A DNA stretch of 64,000 nt, taken from assembly GCA_016705685.1 (NCBI GenBank), contig JADJLB010000010.1, positions 650,501-714,500 on the forward strand, in the 5' to 3' direction. Positions 1-64,000 of this stretch are shown in pieces. This stretch comes from Propionivibrio sp. Lineage in GTDB: Bacteria; Pseudomonadota; Gammaproteobacteria; Burkholderiales; Rhodocyclaceae. How positions within the stretch are numbered: position 1 is the stretch's first letter; each line of letters begins with the position of its first letter. The notes beneath the pieces were generated by a model. That model was given only the letters and a program-made list of their open reading frames with translations. It had not been told where the DNA came from and ran no database searches. A program made the translations under genes and the position numbers.

Positions 1-169
1 TGCGTTGCAGATGCAGCGGCAAAAAATCGTTTCCGCTCTGTGCCCGGCGTTGCTGAAAAGCCAGTTCTGCCACTTCGGCATCGGACAATCCGGAATCGAG
101 ATCGTGCAAACGGCGCAGACCCGATACGTCGGGGATGGTCTCAATGTCGAAGACGAGGACAGGTTTCAT
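1..169 (-). CDS. 3'-5' exonuclease, PolB-like (C-terminus cut by window edge)
   Basis: The first 56 codons of a minus-strand gene are visible, starting with ATG at 169 and leaving the window at base 1. The N-terminus MKPVLVFDIETIPD carries the D-I-E motif of DEDD exonucleases. The following text (Q-R-R-A-Q-S-G-N-D-F-L-P-L-H) matches my memory of the betaproteobacterial family annotated as predicted 3'-5' exonuclease related to the B-family polymerase proofreading domain. It starts 16 bases after the cysM stop, so it is likely the last gene of the hldD-cysM transcript. Metal binding and nuclease activity are inferred from the family; the other catalytic acids lie outside the window. Confidence 0.75.
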   Translation of the reverse strand, partial: MKPVLVFDIETIPDVSGLRRLHDLDSGLSDAEVAELAFQQRRAQSGNDFLPLHLQR

Positions 170-185
170 ACGGCACTCGAAAGGC

Positions 186-1085
186 TCAGGATGGAAATAC
201 GCCCGTGGACAGATAACGATCGCCGCGGTCGCAAACGATGGTTACGATAATGGCATGTTCGACTTCGCGCGCCAGGCGCAAGGCAATCACCAGCGCTCCT
301 CCGGAAGAAATTCCGGAAAATATTCCCTCCTCGCGAGCCAGCCGCCGTGTCATGGCTTCGGCATCCCCCTGCGCGACCGACTCAATGCGATCGACGCGCG
401 AACGCTCGAAAAATTTCGGCAGATAGGCTTCCGGCCATTTCCGGATTCCGGGGATCTGCGAACCCTCTTCCGGTTGGCAGCCAACAATGCAGATGTCTTG
501 ATTCTGCTCCTTGAGATAGCGCGAAACGCCCATGATCGTCCCGGTCGTCCCCATGCTGCTGACGAAGTGCGTCACGCGGCCTTGCGTTTCACGCCAGATC
601 TCGGGCCCCGTGCCTTCGTAATGTGCCAGCGGGTTATCCGGGTTGGCAAACTGATCGAGAATGATCCCCGTGCCTTCGTTCTGCATTCTTTCGGCCACAT
701 CGCGAGCCAGTTCCATGCCGCCGCTCTTAGGCGTGAGGATCAGTTCTGCGCCGAATGCGCGCATCGTTTGGCGGCGTTCGATGCTCTGGTTCTCCGGCAT
801 GACCAGAAGCATGCGATAGCCGCCCATCGCCGCGGCCATCGCCAGGGCGATACCGGTATTGCCGGAAGTTGCCTCGATCAGCGTATCGCCGGGTTTGATC
901 TCGCCGCGCTGCTCGGCACGACGGATCATCGACAGCGCCGGCCGATCCTTGACCGACCCGGCCGGGTTGTTGCCTTCGAGTTTGGCCAACACGACATTGC
1001 CGCGCGCCTCGCATTCGGCACCGGGCAAGCGTTTGAGGCGGACCAGGGGGGTGCCGCCGACAAAATCCTCAAGCGTCTTATACAC
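186..1085 (-). CDS. cysM: Cysteine synthase B
   Basis: 299-residue PLP enzyme making L-cysteine from O-acetylserine and sulfide (CysM members also accept thiosulfate). The N-terminus [13 protein letters not shown], the PLP lysine in SVKDRP (Lys46) and the substrate loop TSGNTG are all visible. The C-terminal ISSGGA motif binds the cofactor side. The length is the usual one for CysM, and the short C-terminus favours CysM over CysK. The start is GTG at 1085, overlapping the hldD stop by 8 bases, so translation is probably coupled. Position after hldD and before an exonuclease gene is the common betaproteobacterial order. Confidence 0.93.
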
Positions 1086-2073
1086 GAGCGTTCATCCATT
1101 GAACGTACTGCGGCACACCCTGCTCGACGCTGGCAAACGGAGCGTCGTAACCCGCCTTGCGCAGCAAGGTGAGGTCGGCCTGGGTAAAACTCTGGTACTT
1201 GCCCCTGAGCGCATCGGGGAAGGGAATATATTCAATCAGGCCCAGCCCGATGAGCTCGGCCAGCGGCAGTGCGGGCTCCCCGGCCAGTGCGCGACAACTG
1301 TTCACGTTGGCCACGGCCAGTTCGTTGAAGCTTTGAGCACGGCCGGTACCCAGGTTGAATATCCCGGATTTTTCCGGGTGATCGAGAAAGTGGAGGTTCA
1401 CCGCCGCCACGTCGCCGACAAAAACAAAATCTCGCTTCTGCTCGCCATTGGCATAGCCATTGCAGCCTTCGAACAGCCTGACCTTGTGCTCGGAACGAAA
1501 CTGGTTGAAATGGTGAAAGGCGACCGAGGCCATGCGTCCCTTGTGCGCTTCGCGAGGGCCGTAGACGTTGAAATAACGGAAGCCCACGATTTGCGACGAT
1601 ACCTTCGGCATACGCTGACGCACGACCTGATCGAAAAGGAATTTCGAATAGCCATAGACGTTGAGCGGCGCCTCGAACGAGCGCTCTTCCCGGAACACGT
1701 TGCTCCCGCCATAGGTCGCCGCGCTCGACGCATAGAGGTATGGCACGCCTTGATCGATGCACCAATCGAGAATCCCGAGTGAGTAACGGAAATTGTTCTC
1801 CATCATGTAACGGCCATCTGATTCCATCGTGTCGGAACACGCACCTTGGTGGAAGATGGCGTCGATCCCGCCGTTGAACTGCCCGGCCAGCAGCCGACCA
1901 AGGAACTCGGTTTTATCGATGTAATCGACGATTTCGCAATCGACCAGATTCTTGAACTTGTCGGCACGCGTCAGGTTATCGACGGCAATGATCCCGGTTA
2001 CCCCGCGCTCATTCAGCGCCTTGACAAGATTTGAACCGATAAAGCCGGCCGCACCAGTGACTATCGTATACAT
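1078..2073 (-). CDS. hldD: ADP-L-glycero-D-manno-heptose-6-epimerase
   Basis: 331-residue short-chain dehydrogenase/reductase epimerase that converts ADP-D-glycero-D-manno-heptose to the L-glycero form used in the LPS inner core. The NADP-binding motif [10 protein letters not shown] sits at residues 6-15. The catalytic Ser is in the SSAATYG segment and the Tyr/Lys pair in YGYSK. Family landmarks such as NVYGPRE and the MASV segment are present, and the length is full. The start lies 8 bases after the rfaE1 stop. Cytoplasmic; it acts after the RfaE1 kinase encoded just upstream. Confidence 0.95.
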
Positions 2074-2081
2074 AGACGACC

Positions 2082-3014
2082 TCAGCCCAACGCCGCGTCA
2101 AGTTCGGTCCGCGTCACAACGGCGGTACCCAGTTTGCCGACGACGATACCGGCAGCCACATTGGCGACGTGAATGGCGCTTGCCCAATCGACCCCCCGCG
2201 CCAGCATGACGGCCAAGGTGGCGATCACCGTATCACCGGCGCCGGATACATCAAACACTTCGCGTGCCACCGCCTTTTCATGGATTGTGCCCCCGCTATA
2301 GAAAAGCGACATGCCCTCGTCACTGCGCGTCACCAAAAGCGCCTGCAAAGCCAGCTCAGTACGCAGGGCATTGGCTTTGCGCTCCAGTTCCGCTTCGTCC
2401 GTCCAGCGTCCTACAACCGCGCGCAGCTCACCGCGGTTCGGCGTGATGATCGTTGCGCCGACATATTTCGAGTATTCCTCGCCCTTGGGGTCGACCAGAA
2501 CGATCTTGCCGGAAGCACGCGCCAAGCCAATCATCTCGCTGATATGCGTCAACCCGCCCTTGCCATAATCGGAGAAAACAACGGCATCGCACTCAGGCAG
2601 GCGTTGCTCAAACTCCGACAGCTTGGCCCGCAGCACCTCGTGCGACGGAATCGTTTCAAAATCGATTCTCAGCAATTGTTGCTGCCGGCCTATGACGCGC
2701 AGCTTTACCGTGGTGGTGATCGCTTCGTCGATGTGCAAGCTGGCATCGATATCGCCTTCATTCATCAGGCGTTTCAGACTTTCACCCGGCTCGTCATTGC
2801 CAACCAGCGCCAACAACACGACCTGTGCGCCAAGCGCTGCCGCATTACGCGCCACGTTGGCAGCGCCACCCGGCCGTTCCTCGCTGCGCTCGATCTTTAC
2901 AATCGGCACCGGCGCTTCGGGTGAAATGCGCGACACCTCGCCAAACCAGTAACGATCGAGCATGACATCGCCAACGATGAGCAGGCGAACCGCCGACAGA
3001 TCTCCAAGAACCAT
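2082..3014 (-). CDS. rfaE1: D-glycero-beta-D-manno-heptose-7-phosphate kinase (single-domain HldE/RfaE1)
   Basis: 310-residue PfkB-family sugar kinase phosphorylating heptose-7-phosphate at C1 for ADP-heptose synthesis. Visible motifs are the N-terminal GDVMLDRYW, the RPGGAANVA sugar-binding signature and the C-terminal DVSGAGDTV with the catalytic Asp. It has only the kinase half. The adenylyltransferase domain fused in E. coli HldE is absent, so a separate rfaE2 must lie elsewhere (inference). It follows lapB by 18 bases and precedes hldD, linking LPS regulation with core synthesis. Confidence 0.93.
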
Positions 3015-3032
3015 GTAGATTACCTCGGCATG

Positions 3033-4202
3033 CTATGGCGTCAGATCGAATTCTTCGGTGCGTTTTGGCGAATAGGTTTCCCAACCGCCACACGCTGGAC
3101 AGCGCCAATAAAACTGCCGCGCTTTGAAGCCGCAATTATCGCACCGATAGCGTGCCAGCCGACGCGTATAGCCATGTACGATGCTCTTGGCCAGATCCAG
3201 ATCGGCGCGTGTTTCGGGCGGGGCAACCAGCAAGCGGGCTTCGATCAACTTGTCAAACCCGAGCAGCGTCGGGTTGCGTTTCAACTCGTCACGGACCAGC
3301 GCATACGCCGCGTCGGCACCTTCGCTTTCGAGCACGAGCTGAAAGACCACGTCGAGCAAATCAAGCGAAGGGTAATGTTCAAGGTAGCCGCGCAGGAGTT
3401 GCAAACCCTCTTCATGGCGCGCCAGCTTGCGGAAAGCGTCGAGCAGGCGTTGCGCGACCAGCGCCAGATAGGTTGGGTCCTGCTGTTCAATGCGTTGCCA
3501 ACAGGCGATGGCCTCTTCCGTTCTATCCAGTTGCGCCTCAATGTCGCCTTGCAACAGACTGGCACGCACGCATTTCCGGTTACGCTCCAGCGCTGTCTTC
3601 AGGTAGCCCGACGCGACATCGCGTCGCGAGCGGATGATTTCTGCCGCAGCGAGTTCGCAGTAGTACTCGGCAATTTCCTTTTGAGAAGCGATATCCGGCA
3701 GTTCAGCGGCAATGGCAATGGCTTTTTCCCAGTCCTTTTCGAGCTGGTAGATTTCGAGCAGATTCCGTTTGGCTTCCTTGACCATTGCCGAGTCGCGGAG
3801 CTTGTTGAAAACTTCTTCGGCACGATCGAGCAGCCCCGCCTTCAGAAAATCCTGCCCGAGTTCGGAAAGCGCCTGTAATTTCATATCCTGCGGCAAATCG
3901 TCCCGTTCGACCAGATTCTGATGCATGCGAATGGCACGCTCGGTCTCGCCACGACGTCGGAACAGGCTGCCCAGCGCGAAATGCAGTTCAACGGTTTGCG
4001 GATCGACTTTGACCGCATCGACGAAGGACTCGATGGCACGATCCGGCTGCTCGTTAAGCAGGAAATTGAGTCCTTGAAAATACGAGCGTGGCAGTGCGCG
4101 CGACTCCTTGACCACATGCCGGATATCGATCCGCGCCGCAGCCCAACCCAGCCCGAAAAAGACAGGGAAGAACAGGAGTTGCCAGTATTCAAATTCAATC
4201 AT
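3033..4202 (-). CDS. lapB: LPS assembly protein B (TPR/rubredoxin-like)
   Basis: 389-residue inner-membrane-anchored TPR protein. An N-terminal membrane helix (WQLLFFPVFFGLGWAAA) is followed by many tetratricopeptide repeats. The C-terminus is a rubredoxin-like zinc ribbon with two pairs of cysteines (CDNCG and CPACGG). In E. coli, LapB (YciM) adapts LpxC for FtsH proteolysis and so limits LPS synthesis. Length and domain order match the family. It sits 44 bases after lapA and directly before the heptose genes. Confidence 0.93.
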   Translation of the reverse strand: MIEFEYWQLLFFPVFFGLGWAAARIDIRHVVKESRALPRSYFQGLNFLLNEQPDRAIESFVDAVKVDPQTVELHFALGSLFRRRGETERAIRMHQNLVERDDLPQDMKLQALSELGQDFLKAGLLDRAEEVFNKLRDSAMVKEAKRNLLEIYQLEKDWEKAIAIAAELPDIASQKEIAEYYCELAAAEIIRSRRDVASGYLKTALERNRKCVRASLLQGDIEAQLDRTEEAIACWQRIEQQDPTYLALVAQRLLDAFRKLARHEEGLQLLRGYLEHYPSLDLLDVVFQLVLESEGADAAYALVRDELKRNPTLLGFDKLIEARLLVAPPETRADLDLAKSIVHGYTRRLARYRCDNCGFKARQFYWRCPACGGWETYSPKRTEEFDLTP

Positions 4203-4246
4203 GAATAGTTAATAGTTCTTTGGCATTTTTTTGAGTTCGTCGCAAG

Positions 4247-4525
4247 CTACTGTGCGTCAACAGGTTTCACTTGCGTCGGGTGCTCCGACTTCAGTTCGCG
4301 TCTTAATCTGCCGACCTCACGACGCAGTCCGAAAACCGTCCCAAGCAATGACATCACGCCCAGTGCCGCGCCCCCGGCGAAAAAAGCCAGAACGACGATG
4401 ATGAGCGGAGCCTGCCAGGCTGAGTCAAAGAAAAAGCGTATGCTGACCGGGTCAGTGTTCTTGAGCGCAAAGGCGAACAAAAACAAAAATATGAAGATTC
4501 GGATGCCCCACAGCAAACCACGCAT
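4247..4525 (-). CDS. lapA: LapA family membrane protein
   Basis: 92-residue protein with two membrane helices (residues about 6-20 and 38-62) joined by KNTDPVSIRFF, the hallmark of the LapA/DUF1049 family. A charged arginine-rich amphipathic tail follows. LapA works with LapB in LPS assembly. A strong terminator separates it from ihfB, so lapA probably starts its own transcript or depends on readthrough. Confidence 0.88.
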   Translation of the reverse strand: MRGLLWGIRIFIFLFLFAFALKNTDPVSIRFFFDSAWQAPLIIVVLAFFAGGAALGVMSLLGTVFGLRREVGRLRRELKSEHPTQVKPVDAQ

Positions 4526-4540
4526 CAGTCATACTCCAAC

Positions 4541-4571
4541 AAAAAAAGGGCGGCAACCTGCGTTGCCGCCC
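4541..4571 (-). terminator. Rho-independent terminator after ihfB
   Basis: A perfect 10-bp stem (4548-4557 with 4562-4571, GGGCGGCAAC and its complement, loop of 4) is followed on the minus strand by seven T residues (4541-4547). It lies 31 bases beyond the ihfB stop and 15 bases before the lapA start, so it separates the rpsA-ihfB transcript from the LPS genes. Confidence 0.92.
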
Positions 4572-4602
4572 ACGGTATGTCACTGTACCGCAACTTTGTC
4601 AC

Positions 4603-4896
4603 TCAACCTGCGTTGAGCGCACTATCGACACGCTCACGCAATTCCTTACCCGCCTTGAAATGCGGCACCCATTTAGCCGGAACACTGACCTTTTCCCCGG
4701 ACTTGGGGTTGCGGCCAACGCGCGGTGGTCTGTAGTTCAGCGAGAAGCTGCCGAATCCGCGAATCTCGATACGATCGCCCCGGGCTAACACCTCGGACAT
4801 CGCATCGAGAATCATCTTGACCGCGAAATCGGCATCTTTGGCGACCAGTTGTGGAAACCGCTCGGCCAGTCGTGCGATCATGTCTGACTTGGTCAT
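4603..4896 (-). CDS. ihfB: Integration host factor beta subunit
   Basis: 97-residue HU/IHF family DNA-bending protein. It shows the N-terminal [15 protein letters not shown], the RGFGSFSL turn, and the beta-arm segment [15 protein letters not shown] whose proline intercalates DNA. An in-frame TTG lies two codons upstream. The ATG at 4896 is preferred because AAGG lies 7 bases before it, while the TTG would almost touch that site. It is 9 bases downstream of rpsA, the standard proteobacterial arrangement. Confidence 0.95.
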
Positions 4897-4905
4897 ACTC
4901 AAGCC

Positions 4906-6603
4906 TTATTGCGAGTTGTTTAACTTGGCCTTCAGAAGAGCGCCAAGGTTGGTTGTGCCCGAGTTGACGTTGCTGTCTGCAGAAAACTTCTGCATCGCTT
5001 CATGTTGCTCGGCCTGATCCTTGGCCTTGATCGACAAGTTGATCGAACGCGTCTTGCGATCAATGTTGATAATCATCGCTTCGACGGCATCGCCTTCCTT
5101 ATAGACCTTGGTGAGATCGTCGATACGATCACGCGATACTTCGGAGGCGCGCAGATGGCCTTCCATGTCGCCCTCAAGCGTAATCACCGCGCCACGCGCA
5201 TCCACCGACTTGACGACACCACGAACGATGGCGTTCTTCTCGTGAGTGGCAATAAAGCTGGTGTAAGGATCGCCATCAAGCTGCTTGATGCCCAGCGAGA
5301 TACGCTCCTTGTCGGTATCAATGGCGAGTACGACGGCTTCAACTTCGTCGCCCTTCTTGAAATTGCGAATCGCCTCTTCGCCCGGAACCGACCAGGACAG
5401 GTCCGAGAGGTGAACCAGACCATCGATTCCACCCGGCAAACCAATAAACACGCCAAAATCGGTAATCGACTTGATGGCGCCGCGAACCTTGTCGCCCTTC
5501 TTTTGGTTCATCGAGAACTCATCCCACGGATTGGCAACGCACTGCTTCATACCGAGGGAAATACGCCGACGCTCTTCGTCGATTTCGAGAATCATAACTT
5601 CGACTTCGTCGCCCAACTGAACCACCTTGGATGGATGGACGTTCTTGTTGGTCCAGTCCATTTCGGAGACGTGCACCAGCCCTTCGATGCCCTGCTCGAT
5701 TTCGACGAAAGCGCCATAATCGGTCAGGTTGGTAACCTTGCCAAACATCCGGGTGCTTTGCGGATAGCGGCGCGAGATGCCAACCCACGGATCTTCGCCC
5801 AATTGCTTGAGACCCAGCGAGACCCGGTTCTTGTCCTGGTCGAACTTGAGAATCTTGGCTTGCACCTCGTCGCCAACGGCCAGCACTTCGGACGGGTGAC
5901 GGACACGGCGCCACGCCAAGTCGGTAATGTGCAGCAGACCGTCGATACCGCCGAGGTCAACGAATGCACCGTAGTCGGTAATATTCTTGACGATACCCTT
6001 GACGATGCTGCCTTCCTTGAGGTTGGACAGTAGCGCTTCGCGCTCTTCACCGACGCTGGCTTCGAGAACGGCGCGACGGGAAACAACGACGTTGTTGCGT
6101 TTGCGATCAAGCTTGATGACCTTGAATTCATAGGTTTTGCCTTCGTACGGCGTGGTGTCCTTGACCGGACGCATGTCGACCAGCGACCCCGGCAGGAAAG
6201 CGCGAACGCTGTTGGCCATGACGGTCAAACCGCCCTTGACCTTGCCGGTGATGGTACCGGTAACCAGCGTGCCTTCGTTCAATGCGGTTTCGAGGTAGTT
6301 CCACGCTGCAACACGCTTGGCACGTTCACGCGAAAGGCGGGTTTCGCCGAAACCGTTTTCGAGTTGTTCAATGGCGACCTGCACAAAATCGCCGACCTTT
6401 GCTTCAAGTTCGCCTTGATCGTTCAGAAATTCTTCACGATCGATATAGCTTTCGGACTTTAGTCCGGCATTGACGACCACAAAGTTCTGGTCGATACGCA
6501 CGACCTCGGCGGTGATGACCTCGCCCTGGCGCATTTCCTGACGCGCGAGGCTGGCTTCGAAGAGATCGGCAAAACTTTCCTGGATAATGGGATGAGCTGA
6601 CAT
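4906..6603 (-). CDS. rpsA: 30S ribosomal protein S1
   Basis: 565-residue protein with six S1 RNA-binding repeats; repeats of the type [16 protein letters not shown] and [23 protein letters not shown] are easily seen. It binds mRNA leader regions on the small subunit and is needed for initiation on weakly structured or SD-poor messages. Length is typical for proteobacterial S1. It follows the aroA-cmk fusion by 168 bases, the usual place for rpsA (after cmk), and precedes ihfB. Confidence 0.97.
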
Positions 6604-6771
6604 ATATAGAGTGACCTGACCGCATGGCTGCGGGTTAAGTTAATAAAAAATCGCCCGTTCCTGAGTTCTTGCCAACGGCCCCCGTAAGGATCGCCACAGT
6701 GCCCCGTGGGGCTGGCAAAAGACAATCAACCGGCAACAACCGAGGCGTACGACATGGTCGCACGACCTTTG

Positions 6772-8715
6772 CTACGACCCCTTCCTGCTCCACAGCAGCA
6801 CCTGATCCACCGCTTGTTCAATGGTCAGATCTGTCGTATCGAGCAACATGGCGTCTTCGCTCTGCTGCAAGGGCGCAACGCTACGTCGGCTATCACGTTG
6901 GTCGCGTTCGCGCAAATCCTGCAAAAGAGGCAGGATACTAGCAGCGATTCCTTTTTCGATCAACTGCTTATGGCGTCTTTCCGCTCGCACTTCGACACTC
7001 GCAGTCAGGAAAACCTTGGTCTGCGCATCCGGGAATACGACCGAAGCCATATCGCGGCCATCGGCGACCAGGCCCGGTGCCTGGCGGAACAGGCGCTGTC
7101 TGAAGAGCAAGGCGTTGCGCACGGTGGGGAGGGCCGCAACCTGGGAAGCCCCTGACGAGATTTCCTCATCGCGAATTGCATCATTGACTTCATCGCCGGA
7201 CAGCCGTATCGAATTCTCGCCAAACACCACGTCGAGTCCGGCGGCGATGGCTGCCACGCGCGCCTCGTCACGCCACGACACACCGGCACGCCGGCAGGCC
7301 AGTGCGGTGAGTCGATACAAGGCCCCGGAATCAAGATAATGCCAACCCAGCGCAGCCGCCACACGCGCCGCGACGGTTCCTTTGCCGGAGGCCGAGGGTC
7401 CGTCAATGGCAATGACCGGAACGGGCCGCGTGACTTTGGCGAACGCCGCGAAGTACTCGGGAAAGGTCTTGGACACACAAGCCGGATCGTTGATGCGTAG
7501 GGTACTGGCCAATGAGACCAAGGAAAAACACATAGCGATGCGGTGATCGTCATAGGTATCGATACCGGCGTCAGGCGATCGGAGATCGCCTTTCCGAGGG
7601 ATCACGCGAATGAAGTCGGCCCCCGTCTGGACTTCGGCGCCGAGCTTGCGCAGTTCGGTGGCCATCGCCTCGATCCGGTCCGTTTCTTTGACCCGCCAGC
7701 TGGCGATATGCGTCAGCGTCGTTGGGCCTTCGGCAAACAGTGCGGTCGTGGCCAGCGTCATGGCGGCATCCGGAATGTGCTTGCAGTCGAGGCTTATTCC
7801 GCGCAGTTTTCCTGATGGCGGCGCAGCCGCTGCGATCCAGTTCGATCCTGTCTCGATTCGCGCCCCCATCTGCGCCAGTGCGTCGGCAAAACGCACATCG
7901 CCCTGCACGGAATCGCACCCGACGCCTGCAACACGCAGCGGGCCACCACCAATCGCTCCGAGCGCCAGAAAATACGAAGCCGACGAAGCGTCGGCTTCAA
8001 CGTATACGACCCCCGGCGAGCGGTAGGTGTCGCCGGCCGGAACGATAAATCGCTGCCACCCTTCGCGCACCACTTCCACGCCAAAACGCGCCATGGTCGC
8101 CAGCGTGATCTCGATGTAGGGTTTGGAGATCAGGTCGCCGACAACTTCGATCGTTGTTTCCGTCCCGGTCAGCGGCAAGGCCATCAACAGGCCGGTCAGA
8201 AACTGGCTCGACAGGTCGCCCCGCACCTGTACGTGGCCGCGCGAACGGATCGTGGAAGGGCGAATCTCAAGCGGTGGGAATCCTTCATTCTCCAGATAAC
8301 GGATGTCGGCGCCAAGCTCGCGCAAGGCATCGACAAGATCGCCGATAGGCCGCTCATGCATCCGCGCCACGCCGGTCAACGTGTAATGCCCGCCGGCCAG
8401 CGCCAACGCTGCGGTCAAAGAACGGAACGCTGTTCCGGCATTTCCGAGAAACAACTCCGCGCGTTTGCACGGAAAGTTTCCCGCCACGCCGTGTATGCGA
8501 TAGACGCGATCACCCAGCGACTCCACAGCGATACCCAACGCCCTGAGCGCATCAAGCATCCGCGCCGTGTCGTCGGACTCCAGCAGGTCACGAACTTCCG
8601 TCACGCCACCGGCAAGAGCGGACAGCAACAGCACGCGGTTGGATATGCTCTTCGAGCCAGGCAGCTGCACCACGCCTTGAGCCGACAGCAGCGGCGGCAG
8701 ATCGATAAAATCCAT
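6772..8715 (-). CDS. aroA-cmk: Bifunctional EPSP synthase / cytidylate kinase fusion
   Basis: 647 residues in one frame. Residues 1 to about 428 are 3-phosphoshikimate 1-carboxyvinyltransferase: [11 protein letters not shown] at 17-27, [10 protein letters not shown] at 91-100, and RVKETDRI at 341-348. Residues about 433-647 are cytidylate kinase with the P-loop GPSASGKGT at 439-447 and the [11 protein letters not shown] segment near 552-562. The first half makes EPSP in the shikimate pathway; the second phosphorylates CMP/dCMP. The ATG at 8715 is chosen because the AroA N-terminus begins there and lies 5 bases after the tyrA stop; upstream in-frame sequence is within tyrA. There is no stop or frameshift at the junction. 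Confidence 0.93.
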
Positions 8716-8720
8716 GAGGC

Positions 8721-9605
8721 TTACTTGACCTTGCCTTCCGCCCAGTCGCGACGCGCCTTGCGGGCAACATCGAAGGTGCGTTCGAGAACGTCGCCATCGC
8801 CTTTGTCCAGCGCATCGCGCAACACGTCCAGATGCGCCCGGTAACGGTCGAGCTCTTCGAGCAGCGCCTGACGATTGGCCAGACAGATATCGCGCCACAT
8901 TTCCGGATGGCTGGCCGAAATTCTCGAAAAATCGCGGAAACCACTGGCGGCATAGCTGAAAAACTGGTCGCAGTCTTCGCGCACGGCCAGATCGTAGACC
9001 AGGGCAAACGACAACAGGTGCGGCAAATGGCTGACGGCAGCAAAAATCCGGTCATGCGCGGAGGGAGACAACTCATGAACCTGCGCGCCGCACCATTCCC
9101 AGGCCGAACGCACTCGTGCCACGTTGAGGACGGTGTTTTCCGGCAAGGGGGTCAACACCACTTTCTTTTCGCGGTAGAGGTCGGCGCGCGCCGCCGCCGC
9201 GCCGCTATTCTCCGCACCGGCAATGGGATGCGCCGGAACAAACTGTCCGATCTTGTCTCCGAAATGCTCTCGTGCTGACGCAACCACTTCCATCTTGGTA
9301 CTGCCGCCGTCAGTGACTACCGTTTGCGCGCCGAGATACGGTGCGATGCGGGCCATGATCTCGGGCATCTGGCCGACCGGAGAGGCGATCAAGACAAGGT
9401 CGGCGTCCGCCACCTCCTGCCCGGCGTTGGCGCCGACCCGGTCGATGATGCCCAGATCCAGGGCCTGTTTCAGCGTCGCCAGGCTGCGGCCGAAGCCGAC
9501 AACTTCGTCGACCTGCTCGGTTGCTTTGAGACCGAGCGCGAAGGAACCGCCGATCAGGCCAACGCCAAAGACCACCACCTTGCCGAATTCAGGCTCATCG
9601 CTCAT
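8721..9605 (-). CDS. tyrA: Prephenate dehydrogenase
   Basis: 294-residue NAD(P)-dependent enzyme converting prephenate to 4-hydroxyphenylpyruvate for tyrosine. The N-terminal Rossmann motif [10 protein letters not shown] is followed by TDGGSTK and the substrate-binding HPIAG segment. [10 protein letters not shown] marks the dimer helix region. There is no chorismate mutase or ACT domain, consistent with a monofunctional TyrA. The ATG at 9605 shares one base with the hisC stop (TAATG), so expression is probably coupled. Confidence 0.92.
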
Positions 9606-10705
9606 TACAGGACCTTGCGCTGCGCATGCTCCAGGGCTTCGAGAAAACGGAGGTTTTCCGCCTCGGTGCCGATCGTCACGCGCAACCATTCCGGCATACC
9701 GTAACCGCCTATCGGTCGGACGATAACGCCCTGCTTGAGCAGCTTCAGATTCAAGGTGGCCGCGTCACCCGCTTTGAACGTCACAAAATTTCCATGGGAA
9801 GGAATATGTGGGAATCCATGCCGTTTCAGGCCGTTGACGATCTGCTCCATGCCGGAACGATTGAGCGCATAACTGCGCGCCACGAACTCATGATCGTCGA
9901 GCGCGGCCGTCGCCGCAGCCAGCGCCAGATTGTTGCAGTTGAACGGTTGGCGCACGCGGTTCATCAGATCGGCAATTTCGGCCGAAGCCAACGCATAACC
10001 TATGCGCAAGCCGGCCAGGCCGTAAATCTTTGAAAAGGTCCGCGTGATCACCAGATTCGAGAACATCTGGAGCCACGCAGTCGTGTCGACCCGTTCGCCG
10101 GGTGGAATGTATTCGTTGTAAGCTTCATCGAGAACGACAATGACATCTTCCGGAACAGCGCACATGAACGCTTCGAGCTGCGGGTACGGCAGGAAGGTTC
10201 CGGTCGGGTTGTTTGGATTGGCAATCCAGATCAGACGGGTGTCCGGACGAATCGCCTCACGCATGGCGTCAAGATCGTGGCCATACTCCTTGGCCGGAAC
10301 GGCAATCAGCTCGGCGCCTGCCGAAAGCGAGGCCAAAGGGTAAACCGCGAAGGCATGCTGCGAAAAGAGGGTTGATCTCCCTGGCGCCAGATAGACACGA
10401 GCCACCAAATCAAGCACATCGTTAGAGCCATTGCCAAGAACGAGGCGGTCCGTACCCAGAGAAAAATGGTTCGCCAGAGCGCTCTTCAGATCGAAGTCAT
10501 CGGGATAGCGTTCCAGCGAACCGACTGCCTGGTCGACCGCCATTCTGGCCTTCGGACTCATACCCAGGGGATTCTCGTTGGAAGCCAGCTTGACAATACG
10601 CTCGACGGGAATACCCATTTCGCGGGCCAGCTGTGTAATCGGCTTCCCTGGAAGATAGGGCGATATGGCACGAACGTTAGGCAATGACTGGTCACACAGC
10701 GCCAT
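9605..10705 (-). CDS. hisC: Histidinol-phosphate/aromatic aminotransferase
   Basis: 366-residue class I/II PLP aminotransferase of the HisC family. It shows KLASNENPLG near the N-terminus, the NPNNPTGT loop, DEAYNEY and the PLP lysine in TRTFSKIYGLAGLRIGY. It lies between pheA and tyrA. A second HisC-type enzyme in this position usually transaminates phenylpyruvate and hydroxyphenylpyruvate, so an aromatic role is inferred from context. The histidine role cannot be excluded, since no his operon is in view. Confidence 0.88.
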   Translation of the reverse strand: MALCDQSLPNVRAISPYLPGKPITQLAREMGIPVERIVKLASNENPLGMSPKARMAVDQAVGSLERYPDDFDLKSALANHFSLGTDRLVLGNGSNDVLDLVARVYLAPGRSTLFSQHAFAVYPLASLSAGAELIAVPAKEYGHDLDAMREAIRPDTRLIWIANPNNPTGTFLPYPQLEAFMCAVPEDVIVVLDEAYNEYIPPGERVDTTAWLQMFSNLVITRTFSKIYGLAGLRIGYALASAEIADLMNRVRQPFNCNNLALAAATAALDDHEFVARSYALNRSGMEQIVNGLKRHGFPHIPSHGNFVTFKAGDAATLNLKLLKQGVIVRPIGGYGMPEWLRVTIGTEAENLRFLEALEHAQRKVL

Positions 10706-10723
10706 GGATTGTCCTCAAGAGGG

Positions 10724-11815
10724 TCAGTAAACGGTCACGGGGTAGGAGCCGAGCACTTTGAGATACGCCGCACGACGGCCAAGTTCGGCGAGCGCAGTGG
10801 CCACGGCGGGGTCGTCTCGATGACCTTCGATATCGACGAAAAAAACGTATTCCCACAACGTATGCCGTGCCGGACGGGATTCGAGCCGGGTCATCGAGAC
10901 GCCGAACTCGGAAAATGGCGCCAGCAATTTCCCGAGCGCGCCAGTCTGGTTATGCGCCGACATGATCAGTGACGTCTTGTCGCGCCCGGAAGGCCCTGCT
11001 TCCTGACGCCCCATGACGACAAAACGGGTGGTGTTGTTCGGTTCGTCTTCAATGCTGCTGGCCAGTTTCGGCAAGCGGTAACGCTCGGCGGCGGCCTCGC
11101 CGGCGATCGCCGCTGCTCCGGCCTCCGCGGCGGCGTACTGCGCCGCCTGCGCGTTACTGCCCATTGATATGCGCTGAGCATTGGGCAGCGAACGGTTCAG
11201 CCATTCATGGCATTGCGCCAGCGATTGCGCGTGCGAATAGACCTTGATGACCTTGTCAAGCGAGCTTTCATTCGACAACAAATGCTGGTGGATGCGCAAC
11301 ACCACTTCACCGCATATTTTTAACGGCGTGCTCTGCAGAAGATCCATGGTGCGCCCGATTGCGCCTTCGGTCGAATTCTCGATCGGCACCACGGCATAAT
11401 CCGCGTGCGTCGCTTCAACCTCGCGGAACACATCGTCTATCGAGACCTGCGGCATCAACCGGGCGGCATGGCCGAAGTGTTTGGTCGCCGCACTCTCCGA
11501 AAAGGTGCCCAGCGGACCAAGAAAGGCAACACCGAGCGCCTGTTCAAGCGACAAGCAGGCGGACATCACCTCGCGGAAAAACCAGGTGACGCTCTCGTTG
11601 GACAATGGCCCCGGGTTGGTCTCCTGAATTCGCCGCAAGACCTGCGCCTCACGCTCCGGGCGATAGATGAAACCCGCTTCGCCATGGGATGCCTTGATCT
11701 GTCCGACCTGTTGCGCGCATTTGGCGCGACGGTTCAGAAGGTCGAGCAACTGGCCATCGATGGCATCGATTTCAGCACGTACTACCGATAGTTTTTGCTG
11801 AAGCTCATCGTTCAT
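10724..11815 (-). CDS. pheA: Chorismate mutase / prephenate dehydratase (P-protein)
   Basis: 363 residues in three parts. An AroQ-type chorismate mutase covers about residues 1-85 (LLNRRAKCAQQVGQIK). The prephenate dehydratase domain runs from VAFLGPLGTFSE to about residue 265 and contains the NSTEGAIG loop and the TTRFVVMG motif. A C-terminal ACT domain (SLIMSAHNQTGALGKLLAPF, then ESRPARHTLWEYVFFVD) is the phenylalanine feedback site. It lies only 70 bases after gyrA; the serC usually found between them in betaproteobacteria is not there. Confidence 0.94.
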   Translation of the reverse strand: MNDELQQKLSVVRAEIDAIDGQLLDLLNRRAKCAQQVGQIKASHGEAGFIYRPEREAQVLRRIQETNPGPLSNESVTWFFREVMSACLSLEQALGVAFLGPLGTFSESAATKHFGHAARLMPQVSIDDVFREVEATHADYAVVPIENSTEGAIGRTMDLLQSTPLKICGEVVLRIHQHLLSNESSLDKVIKVYSHAQSLAQCHEWLNRSLPNAQRISMGSNAQAAQYAAAEAGAAAIAGEAAAERYRLPKLASSIEDEPNNTTRFVVMGRQEAGPSGRDKTSLIMSAHNQTGALGKLLAPFSEFGVSMTRLESRPARHTLWEYVFFVDIEGHRDDPAVATALAELGRRAAYLKVLGSYPVTVY

Positions 11816-11885
11816 GATTTAAATCCGGAAACGTGTCGGCATTCACGGTTCAATGGTGTGGAAATCGAGTTCGGCAATCGGCCTT

Positions 11886-14495
11886 TTACGTTGGGTCCTG
11901 CGCCGTAGGATCCTCATCGCTCGCCTCCTGACCGGCTTCCTGATCATCTTCGGTTTCGACGACTTTTTCCAGTCCGGCGAGCTTTTCGCCGGCATCAAGG
12001 GCAATCAGCGTCACGCCTTGCGTGGCACGACCCAGCTCGCGGATCTCACTGACGCGGGTGCGGATCAGCACACCGCCCGTGGTAATCAGCATGATTTCGT
12101 CGTCGTCATGGACCAAACGCGCCGCGACGACCTTGCCATTGCGTTCGCTGGCGGCGATGGCGATGACGCCCTGCGTTCCGCGACCGGAATGGCGGAAATC
12201 GGCCAATACGGTGCGCTTGCCAAAACCGTTCTCGGTCGCTACCAGTACCGTCTCCTGGTGGTTCTCTGCCACCAGCAGGGAAAGCACCTGCTGACCTTCA
12301 CCCAATCTCATGCCGCGCACGCCGCGTGCGGTTCGTCCCATCGGACGAACGTCCTCCTCGTCGAACCAGACAGCCTTGCCGGCATCGGAAACCAATACAA
12401 TGTCATGTGTGCCGCCGGTGATTTCGGCACCGATCAGGAAGTCGTCGTCGTCAAGCGCCACGGCGATGATTCCGGCCTTGCGCGGATTGGAGAAGTCGGA
12501 AAGCGGCGTCTTCTTGACCGTTCCCTGAGAGGTGCACATGAAGATGAAACGATCTTCGGTGAATTCCTTGATCGGCAGAATGGCATTGATCTTCTCGCCC
12601 TCTTCAAGCGGGAACATGTTGACGATCGGTTTGCCGCGGCCTGTCCGGGCGCCCTGCGGTACCTCATAGACCTTGAGCCAGTAAACCCGCCCGCGATTCG
12701 AGAAGCAGAGAATGAAATCGTGCGTATTGGCGATGAACAGATGGTCGACGAAATCGTCTTCCTTGACGCTCGCCGCCTGCTTGCCGCGACCACCACGGCG
12801 CTGCGAGCGATAGTCGGTGAGCGGCTGTGACTTGATGTAACCCGTATGCGAAAGGGTGACCACCATGTCCTGTGGCGTAATGAAGTCCTCGATGCCCAGA
12901 TCCTGCGTATTGAGCACGATTTCCGAGCGTCGTTTGTCGCCGAACTGAGCGCGAATTCCCGTCAACTCCTCAACGATGATCTCGCTGATCCGCTCGGGGC
13001 GCGCCAGAATGTCCATCAGATCAGCAATGCGTGCAAGCAATTCGCCATAGTCCGCGACGATCTTTTCGCGTTCCAGGCCGGTCAGACGCTGCAGGCGCAG
13101 TTCGAGAATGGCTTGCGCCTGCGCCTCGGACAGCAGATAGCCGTTTTTCGACAAGCCATACTCAAGCCCCAGCCCTTCGGGGCGCGTTGCATCCAGAGTC
13201 GCCCGTTGCAGCATTTCACCGACTGTCGTCGACAGCCACAACCGCCCCATCAGGCCACGACGGGCATCCGCCGGCGTCGGCGAGGCCTTGATCAGCGCGA
13301 TGATCTCATCGACATTGTCGAGCGCCACCGCCAGGCCTTCCTGGATGTGCGCCCGTTCGCGTGCCTTGCGCAACTCGAACACCGTGCGCCGGGTGATGAC
13401 TTCGCGCCGATGCGAGAGAAAGCAGTCGAGCATCTGCTTCAGGTTGAGCAGGCGCGGCTGGCCGTCGACCAGCGCCACCATGTTCATGCCGAAGGTATCT
13501 TGCAGCTGCGTCTGCTTGTACAGGCAGTTGAGAACGACTTCGGGAACTTCGTTGCGCTTGAGCTCGATCACCACGCGCATTCCCGACTTGTCCGACTCGT
13601 CACGCAGATCGGATATGCCGTCAATCTTTTTCTCGTTGACCAGTTCTCCGACCTTTTCCAGCAGGGTCCGCTTGTTTACCTGATAAGGCAACTCATCGAT
13701 GATGATCGCCTGACGATCGCTGCTGCCCTTGATCGGTTCGAAGTGCGTCCTGCCGCGCATCACAACGCGGCCGCGGCCGGTACGATAGCCTTCACGAACG
13801 CCGGATACGCCGTAAATGATTCCGGCCGTCGGGAAATCGGGCGCCGGCACAATGTCGATCAACTCGTCGATGGTCATTTCCGGATTGCTCAACAAGGCCA
13901 GGCAGGCATCGATGACCTCGTTGAGATTATGTGGCGGAATGTTGGTTGCCATGCCGACGGCAATACCCGACGAACCGTTGATCAGCAGATTCGGGATACG
14001 CGCCGGCATGATCAGCGGCTCTTGCTCGGAGCCATCGTAGTTCGGGCCGAAATCGACGGTTTCCTTGTCGATATCGGCAAGCAGCTCGTGCCCGATACGA
14101 GCCATGCGCACTTCGGTATAACGCATCGCCGCGGCGTTGTCCCCGTCGACCGAACCGAAATTGCCCTGCCCGTCTACCAGCATGTATCGCAGCGAAAAAT
14201 TCTGCGCCATGCGCACAATGGTGTCATACACCGCCGTGTCGCCATGCGGGTGGTACTTACCGATCACGTCGCCGACAATCCGCGCCGATTTCTTGTAGGC
14301 CTTGTTCCAGTCGTTGGAGAGTTCATGCATGGCAAACAACACACGCCGATGCACCGGCTTGAGACCATCCCGCGCATCCGGCAGCGCGCGCCCGACAATG
14401 ACGCTCATGGCATAGTCAAGATACGAACGACGCATCTCGTCTTCAAGGCTGACCGGCAGTGTTTCTTTGGCGAAGGGGTCCACGGGTTGTTCCAT
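11886..14495 (-). CDS. gyrA: DNA gyrase subunit A
   Basis: 869-residue type IIA topoisomerase subunit. The breakage-reunion domain has the catalytic Tyr126 in [10 protein letters not shown]. The quinolone-resistance region reads [10 protein letters not shown] at 82-91, with Thr87 at the E. coli Ser83 position and Asp91 at the Asp87 position. The C-terminal beta-pinwheel contains the GyrA box [10 protein letters not shown] at the expected place. An acidic tail follows. First gene of a long minus-strand block. Confidence 0.97.
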
Positions 14496-14564
14496 TTTCT
14501 ATCCGGAGATATCCAGCAAGAACCCAACTTCGGCGTCGATGTTGTCGTCTTGACTAAACCGTCG

Positions 14565-14593
14565 ATTCTATCACGCCCGCATCGTCCAGTCCG
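14565..14593 (-). promoter_or_regulatory. Possible gyrA promoter (extended -10)
   Basis: On the minus strand an extended -10, TGATAGAAT (TAGAAT at 14570-14565), lies about 70 bases upstream of the gyrA ATG. The hexamer 17 bases further upstream (CGGACT) matches the -35 consensus only at the central GAC. The 300-base gap 14496-14795 between the divergent gyrA and deaminase genes shows no convincing gene. Pattern match only. Confidence 0.35.
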
Positions 14594-14795
14594 AGCTCTG
14601 CTGACGCAGCATCGGAACAGTCTTGGCAATCCCGATACGGATTGCGCGACAAGCGTCCCTCACACCGGCGCCATCGGCAACTGGCACCATGGCAGCTATT
14701 TTGGTGATCGAAACTGCGCTTGATGAAGTAAGCTAGCGCATGACTCAAACTACCGACACTTCTCTGGCGATTTCCGGTCGATACAACGTCATCCC

Positions 14796-16121
14796 ATGAA
14801 CACGCCCCTGGATTTGCTTATCGAGGCCCGCTGGATCATTCCTGTCGAACCGGCCAATGTTGTCCTGGAAAATTACGCTGTCGCGGTCAATAACGGCCGA
14901 ATTGTTGCAATCTTACAACAAGCTGAAGCCAATACCCGATTCGCCCCGCGCCAACGCAAACACCTGGCGAATCACATCCTCATTCCTGGACTCGTTAATC
15001 TGCATACGCATGCCGCAATGACGCTGCTGCGCGGCCTCGCTGATGATTTGCCGCTGATGGAATGGCTGCATGACCATATCTGGCCAGCCGAAGAAAAACA
15101 CGTCTCGGCGCAATTCGTCCACGACGGGACACGGATCGCTTGCGCCGAAATGCTGCGCGGCGGCACGACCTGCTTCAATGACATGTATTTCTTCCCCGAA
15201 GCAACGGCCAAGGCCGCGCTGGCCGCCGGCATGCGTGCCGCCATCGGGTTGATTACCCTGGATTTTCCGACGCCCTACGCGGCCGATGCAGACGACTATC
15301 TGACCAAGGGACTGTCGGTACGTGACCTGCTTCGGGATGAACCCTTGCTCAGTTTCTGTCTCGCCCCGCATGCTCCCTATTCTGTCAGCGACAGCAATTT
15401 CAGGCGGGTGTTGACCCTCGCAGAACAGTGCGACCTGCCGATCCACCTTCATCTTCACGAAACGGCCCAGGAAGTTGCGGAAAGCGTACAGCGCATTGGG
15501 ATACGGCCTGTCGAACGCTTGCATCGACTTGGGCTGCTCGGCCCCGCGCTGATAGGCGCCCACGGCATATACCTCAACGCGGACGAAATGGCCCTGCTGG
15601 CTCAGTACGGCTGTTCGATAGCCCACTGCCCAAGCTCAAATCTAAAGCTTGCCAGCGGCATCGCGCCTATAGCCGCATTGGCCAAACAAGGCGTCAACCT
15701 CGGCCTCGGCACCGATGGTGCAGCGAGCAACAATCGGCTGGATATGTTTCAGGAATTACGGCTGGCTGCCCTGCTGGCCAAGGGCCACAGCGGGCAGGCC
15801 GATGCTGTCGGCGCGCATCTGGCGTTACACATGGCAACGCTTGGCGGTGCCCAGGCTCTTGGCCTGGAAGCCATTATCGGATCGATCAAAACCGGCAAGG
15901 CCGCCGATCTGTGCGCCATCAATATCAATGACATCGGATTGATACCGTGCTACGATCCAGCATCGCTCCTGGTTTATTCGGCCGGGCGTGAGCATGTAAG
16001 TGACGTGTGGGTTGCCGGGCAAATTCGCGTTGCCAATGGCCACCTGCTTGAAACGAGCGAAATTGAGTTGATAAATCTTGCGGCTTTGTGGCAGAATCAA
16101 ATTCGTCCGCGTAATGTTTGA
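14796..16121 (+). CDS. mtaD: S-adenosylhomocysteine / methylthioadenosine deaminase (TRZ/ATZ family)
   Basis: 441-residue amidohydrolase. The metal ligands are in NLHTHAAM (His70, His72), HLHLHET and GAHG, with the Asp in GTDGAASNNRLD. This pattern is that of 5'-methylthioadenosine/SAH deaminases, which give inosine derivatives and drain SAH, the inhibitor of methyltransferases. The SAM-dependent methyltransferase ubiG lies 0.8 kb downstream on the same strand, which fits. Substrate choice within the TRZ/ATZ family is inferred. Confidence 0.8.
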   Translation: MNTPLDLLIEARWIIPVEPANVVLENYAVAVNNGRIVAILQQAEANTRFAPRQRKHLANHILIPGLVNLHTHAAMTLLRGLADDLPLMEWLHDHIWPAEEKHVSAQFVHDGTRIACAEMLRGGTTCFNDMYFFPEATAKAALAAGMRAAIGLITLDFPTPYAADADDYLTKGLSVRDLLRDEPLLSFCLAPHAPYSVSDSNFRRVLTLAEQCDLPIHLHLHETAQEVAESVQRIGIRPVERLHRLGLLGPALIGAHGIYLNADEMALLAQYGCSIAHCPSSNLKLASGIAPIAALAKQGVNLGLGTDGAASNNRLDMFQELRLAALLAKGHSGQADAVGAHLALHMATLGGAQALGLEAIIGSIKTGKAADLCAININDIGLIPCYDPASLLVYSAGREHVSDVWVAGQIRVANGHLLETSEIELINLAALWQNQIRPRNV

Positions 16122-16199
16122 TCAAATATTGCCGAATATTTAGGCTTAACAGGCCATGCGGATACAACCCGCAGGCTCCAACTATCGAGGGAAACCCAG

Positions 16200-16856
16200 A
16201 TGAACAAAACTGTAAAACAAATAATGATGGCCATGTTAGCCACTGCTCTCGGCCTTTGTGCCTCGTTGGCTCAGGCACAAAATCGTGTTTACGTCATTGA
16301 CGGCCGCGGCGAAGTTGCCACCAGCGGCACGGGCCTGTGCTGGCGTACCGGTTTCTGGACTCCGGCGGCTGCGGCCACGGATCCGGCGGGCTGCAAGTGC
16401 GACAAAGATCTGATCCCGAAGGAAGTCTGCGAGCCGCCAATGGCTAAGCCGGCTGATACCCATGCGAAACCGATGGGTGAAAAGATCACCGTTGCCGCCG
16501 ACGCGCTGTTTGACTTCGACAAAGCCACGCTGCGTCCTGAAGGCAAGAAGAAGATCGACGAAGTTGCCGCCAAGGCCCAGGGTCTGGTTCTCGAAGTGGT
16601 GATCGCTGTGGGCCACACGGACCGCATCGGTAGCGATGCTTACAACCAGAAGCTTTCCGAGAAGCGTGCTGCTGCCGTCAAGGAATACATGGTCAGCAAG
16701 GGCATTCCGGCCAACCGTATCTATACTGAAGGCAAGGGCAAGAAGCAGCCAGTCACCAAGCCCGATCAGTGCAAGGGTGCGAAGAGCGCCAAGGTTATCG
16801 CCTGCTTGCAACCTGACCGTCGCGTTGATATCGAAATCATCGGCACTTCCAAGTAA
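16200..16856 (+). CDS. OmpA family outer-membrane protein
   Basis: 218 residues. An N-terminal signal peptide ends near SLAQAQ. A short cysteine-containing linker region (residues about 45-80) follows. The C-terminal OmpA peptidoglycan-binding domain starts at [15 protein letters not shown] and includes [20 protein letters not shown] and PDRRVDIEI. There is no eight-strand beta-barrel of E. coli OmpA size, so it is a small OmpA-C protein. The gene is followed by a strong terminator and so is probably monocistronic. Confidence 0.9.
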
Positions 16857-16875
16857 TACTGTCGATGCCAATAAA

Positions 16876-16900
16876 AGCCCTGCCTCGGCAGGGCTTTTTT
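16876..16900 (+). terminator. Rho-independent terminator of the OmpA-like gene
   Basis: Stem GCCCTGC (16877-16883) pairs with GCAGGGC (16888-16894) around the loop CTCG, followed by six T. It lies 20 bases after the OmpA-like stop and 31 bases before the ubiG start. Confidence 0.9.
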
Positions 16901-16930
16901 GTTTCCAACTACAAAGACAATCTGTTCGCC

Positions 16931-17629
16931 ATGATCAACGCCGACCAAAACGAACTCGACAAATTCAGCCAACTCGCACATCGCTGGTGGGATCCGAAAA
17001 GCGAGTTCAAGCCGCTGCATGACATCAACCCGCTGCGCCTCGAATGGATCGATGGCCATGCCGGAATTTCGGGGAAGAGAATCCTGGATGTGGGCTGTGG
17101 CGGCGGAATACTTTCCGAAAGCATGGCCGAGCGCGGCGCATCGGTTACCGGCATCGATCTTTCGGACAAGGCGCTTGGTGTCGCGCGACTGCACCTGCTT
17201 GAAAGCGGCAACCAGGTTGACTACAAGAAGTTGTCTGCCGAGGAGCATGCCGGAGAGGCCGCCGGTAGCTACGATGTTGTCACCTGTATGGAAATGCTTG
17301 AACACGTTCCCGACCCGGCCAGCATTATTTCTGCCTGTTCCGTTCTGGTCAAACCGGGAGGGCACGTCTTTTTCTCGACCATTAACCGCAATGCCAAAGC
17401 ATACGTACTGGCCGTCATTGGCGCCGAATATGTGCTCAAGATGCTGCCCAAAGGTACGCACGACTACGCCAAATTCATCAAGCCGTCCGAACTTTCACGT
17501 TGGGCCAAGAGCGCTTTGCTCGAACCCAATGAATTGATCGGCATGACCTATAACCCGATCACCCGGCAATATCACCTCGGTCGCGATACCGACGTCAACT
17601 ATCTGCTGCATACCATCAGGTCGGCCTGA
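16931..17629 (+). CDS. ubiG: Ubiquinone biosynthesis O-methyltransferase
   Basis: 232-residue SAM-dependent methyltransferase performing both O-methylations in ubiquinone synthesis. The N-terminus [20 protein letters not shown] is the UbiG signature. SAM motif I is [13 protein letters not shown] and post-motif I is VTGIDLS. The frame is open for 22 codons upstream, but those lie inside the terminator of the OmpA-like gene, so the ATG at 16931 is chosen although no clear SD precedes it. The gph phosphatase that often follows ubiG in betaproteobacteria is absent; tmRNA comes next. Confidence 0.94.
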
Positions 17630-17752
17630 GGTCTCTTCCCACTCTCCAGTTACCGTACACCCTGTTCGCCAAAGCTGCGGTCCTGAACTGACTGGCGTGT
17701 TATGATTCAGCCGGTGTGTAAGATGTATCGTGCACATTCGTATCTGAACCAC

Positions 17753-18116
17753 GGGGGCGACCTGGCTTCGACGTGGGTTGCAAAGCAGCGCAGGGCATAC
17801 CGAGGACCAGTCACCTCGTAAATCCATCTGGAAACTACTAAACGCCAACGACGAGCGTTTTGCTCTAGCCGCTTAGGCGGTTGGACCGCTGTACTGATCG
17901 GTCACTGGGTCAGGTGAGGCAACTCACGACAGCGTCATTTACAGTGACTCGCTCTTGTCAGGGTTGCTTTGGCAAGAGTTAAATCCAAGGCAACTCGCCT
18001 GAAGCAAGCCTGTTCGGCCGGCGTGCAAAGGTTAAAACCCAAATGACCGGACTAAGTATGTAGAACTGTCTGTAGAGGACTTGCGGACGGGGGTTCGATC
18101 CCCCCCGCCTCCACCA
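17753..18116 (+). ncRNA. ssrA: Transfer-messenger RNA (tmRNA), tag ANDERFALAA
   Basis: 364-base single-piece tmRNA. The 5' end GGGGGCG pairs with CGCCTCC near the 3' end (seven pairs, one G-U), followed by an A and an encoded CCA at 18114-18116. The T-arm GGTTCGATCCC is at 18092-18102. The resume codon GCC at 17844 starts a tag reading ANDERFALAA with stop TAG at 17874-17876. It rescues stalled ribosomes together with SmpB, which is not encoded in this window. tmRNA 3' ends are common integration sites, and a decayed toxin gene lies just behind. Confidence 0.97.
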
Positions 18117-18125
18117 TTAAACACG

Positions 18126-18173
18126 GTCAATTCAACGAGTTACGAAAGTAACTCGTTGAATTGACTACTTTTT
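18126..18173 (+). terminator. tmRNA terminator with perfect 18-bp stem
   Basis: An 18-base arm (18126-18143) and its exact complement (18148-18165) flank the tetraloop GAAA and are followed by TACTTTTT. It begins 10 bases after the tmRNA CCA end. The unusually long perfect stem could also mark a former integration-site structure, but terminator is the simplest reading. Confidence 0.88.
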
Positions 18174-18196
18174 AGCTGCTTTCGGCCACGAATAAA

Positions 18197-18370
18197 ATGC
18201 AACTTCAGACCTCAATCACCCAAACCGGTGCGGCCAAGGCCAACTTCGTGTTGGATGCGTTGATGGCGGTTGCGAAGAGGATATTGAAGTTCCCGGGGCG
18301 CGGAAGCTACCCGAAGGAACTGGTCGGACCGGGCATCAGAGAAAACCGCCAGACCTTCTTCAAACCGTAG
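18197..18370 (+). pseudogene. Remnant of a RelE/ParE-type toxin
   Basis: 57 codons from ATG 18197 to TAG 18368-18370. The end of the product, FPGRGSYPKELVGPGIREN followed by RQTFFKP, resembles the central part of ParE-family toxins, which normally continue PYRVIY. Here the TAC expected for that Tyr reads TAG, and the last third of the toxin core is not recovered in other frames. No antitoxin gene is adjacent. It is best read as a decayed toxin from an element once inserted at the tmRNA end. The family call is from memory of the motif only. Confidence 0.45.
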
Positions 18371-18497
18371 TCCGCCACCAAATCGGAAGAGCCCGGAAGT
18401 CAACGAGCGCCACGACTCAATTCTTCACAAACCCACAGGTCAAATCTGGACGATTCTGGCGATTGATTGTTGGCATCGGCTGCATAGCCAAAATCAA

Positions 18498-19145
18498 CTA
18501 GCGGCGGCCTGCAACCAGCTCACTGCGATGACGGGCGCGTGCGGCGGCTTCCAGGTCACCTCGCTTGTCTGCATCTAGCGCCAGCACACCCAGCCAGGCC
18601 AACAGCGGGCGGCGCCAACCCTGTGCGGAAGCGGTGTCGATCGCGAGTTCAATATCGGATGGCGCGAGATGGCCGCTGCGCAGCAACACACCGGCGGCGA
18701 TCAATCGCGGCAGCGGCGCCTCAATCGAGACGAGCGCTGCCTTTCCACCCCCAAACACGGCCTGATAGTGTTGCGGCAGCAGCGCGAAATCATAGGGCTG
18801 GCCGTTGAGAAAAGCGGCATAAGCCAGCTCGGCAGCACCGATGCCATCGGCATCCTTGGTCAATGCCACAAAGCCGGGGCATCCGTCGTATTCGAGACTG
18901 GCGGCCTGGACGCCGCAACGGACCAGTTCGGCCCGTGCCACCTGATCGAAACGCCCGGTGCGGGCCAGCTCGCTACGCGCGCGGGCAAAATCGCCTTCCG
19001 CGAGCCGGCGGTTTCCGTTCAGGTAGGCCGACGTGTAGCGGCCCAGCGCGCTGTACGCGTCGATCTGCCAGTCCGGCGAAACCGGCCCGCCGGCACAGGC
19101 GGCCAGGGCGATCACGCAGACCGCAAGCATCAGGCGTACTTTCAT
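18498..19145 (-). CDS. Putative lipoprotein of an MCE transport operon
   Basis: 215 residues. The N-terminal lipoprotein signal MLAVCVIALAACAGG has a lipobox ending at the cysteine of LAAC. The rest is helical and alanine/arginine-rich, with tetratricopeptide-like stretches, and four further cysteines do not form a recognised motif. The ATG at 19145 overlaps the stop of the MlaD-like gene by 4 bases (ATGA), so it is translationally coupled and probably functions with that transporter. No confident family assigned. Confidence 0.75.
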   Translation of the reverse strand: MKVRLMLAVCVIALAACAGGPVSPDWQIDAYSALGRYTSAYLNGNRRLAEGDFARARSELARTGRFDQVARAELVRCGVQAASLEYDGCPGFVALTKDADGIGAAELAYAAFLNGQPYDFALLPQHYQAVFGGGKAALVSIEAPLPRLIAAGVLLRSGHLAPSDIELAIDTASAQGWRRPLLAWLGVLALDADKRGDLEAAARARHRSELVAGRR

Positions 19146-20095
19146 GGCAATTTGATCTCGGTGTCGCGGGCGAACGGCCACTTGCGGTTGATGTCGTTAA
19201 TCAGCGCACTGGCCTTGCGCAGACTATTTTCGACTTCAGCGCGCAAACCAACCAGGTCGGCGCTTGCGTCACGGGTGTTGGCGGCGATCACTTGTGCATC
19301 GGCCAGAATCGCATCGGCTTTCTTCAGACTGTCACGTGCCTCGCGCAGCAAGCCATGCAGCTGCGCAATGGCAGCTTGCGATTCGTCCATCACGCCCCCA
19401 TGGGCAAAGATCCGTGCGTCGGCTTTTTCGAGCAAGGCGTTCGTCCGTTCGAGCGTCGTGATCAGTTTCCTTGCATTTTCGTCGCTGCCGAGCATCCCGG
19501 CGAGTACGCCATAGCGACCTTTCATGCGATCGGTCACCGATTGCACATTGCCCAGGCTGGCATTCAGCGGCGAATCCGTTGCCGACATCTTTTGCAGGTT
19601 TTCCAGGAGCGCGCGCATCGCGGTCATCACCTGCGGAATCTGCTCGCTCGCGTCGCCGCGCAGTACGCTTCGTTCGGCCCCGTCCGGCAACGGAGGGTCG
19701 GTGAGAATGCCTGAGAATGCGCGTATCTTCGTTTCACCAACAAGACTGCGTTCCATGGTGAACACACTCGACGTGCGCAACCAGCGCGCATCGTCTTTCG
19801 TCACGTCGATCAGGATGTGTACGTTGCCGTCGTTGGCCAATTCGACACGGTCGATGCGGCCGATGGGAAACCCCGAAAATGTCAGATCCATGCCGGACTT
19901 GAGCCCTTCCGAATTGTCGGCCACGAGAATCAACCGTTGGGTTTCCTCGAAAACGCCACGTGCCTTCATGACGTATAGCACAAAGGCAAAGATCAGCACG
20001 ATAGTCAGCACCAGTAGCGCCACCGCCTTGAACTCCGCATACGGGGTCGTTGGCGAAGGCACGTCTGATTCAGGCACCGGATTCCGTTTCTCCAT
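19142..20095 (-). CDS. MlaD-like MCE family protein
   Basis: 317-residue substrate-binding component of an MCE-type lipid ABC transporter. There is one membrane helix (residues about 23-43). A single MCE domain follows (about 52-130) with the hallmark SGMDLTFSGFPIGRIDRVEL. A long coiled-coil C-terminus (about 170-305) is of the type that forms a periplasmic tunnel or needle in PqiB/LetB/Mce proteins. It lies 8 bases after the permease gene and is coupled to a downstream lipoprotein. Confidence 0.88.
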   Translation of the reverse strand: MEKRNPVPESDVPSPTTPYAEFKAVALLVLTIVLIFAFVLYVMKARGVFEETQRLILVADNSEGLKSGMDLTFSGFPIGRIDRVELANDGNVHILIDVTKDDARWLRTSSVFTMERSLVGETKIRAFSGILTDPPLPDGAERSVLRGDASEQIPQVMTAMRALLENLQKMSATDSPLNASLGNVQSVTDRMKGRYGVLAGMLGSDENARKLITTLERTNALLEKADARIFAHGGVMDESQAAIAQLHGLLREARDSLKKADAILADAQVIAANTRDASADLVGLRAEVENSLRKASALINDINRKWPFARDTEIKLP

Positions 20096-20103
20096 CAGGT
20101 CAC

Positions 20104-20907
20104 TCAGAAGAAGGCCGCTATCAGCGACAATATTTCAATCGCCAGGAGCACGATGAACAAACGTTGCCGACCCGGCAGCGTGGCGCTGGAAGCTTGTTGA
20201 CCATCGACCAAGGCTGTATAACGTACAACGGCTGGAATGGTCCCTACCGCCAGAGCAAACAATGCAGTCTTCAATCCTAACAACATAGTGACGATCGGTT
20301 CAAATACCTGCCCCACGGTTCGTGTGAAACTTCCCACGCCCCAGGGAGAAAAACCGTAAACGCCGATATACCCCAGAAATAATGCCAACCCGCCGCTGAT
20401 CGTGACCAGCGACACGACGGCGACGCTCTGGGCGATGGCCCGAGGCAGGATCGCCTGACGCCAGACATCCGTCGTGATCACCCGTGAAGGGGCGTAGGCG
20501 GCGTCTTGCGGCATGGCATCCCATTCGGTTGTGGCGGCAATATCGGTGCGAAGCGCGACAAACAGCGCCGCCGAGAGTGGCAGCAGTTCGACGACCAGCA
20601 CGCGCACGACCATGCCAAGGGCAAACTGTGAAAGTCCATAACTCTGGGCCGTCACCACGACGATATGAATCAGGACCAGGCTGATCAGCGCCGAAAAAAG
20701 AATGAAGCGCGGCAATATCTGCGCTGCGGTCTGACAGATTTGCAGGGCCACGGCATGCCGCTTGTCCGGTGTGTATGTCGAGGGCGACAGCGCCATGGCC
20801 ACCAGCAGCGCTCCACAATGAACCAGGCTCCACCACCCCGATAGCCAGTCAGACAACCCGCGTGCAACAGTACCAAGTGAATGAACGGTTAGGCTCGTTT
20901 CCTTCAT
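20104..20907 (-). CDS. MlaE-like ABC transporter permease
   Basis: 267-residue permease of the MlaE/YrbE family with about five or six membrane helices. SAALFVALRTDIAATTEWDAM matches the family's conserved region with the coupling loop. The ATG at 20907 is preferred over an in-frame start 19 codons upstream because the family N-terminus starts here. No MlaF-type ATPase gene lies in this operon: the next gene is the MlaD-like protein and the upstream neighbour is divergent. The ATPase must therefore come from elsewhere. Confidence 0.85.
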   Translation of the reverse strand: MKETSLTVHSLGTVARGLSDWLSGWWSLVHCGALLVAMALSPSTYTPDKRHAVALQICQTAAQILPRFILFSALISLVLIHIVVVTAQSYGLSQFALGMVVRVLVVELLPLSAALFVALRTDIAATTEWDAMPQDAAYAPSRVITTDVWRQAILPRAIAQSVAVVSLVTISGGLALFLGYIGVYGFSPWGVGSFTRTVGQVFEPIVTMLLGLKTALFALAVGTIPAVVRYTALVDGQQASSATLPGRQRLFIVLLAIEILSLIAAFF

Positions 20908-21187
20908 GCTGAAATGATACCAGTTCGTTGACGTGTGTATGGCCCGTACGCTGATCAGGAGCAACCGTTGTAATGGTTTTCAACGCCGAATCAGTGCATT
21001 GAGGCCGACGGTTTGCCAACACCACGCCAAAATCGCAAGAATCGGGTGGCGGGTCGATAGCGCCCGATACAGAATGCTCTAAGATCACCTGAACCAACCC
21101 AATGAGATTGTTCATGCCTGCGGAAATGCTTTGTGAAGCGATGCGTTCGCTTTTCGCCTTGTGCGGATCGTATCGATCCGTCCACGC

Positions 21188-22063
21188 ATGAACAGGGTTG
21201 CCCAACGCAACCTGGCCTACGAGACCGTAGCACAGGCCATCCGTTTCATTCGTCGGCATGCGACCCGACAACCGGAGCTCGACGAGATCGCCGCTCATGT
21301 CGGCCTCAGTTCATATCACCTCCAACGCATCTTCCGCGCCTGGGCCGGCATTTCACCCAAACGTTTTTTGCAATTCCTGACCAGGGAACACGCCCTGACG
21401 CTATTGCGCCAAAACAACGACATCCTCGCCACCGCTCATGAAACCGGATTGTCGGGACCCGGCCGCCTGCATGACCTGATGGTCAATTGCGACGCGGTAA
21501 CGCCGGGCGAAGTGCGTGCGCTGGGCGACAGTTTGACAATCTCCTACGGTTTCGGTCCGACGCCGCTGGGTCGCGTCATTGCCGGCATGACAGCGCGCGG
21601 CCTGTGCCATCTGGAATTTATCGACGACGACCCTGGTGGCCTGGCGACGCTACGCGGCGAGTGGCCGCTGGCGACGCTGCTTCACGACGACGAAGCGTTA
21701 GCGGCCATCATTGACAAGCTGTTCCCGGATGGCAATTGCCACCGCCCACCTCCGCTGCTGCTCAGAGGAACGAATTTTCAGATCAAGACCTGGGAGGCGC
21801 TACTGAAGATTCCGAGCGGCCAAATCGTCTCCTATCGGACTCTGGCCGGATTGGCAGGCACTCCTCGTGCCCATCGCGCCGTCGGTTCGGCGCTGGCGCA
21901 AAACCGCATCGCCCTCCTCATCCCCTGCCACCGCGTCATCCGTGAAAATGGCGACAGCGGTCAATACCGCTGGGGGAGCGAGCGAAAATCGGCGCTGATT
22001 GCCTACGAATCGGCACTGGTCCGACAAAGAGGCAGACCGGGCGAAAACCTTGGCCGCGACTAG
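21188..22063 (+). CDS. Ada-like AraC-HTH / O6-alkylguanine-DNA methyltransferase
   Basis: 291 residues. The N-terminal AraC-type helix-turn-helix region (ELDEIAAHVGLSSYHLQRIFRAWAGISPKRF) is joined to a methylated-DNA-cysteine methyltransferase domain with the acceptor cysteine in LIPCHRVI and upstream KIPSGQIVSYRTLA. The N-terminal zinc/phosphotriester domain of E. coli Ada is missing, so it repairs O6-alkylguanine but would not be activated by phosphotriester methylation (inference). ATG 21188 is chosen over a GTG nine codons upstream. Its TAG stop shares the bases CTAG with the converging ilvN stop. Confidence 0.88.
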   Translation: MNRVAQRNLAYETVAQAIRFIRRHATRQPELDEIAAHVGLSSYHLQRIFRAWAGISPKRFLQFLTREHALTLLRQNNDILATAHETGLSGPGRLHDLMVNCDAVTPGEVRALGDSLTISYGFGPTPLGRVIAGMTARGLCHLEFIDDDPGGLATLRGEWPLATLLHDDEALAAIIDKLFPDGNCHRPPPLLLRGTNFQIKTWEALLKIPSGQIVSYRTLAGLAGTPRAHRAVGSALAQNRIALLIPCHRVIRENGDSGQYRWGSERKSALIAYESALVRQRGRPGENLGRD

Positions 22064-22404
22064 TGGAAAAACTCCTCCAGCCGCTCGAACACCTCATGCT
22101 CCGCGCCATGGCGGCGTAGTGACAGCACGTCTTCCAGTTTTTCGATTTGCTTGATCATTTGTTCCAGCCGGGCGTCTTCGTTAACCAGCAACCAGATTCG
22201 GCTGATCTCGCTGCTGGTTTCGCCACTGGACTTGAGGCCGTTTTTTTCATAGCCGACCGGCATACAAACGATGCCCTCGACGTTGTAGGCACGGCGCGAG
22301 AACATGCCGACAACATGCGACATCACGCCTGCATGGTTATTTACATCAAGCTCAAGCACGGTGCTGGCCAGCGCCCGGTTTTCTGTTTTTGAATTGGCAT
22401 TCAT
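22060..22404 (-). CDS. ilvN: Acetolactate synthase small (regulatory) subunit
   Basis: 114-residue ACT-domain subunit of the IlvN type (short, unlike the roughly 160-residue IlvH). VLELDVNNHAGVMSHVVGMF and RRAYNVEGIVCMP are the ACT core; IWLLVNEDARLEQMIKQIEK follows. It confers valine feedback on the catalytic subunit. The ATG at 22404 has GGAGG six bases upstream; a TTG two codons earlier is less likely. It starts 2 bases after the ilvB stop. Confidence 0.93.
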   Translation of the reverse strand: MNANSKTENRALASTVLELDVNNHAGVMSHVVGMFSRRAYNVEGIVCMPVGYEKNGLKSSGETSSEISRIWLLVNEDARLEQMIKQIEKLEDVLSLRRHGAEHEVFERLEEFFH

Positions 22405-22406
22405 AT

Positions 22407-24089
22407 TCAACCTCCGATCATGTCTTTGTTGGCTGCGCCTGGCGCCACCATGGGTAAAACCTGCTCATGCCTGTCAATGCTGGCATGGATCAACACCGGG
22501 CCGGGCAAGGACAACGCCGCCCGCAGCGCCGAACTCGGGTCGCCCGCATTGTCGAGGTCAAGGGTCTGCCAGCCAAAGCCTTCGGCAACCTTGATGAAGT
22601 CCGGCATGCCCCTGAATTTTGAAGCGAAAATACGCTCGCCATAGAACATGGTTTGCTGCTGGAACACCAGGCCCAACGATGCATTGTTCATCAGCACAAC
22701 TTTGACGTTGGCCACTTCTTCCGCCGCCGTGGCGAATTCCTGCACGTTCATCAATATGCTCCCGTCGCCAGTGAAGCAAACGACCGTACGCTGCGGTTCG
22801 GCAAGCGCTGCACCGATCGCCGCCGGCAACCCGAATCCCATCGTCCCCAATCCGCCCGAAGTCAGCCATTGGCGCGGTCGTCGCAGCGGGTAGGCTTGCG
22901 CGACCCACATCTGATGCTGTCCGACATCGGTGCTGATCGTCGCTTCGTCATCGAGGCAATCGGCCACGGCGCGTATCAGGCCGTAAGGCATGCGTGGATC
23001 GTCGATGCCCGGCATGCGCAACGGATGCGTCGCCTTCAGATCGGCCACGCGCGCCAGCCAGGGCTTGCGCAGAATGGCCTCGACCTGTGGCACCAGTTGC
23101 CCGAGAACGGCCTTGACGTCACCGGCGATACCGACATGCGCCGTCTTGATCTTGTCGAGTTCGGAAGGGTCGATGTCAATGTGGATGATTTTGGCTTGCG
23201 AACAGAAAGCCGCCACCTTACCCGTCGCCCGATCGTCGAAGCGTGCACCAACGGCAATCAGCAGATCGCACTCATCGAGCGCCAGATTGGTGCAGCGCGC
23301 GCCGTGCATGCCAAGCATTCCGAGCGATAGGGGATGATCAACCGGCATCGCTCCCAACGCCATCAGCGTCATCACGCTCGGCAAGCCGGCCTTTTCTGCC
23401 AGGGCCACCGCCGACCCTGAGGCACCGGAGTGAACGACCCCTCCGCCCAGATAGAGAATGGGGCGTGCGGCGCCGTTGATCATCGCCGCCGCACGGGAAA
23501 TCAGCACGGCATCCGGTGCCGGTGCCGGATCGGACGCGCCGGGCGCAGGCCAGTCGCTTACTTCAATGGACTGGTTCTGCACGTCCTTGGGAATATCGAC
23601 AAGCACCGGGCCGGGGCGTCCGGAGGCGGCCAGGCGGAATGCGTGCGGAATAACCTCAAGCAACTCCTCGGCCGAACCCACCAGAAAATTATGCTTGGTG
23701 ATTGGAATCGTCAAGCCATAGGTGTCGACTTCCTGAAACGCATCGGTACCGATCATCGATTTGGGCACCTGCCCGGTAATCGCCACCAGCGGAATCGAAT
23801 CGAGCTTGGCGTCGGCAATGGCCGTCAACAAATTGGTTGCGCCGGGGCCCGAAGAGGCCATGCAGACCGCGACTTCTCCGCTGGCCCGGGCGATGCCCTG
23901 TGCGATGAAGCCGGCGCCCTGTTCATGACGTGCAAGTACATGATGGATCTGGGTCGACTGCGACAGGGCGTCGTAGATCGGCAGAATCGCGCCGCCGGGA
24001 ATGCCGGACAATAGTCGCACGCCCTGCCTTTCAAGCAGGCGCACCACGATTTGCGCACCGGTGAGGATTTCGCTTCGTTTGCTGGTCAT
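22407..24089 (-). CDS. ilvB: Acetolactate synthase large (catalytic) subunit
   Basis: 560-residue thiamine-diphosphate enzyme making acetolactate/acetohydroxybutyrate for valine, leucine and isoleucine. The activating Glu is in ARHEQGAGFIAQG. The ThDP-binding motif runs from GDGSILMN to MNN near residue 460. An FAD-binding central domain is present. The start is the second ATG of AAGGAGATGTTCATG, which has the better SD spacing. Together with ilvN it forms an ilvBN pair behind a valine-rich leader and terminator, which suggests attenuation. Confidence 0.94.
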   Translation of the reverse strand: MTSKRSEILTGAQIVVRLLERQGVRLLSGIPGGAILPIYDALSQSTQIHHVLARHEQGAGFIAQGIARASGEVAVCMASSGPGATNLLTAIADAKLDSIPLVAITGQVPKSMIGTDAFQEVDTYGLTIPITKHNFLVGSAEELLEVIPHAFRLAASGRPGPVLVDIPKDVQNQSIEVSDWPAPGASDPAPAPDAVLISRAAAMINGAARPILYLGGGVVHSGASGSAVALAEKAGLPSVMTLMALGAMPVDHPLSLGMLGMHGARCTNLALDECDLLIAVGARFDDRATGKVAAFCSQAKIIHIDIDPSELDKIKTAHVGIAGDVKAVLGQLVPQVEAILRKPWLARVADLKATHPLRMPGIDDPRMPYGLIRAVADCLDDEATISTDVGQHQMWVAQAYPLRRPRQWLTSGGLGTMGFGLPAAIGAALAEPQRTVVCFTGDGSILMNVQEFATAAEEVANVKVVLMNNASLGLVFQQQTMFYGERIFASKFRGMPDFIKVAEGFGWQTLDLDNAGDPSSALRAALSLPGPVLIHASIDRHEQVLPMVAPGAANKDMIGG

Positions 24090-24147
24090 GAACATCTCCT
24101 TCTGATTACTGATGCTGTTAGCGGCCATTCCGGGAGGTCCTAAATGC

Positions 24148-24181
24148 AAAAACCCCGCTCGGTTTGCACCGGCGGGGTTTT
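24148..24181 (-). terminator. ilvBN attenuator terminator
   Basis: The 10-base arm AAAACCCCGC (24149-24158) pairs with GCGGGGTTTT (24172-24181), and an inner CGGT/ACCG extends it around a 4-base loop with one bulge. On the minus strand the hairpin runs into TTTTTG. It lies between the leader-peptide stop (24210) and the ilvB start (24089), the position of an attenuator. Confidence 0.85.
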
Positions 24182-24209
24182 GGAATCTTCTGTCGTTTTA
24201 CGCTTCGAC

Positions 24210-24371
24210 TTACTTTCTTCCTGACCTGGGCGGCGCATGGGTTGATACGCGTACTACACGTACGACGCGTACTACCGGTACTGCACCGCGGGCAATGACG
24301 AACGCTGCCGTAGCCGCCGCCAGAGCGATAAGCGTTGCGAAAGCAGGTAGGTCAAAAGCAGCCATGGTCAT
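24210..24371 (-). CDS. ilvBN leader peptide (valine-rich, IvbL-like)
   Basis: 53 codons from ATG 24371 (or 51 from the in-frame ATG 24365) to TAA at 24210-24212. Near the end the peptide reads VPVVRVVRVVRV: eight valines in twelve residues, seven encoded by GTA and one by GTC. It is followed 28 bases later by a strong hairpin with a T-run, then by ilvB. E. coli ilvBN has an analogous leader, IvbL, with runs of valine and a VRVV motif. A role sensing charged tRNA-Val is inferred from this. The start has no strong SD, so the exact N-terminus is unsure. Confidence 0.75.
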   Translation of the reverse strand: MTMAAFDLPAFATLIALAAATAAFVIARGAVPVVRVVRVVRVSTHAPPRSGRK

Positions 24372-24633
24372 TCAGTCAAATTCGTAAACACACGGTCGAA
24401 TTAGAAACGAGTACGACGAAAAACACAAGCCCTATTTATAAGCTTGGTGGAAATAATTCACGCGACGATAGTCTCCGGAAGAGTTGCCAGAAACTGTTTA
24501 ACGGAATGTTGTCTAAGCAAAATGCGCTGCGTTATTCAACCTCAAACCAGAATGCCATGAGCCCGAATAAGGTGGATCGAACGAAACTTGTCCGGCTGAC
24601 CGATCTGCCAAACGTCGGTCAGGATGGTCAGCG

Positions 24634-25197
24634 ATGACGGAACTCTACATCAGCACCGACGTCGAGACCGACGGGCCGATCCCGGGACCGCATTCGATGT
24701 TGAGCCTCGGATCGGCAGCCTACACGGCCGATAAGCAAATCCTCTCGACTTTCAGCGCCAACCTTGAAACGCTTCCCGAGGCCAGCGCTCACCCCAAGAC
24801 AACCGCATGGTGGGCAACACAACCGGATGCCTGGGCGGCCTGCCGCAAGGATCTTGAATCACCTGGCGCGGCCATGATGCGCTATGTGGCCTGGCTCAAG
24901 TCGCTGCCCGGTCGCCTTGTATTCGTCGCTTACCCGGCAGGTTTCGACTTCACCTTTGTCTATTGGTATTTGATCCGCTTTGCCGGCGAAAGCCCCTTCA
25001 GCTTTTCCGCCCTGGACATGAAATCATTCGCCATGGCGCATCTCCGCAAAGACTACCGCGACATCACGAAAACCAATATGCCCAGCCATTGGTTCGACGC
25101 GCTGCCGCATACGCACGTCGCGCTGGACGATGCCATCGAACAGGGCGCGTTGTTCTGCAACATGCTCAACGAGAATCGTGCAATTGACCGAACATGA
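24634..25197 (+). CDS. DnaQ-like 3'-5' exonuclease
   Basis: 187-residue DEDDh exonuclease. The first motif is [20 protein letters not shown] with the Asp/Glu pair at about residues 9 and 11. The middle Asp is in YPAGFDFTF, and the last motif is [11 protein letters not shown] with the catalytic His and Asp. No polymerase or other domain is attached, and the length suits small oligoribonuclease/RNase T-like proteins. Substrate unknown. It is divergent from the ilvBN leader and followed by a GST gene 35 bases later. Confidence 0.8.
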
Positions 25198-25232
25198 GTA
25201 TTCGGAATCGATAACCATAAATAGGAGACGCC

Positions 25233-25871
25233 ATGCTGCTCATTGGAATGCTTGACTCGCCTTATGTTCGCCGCGTGGCGATCTCGCTTCAACTGCTCGG
25301 CCTGAACTTCGAACACCGCTCGATCTCCGTGTTCAGCACGTTTTCCCAGTTCCAGCAGATCAATCCGGTGGTCAAGGCCCCGACGCTGGTCTGCGATGAC
25401 GGTGAAATCTTGATGGATTCAAGCCTGATTCTCGAATACGCCGAAGCGCTGGCCGGCCCTGGAAAAAGTCTGTTGCCCACTAACGTTTCCGAGCTTCAGC
25501 ACAGCCTTTGTGCCATCGGTCTGGCACTCGCCGCATGCGAAAAAAGCGTACAGATCATTTATGAGCGGAACTTGCGGCCGGCCGAGAAGCAGCATGAACC
25601 CTGGGTCGAGCGCGTGCGCGGTCAACTCCTGGCGGCCTTCGGAGCACTTGAGAAAGGACTGCAGCGCCGACCGTTGGCTTGCAACAGTACACGTATCGAC
25701 CAGACGGGTATCAGCGTGGCGGTGGCCTGGCATTTCACGCAACAGATGCTTCCTGAAATCGTCCCGGCATTGAACTACCCGGCCTTACGCGAATTCTCAG
25801 GAAACGCCGAAACCCTGCCAGAATTCGTCGCGGCGCCCCACGGTTCGGGCACCTATCGCCGTACGCAATAA
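25233..25871 (+). CDS. Glutathione S-transferase family protein
   Basis: 212 residues. The N-terminal thioredoxin-like domain starts MLLIGMLDSPYVRRVAISLQ, with the glutathione-binding proline in VKAPTLVCDDG and the conserved acidic-Ser pair in LMDSSLILEYAE. An all-helical C-terminal domain follows. The Ser of SPYVRR is the likely catalytic residue. A good SD (AGGAG) lies 7 bases before the ATG. Physiological substrate unknown. Confidence 0.85.
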   Translation: MLLIGMLDSPYVRRVAISLQLLGLNFEHRSISVFSTFSQFQQINPVVKAPTLVCDDGEILMDSSLILEYAEALAGPGKSLLPTNVSELQHSLCAIGLALAACEKSVQIIYERNLRPAEKQHEPWVERVRGQLLAAFGALEKGLQRRPLACNSTRIDQTGISVAVAWHFTQQMLPEIVPALNYPALREFSGNAETLPEFVAAPHGSGTYRRTQ

Positions 25872-26063
25872 TTTTTGCGAGTCAAAGCAGTCCGGCCCAC
25901 AGGCGCGCCTGAACGCCCAAGTACACGGCCTTCTTCAGGCCGACAGGCGTGTCAGGCAATGGCGATGCTGCTCCTGCGGCATACCGTCGCGAGATCGCCT
26001 ATCAGCGGGCATTTCGGGGCAATGCCGTGGCTGACAACACTCGCTGACCGATACGTCTGCGCT

Positions 26064-26238
26064 TCAGCCCAAGGCTTTATCCACGACTTCGAAGACATCG
26101 CGCGACAATCCTGCGTGTTGCCTGAGCGACTCCAGCACCGCGCGCGCGTGACGCTGGTGCTCGGCATCGAATCTCTTCCAGCGATCGAAACTGCGTGCCA
26201 TCCGCGCGGCGATCTGCGGATTGATATGCCTCAGCGAA
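26064..26238 (-). pseudogene. Detached copy of the pepN 3' end
   Basis: On the minus strand, downstream of the MFS gene, a short frame encodes HINPQIAARMARSFDRWKRF and then a tail ending VFEVVDKALG and a stop. This matches the last 50 or so residues of the complete PepN encoded at 27496-30159 (VNPQVAARMARSFDRWKRF, ending VFEVVSRALAP). The core is identical over 59 bases. There is no upstream PepN sequence and no start codon, so it is a fragment, not a gene. It suggests a tandem duplication or an older second pepN that was deleted. Confidence 0.85.
26154..26212 (+). repeat. 59-base direct repeat, copy 1 (pepN tail fragment)
   Basis: Bases 26154-26212 are identical to 27589-27647, in the same orientation, 1.4 kb apart. 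Similarity continues on both sides with mismatches. The repeat is the coding sequence of the PepN C-terminal helix region. Confidence 0.92.
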
Positions 26239-26302
26239 AGACCAAGTTTGTTTTCGTGTCCGCTGGCGTTCGGTTTCAGCGCTGCAGTCGGCGGATGTGC
26301 GG

Positions 26303-27496
26303 CTAAGACATTACGGAATGGCGACCGGATACTTTGAAAGCATAAAGTGCTGCGATCAGCCCCGCGGCCAGCAGCAAGCCCGACGGTAGAAATGTCATCA
26401 GGCCTTGCAGCTGCGGACTGTGTGGCAGCAACGTGCTGACTAACAGGATCCGGCCAAAGGTCGCCAGCGCGAGCACCGCGAAAAAACTGCCCATGAACAG
26501 ACCTTCCGCACCACGCGTCCCCGACGTCGAGGCGTACTCCATCAGGCCAGCAAGAGCAGCGGCCCAACCGACACCGCTCAGCACTTGCATCACCACCAGC
26601 GATGGCAAGCTGTCGACTACCGCTGACGCGTAGCTGCCAAGCGCTGTCAGAAAAATGCCCGCGGCTGCGACGGTCAGCATGCCGAGGCGCTTCACCAGCG
26701 CGCCGACGGCAGGCAGAGCGGCAAAAAAGCCGACCCACAGCAAGGGCATCAACCAGGGCAGGTTTTCCTTTGCCGCATGCGCCAGATACTGCGGCCCTGC
26801 ATTGACGAAGGCATGCAACTGTAAGCCGCCAGCTGCCAGCACCAGGACCGACAGCGCCGGTGCATACACGGCAAAGGCGACGGGTTGCAGCGCCTCGACA
26901 CGGGTCTCAGGGCCGGCAGCCATGACCGTGCGCATCAGTACGACAACGGCAATCAACAGCGTGACGGCAGCAAGCACAAACGGCAAACGCGGATCGACGC
27001 CCTTGAGCAGCGTGCCGACGTAGGGCGACAAGGCCGCCGCAAGCGCCATCCCCGCGGCGTACCAGCGAACCAGACTGCCCTGCTGCGCCGCCCTGGCACG
27101 CTTGGCAAGCAACACCACGGTTGGCGCGCGCAGGACCGAGGCGCTGAGTACCCATATGAATAAAACAGCAATAAGCAAGCTCGGCGAGACATTTCCGGAC
27201 ATTGGCAGCAACACGAAGGCGAAGGTTGAAATGATCGTGAGCCACAAGAGCAGGCGGGCCAGCTTGCGGTAACCATCGGTTAGGCGATCGGCAACTAGCG
27301 CAAAGGCAATGTCCATGACGGCAAAAATCAGCTGATCTGCCATCAGCAGGAGCGGCAGCCATGCTCTTGCCATATGGGCCGATGCAAGCAGCTCCGGCAG
27401 ATAGATCACATACACCGTCCAGCCCAGCGTGAAGAAGAACTGCACGCTGGCCAGAGCCGGACCTCCGGCCGCTTTGGGTTCGCCGGCCGAAACCAT
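26303..27496 (-). CDS. MFS transporter
   Basis: 397-residue membrane protein with about twelve hydrophobic helices. ALVADRLTDGYRKLARLLLW resembles the cytoplasmic loop 2-3 motif of the major facilitator superfamily (D-R-x-x-G/R-R/K). Substrate not predictable. The ATG at 27496 shares one base with the pepN stop (TGATG), so it is coupled to pepN. The open frame extends far upstream inside pepN and that part is not real. It is followed by a fragment of the pepN 3' end, so this gene is bracketed by pepN sequence. Confidence 0.8.
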   Translation of the reverse strand: MVSAGEPKAAGGPALASVQFFFTLGWTVYVIYLPELLASAHMARAWLPLLLMADQLIFAVMDIAFALVADRLTDGYRKLARLLLWLTIISTFAFVLLPMSGNVSPSLLIAVLFIWVLSASVLRAPTVVLLAKRARAAQQGSLVRWYAAGMALAAALSPYVGTLLKGVDPRLPFVLAAVTLLIAVVVLMRTVMAAGPETRVEALQPVAFAVYAPALSVLVLAAGGLQLHAFVNAGPQYLAHAAKENLPWLMPLLWVGFFAALPAVGALVKRLGMLTVAAAGIFLTALGSYASAVVDSLPSLVVMQVLSGVGWAAALAGLMEYASTSGTRGAEGLFMGSFFAVLALATFGRILLVSTLLPHSPQLQGLMTFLPSGLLLAAGLIAALYAFKVSGRHSVMS

Positions 27497-30159
27497 CACG
27501 GCGCCAGTGCCCTGCTGACGACCTCGAACACATCCCCCGACAATGCAGCCTGCTGCTGCAAACTTTGCAACGCCGCGCGCGCATGGCTCTGGTGCTCGGC
27601 ATCGAATCTCTTCCAGCGATCGAAACTGCGTGCCATCCGCGCGGCGACTTGCGGATTGACCGGATCGAGCGCGGCGATCTGCCCGGCAAGGAAGCGATAT
27701 CCGCTGCCATCGGCGGCATGAAAATGCCGGTGGTTGGCGCCGAAAGTGCGTAGCAGGGCGTAGACCTTGTTCGGATTGCGGATGTCGAAAGCCGGGTGAC
27801 GCGTCAGACTTTCCACCAACGCCAGAGTGCCCGGCACTCGACTGCTGGCCTGCACCGAAAGCCATTTGTCGACCACCAGCGCTTCGTCTTGCCAACGCGC
27901 GTAAAAGGCGGCCAGCGCGGCTTTGCCCGGCTCGCAGGGTCCGTTCCTTTCGGCCGGCGCATTGGCCAGCACGGTGAGCGCGGCAAACTGGTCGCTCATG
28001 TTGTCGGCGCTGTCGAATTGCCGATGCGCCAAGGTGAGGTACTCCAGCGAATCGAGTTCGTTCAGATAGCCGAGGCAGAGATTGCGCAGCCGGCGACGGC
28101 CCGCCCCGGCCGTATCCGGTTGATATGGCCCGATCGGGGCAAGCGTGGCGTAAATTCGGGCGAGTTCGTTTTCCAGACCGCTCGCCAAATGGCGCGCGAG
28201 GCCGGTTCTGGCCGCATGCAGCACCTCCGGATCAACCACTTCCATCTGCTCGGCCAGCGTTGCCTCGCCGGGTAGCGTCAGCGTTTCGGCGATGAACGCC
28301 GGATCGCCCGTGCCGAGCAGCACTTTGCGTGCGGCTTCAATCACGCTGTCCGGCCACGTTACGGTTTCGCCACGCGCCAAGTCAATGACGGCCACGCGGA
28401 TCAGTCGACCAAAGAGCCGCTGGCCGGCTTCCCAGCGGTTGAAGGGATCGCTGTCATGGGCCAGCAAGTGGACGAGATCGGCTTCGCTGTAGTCGTGTTC
28501 AAGCACGACCGGGGCCGAGAAATTGCGCAGTAGCGAGGGCACGGGCGCCACCGCGATGTCGTCGAAGACGAAGACCTGCTCCGGTTCGACAAGGTGCAGG
28601 ACGCGCGTGCACGATCCCGTCTTCGCATCTGCCGTTGCCTCACTGCCCAGATCGAGATCGGCGCCAGTCGGGCCGACCAGGCCGACGGCGACAGGTATCA
28701 GGTAGGGCGCTTTCTCCGCCTGATCGGGTGTAGGCGCACAACTTTGCGTCAGCGTCAGCGCGTAGCGCCTCTGCTGCGCGTCGTAATCGCCACGTGAAGT
28801 CACCTTCGGCGTACCCGCCTGGCTGTACCAGGTCATGAACGGCGTAAAGTCGAAAGCGGCGGCATCGCCCATCGCCACAACGAAATCGTCGCAGGTGACC
28901 GCCTGTTCGTCGTGGCGTTCGAAGTAAATATCCATGCCTCGCCGGAACGCCTCCGTGCCGATCAGCGTGCGGATCATGCGCACGACTTCGGCACCCTTTT
29001 CATAAACGGTGGCCGTATAGAAATTGTTGATTTCCAGATAGCTAAACGGGCGCACCGGATGCGCCATCGGGCCCGCATCCTCGGGAAACTGGGCGGCGCG
29101 CAGGCCGCGCACCTCGCGAATCCGCGCGGTTTCGCGGCTGTGCATATCGGCACCGAATTCCTGATCGCGAAAGACGGTCAGCCCTTCCTTCAACGAAAGC
29201 TGGAACCAGTCGCGGCAGGTTACGCGGTTGCCGGTCCAGTTGTGAAAGTATTCGTGGGCCACGACGCGGTCGATATTCTCGAAATCGGCATCGGTCGCCA
29301 CGTCGGCGCGCGCCAGCACGTACTTGGTGTTGAAGATGTTGAGCCCCTTGTTTTCCATGGCGCCCATGTTGAAGTCGCCGACGGCGACGATCATGTAGTG
29401 GTCGAGATCGCATTCGAGGCCGAATGTCTCCTCGTCCCACTGCATCGCTTTCTTGAGCGCCGTCATGGCGTGGCCGCATTGGTCGAGCTTGCCGGGTTCG
29501 ACGTAGATGGACAGCTTGACCTCGCGTGCGGATCGGGTGCGATAAGTGCTGCGCAGCACATCGAGCTTTCCCGCAACCAGCGCGAAAAGGTAACAGGGCT
29601 TCCTGAAGGGATCCTCCCAAGTGGCATAATGGCGGCCTTCCGCCTCGTCGCCCGCATCGACCGGATTACCGTTGCATAACAAGAAAGGAAAATCGGCTTT
29701 GTCGGCATGAATGGTGACGGTATAACGCGCCATGACGTCCGGCCGGTCGATAAACCAGGTGATGCGGCGAAATCCCTGTGGTTCGCACTGGGTGAAATAG
29801 CCGTCCCGGCTTCGATATAAGCCCGAGAGCTGCGTATTCTTGTCGGGCTGGATGGACACCCGGGTTTCCAGCGTGAAGCGTTCCGGCAAACCGTTGACGA
29901 CCAGCCGATGCTCACTCAATTGGTAGGCGTCTGCTGGCAGCAGGCGGCCATCGACCTTGACCGAATGGGTCTCCAGTTCTTCGCCATCGAGCACCAAGGG
30001 ATATTCACCCGGAACGGCGGGATTGCGCACGCAATTCAGGGTGGCCACAACCCAGGTTCCGGGGGCGCATATATCGACATCCAGATGAACGGCGTTGACC
30101 AGATATGCTGGCGGCGTGTAGTCCCTGAGTCGTACGGGAGCGGGAGTATCGGTATGCAT
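27496..30159 (-). CDS. pepN: Aminopeptidase N
   Basis: 887-residue M1 zinc metallopeptidase of the bacterial PepN size class. The exopeptidase motif GAMEN is present. The zinc site is HEYFH at 302-306 plus Glu325 (HExxH, 18 residues, then E). The C-terminal helical domain ends in VFEVVSRALAP. The ATG at 30159 begins the family N-terminus (HTDTPAPVRLRDYTPPAYL); the upstream extension of the frame is unconvincing. It degrades peptides from the N-terminus in the cytoplasm. Followed by a coupled MFS gene. Confidence 0.95.
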   Translation of the reverse strand: MHTDTPAPVRLRDYTPPAYLVNAVHLDVDICAPGTWVVATLNCVRNPAVPGEYPLVLDGEELETHSVKVDGRLLPADAYQLSEHRLVVNGLPERFTLETRVSIQPDKNTQLSGLYRSRDGYFTQCEPQGFRRITWFIDRPDVMARYTVTIHADKADFPFLLCNGNPVDAGDEAEGRHYATWEDPFRKPCYLFALVAGKLDVLRSTYRTRSAREVKLSIYVEPGKLDQCGHAMTALKKAMQWDEETFGLECDLDHYMIVAVGDFNMGAMENKGLNIFNTKYVLARADVATDADFENIDRVVAHEYFHNWTGNRVTCRDWFQLSLKEGLTVFRDQEFGADMHSRETARIREVRGLRAAQFPEDAGPMAHPVRPFSYLEINNFYTATVYEKGAEVVRMIRTLIGTEAFRRGMDIYFERHDEQAVTCDDFVVAMGDAAAFDFTPFMTWYSQAGTPKVTSRGDYDAQQRRYALTLTQSCAPTPDQAEKAPYLIPVAVGLVGPTGADLDLGSEATADAKTGSCTRVLHLVEPEQVFVFDDIAVAPVPSLLRNFSAPVVLEHDYSEADLVHLLAHDSDPFNRWEAGQRLFGRLIRVAVIDLARGETVTWPDSVIEAARKVLLGTGDPAFIAETLTLPGEATLAEQMEVVDPEVLHAARTGLARHLASGLENELARIYATLAPIGPYQPDTAGAGRRRLRNLCLGYLNELDSLEYLTLAHRQFDSADNMSDQFAALTVLANAPAERNGPCEPGKAALAAFYARWQDEALVVDKWLSVQASSRVPGTLALVESLTRHPAFDIRNPNKVYALLRTFGANHRHFHAADGSGYRFLAGQIAALDPVNPQVAARMARSFDRWKRFDAEHQSHARAALQSLQQQAALSGDVFEVVSRALAP
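27589..27647 (+). repeat. 59-base direct repeat, copy 2 (inside intact pepN)
   Basis: Identical to 26154-26212. This copy lies in the 3' end of the complete pepN gene. Confidence 0.92.
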
Positions 30160-30280
30160 CAGCGGGAAAGTTCCAAATGACGAGAGCCGCGATGATAACG
30201 GAAGGACGGCGCCTAGCGGTATGGAAACGATTGAAAAACTTGTCTCCGATACTCTGCCTGGAACAGCTAGAATCCCAAAC

Positions 30281-30856
30281 ATGACGCCTGACGACGCCCC
30301 GCCGGCCTATCCACTACGCTTGCTCTGCCACCCGGCCACAGCGGCCCCGGTGGTCCGTCTGATCGAGGCACGTGCGCTGCTCCGGCCGGATGGTCATCTC
30401 GACCTGGCTTTTTGCCTCCGCGGCGACATGGCGCGACTGCTGATCCCGACGGAACCGGCAGCGGACCGCAAGCTGCTCTGGGAACATACCTGTTTCGAAG
30501 CATTCGTCAGCGTCGCCGGCCACAGCGCGTACCGCGAGTTCAATTTCTCGCCCTCCGGCCAATGGGCGTCCTTCGCATTTTCGGATTATCGTCTGGGCGA
30601 CGATGCACCGTCCCCGATTCCGGCGCCGCAGATCGCCTCCCGCCTATATGCCGGGCGACTGGAACTTGAAGCGACCCTTGCTCCGGAGGCATTGCCTTTA
30701 GGAAGCACCATCCTTTTGCTTGGCCTTTCGGCGGTCGTCGAAGCCGCCGATACCGTCGATGGCAGCCACAGCTACTGGGCGTTGCGCCATCCCGCCGCGC
30801 ATCCGGATTTTCACCACCGCGATTCCTTTGCATTTGAACTGGTCAAACCACGTTAA
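30281..30856 (+). CDS. DOMON-like domain protein
   Basis: 191 residues starting at ATG 30281; an in-frame ATG 20 codons upstream is possible. The sequence pattern (LRLLCHPATAAPVVRLIEAR, then LWEHTCFEAFV and YREFNFSPSGQWASFAF) matches the DOMON-like family often found beside NamZ or MurB-like genes. No catalytic residues are known; it may bind carbohydrate or another ligand. No signal peptide. A TAGAAT hexamer at 30268-30273 lies so close to the ATG that, if it is a -10, the transcript would be nearly leaderless. The next gene is namZ, 16 bases downstream. Confidence 0.72.
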   Translation: MTPDDAPPAYPLRLLCHPATAAPVVRLIEARALLRPDGHLDLAFCLRGDMARLLIPTEPAADRKLLWEHTCFEAFVSVAGHSAYREFNFSPSGQWASFAFSDYRLGDDAPSPIPAPQIASRLYAGRLELEATLAPEALPLGSTILLLGLSAVVEAADTVDGSHSYWALRHPAAHPDFHHRDSFAFELVKPR

Positions 30857-30872
30857 CTGCCCTGAAAGCGAA

Positions 30873-32087
30873 ATGATGTCTGCTCTGTTGTTTGGTCTCG
30901 ACCGCCTGCTTGCCGACCCCGCGCTGCGCAAGCCGCTGGTCGGCAAACGTCTCGCGCTGCTCGCCCACCCGGCGTCGGTCACGGCCAATCTGACGCACGC
31001 CCTTGACGCGCTGGCCGCGCTCGACGACCTTCGCCTGTGTTCGGCCTTCGGTCCGCAGCACGGCCTGCGCGGCGACAAGCAGGACAACATGATCGAATCG
31101 CCCGACTATGTCGATCCGCGGCATGGCATCCCGGTGTTCAGCCTGTACGGCGAAGCACGCCGCCCCACCACTGCGATGATGGATACCTTCGATGTTCTGT
31201 TGATCGACCTACAGGACCTCGGCTGCCGCATCTACACGTTCATCACCACACTGCGCTATCTGCTCGAAGCGGCCGCCAAGCACAGCAAGACGGTGTGGGT
31301 GCTTGACCGCCCCAACCCCGCCGGCAGGCCGGTGGAGGGCCTGCTGCTGCTGCCCGGCTGGGAAAGCTTTGTCGGCGCGGGCGAATTGCCCATGCGTCAT
31401 GGCATGACGATGGGCGAACTGGCGTGCTGGTTCATCGCCACGCTCAAGCTCGATGTCGATTGCGAAATCATCAGCATGCACGGCTGGCTGCCCGATGAGG
31501 CGCCCGGTTTCGGCTGGCCAATCGGCAAACGCAGCTGGGTCAACCCCAGCCCAAATGCGCCCAACCTCTCGATGGCACGCTGCTACGCCGGCACCGTGAT
31601 GCTCGAAGGAACAACGCTCTCCGAAGGACGCGGGACGACCCGCCCGCTTGAACTGTTCGGCGCACCGGACATCGACGCGCGGGTTCTGATCGCCGGAATG
31701 TTCGCCCTCGCCCCGGCCTGGCTTGCCGGATGTCGTCTGCGCGATTGCTGGTTCGAGCCGACCTTCCACAAGCACGCGGGAAAACTGTGTAATGGCGTGC
31801 AGATTCATGTCGATAATGATCACTACCAGCACACCGATTTCCGCCCGTGGCGACTGCAATGCCTGGCCTTCAAGCTCTTGCGCCGTCTGCAGCCCGGCTA
31901 CCCGCTGTGGCGCGACTTTCCTTACGAATACGAAAATGATCGTCTGGCCATCGACCTGATCAACGGTAGCCCCTTGTTACGCGAGTGGGTCGACGACCCT
32001 TCCGCAACGCCTGCCGACCTTGACGCGTTGGCTCGGGCTGACGAAATAGCCTGGATGGCAGCTCGCGAAGACTTCCTGCTCTACTAA
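30873..32087 (+). CDS. namZ: Exo-beta-N-acetylmuramidase NamZ (DUF1343 family)
   Basis: 404-residue protein of the DUF1343/NamZ family, which removes terminal N-acetylmuramic acid from peptidoglycan fragments. Landmarks are GPQHGLRGDKQDNM, VFSLYGE, DLQDLGCRIYTF, LDRPNPAGR and LEGTTLSEGRGTTRPLELFGAP. The length is typical. No signal peptide is visible, so a cytoplasmic recycling role is possible. Two ATGs are adjacent (30873, 30876). It is preceded by a DOMON-like gene and ends in a bidirectional terminator. Confidence 0.88.
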   Translation: MMSALLFGLDRLLADPALRKPLVGKRLALLAHPASVTANLTHALDALAALDDLRLCSAFGPQHGLRGDKQDNMIESPDYVDPRHGIPVFSLYGEARRPTTAMMDTFDVLLIDLQDLGCRIYTFITTLRYLLEAAAKHSKTVWVLDRPNPAGRPVEGLLLLPGWESFVGAGELPMRHGMTMGELACWFIATLKLDVDCEIISMHGWLPDEAPGFGWPIGKRSWVNPSPNAPNLSMARCYAGTVMLEGTTLSEGRGTTRPLELFGAPDIDARVLIAGMFALAPAWLAGCRLRDCWFEPTFHKHAGKLCNGVQIHVDNDHYQHTDFRPWRLQCLAFKLLRRLQPGYPLWRDFPYEYENDRLAIDLINGSPLLREWVDDPSATPADLDALARADEIAWMAAREDFLLY

Positions 32088-32088
32088 A

Positions 32089-32123
32089 GAAAAAAACCGA
32101 CGGACCAGCCGTCGGCTTTTTTT
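32089..32123. terminator. Bidirectional terminator between namZ and the thiolase gene
   Basis: Stem CCGACGG (32097-32103) pairs with CCGTCGG (32109-32115), with a run of A on the left and of T on the right. It serves the converging namZ and thiolase transcripts. Confidence 0.88.
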
Positions 32124-32139
32124 GCAGCGAAGCGTGTGC

Positions 32140-33321
32140 TCAGAGACGTTCGAAAATTGCGGCGATCCCCTGCCCGCCGCCAATACACATGGTCACCAGC
32201 GCATACTTGCCGTTGGTACGTTGCAGCTCGTACAAGGCCTTGGTGGCGATGAATGCACCGGAACAGCCAATCGGGTGACCCAATGCGATGGCACCACCGT
32301 TCACGTTGGTTTTGGCCGGATCAAGTCCGAGATCGCGACCGACCGCAAGCGCTTGAGCGGCGAAGGCTTCGTTGGCTTCGATCACGTCCATCTGGTCCAG
32401 CGTCATGCCCGCCTTTTTGAGGACCAACTTGGTTGCCGAAACCGGGCCGATGCCCATGATCTCGTTCGGCACGCCGGTGATGGCGTACGAAACGAGACGT
32501 GCGATCGGCTTATGGCCGGCCTTGGCCGCAACGTCCGCAGCAGCCAGCACAAAAAAGGCGGCGCCGTCGTTGATGCCTGAAGCATTGCCGGCGGTAACCG
32601 TTCCCGTTTTCGAGAATGCCGGTTTCATTTTGGCCAGGGACTCCAAAGTCGTCTTGGGTTTGCAATGCTCGTCGGTATCGAACACCACATCGCCTTTACG
32701 CGTCTCCTGGACGATCGGAACAATCTGTGACTTGAAACGTCCTTCGGCAATGGCACGCCCGGCGCGCTGCTGCGATTCCACTGCGAACGCATCCTGCTCT
32801 TCGCGGGTAATGCCCCATTTGGTGGCGACATTTTCCGCCGTCACGCCCATATGGCCTACACCGAACGGATCGTTCAGGGTGGCAACCATCGAATCGACAG
32901 CCTTGGTGTCTCCCATGCGCGCGCCGGTGCGCATCGCCGCGAGCATATAGGTCGCACGCGACATGACTTCAACGCCACCGCCGATCCCGTAATCACTGTC
33001 ACCGAGCATGATGTTCTGTGCCGAACTGACGATGCCCTGCAGGCCGGAAGAACAAAGGCGGCTGACCTGCATAGCGATCGAGTCCATCGGCAAACCGGCC
33101 TGAATTGATGCAACGCGCGAGACGTACGCATAGCGTGAATCGGTCGGGAGAACGGTGCCTACCGTTACATAATTGATTTCCTTCGGATCGACACCCGAAC
33201 GTGCAATCGACTCCTTCATGACGAGGCCAGCCAACTCGCATGGCTCAATCCAGGATAGTCCACCGCCGAAGGTACCGATCGCCGAACGAACTGCGCTTAA
33301 AACGACAACATCTCTGCTCAT
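32140..33321 (-). CDS. Acetyl-CoA acyltransferase (thiolase, BktB-like)
   Basis: 393-residue thiolase. The nucleophilic Cys90 is in VSRLCSSGLQ, the His in NGGAIALGHPIGCSGA, and the second Cys in CIGGGQG. Length and motifs are those of biosynthetic or beta-ketothiolases, which join or split acyl-CoA and acetyl-CoA. A role in PHA synthesis or fatty acid breakdown is possible, but no phaB or phaC is nearby. A good SD (AGGAG) precedes the ATG. Confidence 0.92.
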   Translation of the reverse strand: MSRDVVVLSAVRSAIGTFGGGLSWIEPCELAGLVMKESIARSGVDPKEINYVTVGTVLPTDSRYAYVSRVASIQAGLPMDSIAMQVSRLCSSGLQGIVSSAQNIMLGDSDYGIGGGVEVMSRATYMLAAMRTGARMGDTKAVDSMVATLNDPFGVGHMGVTAENVATKWGITREEQDAFAVESQQRAGRAIAEGRFKSQIVPIVQETRKGDVVFDTDEHCKPKTTLESLAKMKPAFSKTGTVTAGNASGINDGAAFFVLAAADVAAKAGHKPIARLVSYAITGVPNEIMGIGPVSATKLVLKKAGMTLDQMDVIEANEAFAAQALAVGRDLGLDPAKTNVNGGAIALGHPIGCSGAFIATKALYELQRTNGKYALVTMCIGGGQGIAAIFERL

Positions 33322-33352
33322 GTTTACAATCTCCTAAGTGTATGTGTAACGA

Positions 33353-34291
33353 TTACGAACCCACCATATTGGCAAAACCCAACAACAGCAACAGCAACAA
33401 CCAGAGCAACAGGGCCCGCCAGACCAAGCCTACTGCACTCTGCATGAACTCAACGTCGGCTTCGTCACCGGTGCCAATCTCGGCGCGATCGGCTATTTCA
33501 CCGGCCTCGACCACCGGCATGCCCAGACGCACGCCCAGGGCACCGGCACCGCTGGCCAGGACAATGCCGATGCCGCTTCCCGACAGGCTGTCCGGCCATT
33601 TGTTGGCCTGGGTACGCCAACAATAAACCGCGTCCTCGAAATTACCGACAATGGCAAATCCGGCGGCAGTTATCCGCAAGGGCAGCCAGTCTATAACAGC
33701 AAAGGCTTGTTGTGAGAATTTTCCGAAACGGCCAGTTTCGGTATCGTTCTGCTTCCCCCAGGTATCGGCGAAGAAAGCCGCCGCGCGATAGAGCATGGCG
33801 CCGCACGGACCGGGTAGCAGGGCGAAGCAGGCCAGTACGCCGAACACATGGCGATGCGATGCGCTGAGCGCTTCCTCAATCGCCAGCCGGGCGATGGCCG
33901 ACGGCGACAGGTCGTCGCAACGCCGACCCCGCCATTCGCCCAACAATTTGCGGGCATGCGGCAAGTCTTCCATACGCAGGGCAAGCTGGATGTCCGTATA
34001 GTAGTGACTGAACTGCCGAAATCCCATCGTCAGATAAAGGACGAGTACATTCCAGCACCAGGCCAGCAGCGGGTTCAATGAATGAAGTACGGCATATACG
34101 CCGCCGGCGATCAGCACCATTCCGCCGACGGCAATCAGCCAGGCGATCTGGCCGTGGTTCCTCTCGCCGGCATTAAAAAGCCGTTCAAGAAATCCTGCGA
34201 GCCGGGTCAGCGGTTCGTGAACAACGCGACGGTAGGGCAATGGCCGTAACTGCTCGATCAGCAGTACGGCAAGCAGAGAAAAAAGAGTCAT
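33353..34291 (-). CDS. CobD/CbiB family membrane protein
   Basis: 312 residues with several membrane helices, including the leucine-rich C-terminal one. It resembles the betaproteobacterial proteins called CobD/CbiB family (adenosylcobinamide-phosphate synthase relatives; AmpE is another relative). No other cobalamin gene is in the window, so a role in B12 synthesis is doubtful. The next gene upstream on the minus strand encodes a NUDIX CoA pyrophosphatase, as in related genomes. Confidence 0.72.
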   Translation of the reverse strand: MTLFSLLAVLLIEQLRPLPYRRVVHEPLTRLAGFLERLFNAGERNHGQIAWLIAVGGMVLIAGGVYAVLHSLNPLLAWCWNVLVLYLTMGFRQFSHYYTDIQLALRMEDLPHARKLLGEWRGRRCDDLSPSAIARLAIEEALSASHRHVFGVLACFALLPGPCGAMLYRAAAFFADTWGKQNDTETGRFGKFSQQAFAVIDWLPLRITAAGFAIVGNFEDAVYCWRTQANKWPDSLSGSGIGIVLASGAGALGVRLGMPVVEAGEIADRAEIGTGDEADVEFMQSAVGLVWRALLLWLLLLLLLGFANMVGS

Positions 34292-34471
34292 GCAGATTTA
34301 GCGACGTTGCGGCGCAAAGCGTATCGCGCCCTTCAGGTATCAAAGTCGGCCAAGATACCATATTTATTGCGTACATGCCGAGACCCAGGATCGTCATCGC
34401 CGCGGGCGAGATTCACCGCCATGCCTTCGCCGGAGATGGGACAGCCACACGTTTTCGGAGCGGTTGAGGTA

Positions 34472-35131
34472 CTAGGCGGCCAGCGCCCTGGCGAGCGTGG
34501 CGATCATCCCGGCGGTCGCCCCCCAGATGAAGTGTTCTCGATAGGGCATGGCAATGTAATGGCGAATCTTTCCACGATAGGGCAACGAGTGCCGTTGATG
34601 GTTTGCGGTATCCATCAGGAAGGAGAACGGAACCTCAAAAATTTTCGCGACCTCGTGCGGGTCCGGCTGCAAATCGAATGGAGGTGTGACCAAGGCCACG
34701 ACGGGCGTTACACGATAACCCGTAACGGTGCGGTATTCAGGCAGGTAGCCGACAATTTCGACATGCGCCGATGACAAACCGATTTCCTCTTCCGCTTCAC
34801 GCAAGGCCGTGTGTGCCGGCGATGCGTCCTCAGGTTCAAATCGGCCGCCCGGAAAACTGATTTGCCCCGGATGGTCCTTCAAATGCTCGGTGCGTTGGGT
34901 GAGCAGAACCGAGGCCCCGCCCTTGCGCAAGACAATGGGAAATAGCACCGCAGCCGGCGTCAATTCAATGTCACCGACACCGTCTTCGAGCACGAACGAG
35001 CTTGCCGAGGGGGCCGGGTACAATACCGAACGCAGACGTTCAAAATCGATTTCATCCGCAAACCTGCGGGGTTGCGCCTGGACAAACGTGTCATTTTCCG
35101 TTGTCAGTTTCCTCCTCCTCGATTTCGGCAC
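34472..35131 (-). CDS. CoA pyrophosphatase (NUDIX, NudL-like)
   Basis: 219 residues with a complete Nudix box from GGRFEPEDASPAHTALREAE through EEIGL. The preceding TEHLKDHPGQISFPGGR is the NuCoA signature of CoA pyrophosphatases. It would hydrolyse CoA to phosphopantetheine and 3',5'-ADP. No in-frame ATG precedes the domain; the start used is GTG at 35131, which overlaps the 3' end of the small upstream gene by about 40 bases. The start is therefore uncertain. Confidence 0.85.
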   Translation of the reverse strand: MPKSRRRKLTTENDTFVQAQPRRFADEIDFERLRSVLYPAPSASSFVLEDGVGDIELTPAAVLFPIVLRKGGASVLLTQRTEHLKDHPGQISFPGGRFEPEDASPAHTALREAEEEIGLSSAHVEIVGYLPEYRTVTGYRVTPVVALVTPPFDLQPDPHEVAKIFEVPFSFLMDTANHQRHSLPYRGKIRHYIAMPYREHFIWGATAGMIATLARALAA

Positions 35132-35354
35132 TCACGGCATTGAGGGCATCCTGCAACGTTTCTTCCGGCAGGGCATTGATCGATGTCGCCGCAAGATCAG
35201 CGGACTCGACGGCAGCCAGCGGCAAACGCTTGCTGTCCAGACTGGCGATCAGCGCGGCAGTCGCACCCACAACGCGAAGCAAGGACTGCCGTTCGCCCAT
35301 CAACATCTCAAGCTCGCGGCGCAACATGATGATTTCCTGGTCGCGATGGGGCAT
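35091..35354 (-). CDS. Small coiled-coil protein of unknown function
   Basis: 87 residues, acidic, with a likely coiled coil in the first third (LRRELEMLMGERQSLL) and an acidic tail (EIEEEETDN). No membrane segment or known motif. It lies 9 bases after the retropepsin-like protease gene and overlaps the NUDIX gene, which supports an operon. The SD (AGGAG) before the ATG supports real translation. Function unknown. Confidence 0.6.
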   Translation of the reverse strand: MPHRDQEIIMLRRELEMLMGERQSLLRVVGATAALIASLDSKRLPLAAVESADLAATSINALPEETLQDALNAVSAEIEEEETDNGK

Positions 35355-35363
35355 CGATATCTC

Positions 35364-36062
35364 CTAATAGCGCTTCTTCAGCGTCATGGTGTCTCCATCA
35401 CGTTGCATTTCCATGCGATTCAAGAAACTCATGCCGAGCAAGGCAATGGGCAGATCGGTTTGCATTACCATGGCATCGACATTGTTGAGGACGATCTCGC
35501 CGACGCGCACGGTATCGAGCTTGACGCGCGAGACGATCGTCTGACCGTTGGCCGTGTTGGTTATACCGGGTTGTCCCTTTTCCGGATCGATACCGATCCG
35601 GCGCGCATCGCTCGCGCCCAGTGATATCAGGGAAGCGCCGGTATCCACGATGAAACGAACCGTCGTCCCGTTGATGTTTCCAGTTGTCATGAAGTGCCCT
35701 CCGGCATCGGCGGTCAGCACGGCCTTGGCCGGCCCGCCTCCAGACGACTGGGACGCCACGTTCTGCCCGACGCGCAATACCCGCTTCTTGCCATCGATTT
35801 CAAGCGTTGCCGACTCTCCTTCGATGGACAGGACTTTGACCCCCTCGTCGGTCAAAACGCCAAGCGGAACAACCCGCGGCCTGCCGCCATTGATGGTCAA
35901 CAAGGCTTTGCCGGGGAACAAACCGGCCAGGCCAACATCCGCCGCACACGCGCCCTGTGCGACAAACCCTAGTGCAGCCAGCAATAGGCAGCGCAGCGCC
36001 TGGCGGGTAAAATCTGCAGGGCGCAGAAACCCGTCGTTTGTAATCGGACCCCGCAAGAACAT
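35364..36062 (-). CDS. Retropepsin-like aspartic protease
   Basis: About 232 residues. A hydrophobic N-terminal segment (LRCLLLAALGFVAQGACA) looks like a signal peptide. The C-terminal half has the retroviral-type motif FIVDTGASLISLGASDARRIG and the second-strand LLGMSFLNRMEM, as in the clan AA proteases described for proteobacteria. It is probably periplasmic. The start is unsure: in-frame ATGs lie between 36062 and 36092, and all touch or overlap the divergent amidotransferase start at 36061. A shorter start is possible. Confidence 0.78.
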   Translation of the reverse strand: MFLRGPITNDGFLRPADFTRQALRCLLLAALGFVAQGACAADVGLAGLFPGKALLTINGGRPRVVPLGVLTDEGVKVLSIEGESATLEIDGKKRVLRVGQNVASQSSGGGPAKAVLTADAGGHFMTTGNINGTTVRFIVDTGASLISLGASDARRIGIDPEKGQPGITNTANGQTIVSRVKLDTVRVGEIVLNNVDAMVMQTDLPIALLGMSFLNRMEMQRDGDTMTLKKRY

Positions 36063-36786
36063 GAAACCCATCGCCATTTTTCGCCACGCCAAAACCGAGG
36101 GACCCGGCTATTTTGCCACATTCCTCGATCAACACTCGATTCCATGGCAACTGATCGCCATCGACCAGGGCGAAGCGGTACCTGAACGAGCCGATGCCTA
36201 TTCCGGACTCTGCCTGATGGGCGGTCCGATGAGCGTGAACGATCCGCTACCTTGGATCACCCAAATGTGTGCACTAATTCGAGAGGCCGACCGAGAGGAC
36301 ATTCCGGTCATCGGCCATTGCCTGGGCGGGCAACTGATGAGCAAGGCTTTCGGCGGCGTCATTAGCGCAAGCCCGACAAAGGAAATTGGCTGGGGAACTG
36401 CCCGTGTCGAAAATAACGACGGTTCACGCCGCTGGCTGGGGGATGACCGAGACGAATTCGGTGTGGTAACCGTTTTTCAATGGCATGGCGAGACTTTCAG
36501 CCTTCCCTCCGGGGCACAGCGTATCCTCACCAACGAATACTGCGCCAACCAGATGTTCACGCTCGGCCCGCACCTGGCGATGCAGTGTCACGTCGAAATG
36601 AGCCCGGAAATGATCAACGCGTGGTGCGCCTGCTGGGCTGCCGAAGTGCACGACCTCGACCCTTTGCCCATGTCAGTGCAAACGCCCGAGCGCATGCGCT
36701 CGGAAGCGGAGGCCCGCCTGCCTCCCATGCGGCGATTGGCTGATCGCTTGTATTCGGTTTGGTTGCGAAACGTGCAACGGATCTGA
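36061..36786 (+). CDS. Class I glutamine amidotransferase-like protein
   Basis: 241 residues. The nucleophile elbow VIGHCLGGQLM holds the cysteine, and QCHVEM supplies the His/Glu pair. LCLMGGPMSVND is the oxyanion-hole strand. It is a stand-alone GMP-synthase-like amidotransferase domain (COG0518 type). No synthase partner is adjacent, so substrate is unknown. It starts head-to-head with the retropepsin-like gene and ends before a terminator at 36849. Confidence 0.85.
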   Translation: MKPIAIFRHAKTEGPGYFATFLDQHSIPWQLIAIDQGEAVPERADAYSGLCLMGGPMSVNDPLPWITQMCALIREADREDIPVIGHCLGGQLMSKAFGGVISASPTKEIGWGTARVENNDGSRRWLGDDRDEFGVVTVFQWHGETFSLPSGAQRILTNEYCANQMFTLGPHLAMQCHVEMSPEMINAWCACWAAEVHDLDPLPMSVQTPERMRSEAEARLPPMRRLADRLYSVWLRNVQRI

Positions 36787-36848
36787 TCGGCAATCGGTCG
36801 CTTGCCGCGCAAAGGGTCCGTGGATGCCGGTGAACGCCGGAAACAAGA

Positions 36849-36872
36849 ACGCGGCCCTTGAGGCCGCGTTTT
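36849..36872 (+). terminator. Rho-independent terminator of the amidotransferase gene
   Basis: Perfect stem ACGCGGCC (36849-36856) with GGCCGCGT (36862-36869), loop of 5, followed by TTTT. It lies 62 bases after the stop. Confidence 0.78.
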
Positions 36873-36935
36873 CAGCAGTGCATCGGTTCCGTCGGGAGGA
36901 TTCTGCACGAACCCTCGCCTGTTCGCGTGTTCAGA

Positions 36936-37646
36936 CTACGGCTTGTGCTCGACCGTGACGCACTGGTAAACCCCGCCAAACATAGTACGTTTGCTCCAGG
37001 TAAAGCGATCGGCCTGGGCCGCGTAACTGCTGATTTCGTTTTTCCACAGCGCATCGGCAAATGGCTCCAGATACCGGTTGACGAGTTTCAGGATGTAACG
37101 CACCGGATGCCATACGGCGGGATTGTGATAATCGACGAACACGGCCTTGCTGCCCTTGGGAAGGTTTGCCAGCATGTTATTGACTATTTCGTGCTTCTTC
37201 TCGTCTGGGACTTCGTGCAGGAGGAAGAAGCTGCAGATCAGATCGTAGTCGATCGATGCTTCACCCGCAAAACTCGCCGCATCGCAGCGTATGATCTTTG
37301 TCCATTCCATGCCGTTTAGTTTGCGCTGGCTGTGTTCGATCTGTATCGGCGTCACGTCGGTCAGATGGAAGACACCCCGCGGACCGACTTTCTGTGCCGC
37401 GCGGATAACCAGATCGCCATAGACGTGCGCCAGTTGCCAGACGCGCATTCCTTCCTTGATTTCGTTCAGATAGGAACGTATCAGTCGCTGATCGTTCAGG
37501 AACAGTTGCACCCGAACGACCATATTGTGATCCAGAGCACGCACCCACTTGGGATCGACGTACGCCCAATCGTAGACCTCGGTCATATACGCAGGAACGC
37601 CATCATAATAGGGGTCAATGGCTAGCGACGCGTGGTTCTTGGTCAT
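36936..37646 (-). CDS. rquA: Rhodoquinone biosynthesis methyltransferase-like protein RquA
   Basis: 236 residues resembling RquA, the SAM-dependent enzyme that turns ubiquinone into rhodoquinone. Matching features are VPAYMTEVYDWAYVDPKWV (17-35), VYGDL (75-79), the DVTPIQIEHSQRKL segment, FFLLHEVPDEKK, AVFVDYHNPAVWHP and LEPFADALWKNEI. The usual glycine-rich SAM motif I (DxGxGxG) is replaced around residues 68-79, as reported for RquA. Identification is from remembered family patterns, not a search. It stands alone on the minus strand with a 218-base upstream gap. Confidence 0.72.
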   Translation of the reverse strand: MTKNHASLAIDPYYDGVPAYMTEVYDWAYVDPKWVRALDHNMVVRVQLFLNDQRLIRSYLNEIKEGMRVWQLAHVYGDLVIRAAQKVGPRGVFHLTDVTPIQIEHSQRKLNGMEWTKIIRCDAASFAGEASIDYDLICSFFLLHEVPDEKKHEIVNNMLANLPKGSKAVFVDYHNPAVWHPVRYILKLVNRYLEPFADALWKNEISSYAAQADRFTWSKRTMFGGVYQCVTVEHKP

Positions 37647-37864
37647 GAATTAATCCGATCCAGTCAAAGTTTCCATGTAGTCGGCGACAAACCGGATACG
37701 GCAAAAACCGGCGGAAAAAGCCAAACAGAGGAAGGGGCATAAAGGTTTTGATTATCCCTGACCCGGACATTCCAGTCAAACGGTATAGCGCTGGAAAGCG
37801 GTTGATCAGCGCAATGCGGTCATAGCATGCGCTGCACGGGGGCCCGCCATCAGGGCACCGCGAT

Positions 37865-40800
37865 TCACACCGGGAGGGGCGCAAAGAGCGCGGCGATGTC
37901 GTCCTCTCCGAATTTTAGGTTGATCGTTCGATCCTCCGACAGAATCCCCGCGACGAGGTCGGCCTTGCGCTCCTGCAGGGCAAGAATTTTCTCCTCAATA
38001 CTGCCGGCGATGATCAGCTTGTAGACAAACACGGGTTTGTCCTGACCAATCCGGTGGGCGCGGTCGGTGGCCTGGTTCTCAACCGCAGGATTCCACCACG
38101 GATCGTAGTGGATCACGGTGTCGGCCGCGGTGAGGTTGAGGCCCACGCCCCCGGCCTTCAAACTGATCAGGAAAACCGGCACCTCGCCTTCCTGGAACCG
38201 ACGCACCGGCGTTTCCCGGTCAACGGTATCTCCCTTGAGGATGACGTAGTCCAGACCGGCCTCTTTCAGTTCAATCTCGATCAACGAAAGCATGCTGGTA
38301 AATTGCGAGAACAATAGAATTCGCCGGCCCTCGTCCACCAGTTCGGGCAGCATGGTCATCAACAGGTCGAGCTTGGCGCGCTCATAGACCTGCTGCGTCG
38401 TGACCGATTTGATGAGACGCGGATCGCAACAGATCTGCCGAAGTTTGAGAAGCGCATCAAGAATAACGATCTGGCTACGCCCGAATCCCTTCCGTGCGAC
38501 CTCTTCGCGCACCATGGCGTCCATGGCGGCGCGGACTGTCTCGTAGAGATCTCGCTGGCCTCCGGTAAGTTCGATACGGCGCACGATGGTTGTTTTCGGC
38601 GGCAGCTCGCGCGCCACTTCTTCCTTCTTCCGGCGCAGGATGAATGGGCGGATTCGCCGCGAGAGCAATTCCCGGCGGAGGTTATCGCCTTGCTTTTCGA
38701 TCGGCAGTCGCCAATATTTGGCAAAGGTGTTGCTGTTGCCTAGGAAACCGGGCAACAGGAAATCGAATTGGCTCCACAACTCGCCCAGATGGTTTTCCAG
38801 CGGCGTTCCTGTCAAGCACAGACGGTGTCGTGCGTCGATCTTGCGCACGACTTCGGCCCCCTGACTGCGGGCGTTCTTGACCGTTTGCGCTTCGTCCAGA
38901 ATGAGCAGATGGTAGCGATACTGGGTCAACTCGATCGCATCGCGCCACAGCAGGGGATAGGTTGTCATGACCACGTCGTGCTGCGGGATTTCGACAAACC
39001 TGCTCTTGCGTTCGGTGCCATGCAGCGACAGGATGGTCAAGCTCGGCGCAAAACGCGCGGCTTCATTTTTCCAGTTGAAGATGAGCGACGTGGGCAAAAC
39101 AATCAATGCCGGACGATCAAGCCGGCCGGATTCCTTTTCCAACAACAGGTGGGCCAGTGCCTGGGCCGTCTTCCCCAGCCCCATGTCATCCGCGAGTATG
39201 CCTGACAACTGCTGTTGGCGCAGAAACTGCAACCAGGCCAGCCCTTCCTTCTGGTAGGGACGCAGTTCAAGCCCCAAGCCGGCCGGTGAATCGATGTGAG
39301 TGATCCCCTGCGCCACGGTCAACTGGTTGGCCAGTTCCAGCATGTCTCGGTGACCGCGAAATTGCCACCGGCTGCTGTCCTTGAGCGCTTCCAGGCGCGG
39401 CGAATCAAGACGTGAAAGATGCAGGACATTGCCGCCTGAAAAGCCGTCGAAGAGATCGATCAAGGTCGCCGCGAGCGGCTTCAAACGGCTGGCCGGCGCC
39501 CGAATACGCAGATTGGCCGGGGTCTTGAGTTCGATCATTTCCTCATCGGCGATCCGATGCAAGGACCCCGAGTCCAGCCAGCGCGGATCGTTCCGGAACA
39601 AGGCGGCAAGGAGCGGGGCCAACGGCAAGCGTTCGCCTTCGACAATGACGCCCATATCGAGATCAAACCAGCCATTTTCAGACTCGGTCAAATCGGCTTC
39701 CCACGATTCGATCTGGAACGCATGATGGCGAAAATCATCAGCCAACTCGACCTGCCAGCCGGCATGTCGTAACTGCGGCAGCCCTTCCTCCATGAAGGCC
39801 GGCCAACACGACTCATTTTCCAGCCCGTAGGCGCTGTCCGGCGGGCTGCCAAAGGTGTGCAGCGCATAACTCGGTATCTTCTGAAGGCCCGTCGCGACCA
39901 GGCGATCCATCAGCGATTGCTCATGTCCGATCTGGCGCAGTATACGGACGGTCTCGCCATCGGGCAGCGTGGCAATCTCACGATGATCATCTGGCTTTAT
40001 TTCGGCGTCGAGATAACGAAACACCGGTAACACCACGTCGAAAGTCCCCGCGTTATAGCTCACTCCATAGCCGCGCCAATTTCTGTTGCCATGCGTGTCG
40101 ACGGTCAGTAGCCGCAAAACTGCAATCGGGTTGGTTTCGATGCAGCGCAGACGGGCACTGGCAAATTCCGAAGGGATAGGCAAGTCGGGGGCAAGCTCGG
40201 TCAGCGCTTGGGCAACCAGCGCGGCGTCCACGTCTGACAGGGGCGGCAGCGAAAACAGGCGAGATACGACAGACGGGTTGCCAGGCACATCCAGGATACC
40301 CACGGCATACTCATCGAGGTCGATATACCAGGGAGGTTGCAAGGGTACGACCAAGCTGGCCGGGGGAGTCGGTTTCAAACAGGGCCGTTGCCGCCCATTG
40401 ACATCCAGCCGCCAACTCACGCACGCCGGTCGTGTCTCGGCCTGCATCAACGGCGTAAAATCGCTTTCCGGGAAAAGGCGACCGGTGCGCAGCATCCGCT
40501 GCAGAATTTCCCCGCCATGCCTCGGACCAAGACCAAACGCGCGCAACCCCGTATCGTGCGCCCGATCGGCCCAAAGCAGCCGAAGAATACTGATGTCTTC
40601 CTCGGCGACGAAAGGCAAGGGCTTGATCAGCGAGCGATCGATCGTCCACCACTCTTCAGCGCTTTCAGGATCGCGACCTTTGAGAACGATCACTCCGAAG
40701 CCATTGGCATCCCGGGTCCATTGCAGACGATAGAACAGCTGATTCCTGCCGACGGCGGCTTTGTTGTTGTTCTTTCTGCTGACTGCCATGGACACGCGAC

Positions 40801-40879
40801 GCAGTTCTTCTACCCAGGAAAGGACTCCCGGATTGATGCGCTTTTGTTCTTCCAACTCATTAACAGTCTTTGGCAGCAT
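37865..40879 (-). CDS. SNF2/SWI2-family helicase
   Basis: 1004-residue DEAD/H-box translocase. The Walker A region ADDMGLGKT is near residue 563. The Walker B is LILDEAQTVKN, then CLTGTPLENHLGELWSQFDF. The C-terminal helicase half has FSQFTSM, SLKAGGVGLNLTAADTV and DRAHRIGQDKPVFVYKL. Homologues I recall usually carry an N-terminal SWIM zinc finger; here the protein starts after it and an in-frame stop lies four codons upstream, so SWIM appears absent. Probable role in DNA/protein remodelling or transcription recycling (RapA-like); not shown. Confidence 0.9.
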   Translation of the reverse strand: MLPKTVNELEEQKRINPGVLSWVEELRRVSMAVSRKNNNKAAVGRNQLFYRLQWTRDANGFGVIVLKGRDPESAEEWWTIDRSLIKPLPFVAEEDISILRLLWADRAHDTGLRAFGLGPRHGGEILQRMLRTGRLFPESDFTPLMQAETRPACVSWRLDVNGRQRPCLKPTPPASLVVPLQPPWYIDLDEYAVGILDVPGNPSVVSRLFSLPPLSDVDAALVAQALTELAPDLPIPSEFASARLRCIETNPIAVLRLLTVDTHGNRNWRGYGVSYNAGTFDVVLPVFRYLDAEIKPDDHREIATLPDGETVRILRQIGHEQSLMDRLVATGLQKIPSYALHTFGSPPDSAYGLENESCWPAFMEEGLPQLRHAGWQVELADDFRHHAFQIESWEADLTESENGWFDLDMGVIVEGERLPLAPLLAALFRNDPRWLDSGSLHRIADEEMIELKTPANLRIRAPASRLKPLAATLIDLFDGFSGGNVLHLSRLDSPRLEALKDSSRWQFRGHRDMLELANQLTVAQGITHIDSPAGLGLELRPYQKEGLAWLQFLRQQQLSGILADDMGLGKTAQALAHLLLEKESGRLDRPALIVLPTSLIFNWKNEAARFAPSLTILSLHGTERKSRFVEIPQHDVVMTTYPLLWRDAIELTQYRYHLLILDEAQTVKNARSQGAEVVRKIDARHRLCLTGTPLENHLGELWSQFDFLLPGFLGNSNTFAKYWRLPIEKQGDNLRRELLSRRIRPFILRRKKEEVARELPPKTTIVRRIELTGGQRDLYETVRAAMDAMVREEVARKGFGRSQIVILDALLKLRQICCDPRLIKSVTTQQVYERAKLDLLMTMLPELVDEGRRILLFSQFTSMLSLIEIELKEAGLDYVILKGDTVDRETPVRRFQEGEVPVFLISLKAGGVGLNLTAADTVIHYDPWWNPAVENQATDRAHRIGQDKPVFVYKLIIAGSIEEKILALQERKADLVAGILSEDRTINLKFGEDDIAALFAPLPV

Positions 40880-41029
40880 GTGGATCGGTGTTCAATCGAC
40901 AAACAACGCCGCGCGCCGGCAGCAATTCATGAATATGCCTCGAAGGCGGGGTGGCCTGAAACCGGCCGACAACCGAACAGGGTAAACGCCATGCTGAGCC
41001 GGAGCAAGCAAATTCAGCGAATCCTGCGA

Positions 41030-41524
41030 TCAGTCGCGAAAATTGCCGGATTTGACCGGAAAATCGACAATCGCCTTCTTGACCAGGCCGATCGCTTCCT
41101 GCAGCACATCCCGCTTGGCTCCGCTGACACGTACGGCATCGCCCTGAATTGCAGCCTGCACCTTGAGCTTCGAGTCCTTGAGCAACTTGACGATTTTCTT
41201 TGCCAGCTCAATTTCGATGCCAATCTTGATTTTCAGATCCTGCTTGACCTTGTCGCCCGAGACTTTCTGCACGGTCTGTGAATCCAGTCGCTTGGTGCAG
41301 TCCGGCTCTTTCTTTTCCAACTCCGGGAAAAGTATGTCTTTGATCTGATTCAGCTGAAAATCCGAGTCGGCGAACAAGGTGATGACTTTGTCCTTATCGT
41401 TCAACTCGATTCTGGCACTCGTTCCCTTGAAATCGTGACGTCCGATGAGTTTTTTTCCGGCAGCGTCGATGGCATTCTTCAACGCCACCTGGTCCACTTC
41501 TGAAGAAAAATCGAAAGACGGCAT
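41030..41524 (-). CDS. yajQ: YajQ family nucleotide-binding protein
   Basis: 164-residue protein matching YajQ from MPSFDFSSEVD through RHDFKGTSARIELNDKDK and the C-terminal KKAIVDFPVKSGNFRD. Members bind nucleotides, and c-di-GMP in Xanthomonas/Pseudomonas; effects on transcription are reported there. Full length. It lies 12 bases after ppnP. Confidence 0.93.
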   Translation of the reverse strand: MPSFDFSSEVDQVALKNAIDAAGKKLIGRHDFKGTSARIELNDKDKVITLFADSDFQLNQIKDILFPELEKKEPDCTKRLDSQTVQKVSGDKVKQDLKIKIGIEIELAKKIVKLLKDSKLKVQAAIQGDAVRVSGAKRDVLQEAIGLVKKAIVDFPVKSGNFRD

Positions 41525-41536
41525 GAAAACCTCCTC

Positions 41537-41848
41537 TTAACCGAAATGACAAACGTAGTGATATGGCTCGTCGCAGGCGATTTCGAAGGACGAGTTGCCG
41601 GGCACTTCGAATGACTGTCCGGCAGCATAGCTGCTCCAGTCGCTTTCGCCTTTCAGGCGAACCCGGCAGGAACCACTGACGGTTTCCATGACTTCGGGCG
41701 ACCCGGTATTAAAGACCAACGCCGATGGAAGTATGACGCCCACGGTCTTCTTGGTTCCGTCGGCAAACTGAATGGTATGACTGACACATTTTCCATCGAA
41801 GTAGATGTTGGCCTGCTTGACGATACTCACGTTATCGAACGTCGACAT
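41537..41848 (-). CDS. ppnP: Pyrimidine/purine nucleoside phosphorylase (DUF1255)
   Basis: 103-residue cupin-fold protein of the YaiE/PpnP family. Landmarks are [25 protein letters not shown], the SGSCRVRL strand, and [14 protein letters not shown]. It phosphorolyses a broad range of nucleosides. It lies between argG and yajQ, 36 bases after argG. Confidence 0.92.
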
Positions 41849-41884
41849 GTTCGCTACTCCCCCAGGTCTTCAAGAATTCGGCGA

Positions 41885-43114
41885 TCAATGCTTGCGGTTC
41901 CGCAGATTGGCTGCGATGCGCATGCGCAACGCATTGAGTTTGATAAAGCCTCCAGCGTCTTTCTGATCGTAGGCGCCGGCATCGTCCTCAAAAGTGGCAA
42001 TGTTCGAATCGAACAGCGAGTCGGTCTTCGAATCGCGGCCGGAAATTATGACGTTTCCTTTGTAAAGCTTGAGCCGAACCCATCCGTTGACCGATCGTTG
42101 CGTATGGTCGAACAGGGTCTGCAGGGCCTGCCGCTCCGGGCTCCACCAATAACCGTTATATATCAGGCTGGCATACCGCGGCATCAGATCGTCTTTGAGA
42201 TGGGCGACCTCGCGATCCAGGGTAATCGACTCGATCGCGCGGTGGGCGCGCAGGAGAATTGTTCCGCCGGGAGTTTCGTAGCATCCCCGCGACTTCATGC
42301 CGACGTAGCGATTTTCGACAAGGTCGATACGACCGACACCGTGCTTGCCCCCGACCTCGTTGAGCAGGGCCAGCAATTGGTCCGCCGGCATGCGCTTGCC
42401 ATTGATGGCAACCAGATCCCCATTCTCGAATTCGAGATCCAGGTATTCTGCCGCGTCAGGCGCCGCTTCCGGCGACACGGTCCAGCGCCACATCGACGCT
42501 TCGGCCTCGGCTGAAGGTTCCTCCAGATGGCGTCCTTCGTAGCTAATATGGAGCAGGTTGGCGTCCATCGAATACGGCGACCCCCCTTGTTTATGCTTCA
42601 TCTCGACCGGTATGCCATGTCGTTCGGCGTAGGCCAGAAGCTTTTCACGCGAAAGAAGGTCCCACTCGCGCCAGGGCGCAATGATCTTGATGTCGGGCTT
42701 GAGTGCATAGGCTCCAAGTTCGAAGCGCACCTGATCGTTGCCCTTGCCGGTCGCACCATGCACCACGGCATCCGCGCCGGTCAGGTTAACGATGTCGATC
42801 ATCCGCTTGGCGATCAACGGCCGCGCAATCGAGGTGCCGAGGAGATACTCGCCTTCGTAGACGGTATTGGCCCGGAACATCGGAAACACAAAGTCGCGAA
42901 CGAATTCTTCGCGAAGATCGTCGATATAAATATTTTCCGGTTTGATGCCGAACTGGATCGCCTTCGGGCGCGCCGCCTCAAGCTCATCACCCTGGCCCAG
43001 GTCGGCCGTGAAGGTCACGACCTCGCACTGATAGGTATCTTGCAACCACTTAAGTATGACCGACGTATCCAGACCTCCCGAATACGCCAGAACCGCCTTC
43101 TTGATATCACTCAT
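41885..43114 (-). CDS. argG: Argininosuccinate synthase
   Basis: 409-residue ATP-dependent ligase joining citrulline and aspartate. The PP-motif [12 protein letters not shown] is at the N-terminus; [13 protein letters not shown] and the AWREWD segment are typical. Full length. Its ATG lies 8 bases inside the end of argF, so the two are translationally coupled in an argD-argF-argG operon. Confidence 0.97.
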
Positions 43115-44063
43115 CGATTACTCCACTCCACGAATTCATGCGACCGAGTACCAGATACTCCATCAATGCTTTTTGCACATGCAGACGGTTTTCCGCTTCA
43201 TCCCAAACCACGCTCTGCGGGCCATCAATGACTTCAGCAGAAACTTCCTCGCCCCGATGCGCCGGAAGACAATGCAAGAACAACGCCTGCGGGTGGGCGA
43301 CGCGCATCATCTCGGCGTCTACCTGCCAATCGGCAAAATCACGTTTGCGCTCTTCGTTTTCCGCTTCAAAACCCATCGAAGTCCACACATCGGTCGTCAC
43401 AATGTCGGCATTCGCCGCAGCGGCCATTGGATCGTCGAACTGCTCAAAGTGATCGGTACCGTAGAGTCCCGCACGTTCAACTTCCACCCCATATCCCGGC
43501 GGGGTCGATACACGAACATTGAAGTTAAGGACTTCGGCCGCTTGCAACCAGGTATTGCAGACGTTGTTCGAGTCGCCGATCCAGGCCACCGTTCTGCCCT
43601 CAATCGGGCCACGGTGTTCGATATAGGTATAGATATCGGCCATGATCTGGCAGGGGTGATACTCATTGGTCAACCCGTTGATCACCGGCACTCGGGAGTG
43701 CGCTGCCAGCCGCTCGACGGTCTCCTGTTCGAAGGTCCGGATCATGATCAGGTCGCTCATGCGCGATATGACCTGCGCGGCATCCTCGACCGGTTCACCG
43801 CGACCGAGCTGCGAATCGCGCGTGTTGAGATAAATTGCCGCGCCGCCAAGCTGATGCATGCCGGCTTCGAATGACAATCGAGTACGTGTGCTGGCCTTCT
43901 CGAATATCATCACCAGCGTTCGATCGACCAACGGCCAATGCTGTTGATACGCTTTGAATTGCGATTTGATCCAGCGCGTGCGCTCGAACAGATACTCAAA
44001 TTCCTCACGCGTGAAATCCTTGAACTGCAGAAAGTGCTTGAGGTCCGGATTGACGGCTTTCAT
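43107..44063 (-). CDS. argF: Ornithine carbamoyltransferase
   Basis: 318 residues. The carbamoyl-phosphate site is [13 protein letters not shown]. The ornithine loop is [11 protein letters not shown], where the Cys closes over the substrate. ATG 44063 is preferred over a GTG one codon upstream. It makes citrulline for ArgG. It follows argD by 12 bases. Confidence 0.96.
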
Positions 44064-44075
44064 CACTATGCTCGA

Positions 44076-45248
44076 TCAGGCCGCGAGAAACTCACGAATC
44101 AATCCCGAAAGCCTTACAACCAGCTCCTTGCCTTCATCCGCGCTGAACGTCAGCGGCGGCAATAGTCGTATGACCTTGTCCGCAGTCACGTTGATCAACA
44201 CGCCGGCCTCCAGGCCGCGCCTGACCAGATCGCCGCAGGGCCGGTCCAGTTCGATGCCGATCATCAGCCCCTGGCCGCGTATATCGACAATCCCTGACGT
44301 TCCATTCAGTGCCTGCGACAGCCCTTCCCGGATCAATCGGCCGACTGAAATGGCGCTGGCGATCAGGCGATCTTTCTCGATCACCTCGATGGTGGTCAAG
44401 GCAGCGGTGGTGGCCAACTGGTTGCCGCCAAAGGTTGACCCATGGTTGCCCGGTTTGAATAGGCCCGCGGCCTTTCCAGCCGCAAGACAGGCGCCGACCG
44501 GAACGCCGCCCCCGAGCCCCTTGGCCAGGGTGACCACATCCGGGCGAATGCCGGCATGCTGAAAGCCGAACCACGTTCCGGTACGGCCCATGCCGCATTG
44601 GACTTCATCGCAGACAAACAGCCAGCCCATTTGGTCGCAAAGCCGATGCAGCCCCCGCTGGTATTCCACATCGGCAATGTTTACCCCCCCTTCGCCCTGA
44701 ACAATTTCGAGCAAGACGGCAACGATCGTCTTGTCGTTCTTGGCAATTGTCCGGACAGCGTCAAGATCATTGTAGGGAACGCGAACAAAGCCGGAAACAA
44801 GGGGTTCGAAACCCGCCTGGGCTTTGCGATTGCCGGTTGCCGACAAGGTCGCCATCGTCCGCCCATGAAATGCTTTCTCCATGACGATGATGGCTGGTTT
44901 ATCGATGCCCTTCGTGTGACCGTAGAAGCGCGAGAGCTTGATTGCCGCTTCGTTGGCCTCACAGCCCGAGTTGCAGAAGAACACTTCGTCCATCCCCGCC
45001 AGCGCCGCCAGCTTGTCGGCCAATAGCTCCTGTTGCGGCATGGCATAGAGGTTGGACGTGTGCAGCAGTCGACCGGCCTGGGCGGCAATGGCCGCAACCA
45101 GCGCAGGATGATTATGTCCCAGGGTGGAAACGGCAATTCCCGACAGCGCATCGAGATACACTTTTCCTTCGGTGTCGGTAATCCAACTGCCTTCTCCGTG
45201 GCTAAAGGCAACCGGCAGCCGGGAATATGTGTTCATTAGGTGAGACAT
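44076..45248 (-). CDS. argD: Acetylornithine aminotransferase
   Basis: 390-residue class III PLP aminotransferase. It shows NSGCEANEAAIKLSR, FHGRTMATLSATG, the cofactor Asp in LFVCDEVQCGMGRTG and the PLP lysine in TLAKGLGGGVP. ATG 45248 has AGAGG 6 bases upstream; the frame is open further but lacks family sequence. First gene of the arginine operon; SAP transaminase activity in lysine synthesis is possible as in other ArgD enzymes. Confidence 0.95.
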   Translation of the reverse strand: MSHLMNTYSRLPVAFSHGEGSWITDTEGKVYLDALSGIAVSTLGHNHPALVAAIAAQAGRLLHTSNLYAMPQQELLADKLAALAGMDEVFFCNSGCEANEAAIKLSRFYGHTKGIDKPAIIVMEKAFHGRTMATLSATGNRKAQAGFEPLVSGFVRVPYNDLDAVRTIAKNDKTIVAVLLEIVQGEGGVNIADVEYQRGLHRLCDQMGWLFVCDEVQCGMGRTGTWFGFQHAGIRPDVVTLAKGLGGGVPVGACLAAGKAAGLFKPGNHGSTFGGNQLATTAALTTIEVIEKDRLIASAISVGRLIREGLSQALNGTSGIVDIRGQGLMIGIELDRPCGDLVRRGLEAGVLINVTADKVIRLLPPLTFSADEGKELVVRLSGLIREFLAA

Positions 45249-45465
45249 AAACAACCTCTGGATGAAGCTCAGAAACTGAAACGGCGGCTTGCGCCGCCGG
45301 TAATTCACGCATCATCATGCATCAGTAGTGGACCGGTGCCTGTTCTTGCGTGTTCGAAACCCCTGTCTGCCATTGTTTCAAGGGGTGAAATTCTAAGGGA
45401 AAACCAGTGGCTTGTATATAAGCTCGAAAAGCGAACAGATTGCAGCCGGCACGCTACAATGCGGC

Positions 45466-46236
45466 ATGCGCATTACCGTGTTCAACCAGAAAGGCGGCGT
45501 CGGAAAGACCACGACGACGCTCAATCTCGCCGCCGCAGCTTGCCGTAATGGCGGCCAGCCCTTATTGCTTGACCTCGATCCGCAGTGCCACCTTACATAC
45601 ATCCACGGGACCATCCCCCGGGATTCCGCGCGCAGTCTCTTCGGTTTCTATCAGAGTCTGCATGCACTGGATGAACTGGCCATCCCTTGGGAAGGCATTG
45701 GCCGGCTTGTCCCTTCACACCAGCAGTTGATCAAAGTCGACTCGATATTCGGCAAGGGCCCTGCCGTGCTGAACAAGCTGCGTCTCGGCCTCGACGCCAT
45801 GGACGATTCCATACCCGGCAACGCCGCACAAAACACGCTGATCGATTGCTGCCCCTATGTCGGCGTACTGGCACTCAACGCCATCTTTGCCTGCGATCTG
45901 GTGCTCATCCCGATCTCGACCGATTACCTCTCGCTGCTGGCGGCAGAACAAATGACCCGAACGCTGGCCATTCTCGAACCGGTGATGAAACGACGTGTCG
46001 AGCGCCGCTATTTTCTGACGCGCTACGATCGCCGACGAAAAATGAGCAAGGATGTGCAGAACAAGTTGCTTGAACGCTATGCCGATGAAGTTTGCCGGAC
46101 CGTCATATCGGAAAACGTGGCAATTGCCGAAAGCCCGTCATTGAATCGGGATGTGTTCAGCCACAATGCATCCAGTGTTGGCGCGAAAGACTATACTCTG
46201 CTCTTTGAGGAACTGCGGCGACAAAAATTCCTGTAA
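45466..46236 (+). CDS. Orphan ParA-family ATPase
   Basis: 256 residues. The deviant Walker A motif is FNQKGGVGKTTT, with DLDPQCHLT (A' motif) and a Walker B-like NTLIDCCPY. The C-terminal half includes RRKMSKDVQNKL. ParA-type ATPases position plasmids, chromosomes or protein complexes on DNA or membranes. No ParB or parS-like site is adjacent, so it is an orphan with unknown cargo. Start chosen as the ATG directly before the ATPase fold. Confidence 0.85.
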   Translation: MRITVFNQKGGVGKTTTTLNLAAAACRNGGQPLLLDLDPQCHLTYIHGTIPRDSARSLFGFYQSLHALDELAIPWEGIGRLVPSHQQLIKVDSIFGKGPAVLNKLRLGLDAMDDSIPGNAAQNTLIDCCPYVGVLALNAIFACDLVLIPISTDYLSLLAAEQMTRTLAILEPVMKRRVERRYFLTRYDRRRKMSKDVQNKLLERYADEVCRTVISENVAIAESPSLNRDVFSHNASSVGAKDYTLLFEELRRQKFL

Positions 46237-46251
46237 CAGGCGACGCCACGA

Positions 46252-46500
46252 CTACTTTGACGTTTCAACCGAGGTCGGCCCGGAAATGAGATCGACGACT
46301 TCCTCAAAAGTCACCATACCGACACGTGGCATCTGAATGACCAGTCGTCTTGCTTCGATGATTTCACAACCGAGATAGATCTGGCGCAGCTTGCGTTCGG
46401 CATCCAGCTCGTCCTTGCCAAATATCAACAAGTTATCGACAACGGCCCCGCTTCGGGTACGGATACGGAAACCATATTTGGCAGTAGGCGTGAGCTGCAT
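46252..46500 (-). CDS. Conserved-looking small protein, unknown function
   Basis: 82 residues with good SD (GAGGTGG) 3 bases before the ATG spacing region. The sequence (YGFRIRTRSGAVVDNLLIFGKD, split across two strands, then a helix DELDAERKLRQIY) suggests a small alpha/beta fold. No membrane segment or known motif. It converges on the orphan parA, with 15 bases between stops. Function not recognised. Confidence 0.6.
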   Translation of the reverse strand: MQLTPTAKYGFRIRTRSGAVVDNLLIFGKDELDAERKLRQIYLGCEIIEARRLVIQMPRVGMVTFEEVVDLISGPTSVETSK

Positions 46501-46656
46501 AAACCACCTCTATATCAAGGAGATGTAACGACTATATGCAGTAAATTATACGAATGCAAGCCAAGTGTCTATCAATTTCGTCAAGCTGATGCAGGTGGAC
46601 AGCCAGTTCTCGGAGGATTCGAACAGCGCGCGCCGACGATAGGTCTGACTTTCTGC

Positions 46657-46662
46657 TAGAAT
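46657..46662 (+). promoter_or_regulatory. Possible extended -10 of the DUF3579 gene
   Basis: TGCTAGAAT (TAGAAT at 46657-46662) is an extended -10, about 60 bases before the ATG. No good -35 is seen. Pattern match only. Confidence 0.35.
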
Positions 46663-46723
46663 CCGCGCGTTCAAAAGACCTGCCAGGTTTCAACAATAAT
46701 TATTGTATTGACCACACCAAAAC

Positions 46724-47032
46724 ATGCGATTTCCGCCCAATACCCCCTTCATCATTGTCGGTCTGACCGGCGACGGCATCCGATTTCGTCCCAGTGACTG
46801 GGCCGAGAGGTTGTGTGGCGTGCTATCGGCGTTTGGTGCGGAAAAGAAAATGAAGTATTCGCCTTATGTCAGCCCCGGTCACTACCACGCCGAAAAAGCC
46901 GTCTTTGTAGACGGTCGGTTCTACGAGATCGAACCCATGGCATACCGTTTCATTCTCAACTTCGCCCAGGACAATGGGTTACAGCTTGTCGAAGGTGTCA
47001 GAGGAAGCGAACTGAGCGCCGATCCGATGTAG
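46724..47032 (+). CDS. DUF3579 domain protein
   Basis: 102 residues. The pattern IIVGLTGDGIRFRPSDWAERL, then YSPYVSPGHYHAEKAVFVD, and EPMAYRFILNFAQDNGLQ matches DUF3579, a family common in betaproteobacteria and of unknown role. No signal peptide. Followed by a bidirectional terminator shared with hppA. Confidence 0.85.
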   Translation: MRFPPNTPFIIVGLTGDGIRFRPSDWAERLCGVLSAFGAEKKMKYSPYVSPGHYHAEKAVFVDGRFYEIEPMAYRFILNFAQDNGLQLVEGVRGSELSADPM

Positions 47033-47127
47033 GAACGGGAAACGGCGAGCAAGTTTGCGTTACTCCAGTCACGTCGGCGAACCGTCGTCGTCGACCACCG
47101 ACGAAATCCAGCCTGCGGTAACGGGGA

Positions 47128-47160
47128 ATAAAAAAAGGGGCAGCCAAGCTGCCCCTTTTT
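47128..47160. terminator. Bidirectional terminator between the DUF3579 gene and hppA
   Basis: Stem GGGGCAGC (47137-47144) with GCTGCCCC (47148-47155), loop of 3, flanked by a run of A on the left and T on the right. It suits both converging genes. Confidence 0.9.
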
Positions 47161-47178
47161 GACGCTTTGGCGTGCGGA

Positions 47179-49239
47179 TCAGGAAACCATTGGGAGAATC
47201 GGTACGATCATCAGCGCAACGATATTGATGATCTTGATCAATGGATTGACTGCCGGTCCGGCGGTATCCTTGTAGGGGTCACCAACCGTATCGCCGGTCA
47301 CCGAGGCTTTGTGGGCTTCGGATCCTTTACCGCCGAAATGGCCATCCTCAATGTACTTCTTGGCGTTGTCCCAGGCACCGCCGCCGGTCGTCATGGAAAT
47401 CGCGACAAACAGCCCGGTAATGATGGTTCCCATCAGCAAGCCGCCGAGCGCTTTCGGCCCCAGCAGCAAACCGACGACGACCGGCACCAGTACCGGCAGA
47501 AGCGATGGAACGATCATTTCCTTGATCGCAGCCGTGGTCAGCATTCCGACGGCGCGGGAATAATCCGGCTTGGCCGTGCCGTCCATGATTCCCGGGATTT
47601 CTTTGAACTGCCGCCGCACTTCGATGACCACCGCACCCGCTGCACGGCCGACAGCTTCCATGGCCATGGCACTGAACAGATAGGGGATCAAGCCGCCGAC
47701 AAACAGGCCGATAATGACCATGTGGTCCGACAGATCGAACGACATGACCACATTCATCTTGGACTCCAGGGCATGCGTATAGTCGGCAAACAAGACCAGC
47801 GCGGCCAGACCTGCCGAACCAATAGCGTACCCCTTGGTCACTGCCTTGGTCGTGTTACCCACGGCGTCGAGCGGATCGGTCACGTCACGCACTTCCTGCG
47901 GCAGTCCGGACATTTCGGCTATACCGCCGGCATTGTCGGTAATCGGCCCGTAGGCGTCGAGAGCGACGATGATGCCCGTCATCGACAGCATCGAAGTCGC
48001 CGCAATCGAAATCCCATACAGTCCGGCCAGAGCATAGGTGATGTAAATTGCCAAGCAGACCGAAAGCACCGGTAGCGCAGTCGCCTTCATCGAGACGCCC
48101 AGGCCGGCGATGATGTTGGTACCGTGCCCCGTCGTCGACGCTTCGGCCACATGTTGTACTGGCGAGAAGTCGGTTCCCGTGTAGTACTCGGTGATCCACA
48201 CCAGCAAGCCCGTCAGTACCAGGCCGACCGTCGCCGCACCAAATATGCTCAATGAGCTGATAAATTTGCCATCAGCAAGTGTGATTCCGTTGCCCAGCAT
48301 CCAGGTCGTTATCGGGTAAAAAGCCAGCAGCGCCAGCACGCCAGCCACGGCCAGGCCGCGGTAGAGGGCATTCATGATCTTGCCGCCTTCATTGGCCTTG
48401 ACGAAAGCACAGCCGATAATCGAAGCAATGATCGAAACGCCACCCAGAACCAGGGGATAGATAATCAGGTTGTCGGTCGCATTGGCCACGCCCTTGAGCA
48501 TCATCGCGCCAAGCACCATCGTGGCCACTACCGTAACGGCGTAGGTTTCAAAAAGGTCAGCGGCCATACCTGCGCAATCGCCGACATTGTCGCCGACGTT
48601 ATCGGCAATCACCGCCGGGTTACGTGGATCATCTTCCGGAATACCCGCTTCGACCTTGCCGACCAGGTCGGCACCGACGTCAGCACCTTTGGTGAAAATA
48701 CCGCCACCCAATCGAGCGAAAATCGAAATCAGCGAGCCGCCGAAAGCCAGGCCCACCAGCGGTTCGACAGCATGCTGGAAATCAGCGCCGCCGCCACGCA
48801 GATAGGCATAGTAGCCGGCCACACCGAGCAGACCGAGGCCGACGACCAGCATGCCCGTAATGGCTCCGCCCTTGAAGGCCACATCGAGTGCGGCGGCAAT
48901 GCCGCTACGCGCTGCCTCTGCGGTTCGCACATTGGCACGAACCGACACGTTCATGCCAATGAAGCCGGTGGCACCGGAGAGCACGGCGCCAATGACAAAA
49001 CCGACCGCCATCAACTTGCCAAGAAAGACTGCAATCAGGACAGCCAGAACGGCGCCGACGATACCAATCGTCGTGTATTGCTTGTTCAGGTAGGCAGACG
49101 CCCCCACCTGAATCGCCTTGGCGATTTCCTGCATCCGTTCATTGCCCGCCGGCAACGAAAGAATCCATTTGGTCATAACAGCACCGTAAAGTACCGCGAC
49201 CACCGCGCATACCAGCGCGAATACGAGACCTGCCGACAT
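47179..49239 (-). CDS. hppA: Membrane proton-pumping pyrophosphatase (K+-independent type)
   Basis: 686 residues with about 16 membrane helices. The pyrophosphate site includes [20 protein letters not shown] and [19 protein letters not shown]. The C-terminal [19 protein letters not shown] is also diagnostic. Lys465 in [10 protein letters not shown] is the residue that marks K+-independent enzymes; K+-dependent ones have Ala there. It couples PPi hydrolysis to H+ export, saving energy under low-ATP conditions. It lies 171 bases after adk. Confidence 0.95.
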
Positions 49240-49324
49240 GAATACCCCCTATCAAGATTACGCTGGCCCCTCGGGAGACTCCTTGGGTGCCGGATTGCTC
49301 AACTTTCTGCTAAAAACTTGTCAC

Positions 49325-49343
49325 ACCTCCTCTCATGGGAGGT
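49325..49343 (-). other. Small hairpin in the hppA 5' region
   Basis: ACCTCC (49325-49330) and GGAGGT (49338-49343) form a perfect 6-bp stem about 85 bases upstream of the hppA ATG. On the minus strand the 3' arm is an SD-like GGAGGT followed by a GTG with a 4-codon frame. No known riboswitch consensus was recognised. Confidence 0.3.
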
Positions 49344-49410
49344 ACGGATTCCTACTTCAATTTCACCCTTCGATCATCGTGAAACGAATCATGGCGTCTC
49401 GATATCGATA

Positions 49411-50076
<666 letters not shown>

Positions 50077-50146
50077 TCAGAGAAAATCGAACAAAGCGAT
50101 TAAGTATACCACTCGCACTGCACGGTAACGTACAGACGTCTTTTCA

Positions 50147-50166
50147 AAGGTACTGAAAAGTACCTT
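50147..50166. repeat. Short perfect inverted repeat between kdsB and adk
   Basis: AAGGTACT (50147-50154) and AGTACCTT (50159-50166) flank GAAA. There is no T-run on either side, so it is not a classical terminator; it could be an operator or an mRNA structure in the adk leader. Confidence 0.5.
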
Positions 50167-50191
50167 CAAATGACCTGCTGGTCAAACGTTT

Positions 50192-50971
50192 TCACTCCGC
50201 GCGGAAGCATTTCTGCATTCGCGCTGCGTCTTCCGGCGTGTCCACCCCTGGCATCGGCAGAAGGCCGGTAACCGCCACATTGATCCGAAATCCATGCCAG
50301 AGCGCGCGCAGTTGTTCAAGCGCTTCGAATTCCTCAAGTGGCGAAGGCGTCAACCGCGAAAATGCACGCAAAAATCGTACTCGGTAAGCATAAAGGCCAA
50401 TATGCCGGAACGCCGGAATCCTGGCAGGCAAGGTTTCTTTGCCGGGAACACGGGCAAAGTGATCGCGCGGGTAAGGAATCGGCGCCCGGGAAAAATACAA
50501 TGCATCGCCGTCGGCCTTGCACACCACTTTGACCACATTGGGATTTTGGAAATCGGCCGCATGTTCGAGCGGATGCGCCAGGGTGGTGATATCGGCACCG
50601 CTGACTGCCAGCTGGCTCGCCACCTGGGCAATCAGTTCCGGATCGATCAGTGGCTCGTCGCCCTGGACATTCACCACGATGGATTCATCATCCCAACCGC
50701 GTTGTTCGACGACTTCAGCCAGACGATCGGTTCCGGTCGGATGATCCGCCCTGGTCAGCAAGACCGACAGGCCATGCCGGGCCGCCGCCGCCTGAATGTC
50801 GGCATGGTCGGTCGCGATCCAGACCTCTTCGGCGCCTGAAAGGGCCGCGCGCTCGGCCACCCGGGCAACCATGGGTTTCCCACCGAGATCCAGAAGGGGC
50901 TTGGCCGGCAGTCGGGACGAGGCGTAACGGGCCGGAATGACTACCTTGAAACGGACGCCGCCATGGGACAT
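50192..50971 (-). CDS. kdsB: 3-deoxy-manno-octulosonate cytidylyltransferase
   Basis: 259-residue CMP-KDO synthetase activating KDO for [25 protein letters not shown] is the N-terminal signature. Also seen are [23 protein letters not shown] and the HIGLYAYR segment. The ATG shares a base with the ycaR stop (TGATG). Confidence 0.96.
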
Positions 50972-51147
50972 CAGTTATCCTGCGCGTCAAGGCGGCGCGC
51001 TTCTTCTTCGAGCATCACCGGAATGTCATCGCGCACCGGGAAGGCCAGCTTGCAGGGTTTACAGACCAGTTCCAGCTCTGCCTTGCGATACTCCAGATTC
51101 GCTTTGCAGATCGGGCAGACGAGGATATCAAGCAAGCGCGCGTCCAT
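50971..51147 (-). CDS. ycaR: Trm112/YcaR family small protein
   Basis: 58 residues, [20 protein letters not shown], with CPIC and CKPCK-type cysteine pairs that likely bind zinc. It is the small Trm112-like protein regularly found between lpxK and kdsB. The first 20 bases overlap the end of lpxK; the frame is open upstream but the family N-terminus begins at ATG 51147. Function unknown; a link to lipid A/KDO genes is contextual. Confidence 0.9.
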
Positions 51148-52177
51148 CGAGTTTCTCCAAAATGATGTCAAGCAAAGTGGGGCCTGAGCTTGCCGATACA
51201 ATCTGCGCCTCCACCGGAAGCACCCAAGCCACACCTGAAGCCAATGCCGCGCATTTTACTGCATCTTTCTCGGTCATCAGCAGCACGCCCTCGCGCGCAA
51301 AAGCGAGGTCGGCAGCTTTGTACTCGTGATGATCGGGGAACGCGTGGGCCTCAAACTCGAGACCCAAAGCCTTGAGGTGCGCAAAGAAGCGGTTTGGATC
51401 GCCGATGCCGGCCATCGCAAACAAGCGTTTACCGTGCAAATCTTCCGCAGCACAGAACCGCCGCGCATCCAACAAGGAATGGAAACGTTGGCCCACCAGG
51501 CGCATCTCGAATTTCGGCAAATCCGATCCAGCTTCTTTCCCCTGCCCCGGCGGGGCCGAATTCCAAACCACTGCGGTTACCCGAGACAGACGCCGAAGCG
51601 GCTCGCGAAGCGGCCCTACTGGCAACAGACGGGAATTCCCCGGGCCGCGTCCGTCGAACACGGCAATCTCCACAGCGCGCTGCAACCGGTAATGTTGTAG
51701 TCCGTCATCGGAAACGATGACGTTGCACTCCGGATGCCCGGCCAGCAAGGCTTGCCCGGCGGCGACTCGATCACGTCCAGTAGATACCGGCACACCGGCA
51801 CGTCGAGCCAGCAAGAGCGGCTCGTCTCCCACGACCGCAACGTCGGAGGCAACACCGACCGACTGCACGCCAGCCGCCGCACCGCCATAGCCCCGGCTGA
51901 CAATCCCGGGACGCCAGCCCAACTCGCGCAAGCGGTCAACCAGCCAGAGTACGAGCGGCGTCTTGCCGCTCCCACCGACAGTCAGATTGCCAACAACGAT
52001 GACCGGCACCGGCAGGCGATACGAGCGCAGAACGCCACAGCGATACAAGGCATACCGCACCCAGACCATCAAGCGAAACAGCCAGGAAAGTGGCAGCAGG
52101 GGAAGCAACGAAAACGCCAGTTGCCGGCGGTACCACAAGCGCGTGAGGCACGGTGCGATGCGGTGGCAATCGGGCAT
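51128..52177 (-). CDS. lpxK: Tetraacyldisaccharide 4'-kinase
   Basis: 349 residues. An N-terminal membrane-associated helix precedes the P-loop in [23 protein letters not shown] and [15 protein letters not shown] follow, all LpxK signatures. It phosphorylates the lipid A precursor at the inner membrane. It follows exbD by 43 bases and overlaps ycaR. Confidence 0.95.
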
Positions 52178-52220
52178 CAGCGAACCAACAGCAACTTGCC
52201 GGCGATCCCGCGTGGCGCCA

Positions 52221-52637
52221 TCAGCGCGGTGATTGGGTGGCGAACGAGATGTGCGGATAACCGGCCGTCTGCGCCGCCTGCATGATGTCGATCACGCTCT
52301 GATGCGTGGCCTTGGCGTCGGCATTGATCACGATTACCGGCTCCTTGGCGTCACCCGCAGCGTGGCGCAATGCTTCGCTGATCGTCAGCACATCGGTAGC
52401 CGGCAACGCCGTCTTGTTGACCTGCACCTGGCCGGTCGCCGTAACCGCGACGTTGATTTCGCTGGGTTGCTCGGCCTTCTTGCTGGCGTCGGCCGTCGGC
52501 AGGTTGATTTCAAGACCGGAAAACTTGGCGTAGGTCGTTGTGAGCATCAGAAAAATGATGATGACCAGCAGCACATCGATCAGCGGGATCAGGTTGATCT
52601 CAGGGGTATCATGGCCACGACCACGTAGAAAATTCAT
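52221..52637 (-). CDS. exbD: Biopolymer transport protein ExbD/TolR family
   Basis: 138 residues. One N-terminal membrane helix contains the functional Asp in NLIPLIDVLLVIIIFLMLTT. A periplasmic domain follows (VIVINADAKATHQSVIDIM). With ExbB it forms the proton channel that energises TonB-type transport. Nine bases after exbB. Confidence 0.93.
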   Translation of the reverse strand: MNFLRGRGHDTPEINLIPLIDVLLVIIIFLMLTTTYAKFSGLEINLPTADASKKAEQPSEINVAVTATGQVQVNKTALPATDVLTISEALRHAAGDAKEPVIVINADAKATHQSVIDIMQAAQTAGYPHISFATQSPR

Positions 52638-52646
52638 CCCTGCTCC

Positions 52647-53255
52647 TCAGGCCTTGCGTTCGTTGTTCAAAACCTCGACCAGACGCACGGCCTGTTGTTG
52701 CATTTCAATCACGAAACCATTCACCAGCGCACGAAAGTGACGCCAGAAAATCATTCCCGGGATGGCGATGATCAAGCCAAACCCCGTGTTGTACAGCGCC
52801 ACCGAGATGCCGTGGGCCAGCTGCATGGGATTGCTCCCCGTCGGCGACTGCGACCCAAAAATCTCGATCATGCCGACCACGGTACCGAACAAACCCATCA
52901 ATGGGCTGATCGAAGCAATGGTGCCCAGCGTCGTGAGATAGCGGTCAAGTTCGTGCGCCACCACGCCGCCGGTTTCCTCGATCGCATCGCGCATGATTTC
53001 GCGCGAACTGCCGACATTGCGCAGACCGGCCGAAAGTACGCGCCCCAGCGGGGACTGCGCTTCCAGGTTGGTCAGCATCGTTTCGCTGACGCCCTGTTTG
53101 CGGTACTCAGCAACCACGCGCTGCAACAAACCGCTCGGCAGCACCTTGGTCCGACGCAAGGCCACCAAGCGTTCAATGATCAGCGCGACAGCAACAATGG
53201 ACGCCAACAACAAGGGCCAGATGGGCCAACCGGCCGCCATAATGATTGAAAACAC
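52647..53255 (-). CDS. exbB: MotA/TolQ/ExbB proton channel family protein
   Basis: 202 residues with three membrane helices and SISPLMGLFGTVVGMIEIF, the family core. The start is GTG at 53255, giving VFSIIMAAGWPIWP; GGGGGAA lies just upstream, and homologues begin MFSII. An ATG five codons into this frame is possible. First gene of the exbB-exbD-lpxK-ycaR-kdsB transcript; a DnaA-box cluster lies in its upstream region. Confidence 0.92.
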   Translation of the reverse strand: MFSIIMAAGWPIWPLLLASIVAVALIIERLVALRRTKVLPSGLLQRVVAEYRKQGVSETMLTNLEAQSPLGRVLSAGLRNVGSSREIMRDAIEETGGVVAHELDRYLTTLGTIASISPLMGLFGTVVGMIEIFGSQSPTGSNPMQLAHGISVALYNTGFGLIIAIPGMIFWRHFRALVNGFVIEMQQQAVRLVEVLNNERKA

Positions 53256-53570
53256 GCATTTCCCCCAAGGGTTTATTCCGCCGGTAACTTTAGCCTGAGC
53301 CGACACCAGCGGCAAGCCCCGCGCGCAAGTAATGCCGGAATTCTTATTCACAAATTCTGTGAGTAACTTTGTGGATAAAAGCCGATTGTGAGCGCTAAGT
53401 GCCCAAGGTTAAAGGACTTTTCAAATGATGCCAGAATAACAGGCGATATTTTTTTATGTTTATATTCAATGGCTTGACAAAATTGCCTGATTCCGCAACG
53501 GTTTCAGCCGGATTTACCCCTGAAATCGCCGCAGGCTGTGCATTACTTGCCAAGGATGTAGAATTGGCGC
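53256..53570. other. Divergent exbB-xseA intergenic region
   Basis: 315 bases without a convincing gene. It holds the promoters of exbB and xseA, three DnaA-box-like nonamers (53344-53378) and an A/T-rich tract around 53425-53480. A TAGAAT at about 53558, just before the xseA ATG, is too close to serve as an ordinary -10. Confidence 0.7.
53344..53378. promoter_or_regulatory. Cluster of three DnaA-box-like nonamers
   Basis: TTATTCACA on the plus strand (53344-53352), TTACTCACA on the minus strand (53358-53366) and the perfect TTATCCACA on the minus strand (53370-53378) lie within 35 bases. The first and third fit TTATNCACA. The site is about 90-125 bases upstream of the exbB start. Function unproven. 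Confidence 0.45.
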
Positions 53571-54965
53571 ATGTTAGAAAGCACTCGTAGCGGCGCAGGC
53601 CTTGCCCCATCAGCACCCGTCATCCCAGTTTCAGTGCTCAACCGGCTTGCGCGGGAGCGACTCGAAACGGCCTTTCCGCTCTGCTGGGTCGCCGGCGAGG
53701 TCTCCAACCTGACGGCCGCCGCCTCCGGTCATGTCTATTTTTCACTAAAGGATGCGGCCGCCCAAGTGCGTTGCGTCATGTTCCGAAACCGCGCCCAGTT
53801 GCTCGGCTGGCGCCTGGAAAACGGCCAGCACATCGAAGCCCGGGTTCTGGTAACACTCTACGAGGCACGGGGAGACTTCCAGCTCAACGTCGAGACGGCT
53901 CGCCAGGCCGGCCTGGGCAATCTCTTTGAGCAGTTCCTCCGCCTCAAGGAAAAACTCGAAAGCGAAGGCCTGTTTGCCGCCGAAGGCAAGCGCATGCTGC
54001 CCGCCTTTCCGCGCCGCATCGGCATCGTCACTTCACTGCAGGCAGCCGCGCTGAGAGACGTCTTGAGTACCCTCGCGCGCCGCGCGCCGCACGTCGATCT
54101 GGTGCTCTACCCGACCCCGGTACAGGGCAGTGGCGCTGCGGCGCAGATTGCCGATAGCCTGCGCTGCGCAGGCGAACGACGTGAGTGCGATGTGCTCATC
54201 GTCTGCCGGGGCGGCGGCAGCCTCGAAGATTTGTGGGCGTTTAACGACGAAGCGCTGGCCCGCGCCATCCGGGCCTGTCCGATTCCGGTGATCAGCGGTA
54301 TTGGTCACGAAACCGACTTCACGATTGCCGATTTTGCTGCCGATCAACGTGCGCCCACCCCCACCGCTGCGGCGGAACTTGCCGCGCCGGAACGGTCTGC
54401 CTTGCTGGCGCAGCTTGCCGATTGTCGGCTTGCGCTACACCGCCAATTTACGCAGCAGCAGAACCGGCTGAGCCAGTACCTCGACGGATTGGCGCGTCGT
54501 CTGCAGCATCCCGCCCAAGGTCTCGCGCAACAAAGGGAAAACCTGCTCAACCTGCAGCGACGCCTTGACAGCAGTCTGTTGCAAACCAGCACGCGTTTTC
54601 GCCATGCACTTTCAGGTCTGAGCCACCGCCTCCTTCTGGCCCGCCCGAACAGCAACCGGCTGACTCGACGGCTTGAGACGCTCGCGCCAAGACTGCGCGG
54701 CGCATGGCAGGCAAGCCTGCATGACCGAACGGTCGACCTCGCGCGCATCGCCGCCAGCTTGACCCACCTCAATCCCGACGCCATACTGGCGCGAGGCTAC
54801 AGCATCGTCACCGACAACGCAGGGCGCATTCTGCGTGACAGCCGGTCGCTGGAACCAAACGACCCCATCGCTGTCTGTTTCCACAGTGGTCGAGCGGAGG
54901 CAACGATCACCTCGGTGACCAGAGAACCGGCACAACCGAACTCAAAGAACCGCCCGACCCGCTGA
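53571..54965 (+). CDS. xseA: Exodeoxyribonuclease VII large subunit
   Basis: 464 residues. An N-terminal OB fold ([24 protein letters not shown]) is followed by the nuclease core with [14 protein letters not shown]-like [22 protein letters not shown], and [28 protein letters not shown] long coiled-coil C-terminal half follows. With XseB it degrades single-stranded DNA to oligonucleotides; xseB is not in the window. Confidence 0.95.
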
Positions 54966-55000
54966 AAACACCCCACCGTAATGCAAGCCAAGGAGAAATG

Positions 55001-55585
55001 ATGGAACATCAATTGCCGCAACTGCCTTTTACCATGGACGCACTGGCGCCCCACATGTCGAAGGAAACCTTCGAGTACCACTATGCCAAGCATCATCAGG
55101 CCTACGTCACCAACCTGAACAACCTGATCAAGGGCACGGAATTCGAAAATCTCGACCTCGAAGCCATCGTCAAGAAAGCCCCGGCCGGAGGCGTCTATAA
55201 CAATTCCGCGCAAGTGTGGAACCATACGTTCTTCTGGAACTGCCTCAAGCCCAACGGCGGCGGTACGCCTGGCGGAGCCTTGGCGGCGGCGATCAACGCC
55301 AAGTGGGGTTCCTTCGATGAGTTCAAGAAAGCCTTCCAGGCCTCCGCCGTCGGCAACTTCGGCTCGGGCTGGACCTGGCTCGTGAAGAAGGCCGACGGCT
55401 CCGTCGACATCGTCAACATGGGCGCTGCCGGCACACCGCTGACCACCGGCGACAAGGCGCTGCTGTGCATCGACGTTTGGGAACACGCCTACTACATCGA
55501 CTACCGGAATATGCGCCCGAAATTCGTTGAGACCTTCTTGAACAGCCTGGCCAACTGGAGCTTCGCCGAGAAGAACTTTGGCTGA
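55001..55585 (+). CDS. sodB: Superoxide dismutase [Fe]
   Basis: 194 residues. Metal ligands are in [17 protein letters not shown] (first two His; the HH pair includes the Tyr/His shell), NHTFFWNCL, and the C-terminal [13 protein letters not shown] (Asp and His). The pattern fits the Fe-SOD group. Two ATGs are adjacent; the second (55001) has better spacing from AGGAG. A terminator follows. Confidence 0.95.
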
Positions 55586-55630
55586 TGATTGACGGCTGTC
55601 ACGCAACAGTAAAGTCATAGGAACAAAACG

Positions 55631-55654
55631 GGGAGCCTCATGGCTCCCTTTTTT
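55631..55654 (+). terminator. Rho-independent terminator of sodB
   Basis: GGGAGCC (55631-55637) pairs with GGCTCCC (55642-55648), loop TCAT, then six T. Confidence 0.9.
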
Positions 55655-56086
55655 GTTGTTCTTTGAATGGGTTCGATCAGTTGTTCGGACCAATCCAGAA
55701 CCAAATTGAGCGCCTGCTTCCCAGCCTTCATCGCTCATCGAAGAAAAACGCCTTCCTGATGACTCGATGGGGGAGCTCAACATACGCTGCTCCTTGGTCA
55801 GTCATCTCAAAAACGAATCGCCGCATTCGGCGTTTCGTGGTCAGCACCGCCGACCTCAGCGCTGCTTATTCCTGAACGGTGTCAAACCTGTGACCAAAGG
55901 TAATGTTTATGAAAATCGAATCCGATATGATTTTCATCACTGAGCATGCGAACACCGATCGAAAGGAAAAGTAACGCCAGACTACATGGCGCAAGATGTC
56001 AGGTGCATACGAGCCGGGAGTGTGCGAAGTGCTTACGGCCCAATAGGGCTGATAGCGTCCTCTTCATGAATTTTCTCGGAGGGCAT
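55655..56086. other. Intergenic region between sodB and the PstS-like gene
   Basis: 432 bases without a convincing gene. Short open frames on either strand have no recognisable family. A minus-strand 32-codon frame beginning MRRFVFEMTDQG could be a fragment, but nothing supports translation. The region presumably contains the promoter of the PstS-like gene. Confidence 0.6.
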
Positions 56087-57169
56087 ATGTATACAATTCA
56101 AACTTCCGTGCAGCATTTTTCCACTCGTTGCGCCGTTGTGCTTTCGGTCGCACTTCTCCTGGCCAGTCCGTCGTTGTTTGCCGAGACAGCCCCCCAGATC
56201 AACGGTACGGGCGGCAGTTCGACGGCACGCGTGTTTGCTCAATGGAATTTTCTTTTCACCAAGGAATCCGGGATAAAGGTCGACTTCGCTGCCGCCAATT
56301 CCGGGGTTGGAATTCGTGAAGCGATCGCACATCGCATCGATTTCGCCCCTACGGAAATCCCCTTGTCATCTGAAGAGCTGGCGAAGAATGAACTTGTGCA
56401 GTTTCCGCTGTTGATTGGGGGCGTGGCAGTCATTGTTAATATTCCGGGCGTACCTCCAGGCGCGCTTTCACTCAGTTCGAATCTTCTGGCCAATATCTTT
56501 CTGGGCGAGATCAAGTTCTGGAACGACGAGGCGATTCGCGCCGCCAATCCAAATCTCAACTTGCCCAAACTGCCGATCAAGCTGGTTGTTCGCGAAACAC
56601 CGGCCAGTACGACACTGGGGTTGACTTCTTTCCTCGCCAAAACAGATCCCACTTGGGCTTCGCGTATCGGCGCAAAGGATCTTCCCCTTTGGCCAGCTCC
56701 GACCATCAAGACGGCGACCGTCAAGGTGATGGGTGAAACAGTGAAGTCGACACCGGGAGCGATCGGCTACCTTAACTACGATGAAGCGTTCCGGAACAAT
56801 CTTGCCTATGTCAAGTTGCGAAACCGCGCGGGGCACTATCTGAAGCCATCTCAAGAGAGCATTCTGGCCGCGGCCTCTGCGGCCGGGCTTGGACGAACCG
56901 GAGACAAGATTCCGGATCTCATCAATGTGGACGGTCAAGGGTCCTGGCCCATCGTCGAAGTGACTTACATTCTGGTCGACCGAAATCCCAAGAACGTGGA
57001 GCGCGCAAGATCGACACTGAAGTTCTTTTTCTGGGCTTTCATGCAGGGCGACGCCATGGCGCTGGATACCGGTTTCGTGCCACTGCCCCCCGGCGTTCAG
57101 GCGCGCAACATCGGGATCTTCCGCGACGTTCACGGACCAGACAATTCGCCGCTGGATTATTTGCGCTAG
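56087..57169 (+). CDS. PstS-like phosphate-binding protein
   Basis: 360 residues. A signal peptide ends near SPSLFAET. INGTGGSSTARVFAQW and DFAPTEIPLS are the phosphate-binding loops of PstS family proteins. GYLNYDEA and a FFFWAF...GFVPLP C-terminus also match. The ATG has GGAGG 4 bases upstream. No pstCAB or phoU is adjacent, so it is an orphan binding protein; it may serve a distant transporter or act as a sensor or scavenger. Confidence 0.85.
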   Translation: MYTIQTSVQHFSTRCAVVLSVALLLASPSLFAETAPQINGTGGSSTARVFAQWNFLFTKESGIKVDFAAANSGVGIREAIAHRIDFAPTEIPLSSEELAKNELVQFPLLIGGVAVIVNIPGVPPGALSLSSNLLANIFLGEIKFWNDEAIRAANPNLNLPKLPIKLVVRETPASTTLGLTSFLAKTDPTWASRIGAKDLPLWPAPTIKTATVKVMGETVKSTPGAIGYLNYDEAFRNNLAYVKLRNRAGHYLKPSQESILAAASAAGLGRTGDKIPDLINVDGQGSWPIVEVTYILVDRNPKNVERARSTLKFFFWAFMQGDAMALDTGFVPLPPGVQARNIGIFRDVHGPDNSPLDYLR

Positions 57170-57512
57170 TGCGCGGGGTTGACCCCAACGACCGTTGAGG
57201 CCGAAATGCTGCAAGGACCACTCCCCCATCAACGGGCGTCGTCCCGGTCAACCCGATAGATCTGTGCCGTACAATCCTGCTTTGCACTGATCCAGGTTCC
57301 CCGACGCGGGACGTCATCAACGCTAAAGATTGCGGCACGGTCAAAACGTGTCGTCCTGGCCTGCGCTCACGCGTTGTTCCTAAACAAGATGCTCGAAGTG
57401 CCCAACAAGAAGCACTTCGTGTACATTTGACGTCTGGCGACCGGTTAGTGCATGAACCTCAAACACCGTGACCGCAGCAACCATTGACTTGTACGATAGC
57501 CCGAAGGGAACC
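57170..57512. other. Gap between the PstS-like gene and the MESH1-like gene
   Basis: 343 bases without a convincing gene. A GTG in frame with the next gene lies at 57468 but gives an unlikely N-terminus. No clear terminator or promoter could be assigned. Confidence 0.6.
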
Positions 57513-58040
57513 ATGAACAAACTCATCCAGGCCATCAACTTCGCCGCCGACCGGCACCGCAATCAACGCCGCAAGGACGTTCATGCTTCCCCTTACATCA
57601 ATCACCCGATCGCGCTGGCGAATGTCCTCGCCAATGAGGCCTTTGTCGAGGATGATTGCGTGCTGATTGCGGCCATTCTGCATGACACCCTTGAAGATAC
57701 CGAGACCACCGAGACCGAACTGGTCCAACTGTTCGGGCAGGAGATTGCCGATATCGTTCTTGAGGTCACTGACGACAAAACCCTGCCAAAGGCTGAGCGC
57801 AAGCGTCTGCAAATCGAGCACGCCGCCTCCATCAGCCGGCTGGCCAAACTGGTCAAATTGGCCGACAAAATCTGCAACCTACGCGACATCACCAGCAACC
57901 CGCCGTCAAACTGGCCCGAGGAGCGCAAGCGCGAGTATTTCGAGTGGGCCAGAGCCGTCGTGGATGGATTGCGCGGCGTGCATCCGGCCCTTGAACAGCT
58001 CTTCGATGAATCTTACAAAGCGCGGCCCCTGCCCTCATGA
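57513..58040 (+). CDS. MESH1-like small alarmone hydrolase (HD domain)
   Basis: 175 residues consisting of a single HD domain. The metal residues are His31 in PYINHPI, His57-Asp58 in ILHDTLEDT and Asp118 in KLVKLADKICNLRD. EVTDDKTLPKAERKRLQ and EYFEWARAVVDGL are nearly those of animal MESH1 (HDDC3), which hydrolyses ppGpp and NADPH. There is no synthetase, TGS or ACT domain, so it is not SpoT. ATG 57513 is supported by GAAGGGA upstream. It overlaps the next gene by 4 bases. Confidence 0.85.
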   Translation: MNKLIQAINFAADRHRNQRRKDVHASPYINHPIALANVLANEAFVEDDCVLIAAILHDTLEDTETTETELVQLFGQEIADIVLEVTDDKTLPKAERKRLQIEHAASISRLAKLVKLADKICNLRDITSNPPSNWPEERKREYFEWARAVVDGLRGVHPALEQLFDESYKARPLPS

Positions 58041-58501
58041 AACGTCTTCTTGTCACAATGGTTTGCGTGCTTTCGTCTTCGACGGTATTCGCCGTTGAAA
58101 TATCGGAGGACATGGTTAACAAATACGTTGAACAGGGACTGGCCAAGAGGGCCAATCGCAAAGTTCAAATACTCAACCCGAAAGTCACCCTCCTGGAAGG
58201 ATTTGCCACCCTCTGTGCCACGGTCCATGCAAAAGCGTATCCAAAAGATGTCGATTTTTGTGCCGACATGACGCCGAAGTGGCGGCAGGAAACGGGCTCG
58301 CTGCTAGCCACCAAAATGACATTGGTTTCGCTGAACGCGCCGGGTGTCAGCGACAAGGACATCGAGCTGGTCAAACTGATTGTGAACCAAGGCGTTCTGC
58401 CGCGCTTGGAGGGCACCGAAATTTATAGAGCCGACGGTTTCATCGGCAAGCAGATTTCCGGCGTGACGGTCCTGCCGGGGAAACTGGATCTTTCGCTGTG
58501 A
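58037..58501 (+). CDS. DUF1439-like secreted protein
   Basis: 154 residues with a signal peptide MKRLLVTMVCVLSSSTVFA. The rest resembles the YceB/DUF1439 pattern (ISEDMVNKYVEQGLAKR near the start; VLPGKLDLSL at the end). It is probably periplasmic or a lipid-binding-like fold. The start overlaps the MESH1-like stop (ATGA), so it is coupled, but no functional link is known. Confidence 0.65.
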   Translation: MKRLLVTMVCVLSSSTVFAVEISEDMVNKYVEQGLAKRANRKVQILNPKVTLLEGFATLCATVHAKAYPKDVDFCADMTPKWRQETGSLLATKMTLVSLNAPGVSDKDIELVKLIVNQGVLPRLEGTEIYRADGFIGKQISGVTVLPGKLDLSL

Positions 58502-58671
58502 GCCTGCCGTCATTCTTGATCGCATACGCAAAGCGTTCCGTCTTGGCCGACTCTGCAACCAGTGATCGGCTCAATCACCGAGGCGCGGTTGACACGAGCG
58601 GCTCGTAGAAGCCGTTGGACAGGGCGCATACGCTCGATGGTAGATGTTCGACACCCCCGCATCGGGCGCGC

Positions 58672-59385
58672 CTAATCACCGCCACATCCGCCACCACAAC
58701 CGCCGCCGCCACAGCCATCCCCGGCTCCGGCTCCTGCTCCGTCGCCATCGCCACTGCCGCTCGCGTCCAGCCCATCAGTTCCGCCATCAAAGCCGGCGCT
58801 TGAGAAATCGCCACCGCAGTAAACAACTGCCCCTTGCGTACCGTCTGATCGTTGTTTGCGACTCGCCTCGCAGTCGGCGACGTAGTGGAAGCCATTGGGG
58901 ATGTTGAGTTTGCCATCCAAGGCAAACAACAATGGCAAGCGTGTCGGTCTGACCGGGTTGATGTTCTCCTCCAGACAGGCGTAACGCCAACAGCGGCGCA
59001 TCCCAGCGTTGCTTGCCTGGCTATTGCTCAGAACGACTGCCGGCGTATGGTGAAGAAAACGTCCGAATGCTTTCTGGCAGAAGAGCTGGTAATTCTTTGT
59101 GTACAGGATGAACTCGTGCCAGAGTTCATCAGCGGCTTGGGATGGCATGGAGACGTACTTTCGTCCGCTCTTCAGGTGCGCCAAAAAGAATTGCCGTAAG
59201 CCATGCGAAACCAGCTGGCATTCCTTTGCCGAAAGATCTGGGTAATGCTGCCGCAGCTTTTCGAATAGCCCGGTGGGCAAAACAAAACTGCGTATGTACG
59301 ATTCACGGCGAAGAACAAGCTGTCTCCGCCAAAGGGCAATGCATAACCCGGCGAGAAATAGACAGACTACAGTGACGAACAGCAT
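58672..59385 (-). CDS. Membrane protein with glycine/cysteine-rich tail
   Basis: 237 residues. One N-terminal membrane helix is followed by a cytoplasmic-type domain containing DELWHEFILYTKNYQLFCQK and FGRFLHHTP, a pattern seen in glycine-rich-domain proteins. FALDGKLNIPNGFHYVADCE follows. The last 45 residues are almost only Gly, Asp, Ser, Ala and Cys, ending in GGGGCGGGCGGD. Function unknown; the tail resembles those of TIGR04222-like proteins. Monocistronic on the minus strand. Confidence 0.72.
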   Translation of the reverse strand: MLFVTVVCLFLAGLCIALWRRQLVLRRESYIRSFVLPTGLFEKLRQHYPDLSAKECQLVSHGLRQFFLAHLKSGRKYVSMPSQAADELWHEFILYTKNYQLFCQKAFGRFLHHTPAVVLSNSQASNAGMRRCWRYACLEENINPVRPTRLPLLFALDGKLNIPNGFHYVADCEASRKQRSDGTQGAVVYCGGDFSSAGFDGGTDGLDASGSGDGDGAGAGAGDGCGGGGCGGGCGGD

Positions 59386-59614
59386 TATTTGCGTTCTCTA
59401 CGTGTCAATTTTCCGGCGCTGAATGGCGATCCCGCTGCGCCCCAGACTGATGGATTGTGATGTCAGGCAAATCATGCGGTCTCCCTGAATGCACGAAGCT
59501 CGATCTTAGCAGCGTTGACGGATCGATTGACGAACGCCTCGCTTAAACTCGATGGGCCAAGTGTAAAATTTCTCCTATAGTGAGCGCTACCGAGCCAATC
59601 CAAAGGAGATCGCC

Positions 59615-59908
59615 ATGCATGTCACACTCGTCCACGTCCGTGTCAGACTCGAAAATGTCGACGACTTCATCGCTGCAACGCGCGCCAATCACCTGGCTTC
59701 GATCAACGAACCAGGCAATCGTCGCTTCGATGTCTTGCAGGCGCCCGACGACGCAACGCGCTTCATCCTTTACGAGGCCTACGCATCGGCCGCCGACGCC
59801 GCCGCGCACAAGGAAACTGCGCACTACTTCGCCTGGCGCGAAGCGGTCGGTGGCATGATGGTCGAACCGCGCCGCGGCGAGCCGATGAACGGACTCTTTC
59901 CCGCATGA
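59615..59908 (+). CDS. LsrG-like antibiotic biosynthesis monooxygenase domain protein
   Basis: 97-residue ferredoxin-like (ABM) protein. VTLVHVRVRLENVDDFIAAT, NRRFDVLQ and FILYEAY with AHKETAHYF match LsrG/YgiN relatives; LsrG isomerises phosphorylated AI-2. Other lsr genes are not here, so a general quinol or aldehyde-related role is equally likely. Its stop overlaps the next start (ATGA). Confidence 0.75.
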   Translation: MHVTLVHVRVRLENVDDFIAATRANHLASINEPGNRRFDVLQAPDDATRFILYEAYASAADAAAHKETAHYFAWREAVGGMMVEPRRGEPMNGLFPA

Positions 59909-61089
59909 GCGTCGGTTTCTTGCCTTTCTCGATCGCCCGCCTGCCGCGCATCGAATTCGGCAGCGGCACGCTCGGCAAACTGCCCGACATCGCTGCCGCC
60001 TACGGCAGTCGACTGCTGATCGTCACCGGTGTTCGGGCGTTTGCCGAATCCGAAAGCGGCGCACGATTTTTCGCCGCATTGTGCGAGCGCAAACTTTCCT
60101 GGGAGCACGTCAAAGTGACCGGTGAGCCATCGCCGGAATTTGTCGACGCAAGCGTCTCCGCCCTGTGCGGGACGCCATTCGACGCAGTTATCGGCATTGG
60201 CGGCGGCAGCGCCCTGGACGCAGCCAAGGCGATTGCCGGCTTGCTGCGGCCGGGCAACTCGGTGATGGATCATCTTGAAGGCGTCGGGCCGGAACGGCCC
60301 TATCATGGCCCGGCAACGCCGTTCATCGCCGTGCCGACCACCGCCGGCACCGGCTCGGAGGCTACCAAGAATGCGGTGCTGACAGCACCCGGCGGCTTCA
60401 AGAAATCGTTCCGCGACGACAAGCTCGTCGCCGAGTGGGCGATTATCGATCCGGATTTGCTCGCCACCTGTTCCCCGGCATTGATCGGCGCCGACGGTCT
60501 GGACGCCTTCACGCAGCTTCTCGAATCCTTCGTCTCGACGCGCGCCAATCCGATGACCGATGCGCTCGCCCGCTCAGGCATCATGGCCGCTCGCGATGCC
60601 TTGTCGTCGCTTTATCACGCGCAGTCCGCTGCGGCGCGCGCGCAAATGGCCTACGCTTCCTTGCTGTCAGGCATCTGTCTGGCCCAGACCGGGCTGGGCT
60701 CGGTGCATGGTCTGGCTTCGCCGCTTGGGGCCTTTTTCCCGATTCCGCATGGCGTGGTTTGCGGAACGCTGGTGGCCACCGCCACAGCATGCAATATCGA
60801 TGCGATGGAAGCACGCGAAACGGGTAACCCGGCTTTGCCCAAGTATGCCGAGATCGGCCGCCGCTTTGCCATGAAGAAGGGCTTGGACGGCCCCGATGCA
60901 CGATGCCACCTCGTCGACGTGCTGCGATGCTGGGAACTGGAACTTGGCCTGCCACGCCTCTCGGCCTACGGTATCGGCACCGGCGATCTGCCGCGTATCG
61001 TCGCCGCCAGCCGCGGTTCAAGCATGAAGACCAATCCGGTGGTGCTCACCGACTTGGAACTTACGCAGATACTCAGCGCCCGTCTCTGA
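59905..61089 (+). CDS. Iron-containing alcohol dehydrogenase
   Basis: 394 residues. The NAD motif GIGGGSALDAAKAIA is near residue 94. Metal ligands are in GADGLDAFTQLLESF (Asp and neighbours), SVHGLASPLGAFFPIPHG (two His). It is a group III Fe-ADH; substrate unknown. Translationally coupled to the LsrG-like gene, so the pair may process an aldehyde. Confidence 0.88.
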   Translation: MSVGFLPFSIARLPRIEFGSGTLGKLPDIAAAYGSRLLIVTGVRAFAESESGARFFAALCERKLSWEHVKVTGEPSPEFVDASVSALCGTPFDAVIGIGGGSALDAAKAIAGLLRPGNSVMDHLEGVGPERPYHGPATPFIAVPTTAGTGSEATKNAVLTAPGGFKKSFRDDKLVAEWAIIDPDLLATCSPALIGADGLDAFTQLLESFVSTRANPMTDALARSGIMAARDALSSLYHAQSAAARAQMAYASLLSGICLAQTGLGSVHGLASPLGAFFPIPHGVVCGTLVATATACNIDAMEARETGNPALPKYAEIGRRFAMKKGLDGPDARCHLVDVLRCWELELGLPRLSAYGIGTGDLPRIVAASRGSSMKTNPVVLTDLELTQILSARL

Positions 61090-61154
61090 AAGCAAAGGGC
61101 GAAAGCGGTATGCCGACATCGTACTTGTTTAGCACGCCCATCGCTTTCCCTCGT

Positions 61155-62951
61155 TCACTCACCCATCACCCGGCCCTCGCGACGCGGGTCCGCGCCGCCG
61201 ACATAGCTCCCTTGGCTTTTCTGGATGGCTTGCAGGCCACTGTTCAAATCCAGTTCCTTGACCTCATGCCCACGAGATTGCAAGGCTTGAGTGAATGCCA
61301 GAGGAAAGCGCTTCGCCTCGAGCAGCGTCGGCCCATTCAGCGAACCGAAGTTGGGCAAGTCGATCGCCTGCTGTGGCGTCAGTCCCCAATTGAGCGTCGC
61401 ATAAAGCAGCTTGGCGGTGTAGTGAATGATCATTGCGCCACCCGGCGAACCACCACTCAACACGAATTCGCCGTTGTCATTATCGAAAACCAAGGTCGGG
61501 CTCATCGAGGAGCGTGGCCGCTTGCCTGGCTCGACCCGATTGGCGACCGGCGTGCCGCTGCTGTCGGCGGGCGTGAAGGAGAAATCGGTCAGCTCGTTGT
61601 TGAGCAGAAAACCACGCACCATCAACCGCGCGCCGAAGGCATCCTCGATACTGCTGGTCATCGCCAACGCGTTGCCGCTGGCGTCAACTACGCTGATATG
61701 CGAAGTGCCGTATTCGACCTGTTCCGGCATCGATGAATAGTTGACGTGCTGTGGCGACGGCGAGCCGGGTACCGCCGCCTTCATCGATCGAGGACCGATC
61801 AGACGCACCCTTTCCGCAAGATAAGACGGGGCGATCAGCGATGACCAGCGACCCTCCGGGGCAACAACAAAATCGGGATCGGCAATGTACTTCGCGCGAT
61901 CGGCAAAGGCCAGTCGCGAAGCTTCGGTGTAGTAGTGCATCCACAACGGGTCTTCAAAGTCCAAACGACGCGCTTCGCTATGGTCGAGGATGCCGAGAAT
62001 CTGCGCGATGACGATCGCACCCGAACTCGGCGGCGGAAATCCGCAGATCCGGTAGCTATGGTTCTCGCGCTTCGTTTCCGGCGCGTAGATGGTGCAAAGC
62101 GGGTCACGACGTTTTGCCCGGTATGCCGACATATCGGCCATGCTTAAATGGCCGGGGTTGCTTGGGTGCTTGCGCACCTGGTCGACCACGGCCTGGGCGA
62201 TCTCGCCTTCGTACAGTGCTCGCGAGCCTTCGGCGGCAATCCTGCGCAGGACGTATGCTAAATCCGTATTTCTCAGTAAAGTACCGATCGCGTGAGGCTC
62301 ACCGTTGCGTTCATAAAAATAGGCGCTGGCCCTGGGATCCTTGCGCAGATGCGGGTCGGCTTTAAGCAGCTTGAACAGGCGCGGGCTGACTGGAAAGCCT
62401 TTCTCGGCCAGTGTGATTGCCGGCGCGAAGAGCTGCGACCAGGGCAGCTTTCCGTACGCGGCATGCGCCATTTCGAGCATGCGCAGAGCTCCCGGGACAC
62501 CCACCGCGCGACCGCCGAAGACTGCTTCGGCAAAAGTCATCGGCTGGCCATCGGCCTTGATGAACAGCGTCTCGCTGACCGTGGCTGGTGCCGTTTCGCG
62601 GCCGTCAAAAGCAAGGACATTGTGACCATCGTAATACAGCAGGAAAGCGCCGCCCCCAATGCCGCTGGATTGCGGCTCGACCAGCGTCAGGACCATCTGG
62701 ACAGCGATCGCCGCATCGATCGCCGAGCCGCCGGCCCGGAGGATTTCCAGGCCGGCCGAACTGGCCAGTGGATTCGCGGCCCCGACGGCGAACTTCTCGC
62801 CGCGCCAGCCGGGCTGCACGGTCATTCCCGATACGCCCTCGGGCTGATGCCGTGCGATGTCATTCGCATCGCCCGACCGGTCCACGTTCGGTGCTTGGGC
62901 ACAAGCGGAGGTCAGCAAAGCAGATAGCAGGGCAAGGCAATAGCGTTTCAT
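61155..62951 (-). CDS. ggt: Gamma-glutamyltransferase (lipoprotein)
   Basis: 598 residues. The N-terminus LALLSALLTSACAQ is a lipoprotein signal with lipobox cysteine. The autoprocessing Thr is in EYGTSHISVVD. Also seen are GSPGGAMI and the lid region. It cleaves glutathione and transfers gamma-glutamyl groups in the periplasm or outer membrane. It converges on the Fe-ADH gene. Confidence 0.93.
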   Translation of the reverse strand: MKRYCLALLSALLTSACAQAPNVDRSGDANDIARHQPEGVSGMTVQPGWRGEKFAVGAANPLASSAGLEILRAGGSAIDAAIAVQMVLTLVEPQSSGIGGGAFLLYYDGHNVLAFDGRETAPATVSETLFIKADGQPMTFAEAVFGGRAVGVPGALRMLEMAHAAYGKLPWSQLFAPAITLAEKGFPVSPRLFKLLKADPHLRKDPRASAYFYERNGEPHAIGTLLRNTDLAYVLRRIAAEGSRALYEGEIAQAVVDQVRKHPSNPGHLSMADMSAYRAKRRDPLCTIYAPETKRENHSYRICGFPPPSSGAIVIAQILGILDHSEARRLDFEDPLWMHYYTEASRLAFADRAKYIADPDFVVAPEGRWSSLIAPSYLAERVRLIGPRSMKAAVPGSPSPQHVNYSSMPEQVEYGTSHISVVDASGNALAMTSSIEDAFGARLMVRGFLLNNELTDFSFTPADSSGTPVANRVEPGKRPRSSMSPTLVFDNDNGEFVLSGGSPGGAMIIHYTAKLLYATLNWGLTPQQAIDLPNFGSLNGPTLLEAKRFPLAFTQALQSRGHEVKELDLNSGLQAIQKSQGSYVGGADPRREGRVMGE

Positions 62952-63227
62952 GCAAAGACTCGTATCGACAGACCCTGGCTTTGTCCCATTAAAACCAGCC
63001 GGGCGTCAAGCGGACGCTCGGCGTTCACCCCGACATGTCTCGGCATTTCTCATCTTACAGCTTACGCTGGCCAGGTTCTGACGCCGCGCCGATGTATGCC
63101 TTTGTTATATTTCCAATGTAAATCACATACCGTTTCTCGTTCCAGAGGCTGGCCTCGGCTTCCGCTGAATCAGTAAAAGGAGTAAAGTGGCCGGACATTG
63201 TTCATCACGACTATAGGGATATCAGCG

Positions 63228-64000
63228 ATGCGAATTCTTGTTCTGGGAGCGGGTGGAATCGGCGGTTATTTTGGCGCCAGAATTCAGGCTGCGGGAGGCG
63301 ATGTCACTTTTCTGGTGCGTCCGGCCAGAGCGGCGCAACTGCGGGAAAACGGACTGAAGGTTTCCAGCCCCGCCGGCAATTTGCAGCTCACTCCCAAAGT
63401 CGTGACCAAGGACGAACTGAACGAACAGTTCGACGTCATTATCCTCTCCTGCAAATCCTATGACCTGGAATCGTCCATCGAATCGATCGCACCTGCCGTC
63501 GGTGAGCATAGCGTCATTTTGCCGCTGCTTAATGGCGTTATGCACATCGATACGCTGGTCGGGCGTTTTGGAACCGAGCGCGTACTCGGTGGCGTGGCGT
63601 TCATCTCCGTCATGCTGGCGCCCGACGGGGAAATCAAACACCTCTACAAACTGCACCGCCTGTTTACCGGTTCGCGCACACCGCAGCCCCCGCAATGGTT
63701 GCAGCCGTTCGCGCAGTTGCTGTCGTCATCAGGAATCGATTTCAATCTTTCCGAAAATATCGATCAGGCCATGTGGGACAAGATTGTTTTCCTTTCTACC
63801 TTGGCCGGCTCGACCTGCATCTTCCGCGCCAGCATCGGCGACACGCTGAGTACCGTCGCCGGCGAATCCTTTATTACCGGCCTGCTGGCGGAATGTGCCA
63901 GGATTGCCGCCGTCAGCGGTTATTCCGTATCCGAGGCGCAACTGGCCGCTTATCGCAAACAATTGACCGAGCGCGGATCGGGACTGATGGCATCGATGCT
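63228..64000 (+). CDS. panE: Ketopantoate reductase family protein (C-terminus cut by window edge)
   Basis: 257 codons visible, from ATG 63228 to the end of the window. The Rossmann motif GAGGIGGYFGARI is at residues 7-19, followed by KSYDLE with the lysine typical of the family and PLLNGVMH. It uses NADPH to reduce 2-dehydropantoate for pantothenate/CoA synthesis; paralogues with other substrates exist. The upstream gap 62952-63227 holds no gene. Confidence 0.85.
   Translation, partial: MRILVLGAGGIGGYFGARIQAAGGDVTFLVRPARAAQLRENGLKVSSPAGNLQLTPKVVTKDELNEQFDVIILSCKSYDLESSIESIAPAVGEHSVILPLLNGVMHIDTLVGRFGTERVLGGVAFISVMLAPDGEIKHLYKLHRLFTGSRTPQPPQWLQPFAQLLSSSGIDFNLSENIDQAMWDKIVFLSTLAGSTCIFRASIGDTLSTVAGESFITGLLAECARIAAVSGYSVSEAQLAAYRKQLTERGSGLMASM

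Follow-up and report, generated by a model that had tools for sequence, protein, structure and literature searches.

The E. coli operon for acetolactate synthase (AHAS) I, ilvBN, is reportedly under cyclic AMP control besides attenuation, to judge by the title of Friden et al. 1982. Comparative work on proteobacterial attenuators is attributed to Vitreschak and colleagues, and may cover part of the leaders considered here. The attenuation of E. coli ilvBN is described in the parts of PMC6123439 and PMC1183508 on which we draw, and the layout reported below matches that description. According to the same part of PMC6123439, putative leader peptides precede BCAA genes across Gram-negative species. 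In the leu leader of Salmonella the codon used for control is CUA (Carter et al. 1986, as discussed in the cited part of PMC1183508). In Corynebacterium, the ilvBNC attenuator, or ilvB-II motif, consists of a BCAA-rich uORF and a terminator before ilvB (PMC10272879, in the part cited).

How does the DNA upstream of ilvBN in Propionivibrio sp. compare with these systems? We analysed a stretch of 64,000 nucleotides (the window), in which a sequence-only reading had proposed a valine-rich leader peptide and an attenuator in front of ilvBN. Our literature search on ivbL in betaproteobacteria found no paper, a wider one on attenuators of branched-chain amino acid genes in these bacteria yielded a single review, no title on this group stood among the matches listed, and the main text of PMC2965389 contains no occurrence of ‘ilv’. 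As far as sequence can tell, the element in the window is well supported as an IvbL-type attenuator, of a known kind, from a branch not recognised by the leader models now in use. Its mechanism is ordinary; the interesting part is the choice of codon.

The leader and its operon

All features lie on the minus strand of the window, in the order leader ORF, valine run, terminator, AAGGAG, ilvB and ilvN (table 1). Both gene products score above the cut-offs of NF006016 (PRK08155) and NF006036 (PRK08178), which we take to be AHAS I models, and so belong to AHAS I (IlvB/IlvN); the IlvB shares 82% identity with its counterpart in Candidatus Accumulibacter regalis. The AAGGAG stands between the terminator and the ATG of ilvB at 24089.

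Table 1. Features of the ilvBN leader region and operon (positions are those of the window).
Feature	Position	Strand	Remarks
putative −35 element, TTGTGT	24423..24428	−	17 bases from the −10 element
putative −10 element, TCTAAT	24400..24405	−	predicted; kept in relatives, mostly as CTCGTTTCTAAT
leader peptide ORF	24210..24365	−	51 aa plus stop (TAA, 24212–24210); 53 aa from the alternative ATG 24371
segment 1, CGGTGC	24283..24288	−	immediately 5′ of the valine run; pairs with segment 2; predicted fold
control codons	24246..24281	−	8 Val (7 GTA, 1 GTC) in 12 codons: GTA CCG GTA GTA CGC GTC GTA CGT GTA GTA CGC GTA
segment 2, GCGCCGCCCAGG	24225..24236	−	Ala-Pro codons and the next bases; partner is segment 1 or segment 3
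segment 3, CCCCGCCGGTGC	24166..24177	−	terminator 5′ arm and antiterminator 3′ arm
segment 4, ACCGAGCGGGG	24153..24163	−	terminator 3′ arm
intrinsic terminator with T run	24148..24181	−	CCCCGCCGGTGC-AA-ACCGAGCGGGG-TTTTT; from sequence and folding
ilvB, acetolactate synthase I large subunit	22407..24089	−	NF006016 (PRK08155), 999 bits, cut-off 870
ilvN, acetolactate synthase small subunit	22060..22410	−	NF006036 (PRK08178), 142 bits, cut-off 128

The leader frame has two in-frame ATGs, and it is at the one at 24365 that the relatives align. Neither in the window nor in 14 relatives did inspection by eye find a clear Shine–Dalgarno sequence ahead of this start. The valine count given in the sequence-only reading, eight codons in 12 with seven of them GTA, proved exact, coordinates included. 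The run is followed by Ser-Thr-His and then by the Ala-Pro codons GCGCCG (24236–24231). Not one of 2000 dinucleotide shuffles of a 332-base region reached eight valines in 12 codons of an open frame (mean 3.2). In the 41 long ORFs of the window GTA accounts for 97 of 1170 valine codons (8.3%), and given this background the probability of at least seven GTA among the leader's eight valine codons is 2e-7.

The strong terminator hairpin said to precede ilvB was also found, between the leader and ilvBN, by both sequence and RNA folding. A consensus terminator scan did not list it, probably because of its unpaired A.

Where might transcription of this leader begin? Of 26 beta loci, 20 carry the pattern TTGnnn-N16..18-TnTAAT upstream of the leader, most of these 20 belonging to the genus of the window; it occurs in 1.1% of mononucleotide shuffles. 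A consensus promoter scan returned no site in 23600–24700, a result that says little on the start of ilvB.

Conservation among relatives

Across the 59 genomes compared, ilvB genes at least 67% identical to the window's were confined to its family; outside that family, 24 genomes of the order gave best matches of 42–47% identity. We collected 37 upstream regions. Only the 33 with the terminator pattern searched for entered alignment A1, so that the terminator core common to A1 is partly a selection. A Tepidiphilus region (L020), with its own terminator, joined later and brought the leaders to 34; excluded were L102 (no leader), L105 (a run of N) and L019 (an enzyme of the 48% type). These 34 leaders, from Rhodocyclaceae, seven Enterobacteriaceae, an Opitutaceae and a Tepidiphilus MAG, hold from 5 to 11 valines in 12 codons.

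From them we built the covariance model R1, limited to the terminator pairs because the enteric segment 2 is misplaced in alignment A2. Run on 249 genomes of the family, R1 found a match at E ≤ 0.001 in 147. Its best 90 places form our family set (81 from genomes outside the training set, 9 from training genomes), and all 90 adjoin a downstream AHAS I ilvB, 66–100% identical to the window's, the identity covering 51 aa only in the case of L253. At least six valines in 12 codons of an open frame were counted in 84 of the 90 leaders, compared with 0.33% of shuffles, and at least five in 88, compared with 4.9%, which leaves two below five. The comparison of relatives proposed in the sequence-only reading thus finds the valine run conserved; the lack of conservation that would have told against that reading did not appear. 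At class level R1 matched in 53 genomes, and IlvB stood behind 8 of the 29 loci inspected; the model is unspecific at weak scores.

As a control we examined ilvI-type paralogues, 20 in all, each from a different genome of the family. At least six valines were found upstream of one, at least five upstream of two and the terminator pattern upstream of none of the 20. Several of these upstream regions (L349–L368) hold a frame with a hydrophobic, V-rich tail, for example KRIVVFVVV; such frames are perhaps the antisense of a neighbouring gene.

Is the leader translated? In 15 leaders of the window's lineage (the window and 14 relatives), with leader starts chosen by a rule of our own, the average N-terminal dN/dS before the first conserved valine is about 0.5, which speaks for translation.

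Some individual loci deserve separate description. A single arginine codon lies inside the valine run in 82 of the 90 family leaders, often as GTA CGC GTA, which makes the palindrome TACGCGTA; some family leaders form a TACGC...GCGTA hairpin, and the enteric leaders keep the arginine, not the palindrome. One genome (G008) carries an ilvB copy with a leader (L093) and also a second AHAS I-like ilvB (67%; L102, contig C43), which has neither leader nor terminator pattern and lies, by eye, behind a rhodanese-like gene. A non-proteobacterial locus, that of the Opitutaceae MAG (L018), has an AHAS I-like ilvB of 63% identity together with a valine leader and a matching terminator; either the whole cassette was transferred horizontally or it is contamination. 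Two loci of family f130 (L181 and L200) combine an ilvB 44–49% identical to the window's with valine leaders of the form VVVVVVLC..RCRRD, and the attenuator may therefore be wider than E. coli-type AHAS I. At L194 (G652:C182) a valine-rich, ivbL-like leader (VIAVVVVSVVVRVRLSP, then TAG CGGGTT) with a terminator directly precedes not ilvB but a 397-aa MFS-like transporter ORF (269..1462, minus strand; Bcr/CflA-like by eye), which, from its sequence context, is possibly a valine-controlled transporter.

Alternative RNA pairings

What other partners are available to the arms of the terminator? The hexamer GCGCCG of segment 2 has two partners of the same letters, the CGGTGC upstream (pairing 1:2) and a CGGTGC in the terminator 5′ arm (pairing 2:3). 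When the window leader is folded without its terminator, 24236–24231 pair base for base with 24283–24288. At least four of the six segment 2 bases pair with upstream leader RNA in 27 of 30 ribosome-free folds, four of the 34 leaders having been left out for want of a hexamer.

Stalling was simulated by masking the ribosome footprint and folding the RNA of the 34 leaders. With the stall inside the valine run, segment 3 pairs with free RNA 5′ of it in all 34 (9–14 pairs at the best stall); with the ribosome at the stop codon, the terminator forms in all 34 (8–12 pairs). The Escherichia leader behaves likewise. A stall on the last valine codon leaves fewer 2:3 pairs (8 rather than 10 in the window, down to 0 elsewhere), as do stalls on valine codons beyond the run, and when the ribosome sits on the stop codon, segment 3 of some leaders is still paired upstream, by up to seven pairs in L103. 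At equilibrium (MFE) the terminator mostly wins despite the stalled ribosome, in the Escherichia leader too. Since the terminator is mostly the more stable, the switch must be kinetic, with timing deciding the outcome.

A duplex scan gave the Ala-Pro segment as the best partner of segment 3 in 27 of the 34 leaders, and a place in or before the valine run in the other seven. Four of the 90 family leaders lack parsable segments; in the remaining 86 the 2:3 duplex has a mean z of −2.2 relative to dinucleotide shuffles, with 53 leaders at 5% or less and 33 that fail to beat 95% of shuffles. A separate test on these 86 found six of six pairs for the segment 2 hexamer in 65, and in 10.7% of shuffles. 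Because that test picks the best-pairing hexamer, covariation was judged on an unselected alignment. In the MAFFT alignment of 33 leaders the six pairs of the core helix are paired in 96.4% of cells; the mean of shuffled controls was 93.0%, none of 500 was as high, and slid versions gave at most 60.1%. The variable core pair is G-C in 15 leaders, A-U in 13 and G-U in five with zero mispairs, a compensatory change. Both sides change in only one of the six core pairs, and its A-U cells come from the window's lineage and so represent few events. The Tepidiphilus (CCGGAGGG:CCCTCCGG) and Opitutaceae leaders keep the 2:3 helix with other letters.

Segment 2 starts a median of 9 bases past the last valine codon, a spacing at which a ribosome stalled in the run would leave it free and a ribosome at the stop would cover it. 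On its sequence, the Ala-Pro ending of the peptide is best read as an RNA constraint. The folding energy of the whole leader is hardly better than that of shuffles (z −1.5); since the switch depends on local alternatives, this quantity is uninformative. The mutually exclusive hairpins that the sequence-only reading had proposed to look for are present in silico, as 1:2, 2:3 and 3:4 pairings placed for control by a ribosome.

A probable ribosome-mediated attenuator and its alternatives

We consider it very probable that the region attenuates transcription through a translating ribosome, with charged tRNA-Val as the signal and ilvBN as the target. The sequence elements, their conservation and their capacity to pair are observed; from these we infer the use of the promoter, translation of the leader and the response to starvation, as follows. 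RNA polymerase would start 5′ of the leader, and a ribosome would follow on the leader ORF. With Val-tRNA ample, the ribosome would reach the stop at 24210 and cover segment 2, whereupon the 3:4 terminator would form and ilvBN would go untranscribed. With Val-tRNA short, the ribosome would stall in the GTA run and keep segment 1 away from segment 2, which, being free, would pair with segment 3 before segment 4 exists, and transcription would enter ilvBN. In the absence of translation 1:2 would form and the terminator would work. The attenuation by charged tRNA-Val put forward in the sequence-only reading gains support, in silico, from the conserved valine run, the terminator and the alternative pairings.

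Could the hairpin instead be the ordinary terminator of some other transcript, the valine frame being accidental and the ilvB promoter lying downstream? The weak translation signals of the leader would fit, and 21 of the 29 class-level R1 loci inspected are indeed terminators without IlvB behind them. The conserved valine run, its frame, the putative promoter and the alternative pairing nevertheless all disfavour such an accident, which we regard as highly improbable. Another kind of RNA sensor, for example a riboswitch or T-box, seems scarcely credible. A ppGpp riboswitch class is reported for ilvB in Firmicutes (PMC10272879, in the part cited), but no Rfam family was found at the leader when 22000–28000 was searched with E up to 5, the sole match lying elsewhere (22022–22097, E 4.1, far below the gathering score), and the coding run and the attenuator geometry account for the region.

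Choice of the valine codon

If a ribosome-mediated attenuator senses valine here, why should it do so through GTA? In the 90 family leaders GTA makes up 463 of 750 valine codons (62%), followed by GTC (193), GTT (51) and GTG (43). In the ilvB genes behind these leaders, in the parts retrieved, it makes up 86 of 3470 (2.5%), with 231 GTT and 56% GTG. The seven enteric leaders have GTG 34 times, GTC 29 times and GTA twice. GTA is decoded by the UAC anticodon only and GTC by GAC only, while GTG is decoded by both UAC and CAC; the genome of the window has one tRNA-Val gene each with UAC, CAC and GAC among its 42 tRNAs. Tentatively, and with considerable doubt, we suggest that the sensor codon tracks the tRNA-Val set, the leaders using those valine codons that are read by one isoacceptor. 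Where tRNA-Val(CAC) is present GUG would be shared and leaders would move to GUA (and GUC); where it is absent GUG would serve.

This prediction (with CAC, GTA plus GTC and avoidance of GTG; without CAC, GTG) was fixed before six further leaders were considered. Four behaved as predicted, one tied and one failed. With CAC present, GTA:GTG was 4:0 in G595, 4:1 in G649 and, weakly, 2:1 in G532; without CAC it was 1:3 in G482. The tie is G487 (2:2; CAC present, genome 58% complete) and the failure is G499, at 3:0, where an intact CAC gene was looked for and not found. On contig C67 of G499 (L343, 665–714) a tRNA-Val(CAC)-like gene is present in its 3′ half only, the 5′ half being absent, and is not called by ARAGORN; it might be a decaying tRNA and so a recent loss. 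Among the leaders known before the prediction, G533 has CAC and a ratio of 4:2, and no CAC was found for G437 (0:8), G393 (0:3), G593 (2:5), G396 (0:5), G652 (2:3, the leader before the transporter), the seven enterics or the Opitutaceae MAG, these last eight also having more GTG. More GTG is found as well in G513 and G610, two genomes with an incomplete tRNA set. Tepidiphilus (G670) forms a second exception: its leader is rich in GTA, yet its 1.8-Mb MAG yielded no CAC.

With one value per family, 6 families against 9, a one-sided permutation test of codon choice against CAC presence gives p = 0.003, from a small sample of families that share history, with G499 counted as an exception and Tepidiphilus left out. 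The absences of CAC are themselves uncertain, since the tRNA pattern search missed a true CAC gene in G660 that BLAST and ARAGORN found. Pattern search and BLAST agree on absence in G393, G593, G396, G437, G652, G499, G670 and G666; the pattern alone was used to judge absence in six of the seven enterics, in G482 and in G669, the Opitutaceae MAG. The link between codon and tRNA tends to hold between families, with exceptions, and is a lead, not a proof.

A competing explanation is that GTA is preferred for RNA structure rather than for decoding, in that it keeps the switch foldable: a run rich in GTG would find a partner in segment 2 or in the C-rich arm of the terminator, and GTA with CGC builds the local TACGC...GCGTA hairpin. 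This is quite possible, although we stop short of calling it probable. When the run is recoded in silico with the valine usage of ilvB, its pairing with segment 3 goes from −13.5 to −18.9 kcal/mol, and all-GTG gives −21.6; moreover, the codon preceding the conserved arginine is GTA in 80 of 82 leaders, and the core most often seen is GTA CGC GTA (58 of 79). However, GTT avoids pairing with segment 3 too (−14.0) and is commoner than GTA in the ilvB genes (231 versus 86), yet it supplies only 51 of the 750 leader codons to GTA's 463. Structure alone does not account for the ninefold excess of GTA over GTT in leaders, and GTA is enriched at every position from −5 to +5 around the arginine. In favour of structure, recoding with GTT loses the self-structure of the run (−6.1 as against −10.1).

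The further suggestion of the sequence-only reading, that GTA ties sensing to one isoacceptor, therefore stands only in part. GTA is indeed read by one of the three tRNA-Val, and the association holds across families at the p value given above; on the other side, only four of the six advance predictions succeeded, and RNA structure explains part of the preference. The simpler argument that GTA is rare and therefore sensitive is weak alone: under selective charging a little-used isoacceptor would stay charged unless scarce (PMC1183508, in the part cited). If the isoacceptor reading is true, one attenuator family spread over many lineages would serve as a natural experiment in the selective charging of tRNAs, and if the link to tRNA genes holds, a preference among synonymous control codons could be tested in lineages that gain or lose one tRNA gene.

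Comparison with known systems

How much of this was already within reach of existing models? At E 0.1, PF08049 (IlvB_leader) and NF007579 both fail to match the leader of the window and two further leaders of the family; the Escherichia leader L015, as a control, matches both. This fits the earlier remark that such leaders are rarely annotated. The present family adds a conserved leader peptide, missed by current models, to the Rhodocyclaceae and their relatives, and offers a route to its annotation.

The comparison with E. coli was made on seven enterics, Escherichia sp. (L015) among them, rather than on E. coli K-12 itself. Shared with the window are an AHAS I operon, a valine run with a central arginine and Ala-Pro after the run. 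The enteric terminator is nearly the same as the window's: six enteric loci read ACCCCGCCGGCGCAAACCGGGCGGGGT, and the seventh, L015, differs from this by one base. The 2:3 pairing occurs at the same place. The differences lie in the peptide: the window leader has 51 aa compared with 32 in the E. coli type, it has an extra Arg-rich tail, and its valine codons are GTA where the enteric ones are GTG and GTC.

The Corynebacterium ilvB-II motif, likened here by its description (PMC10272879, in the part cited), resembles the window in its BCAA-rich uORF, its terminator and the ilvB downstream, but it belongs to another phylum and to the operon ilvBNC, and is described within the genus Corynebacterium. 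The Salmonella leu leader resembles the window's in using a rare synonymous codon as sensor (as discussed in the cited part of PMC1183508). It differs in that it concerns leucine and another operon, whereas in the window the codon is GTA, the use of which goes with tRNA gene content.
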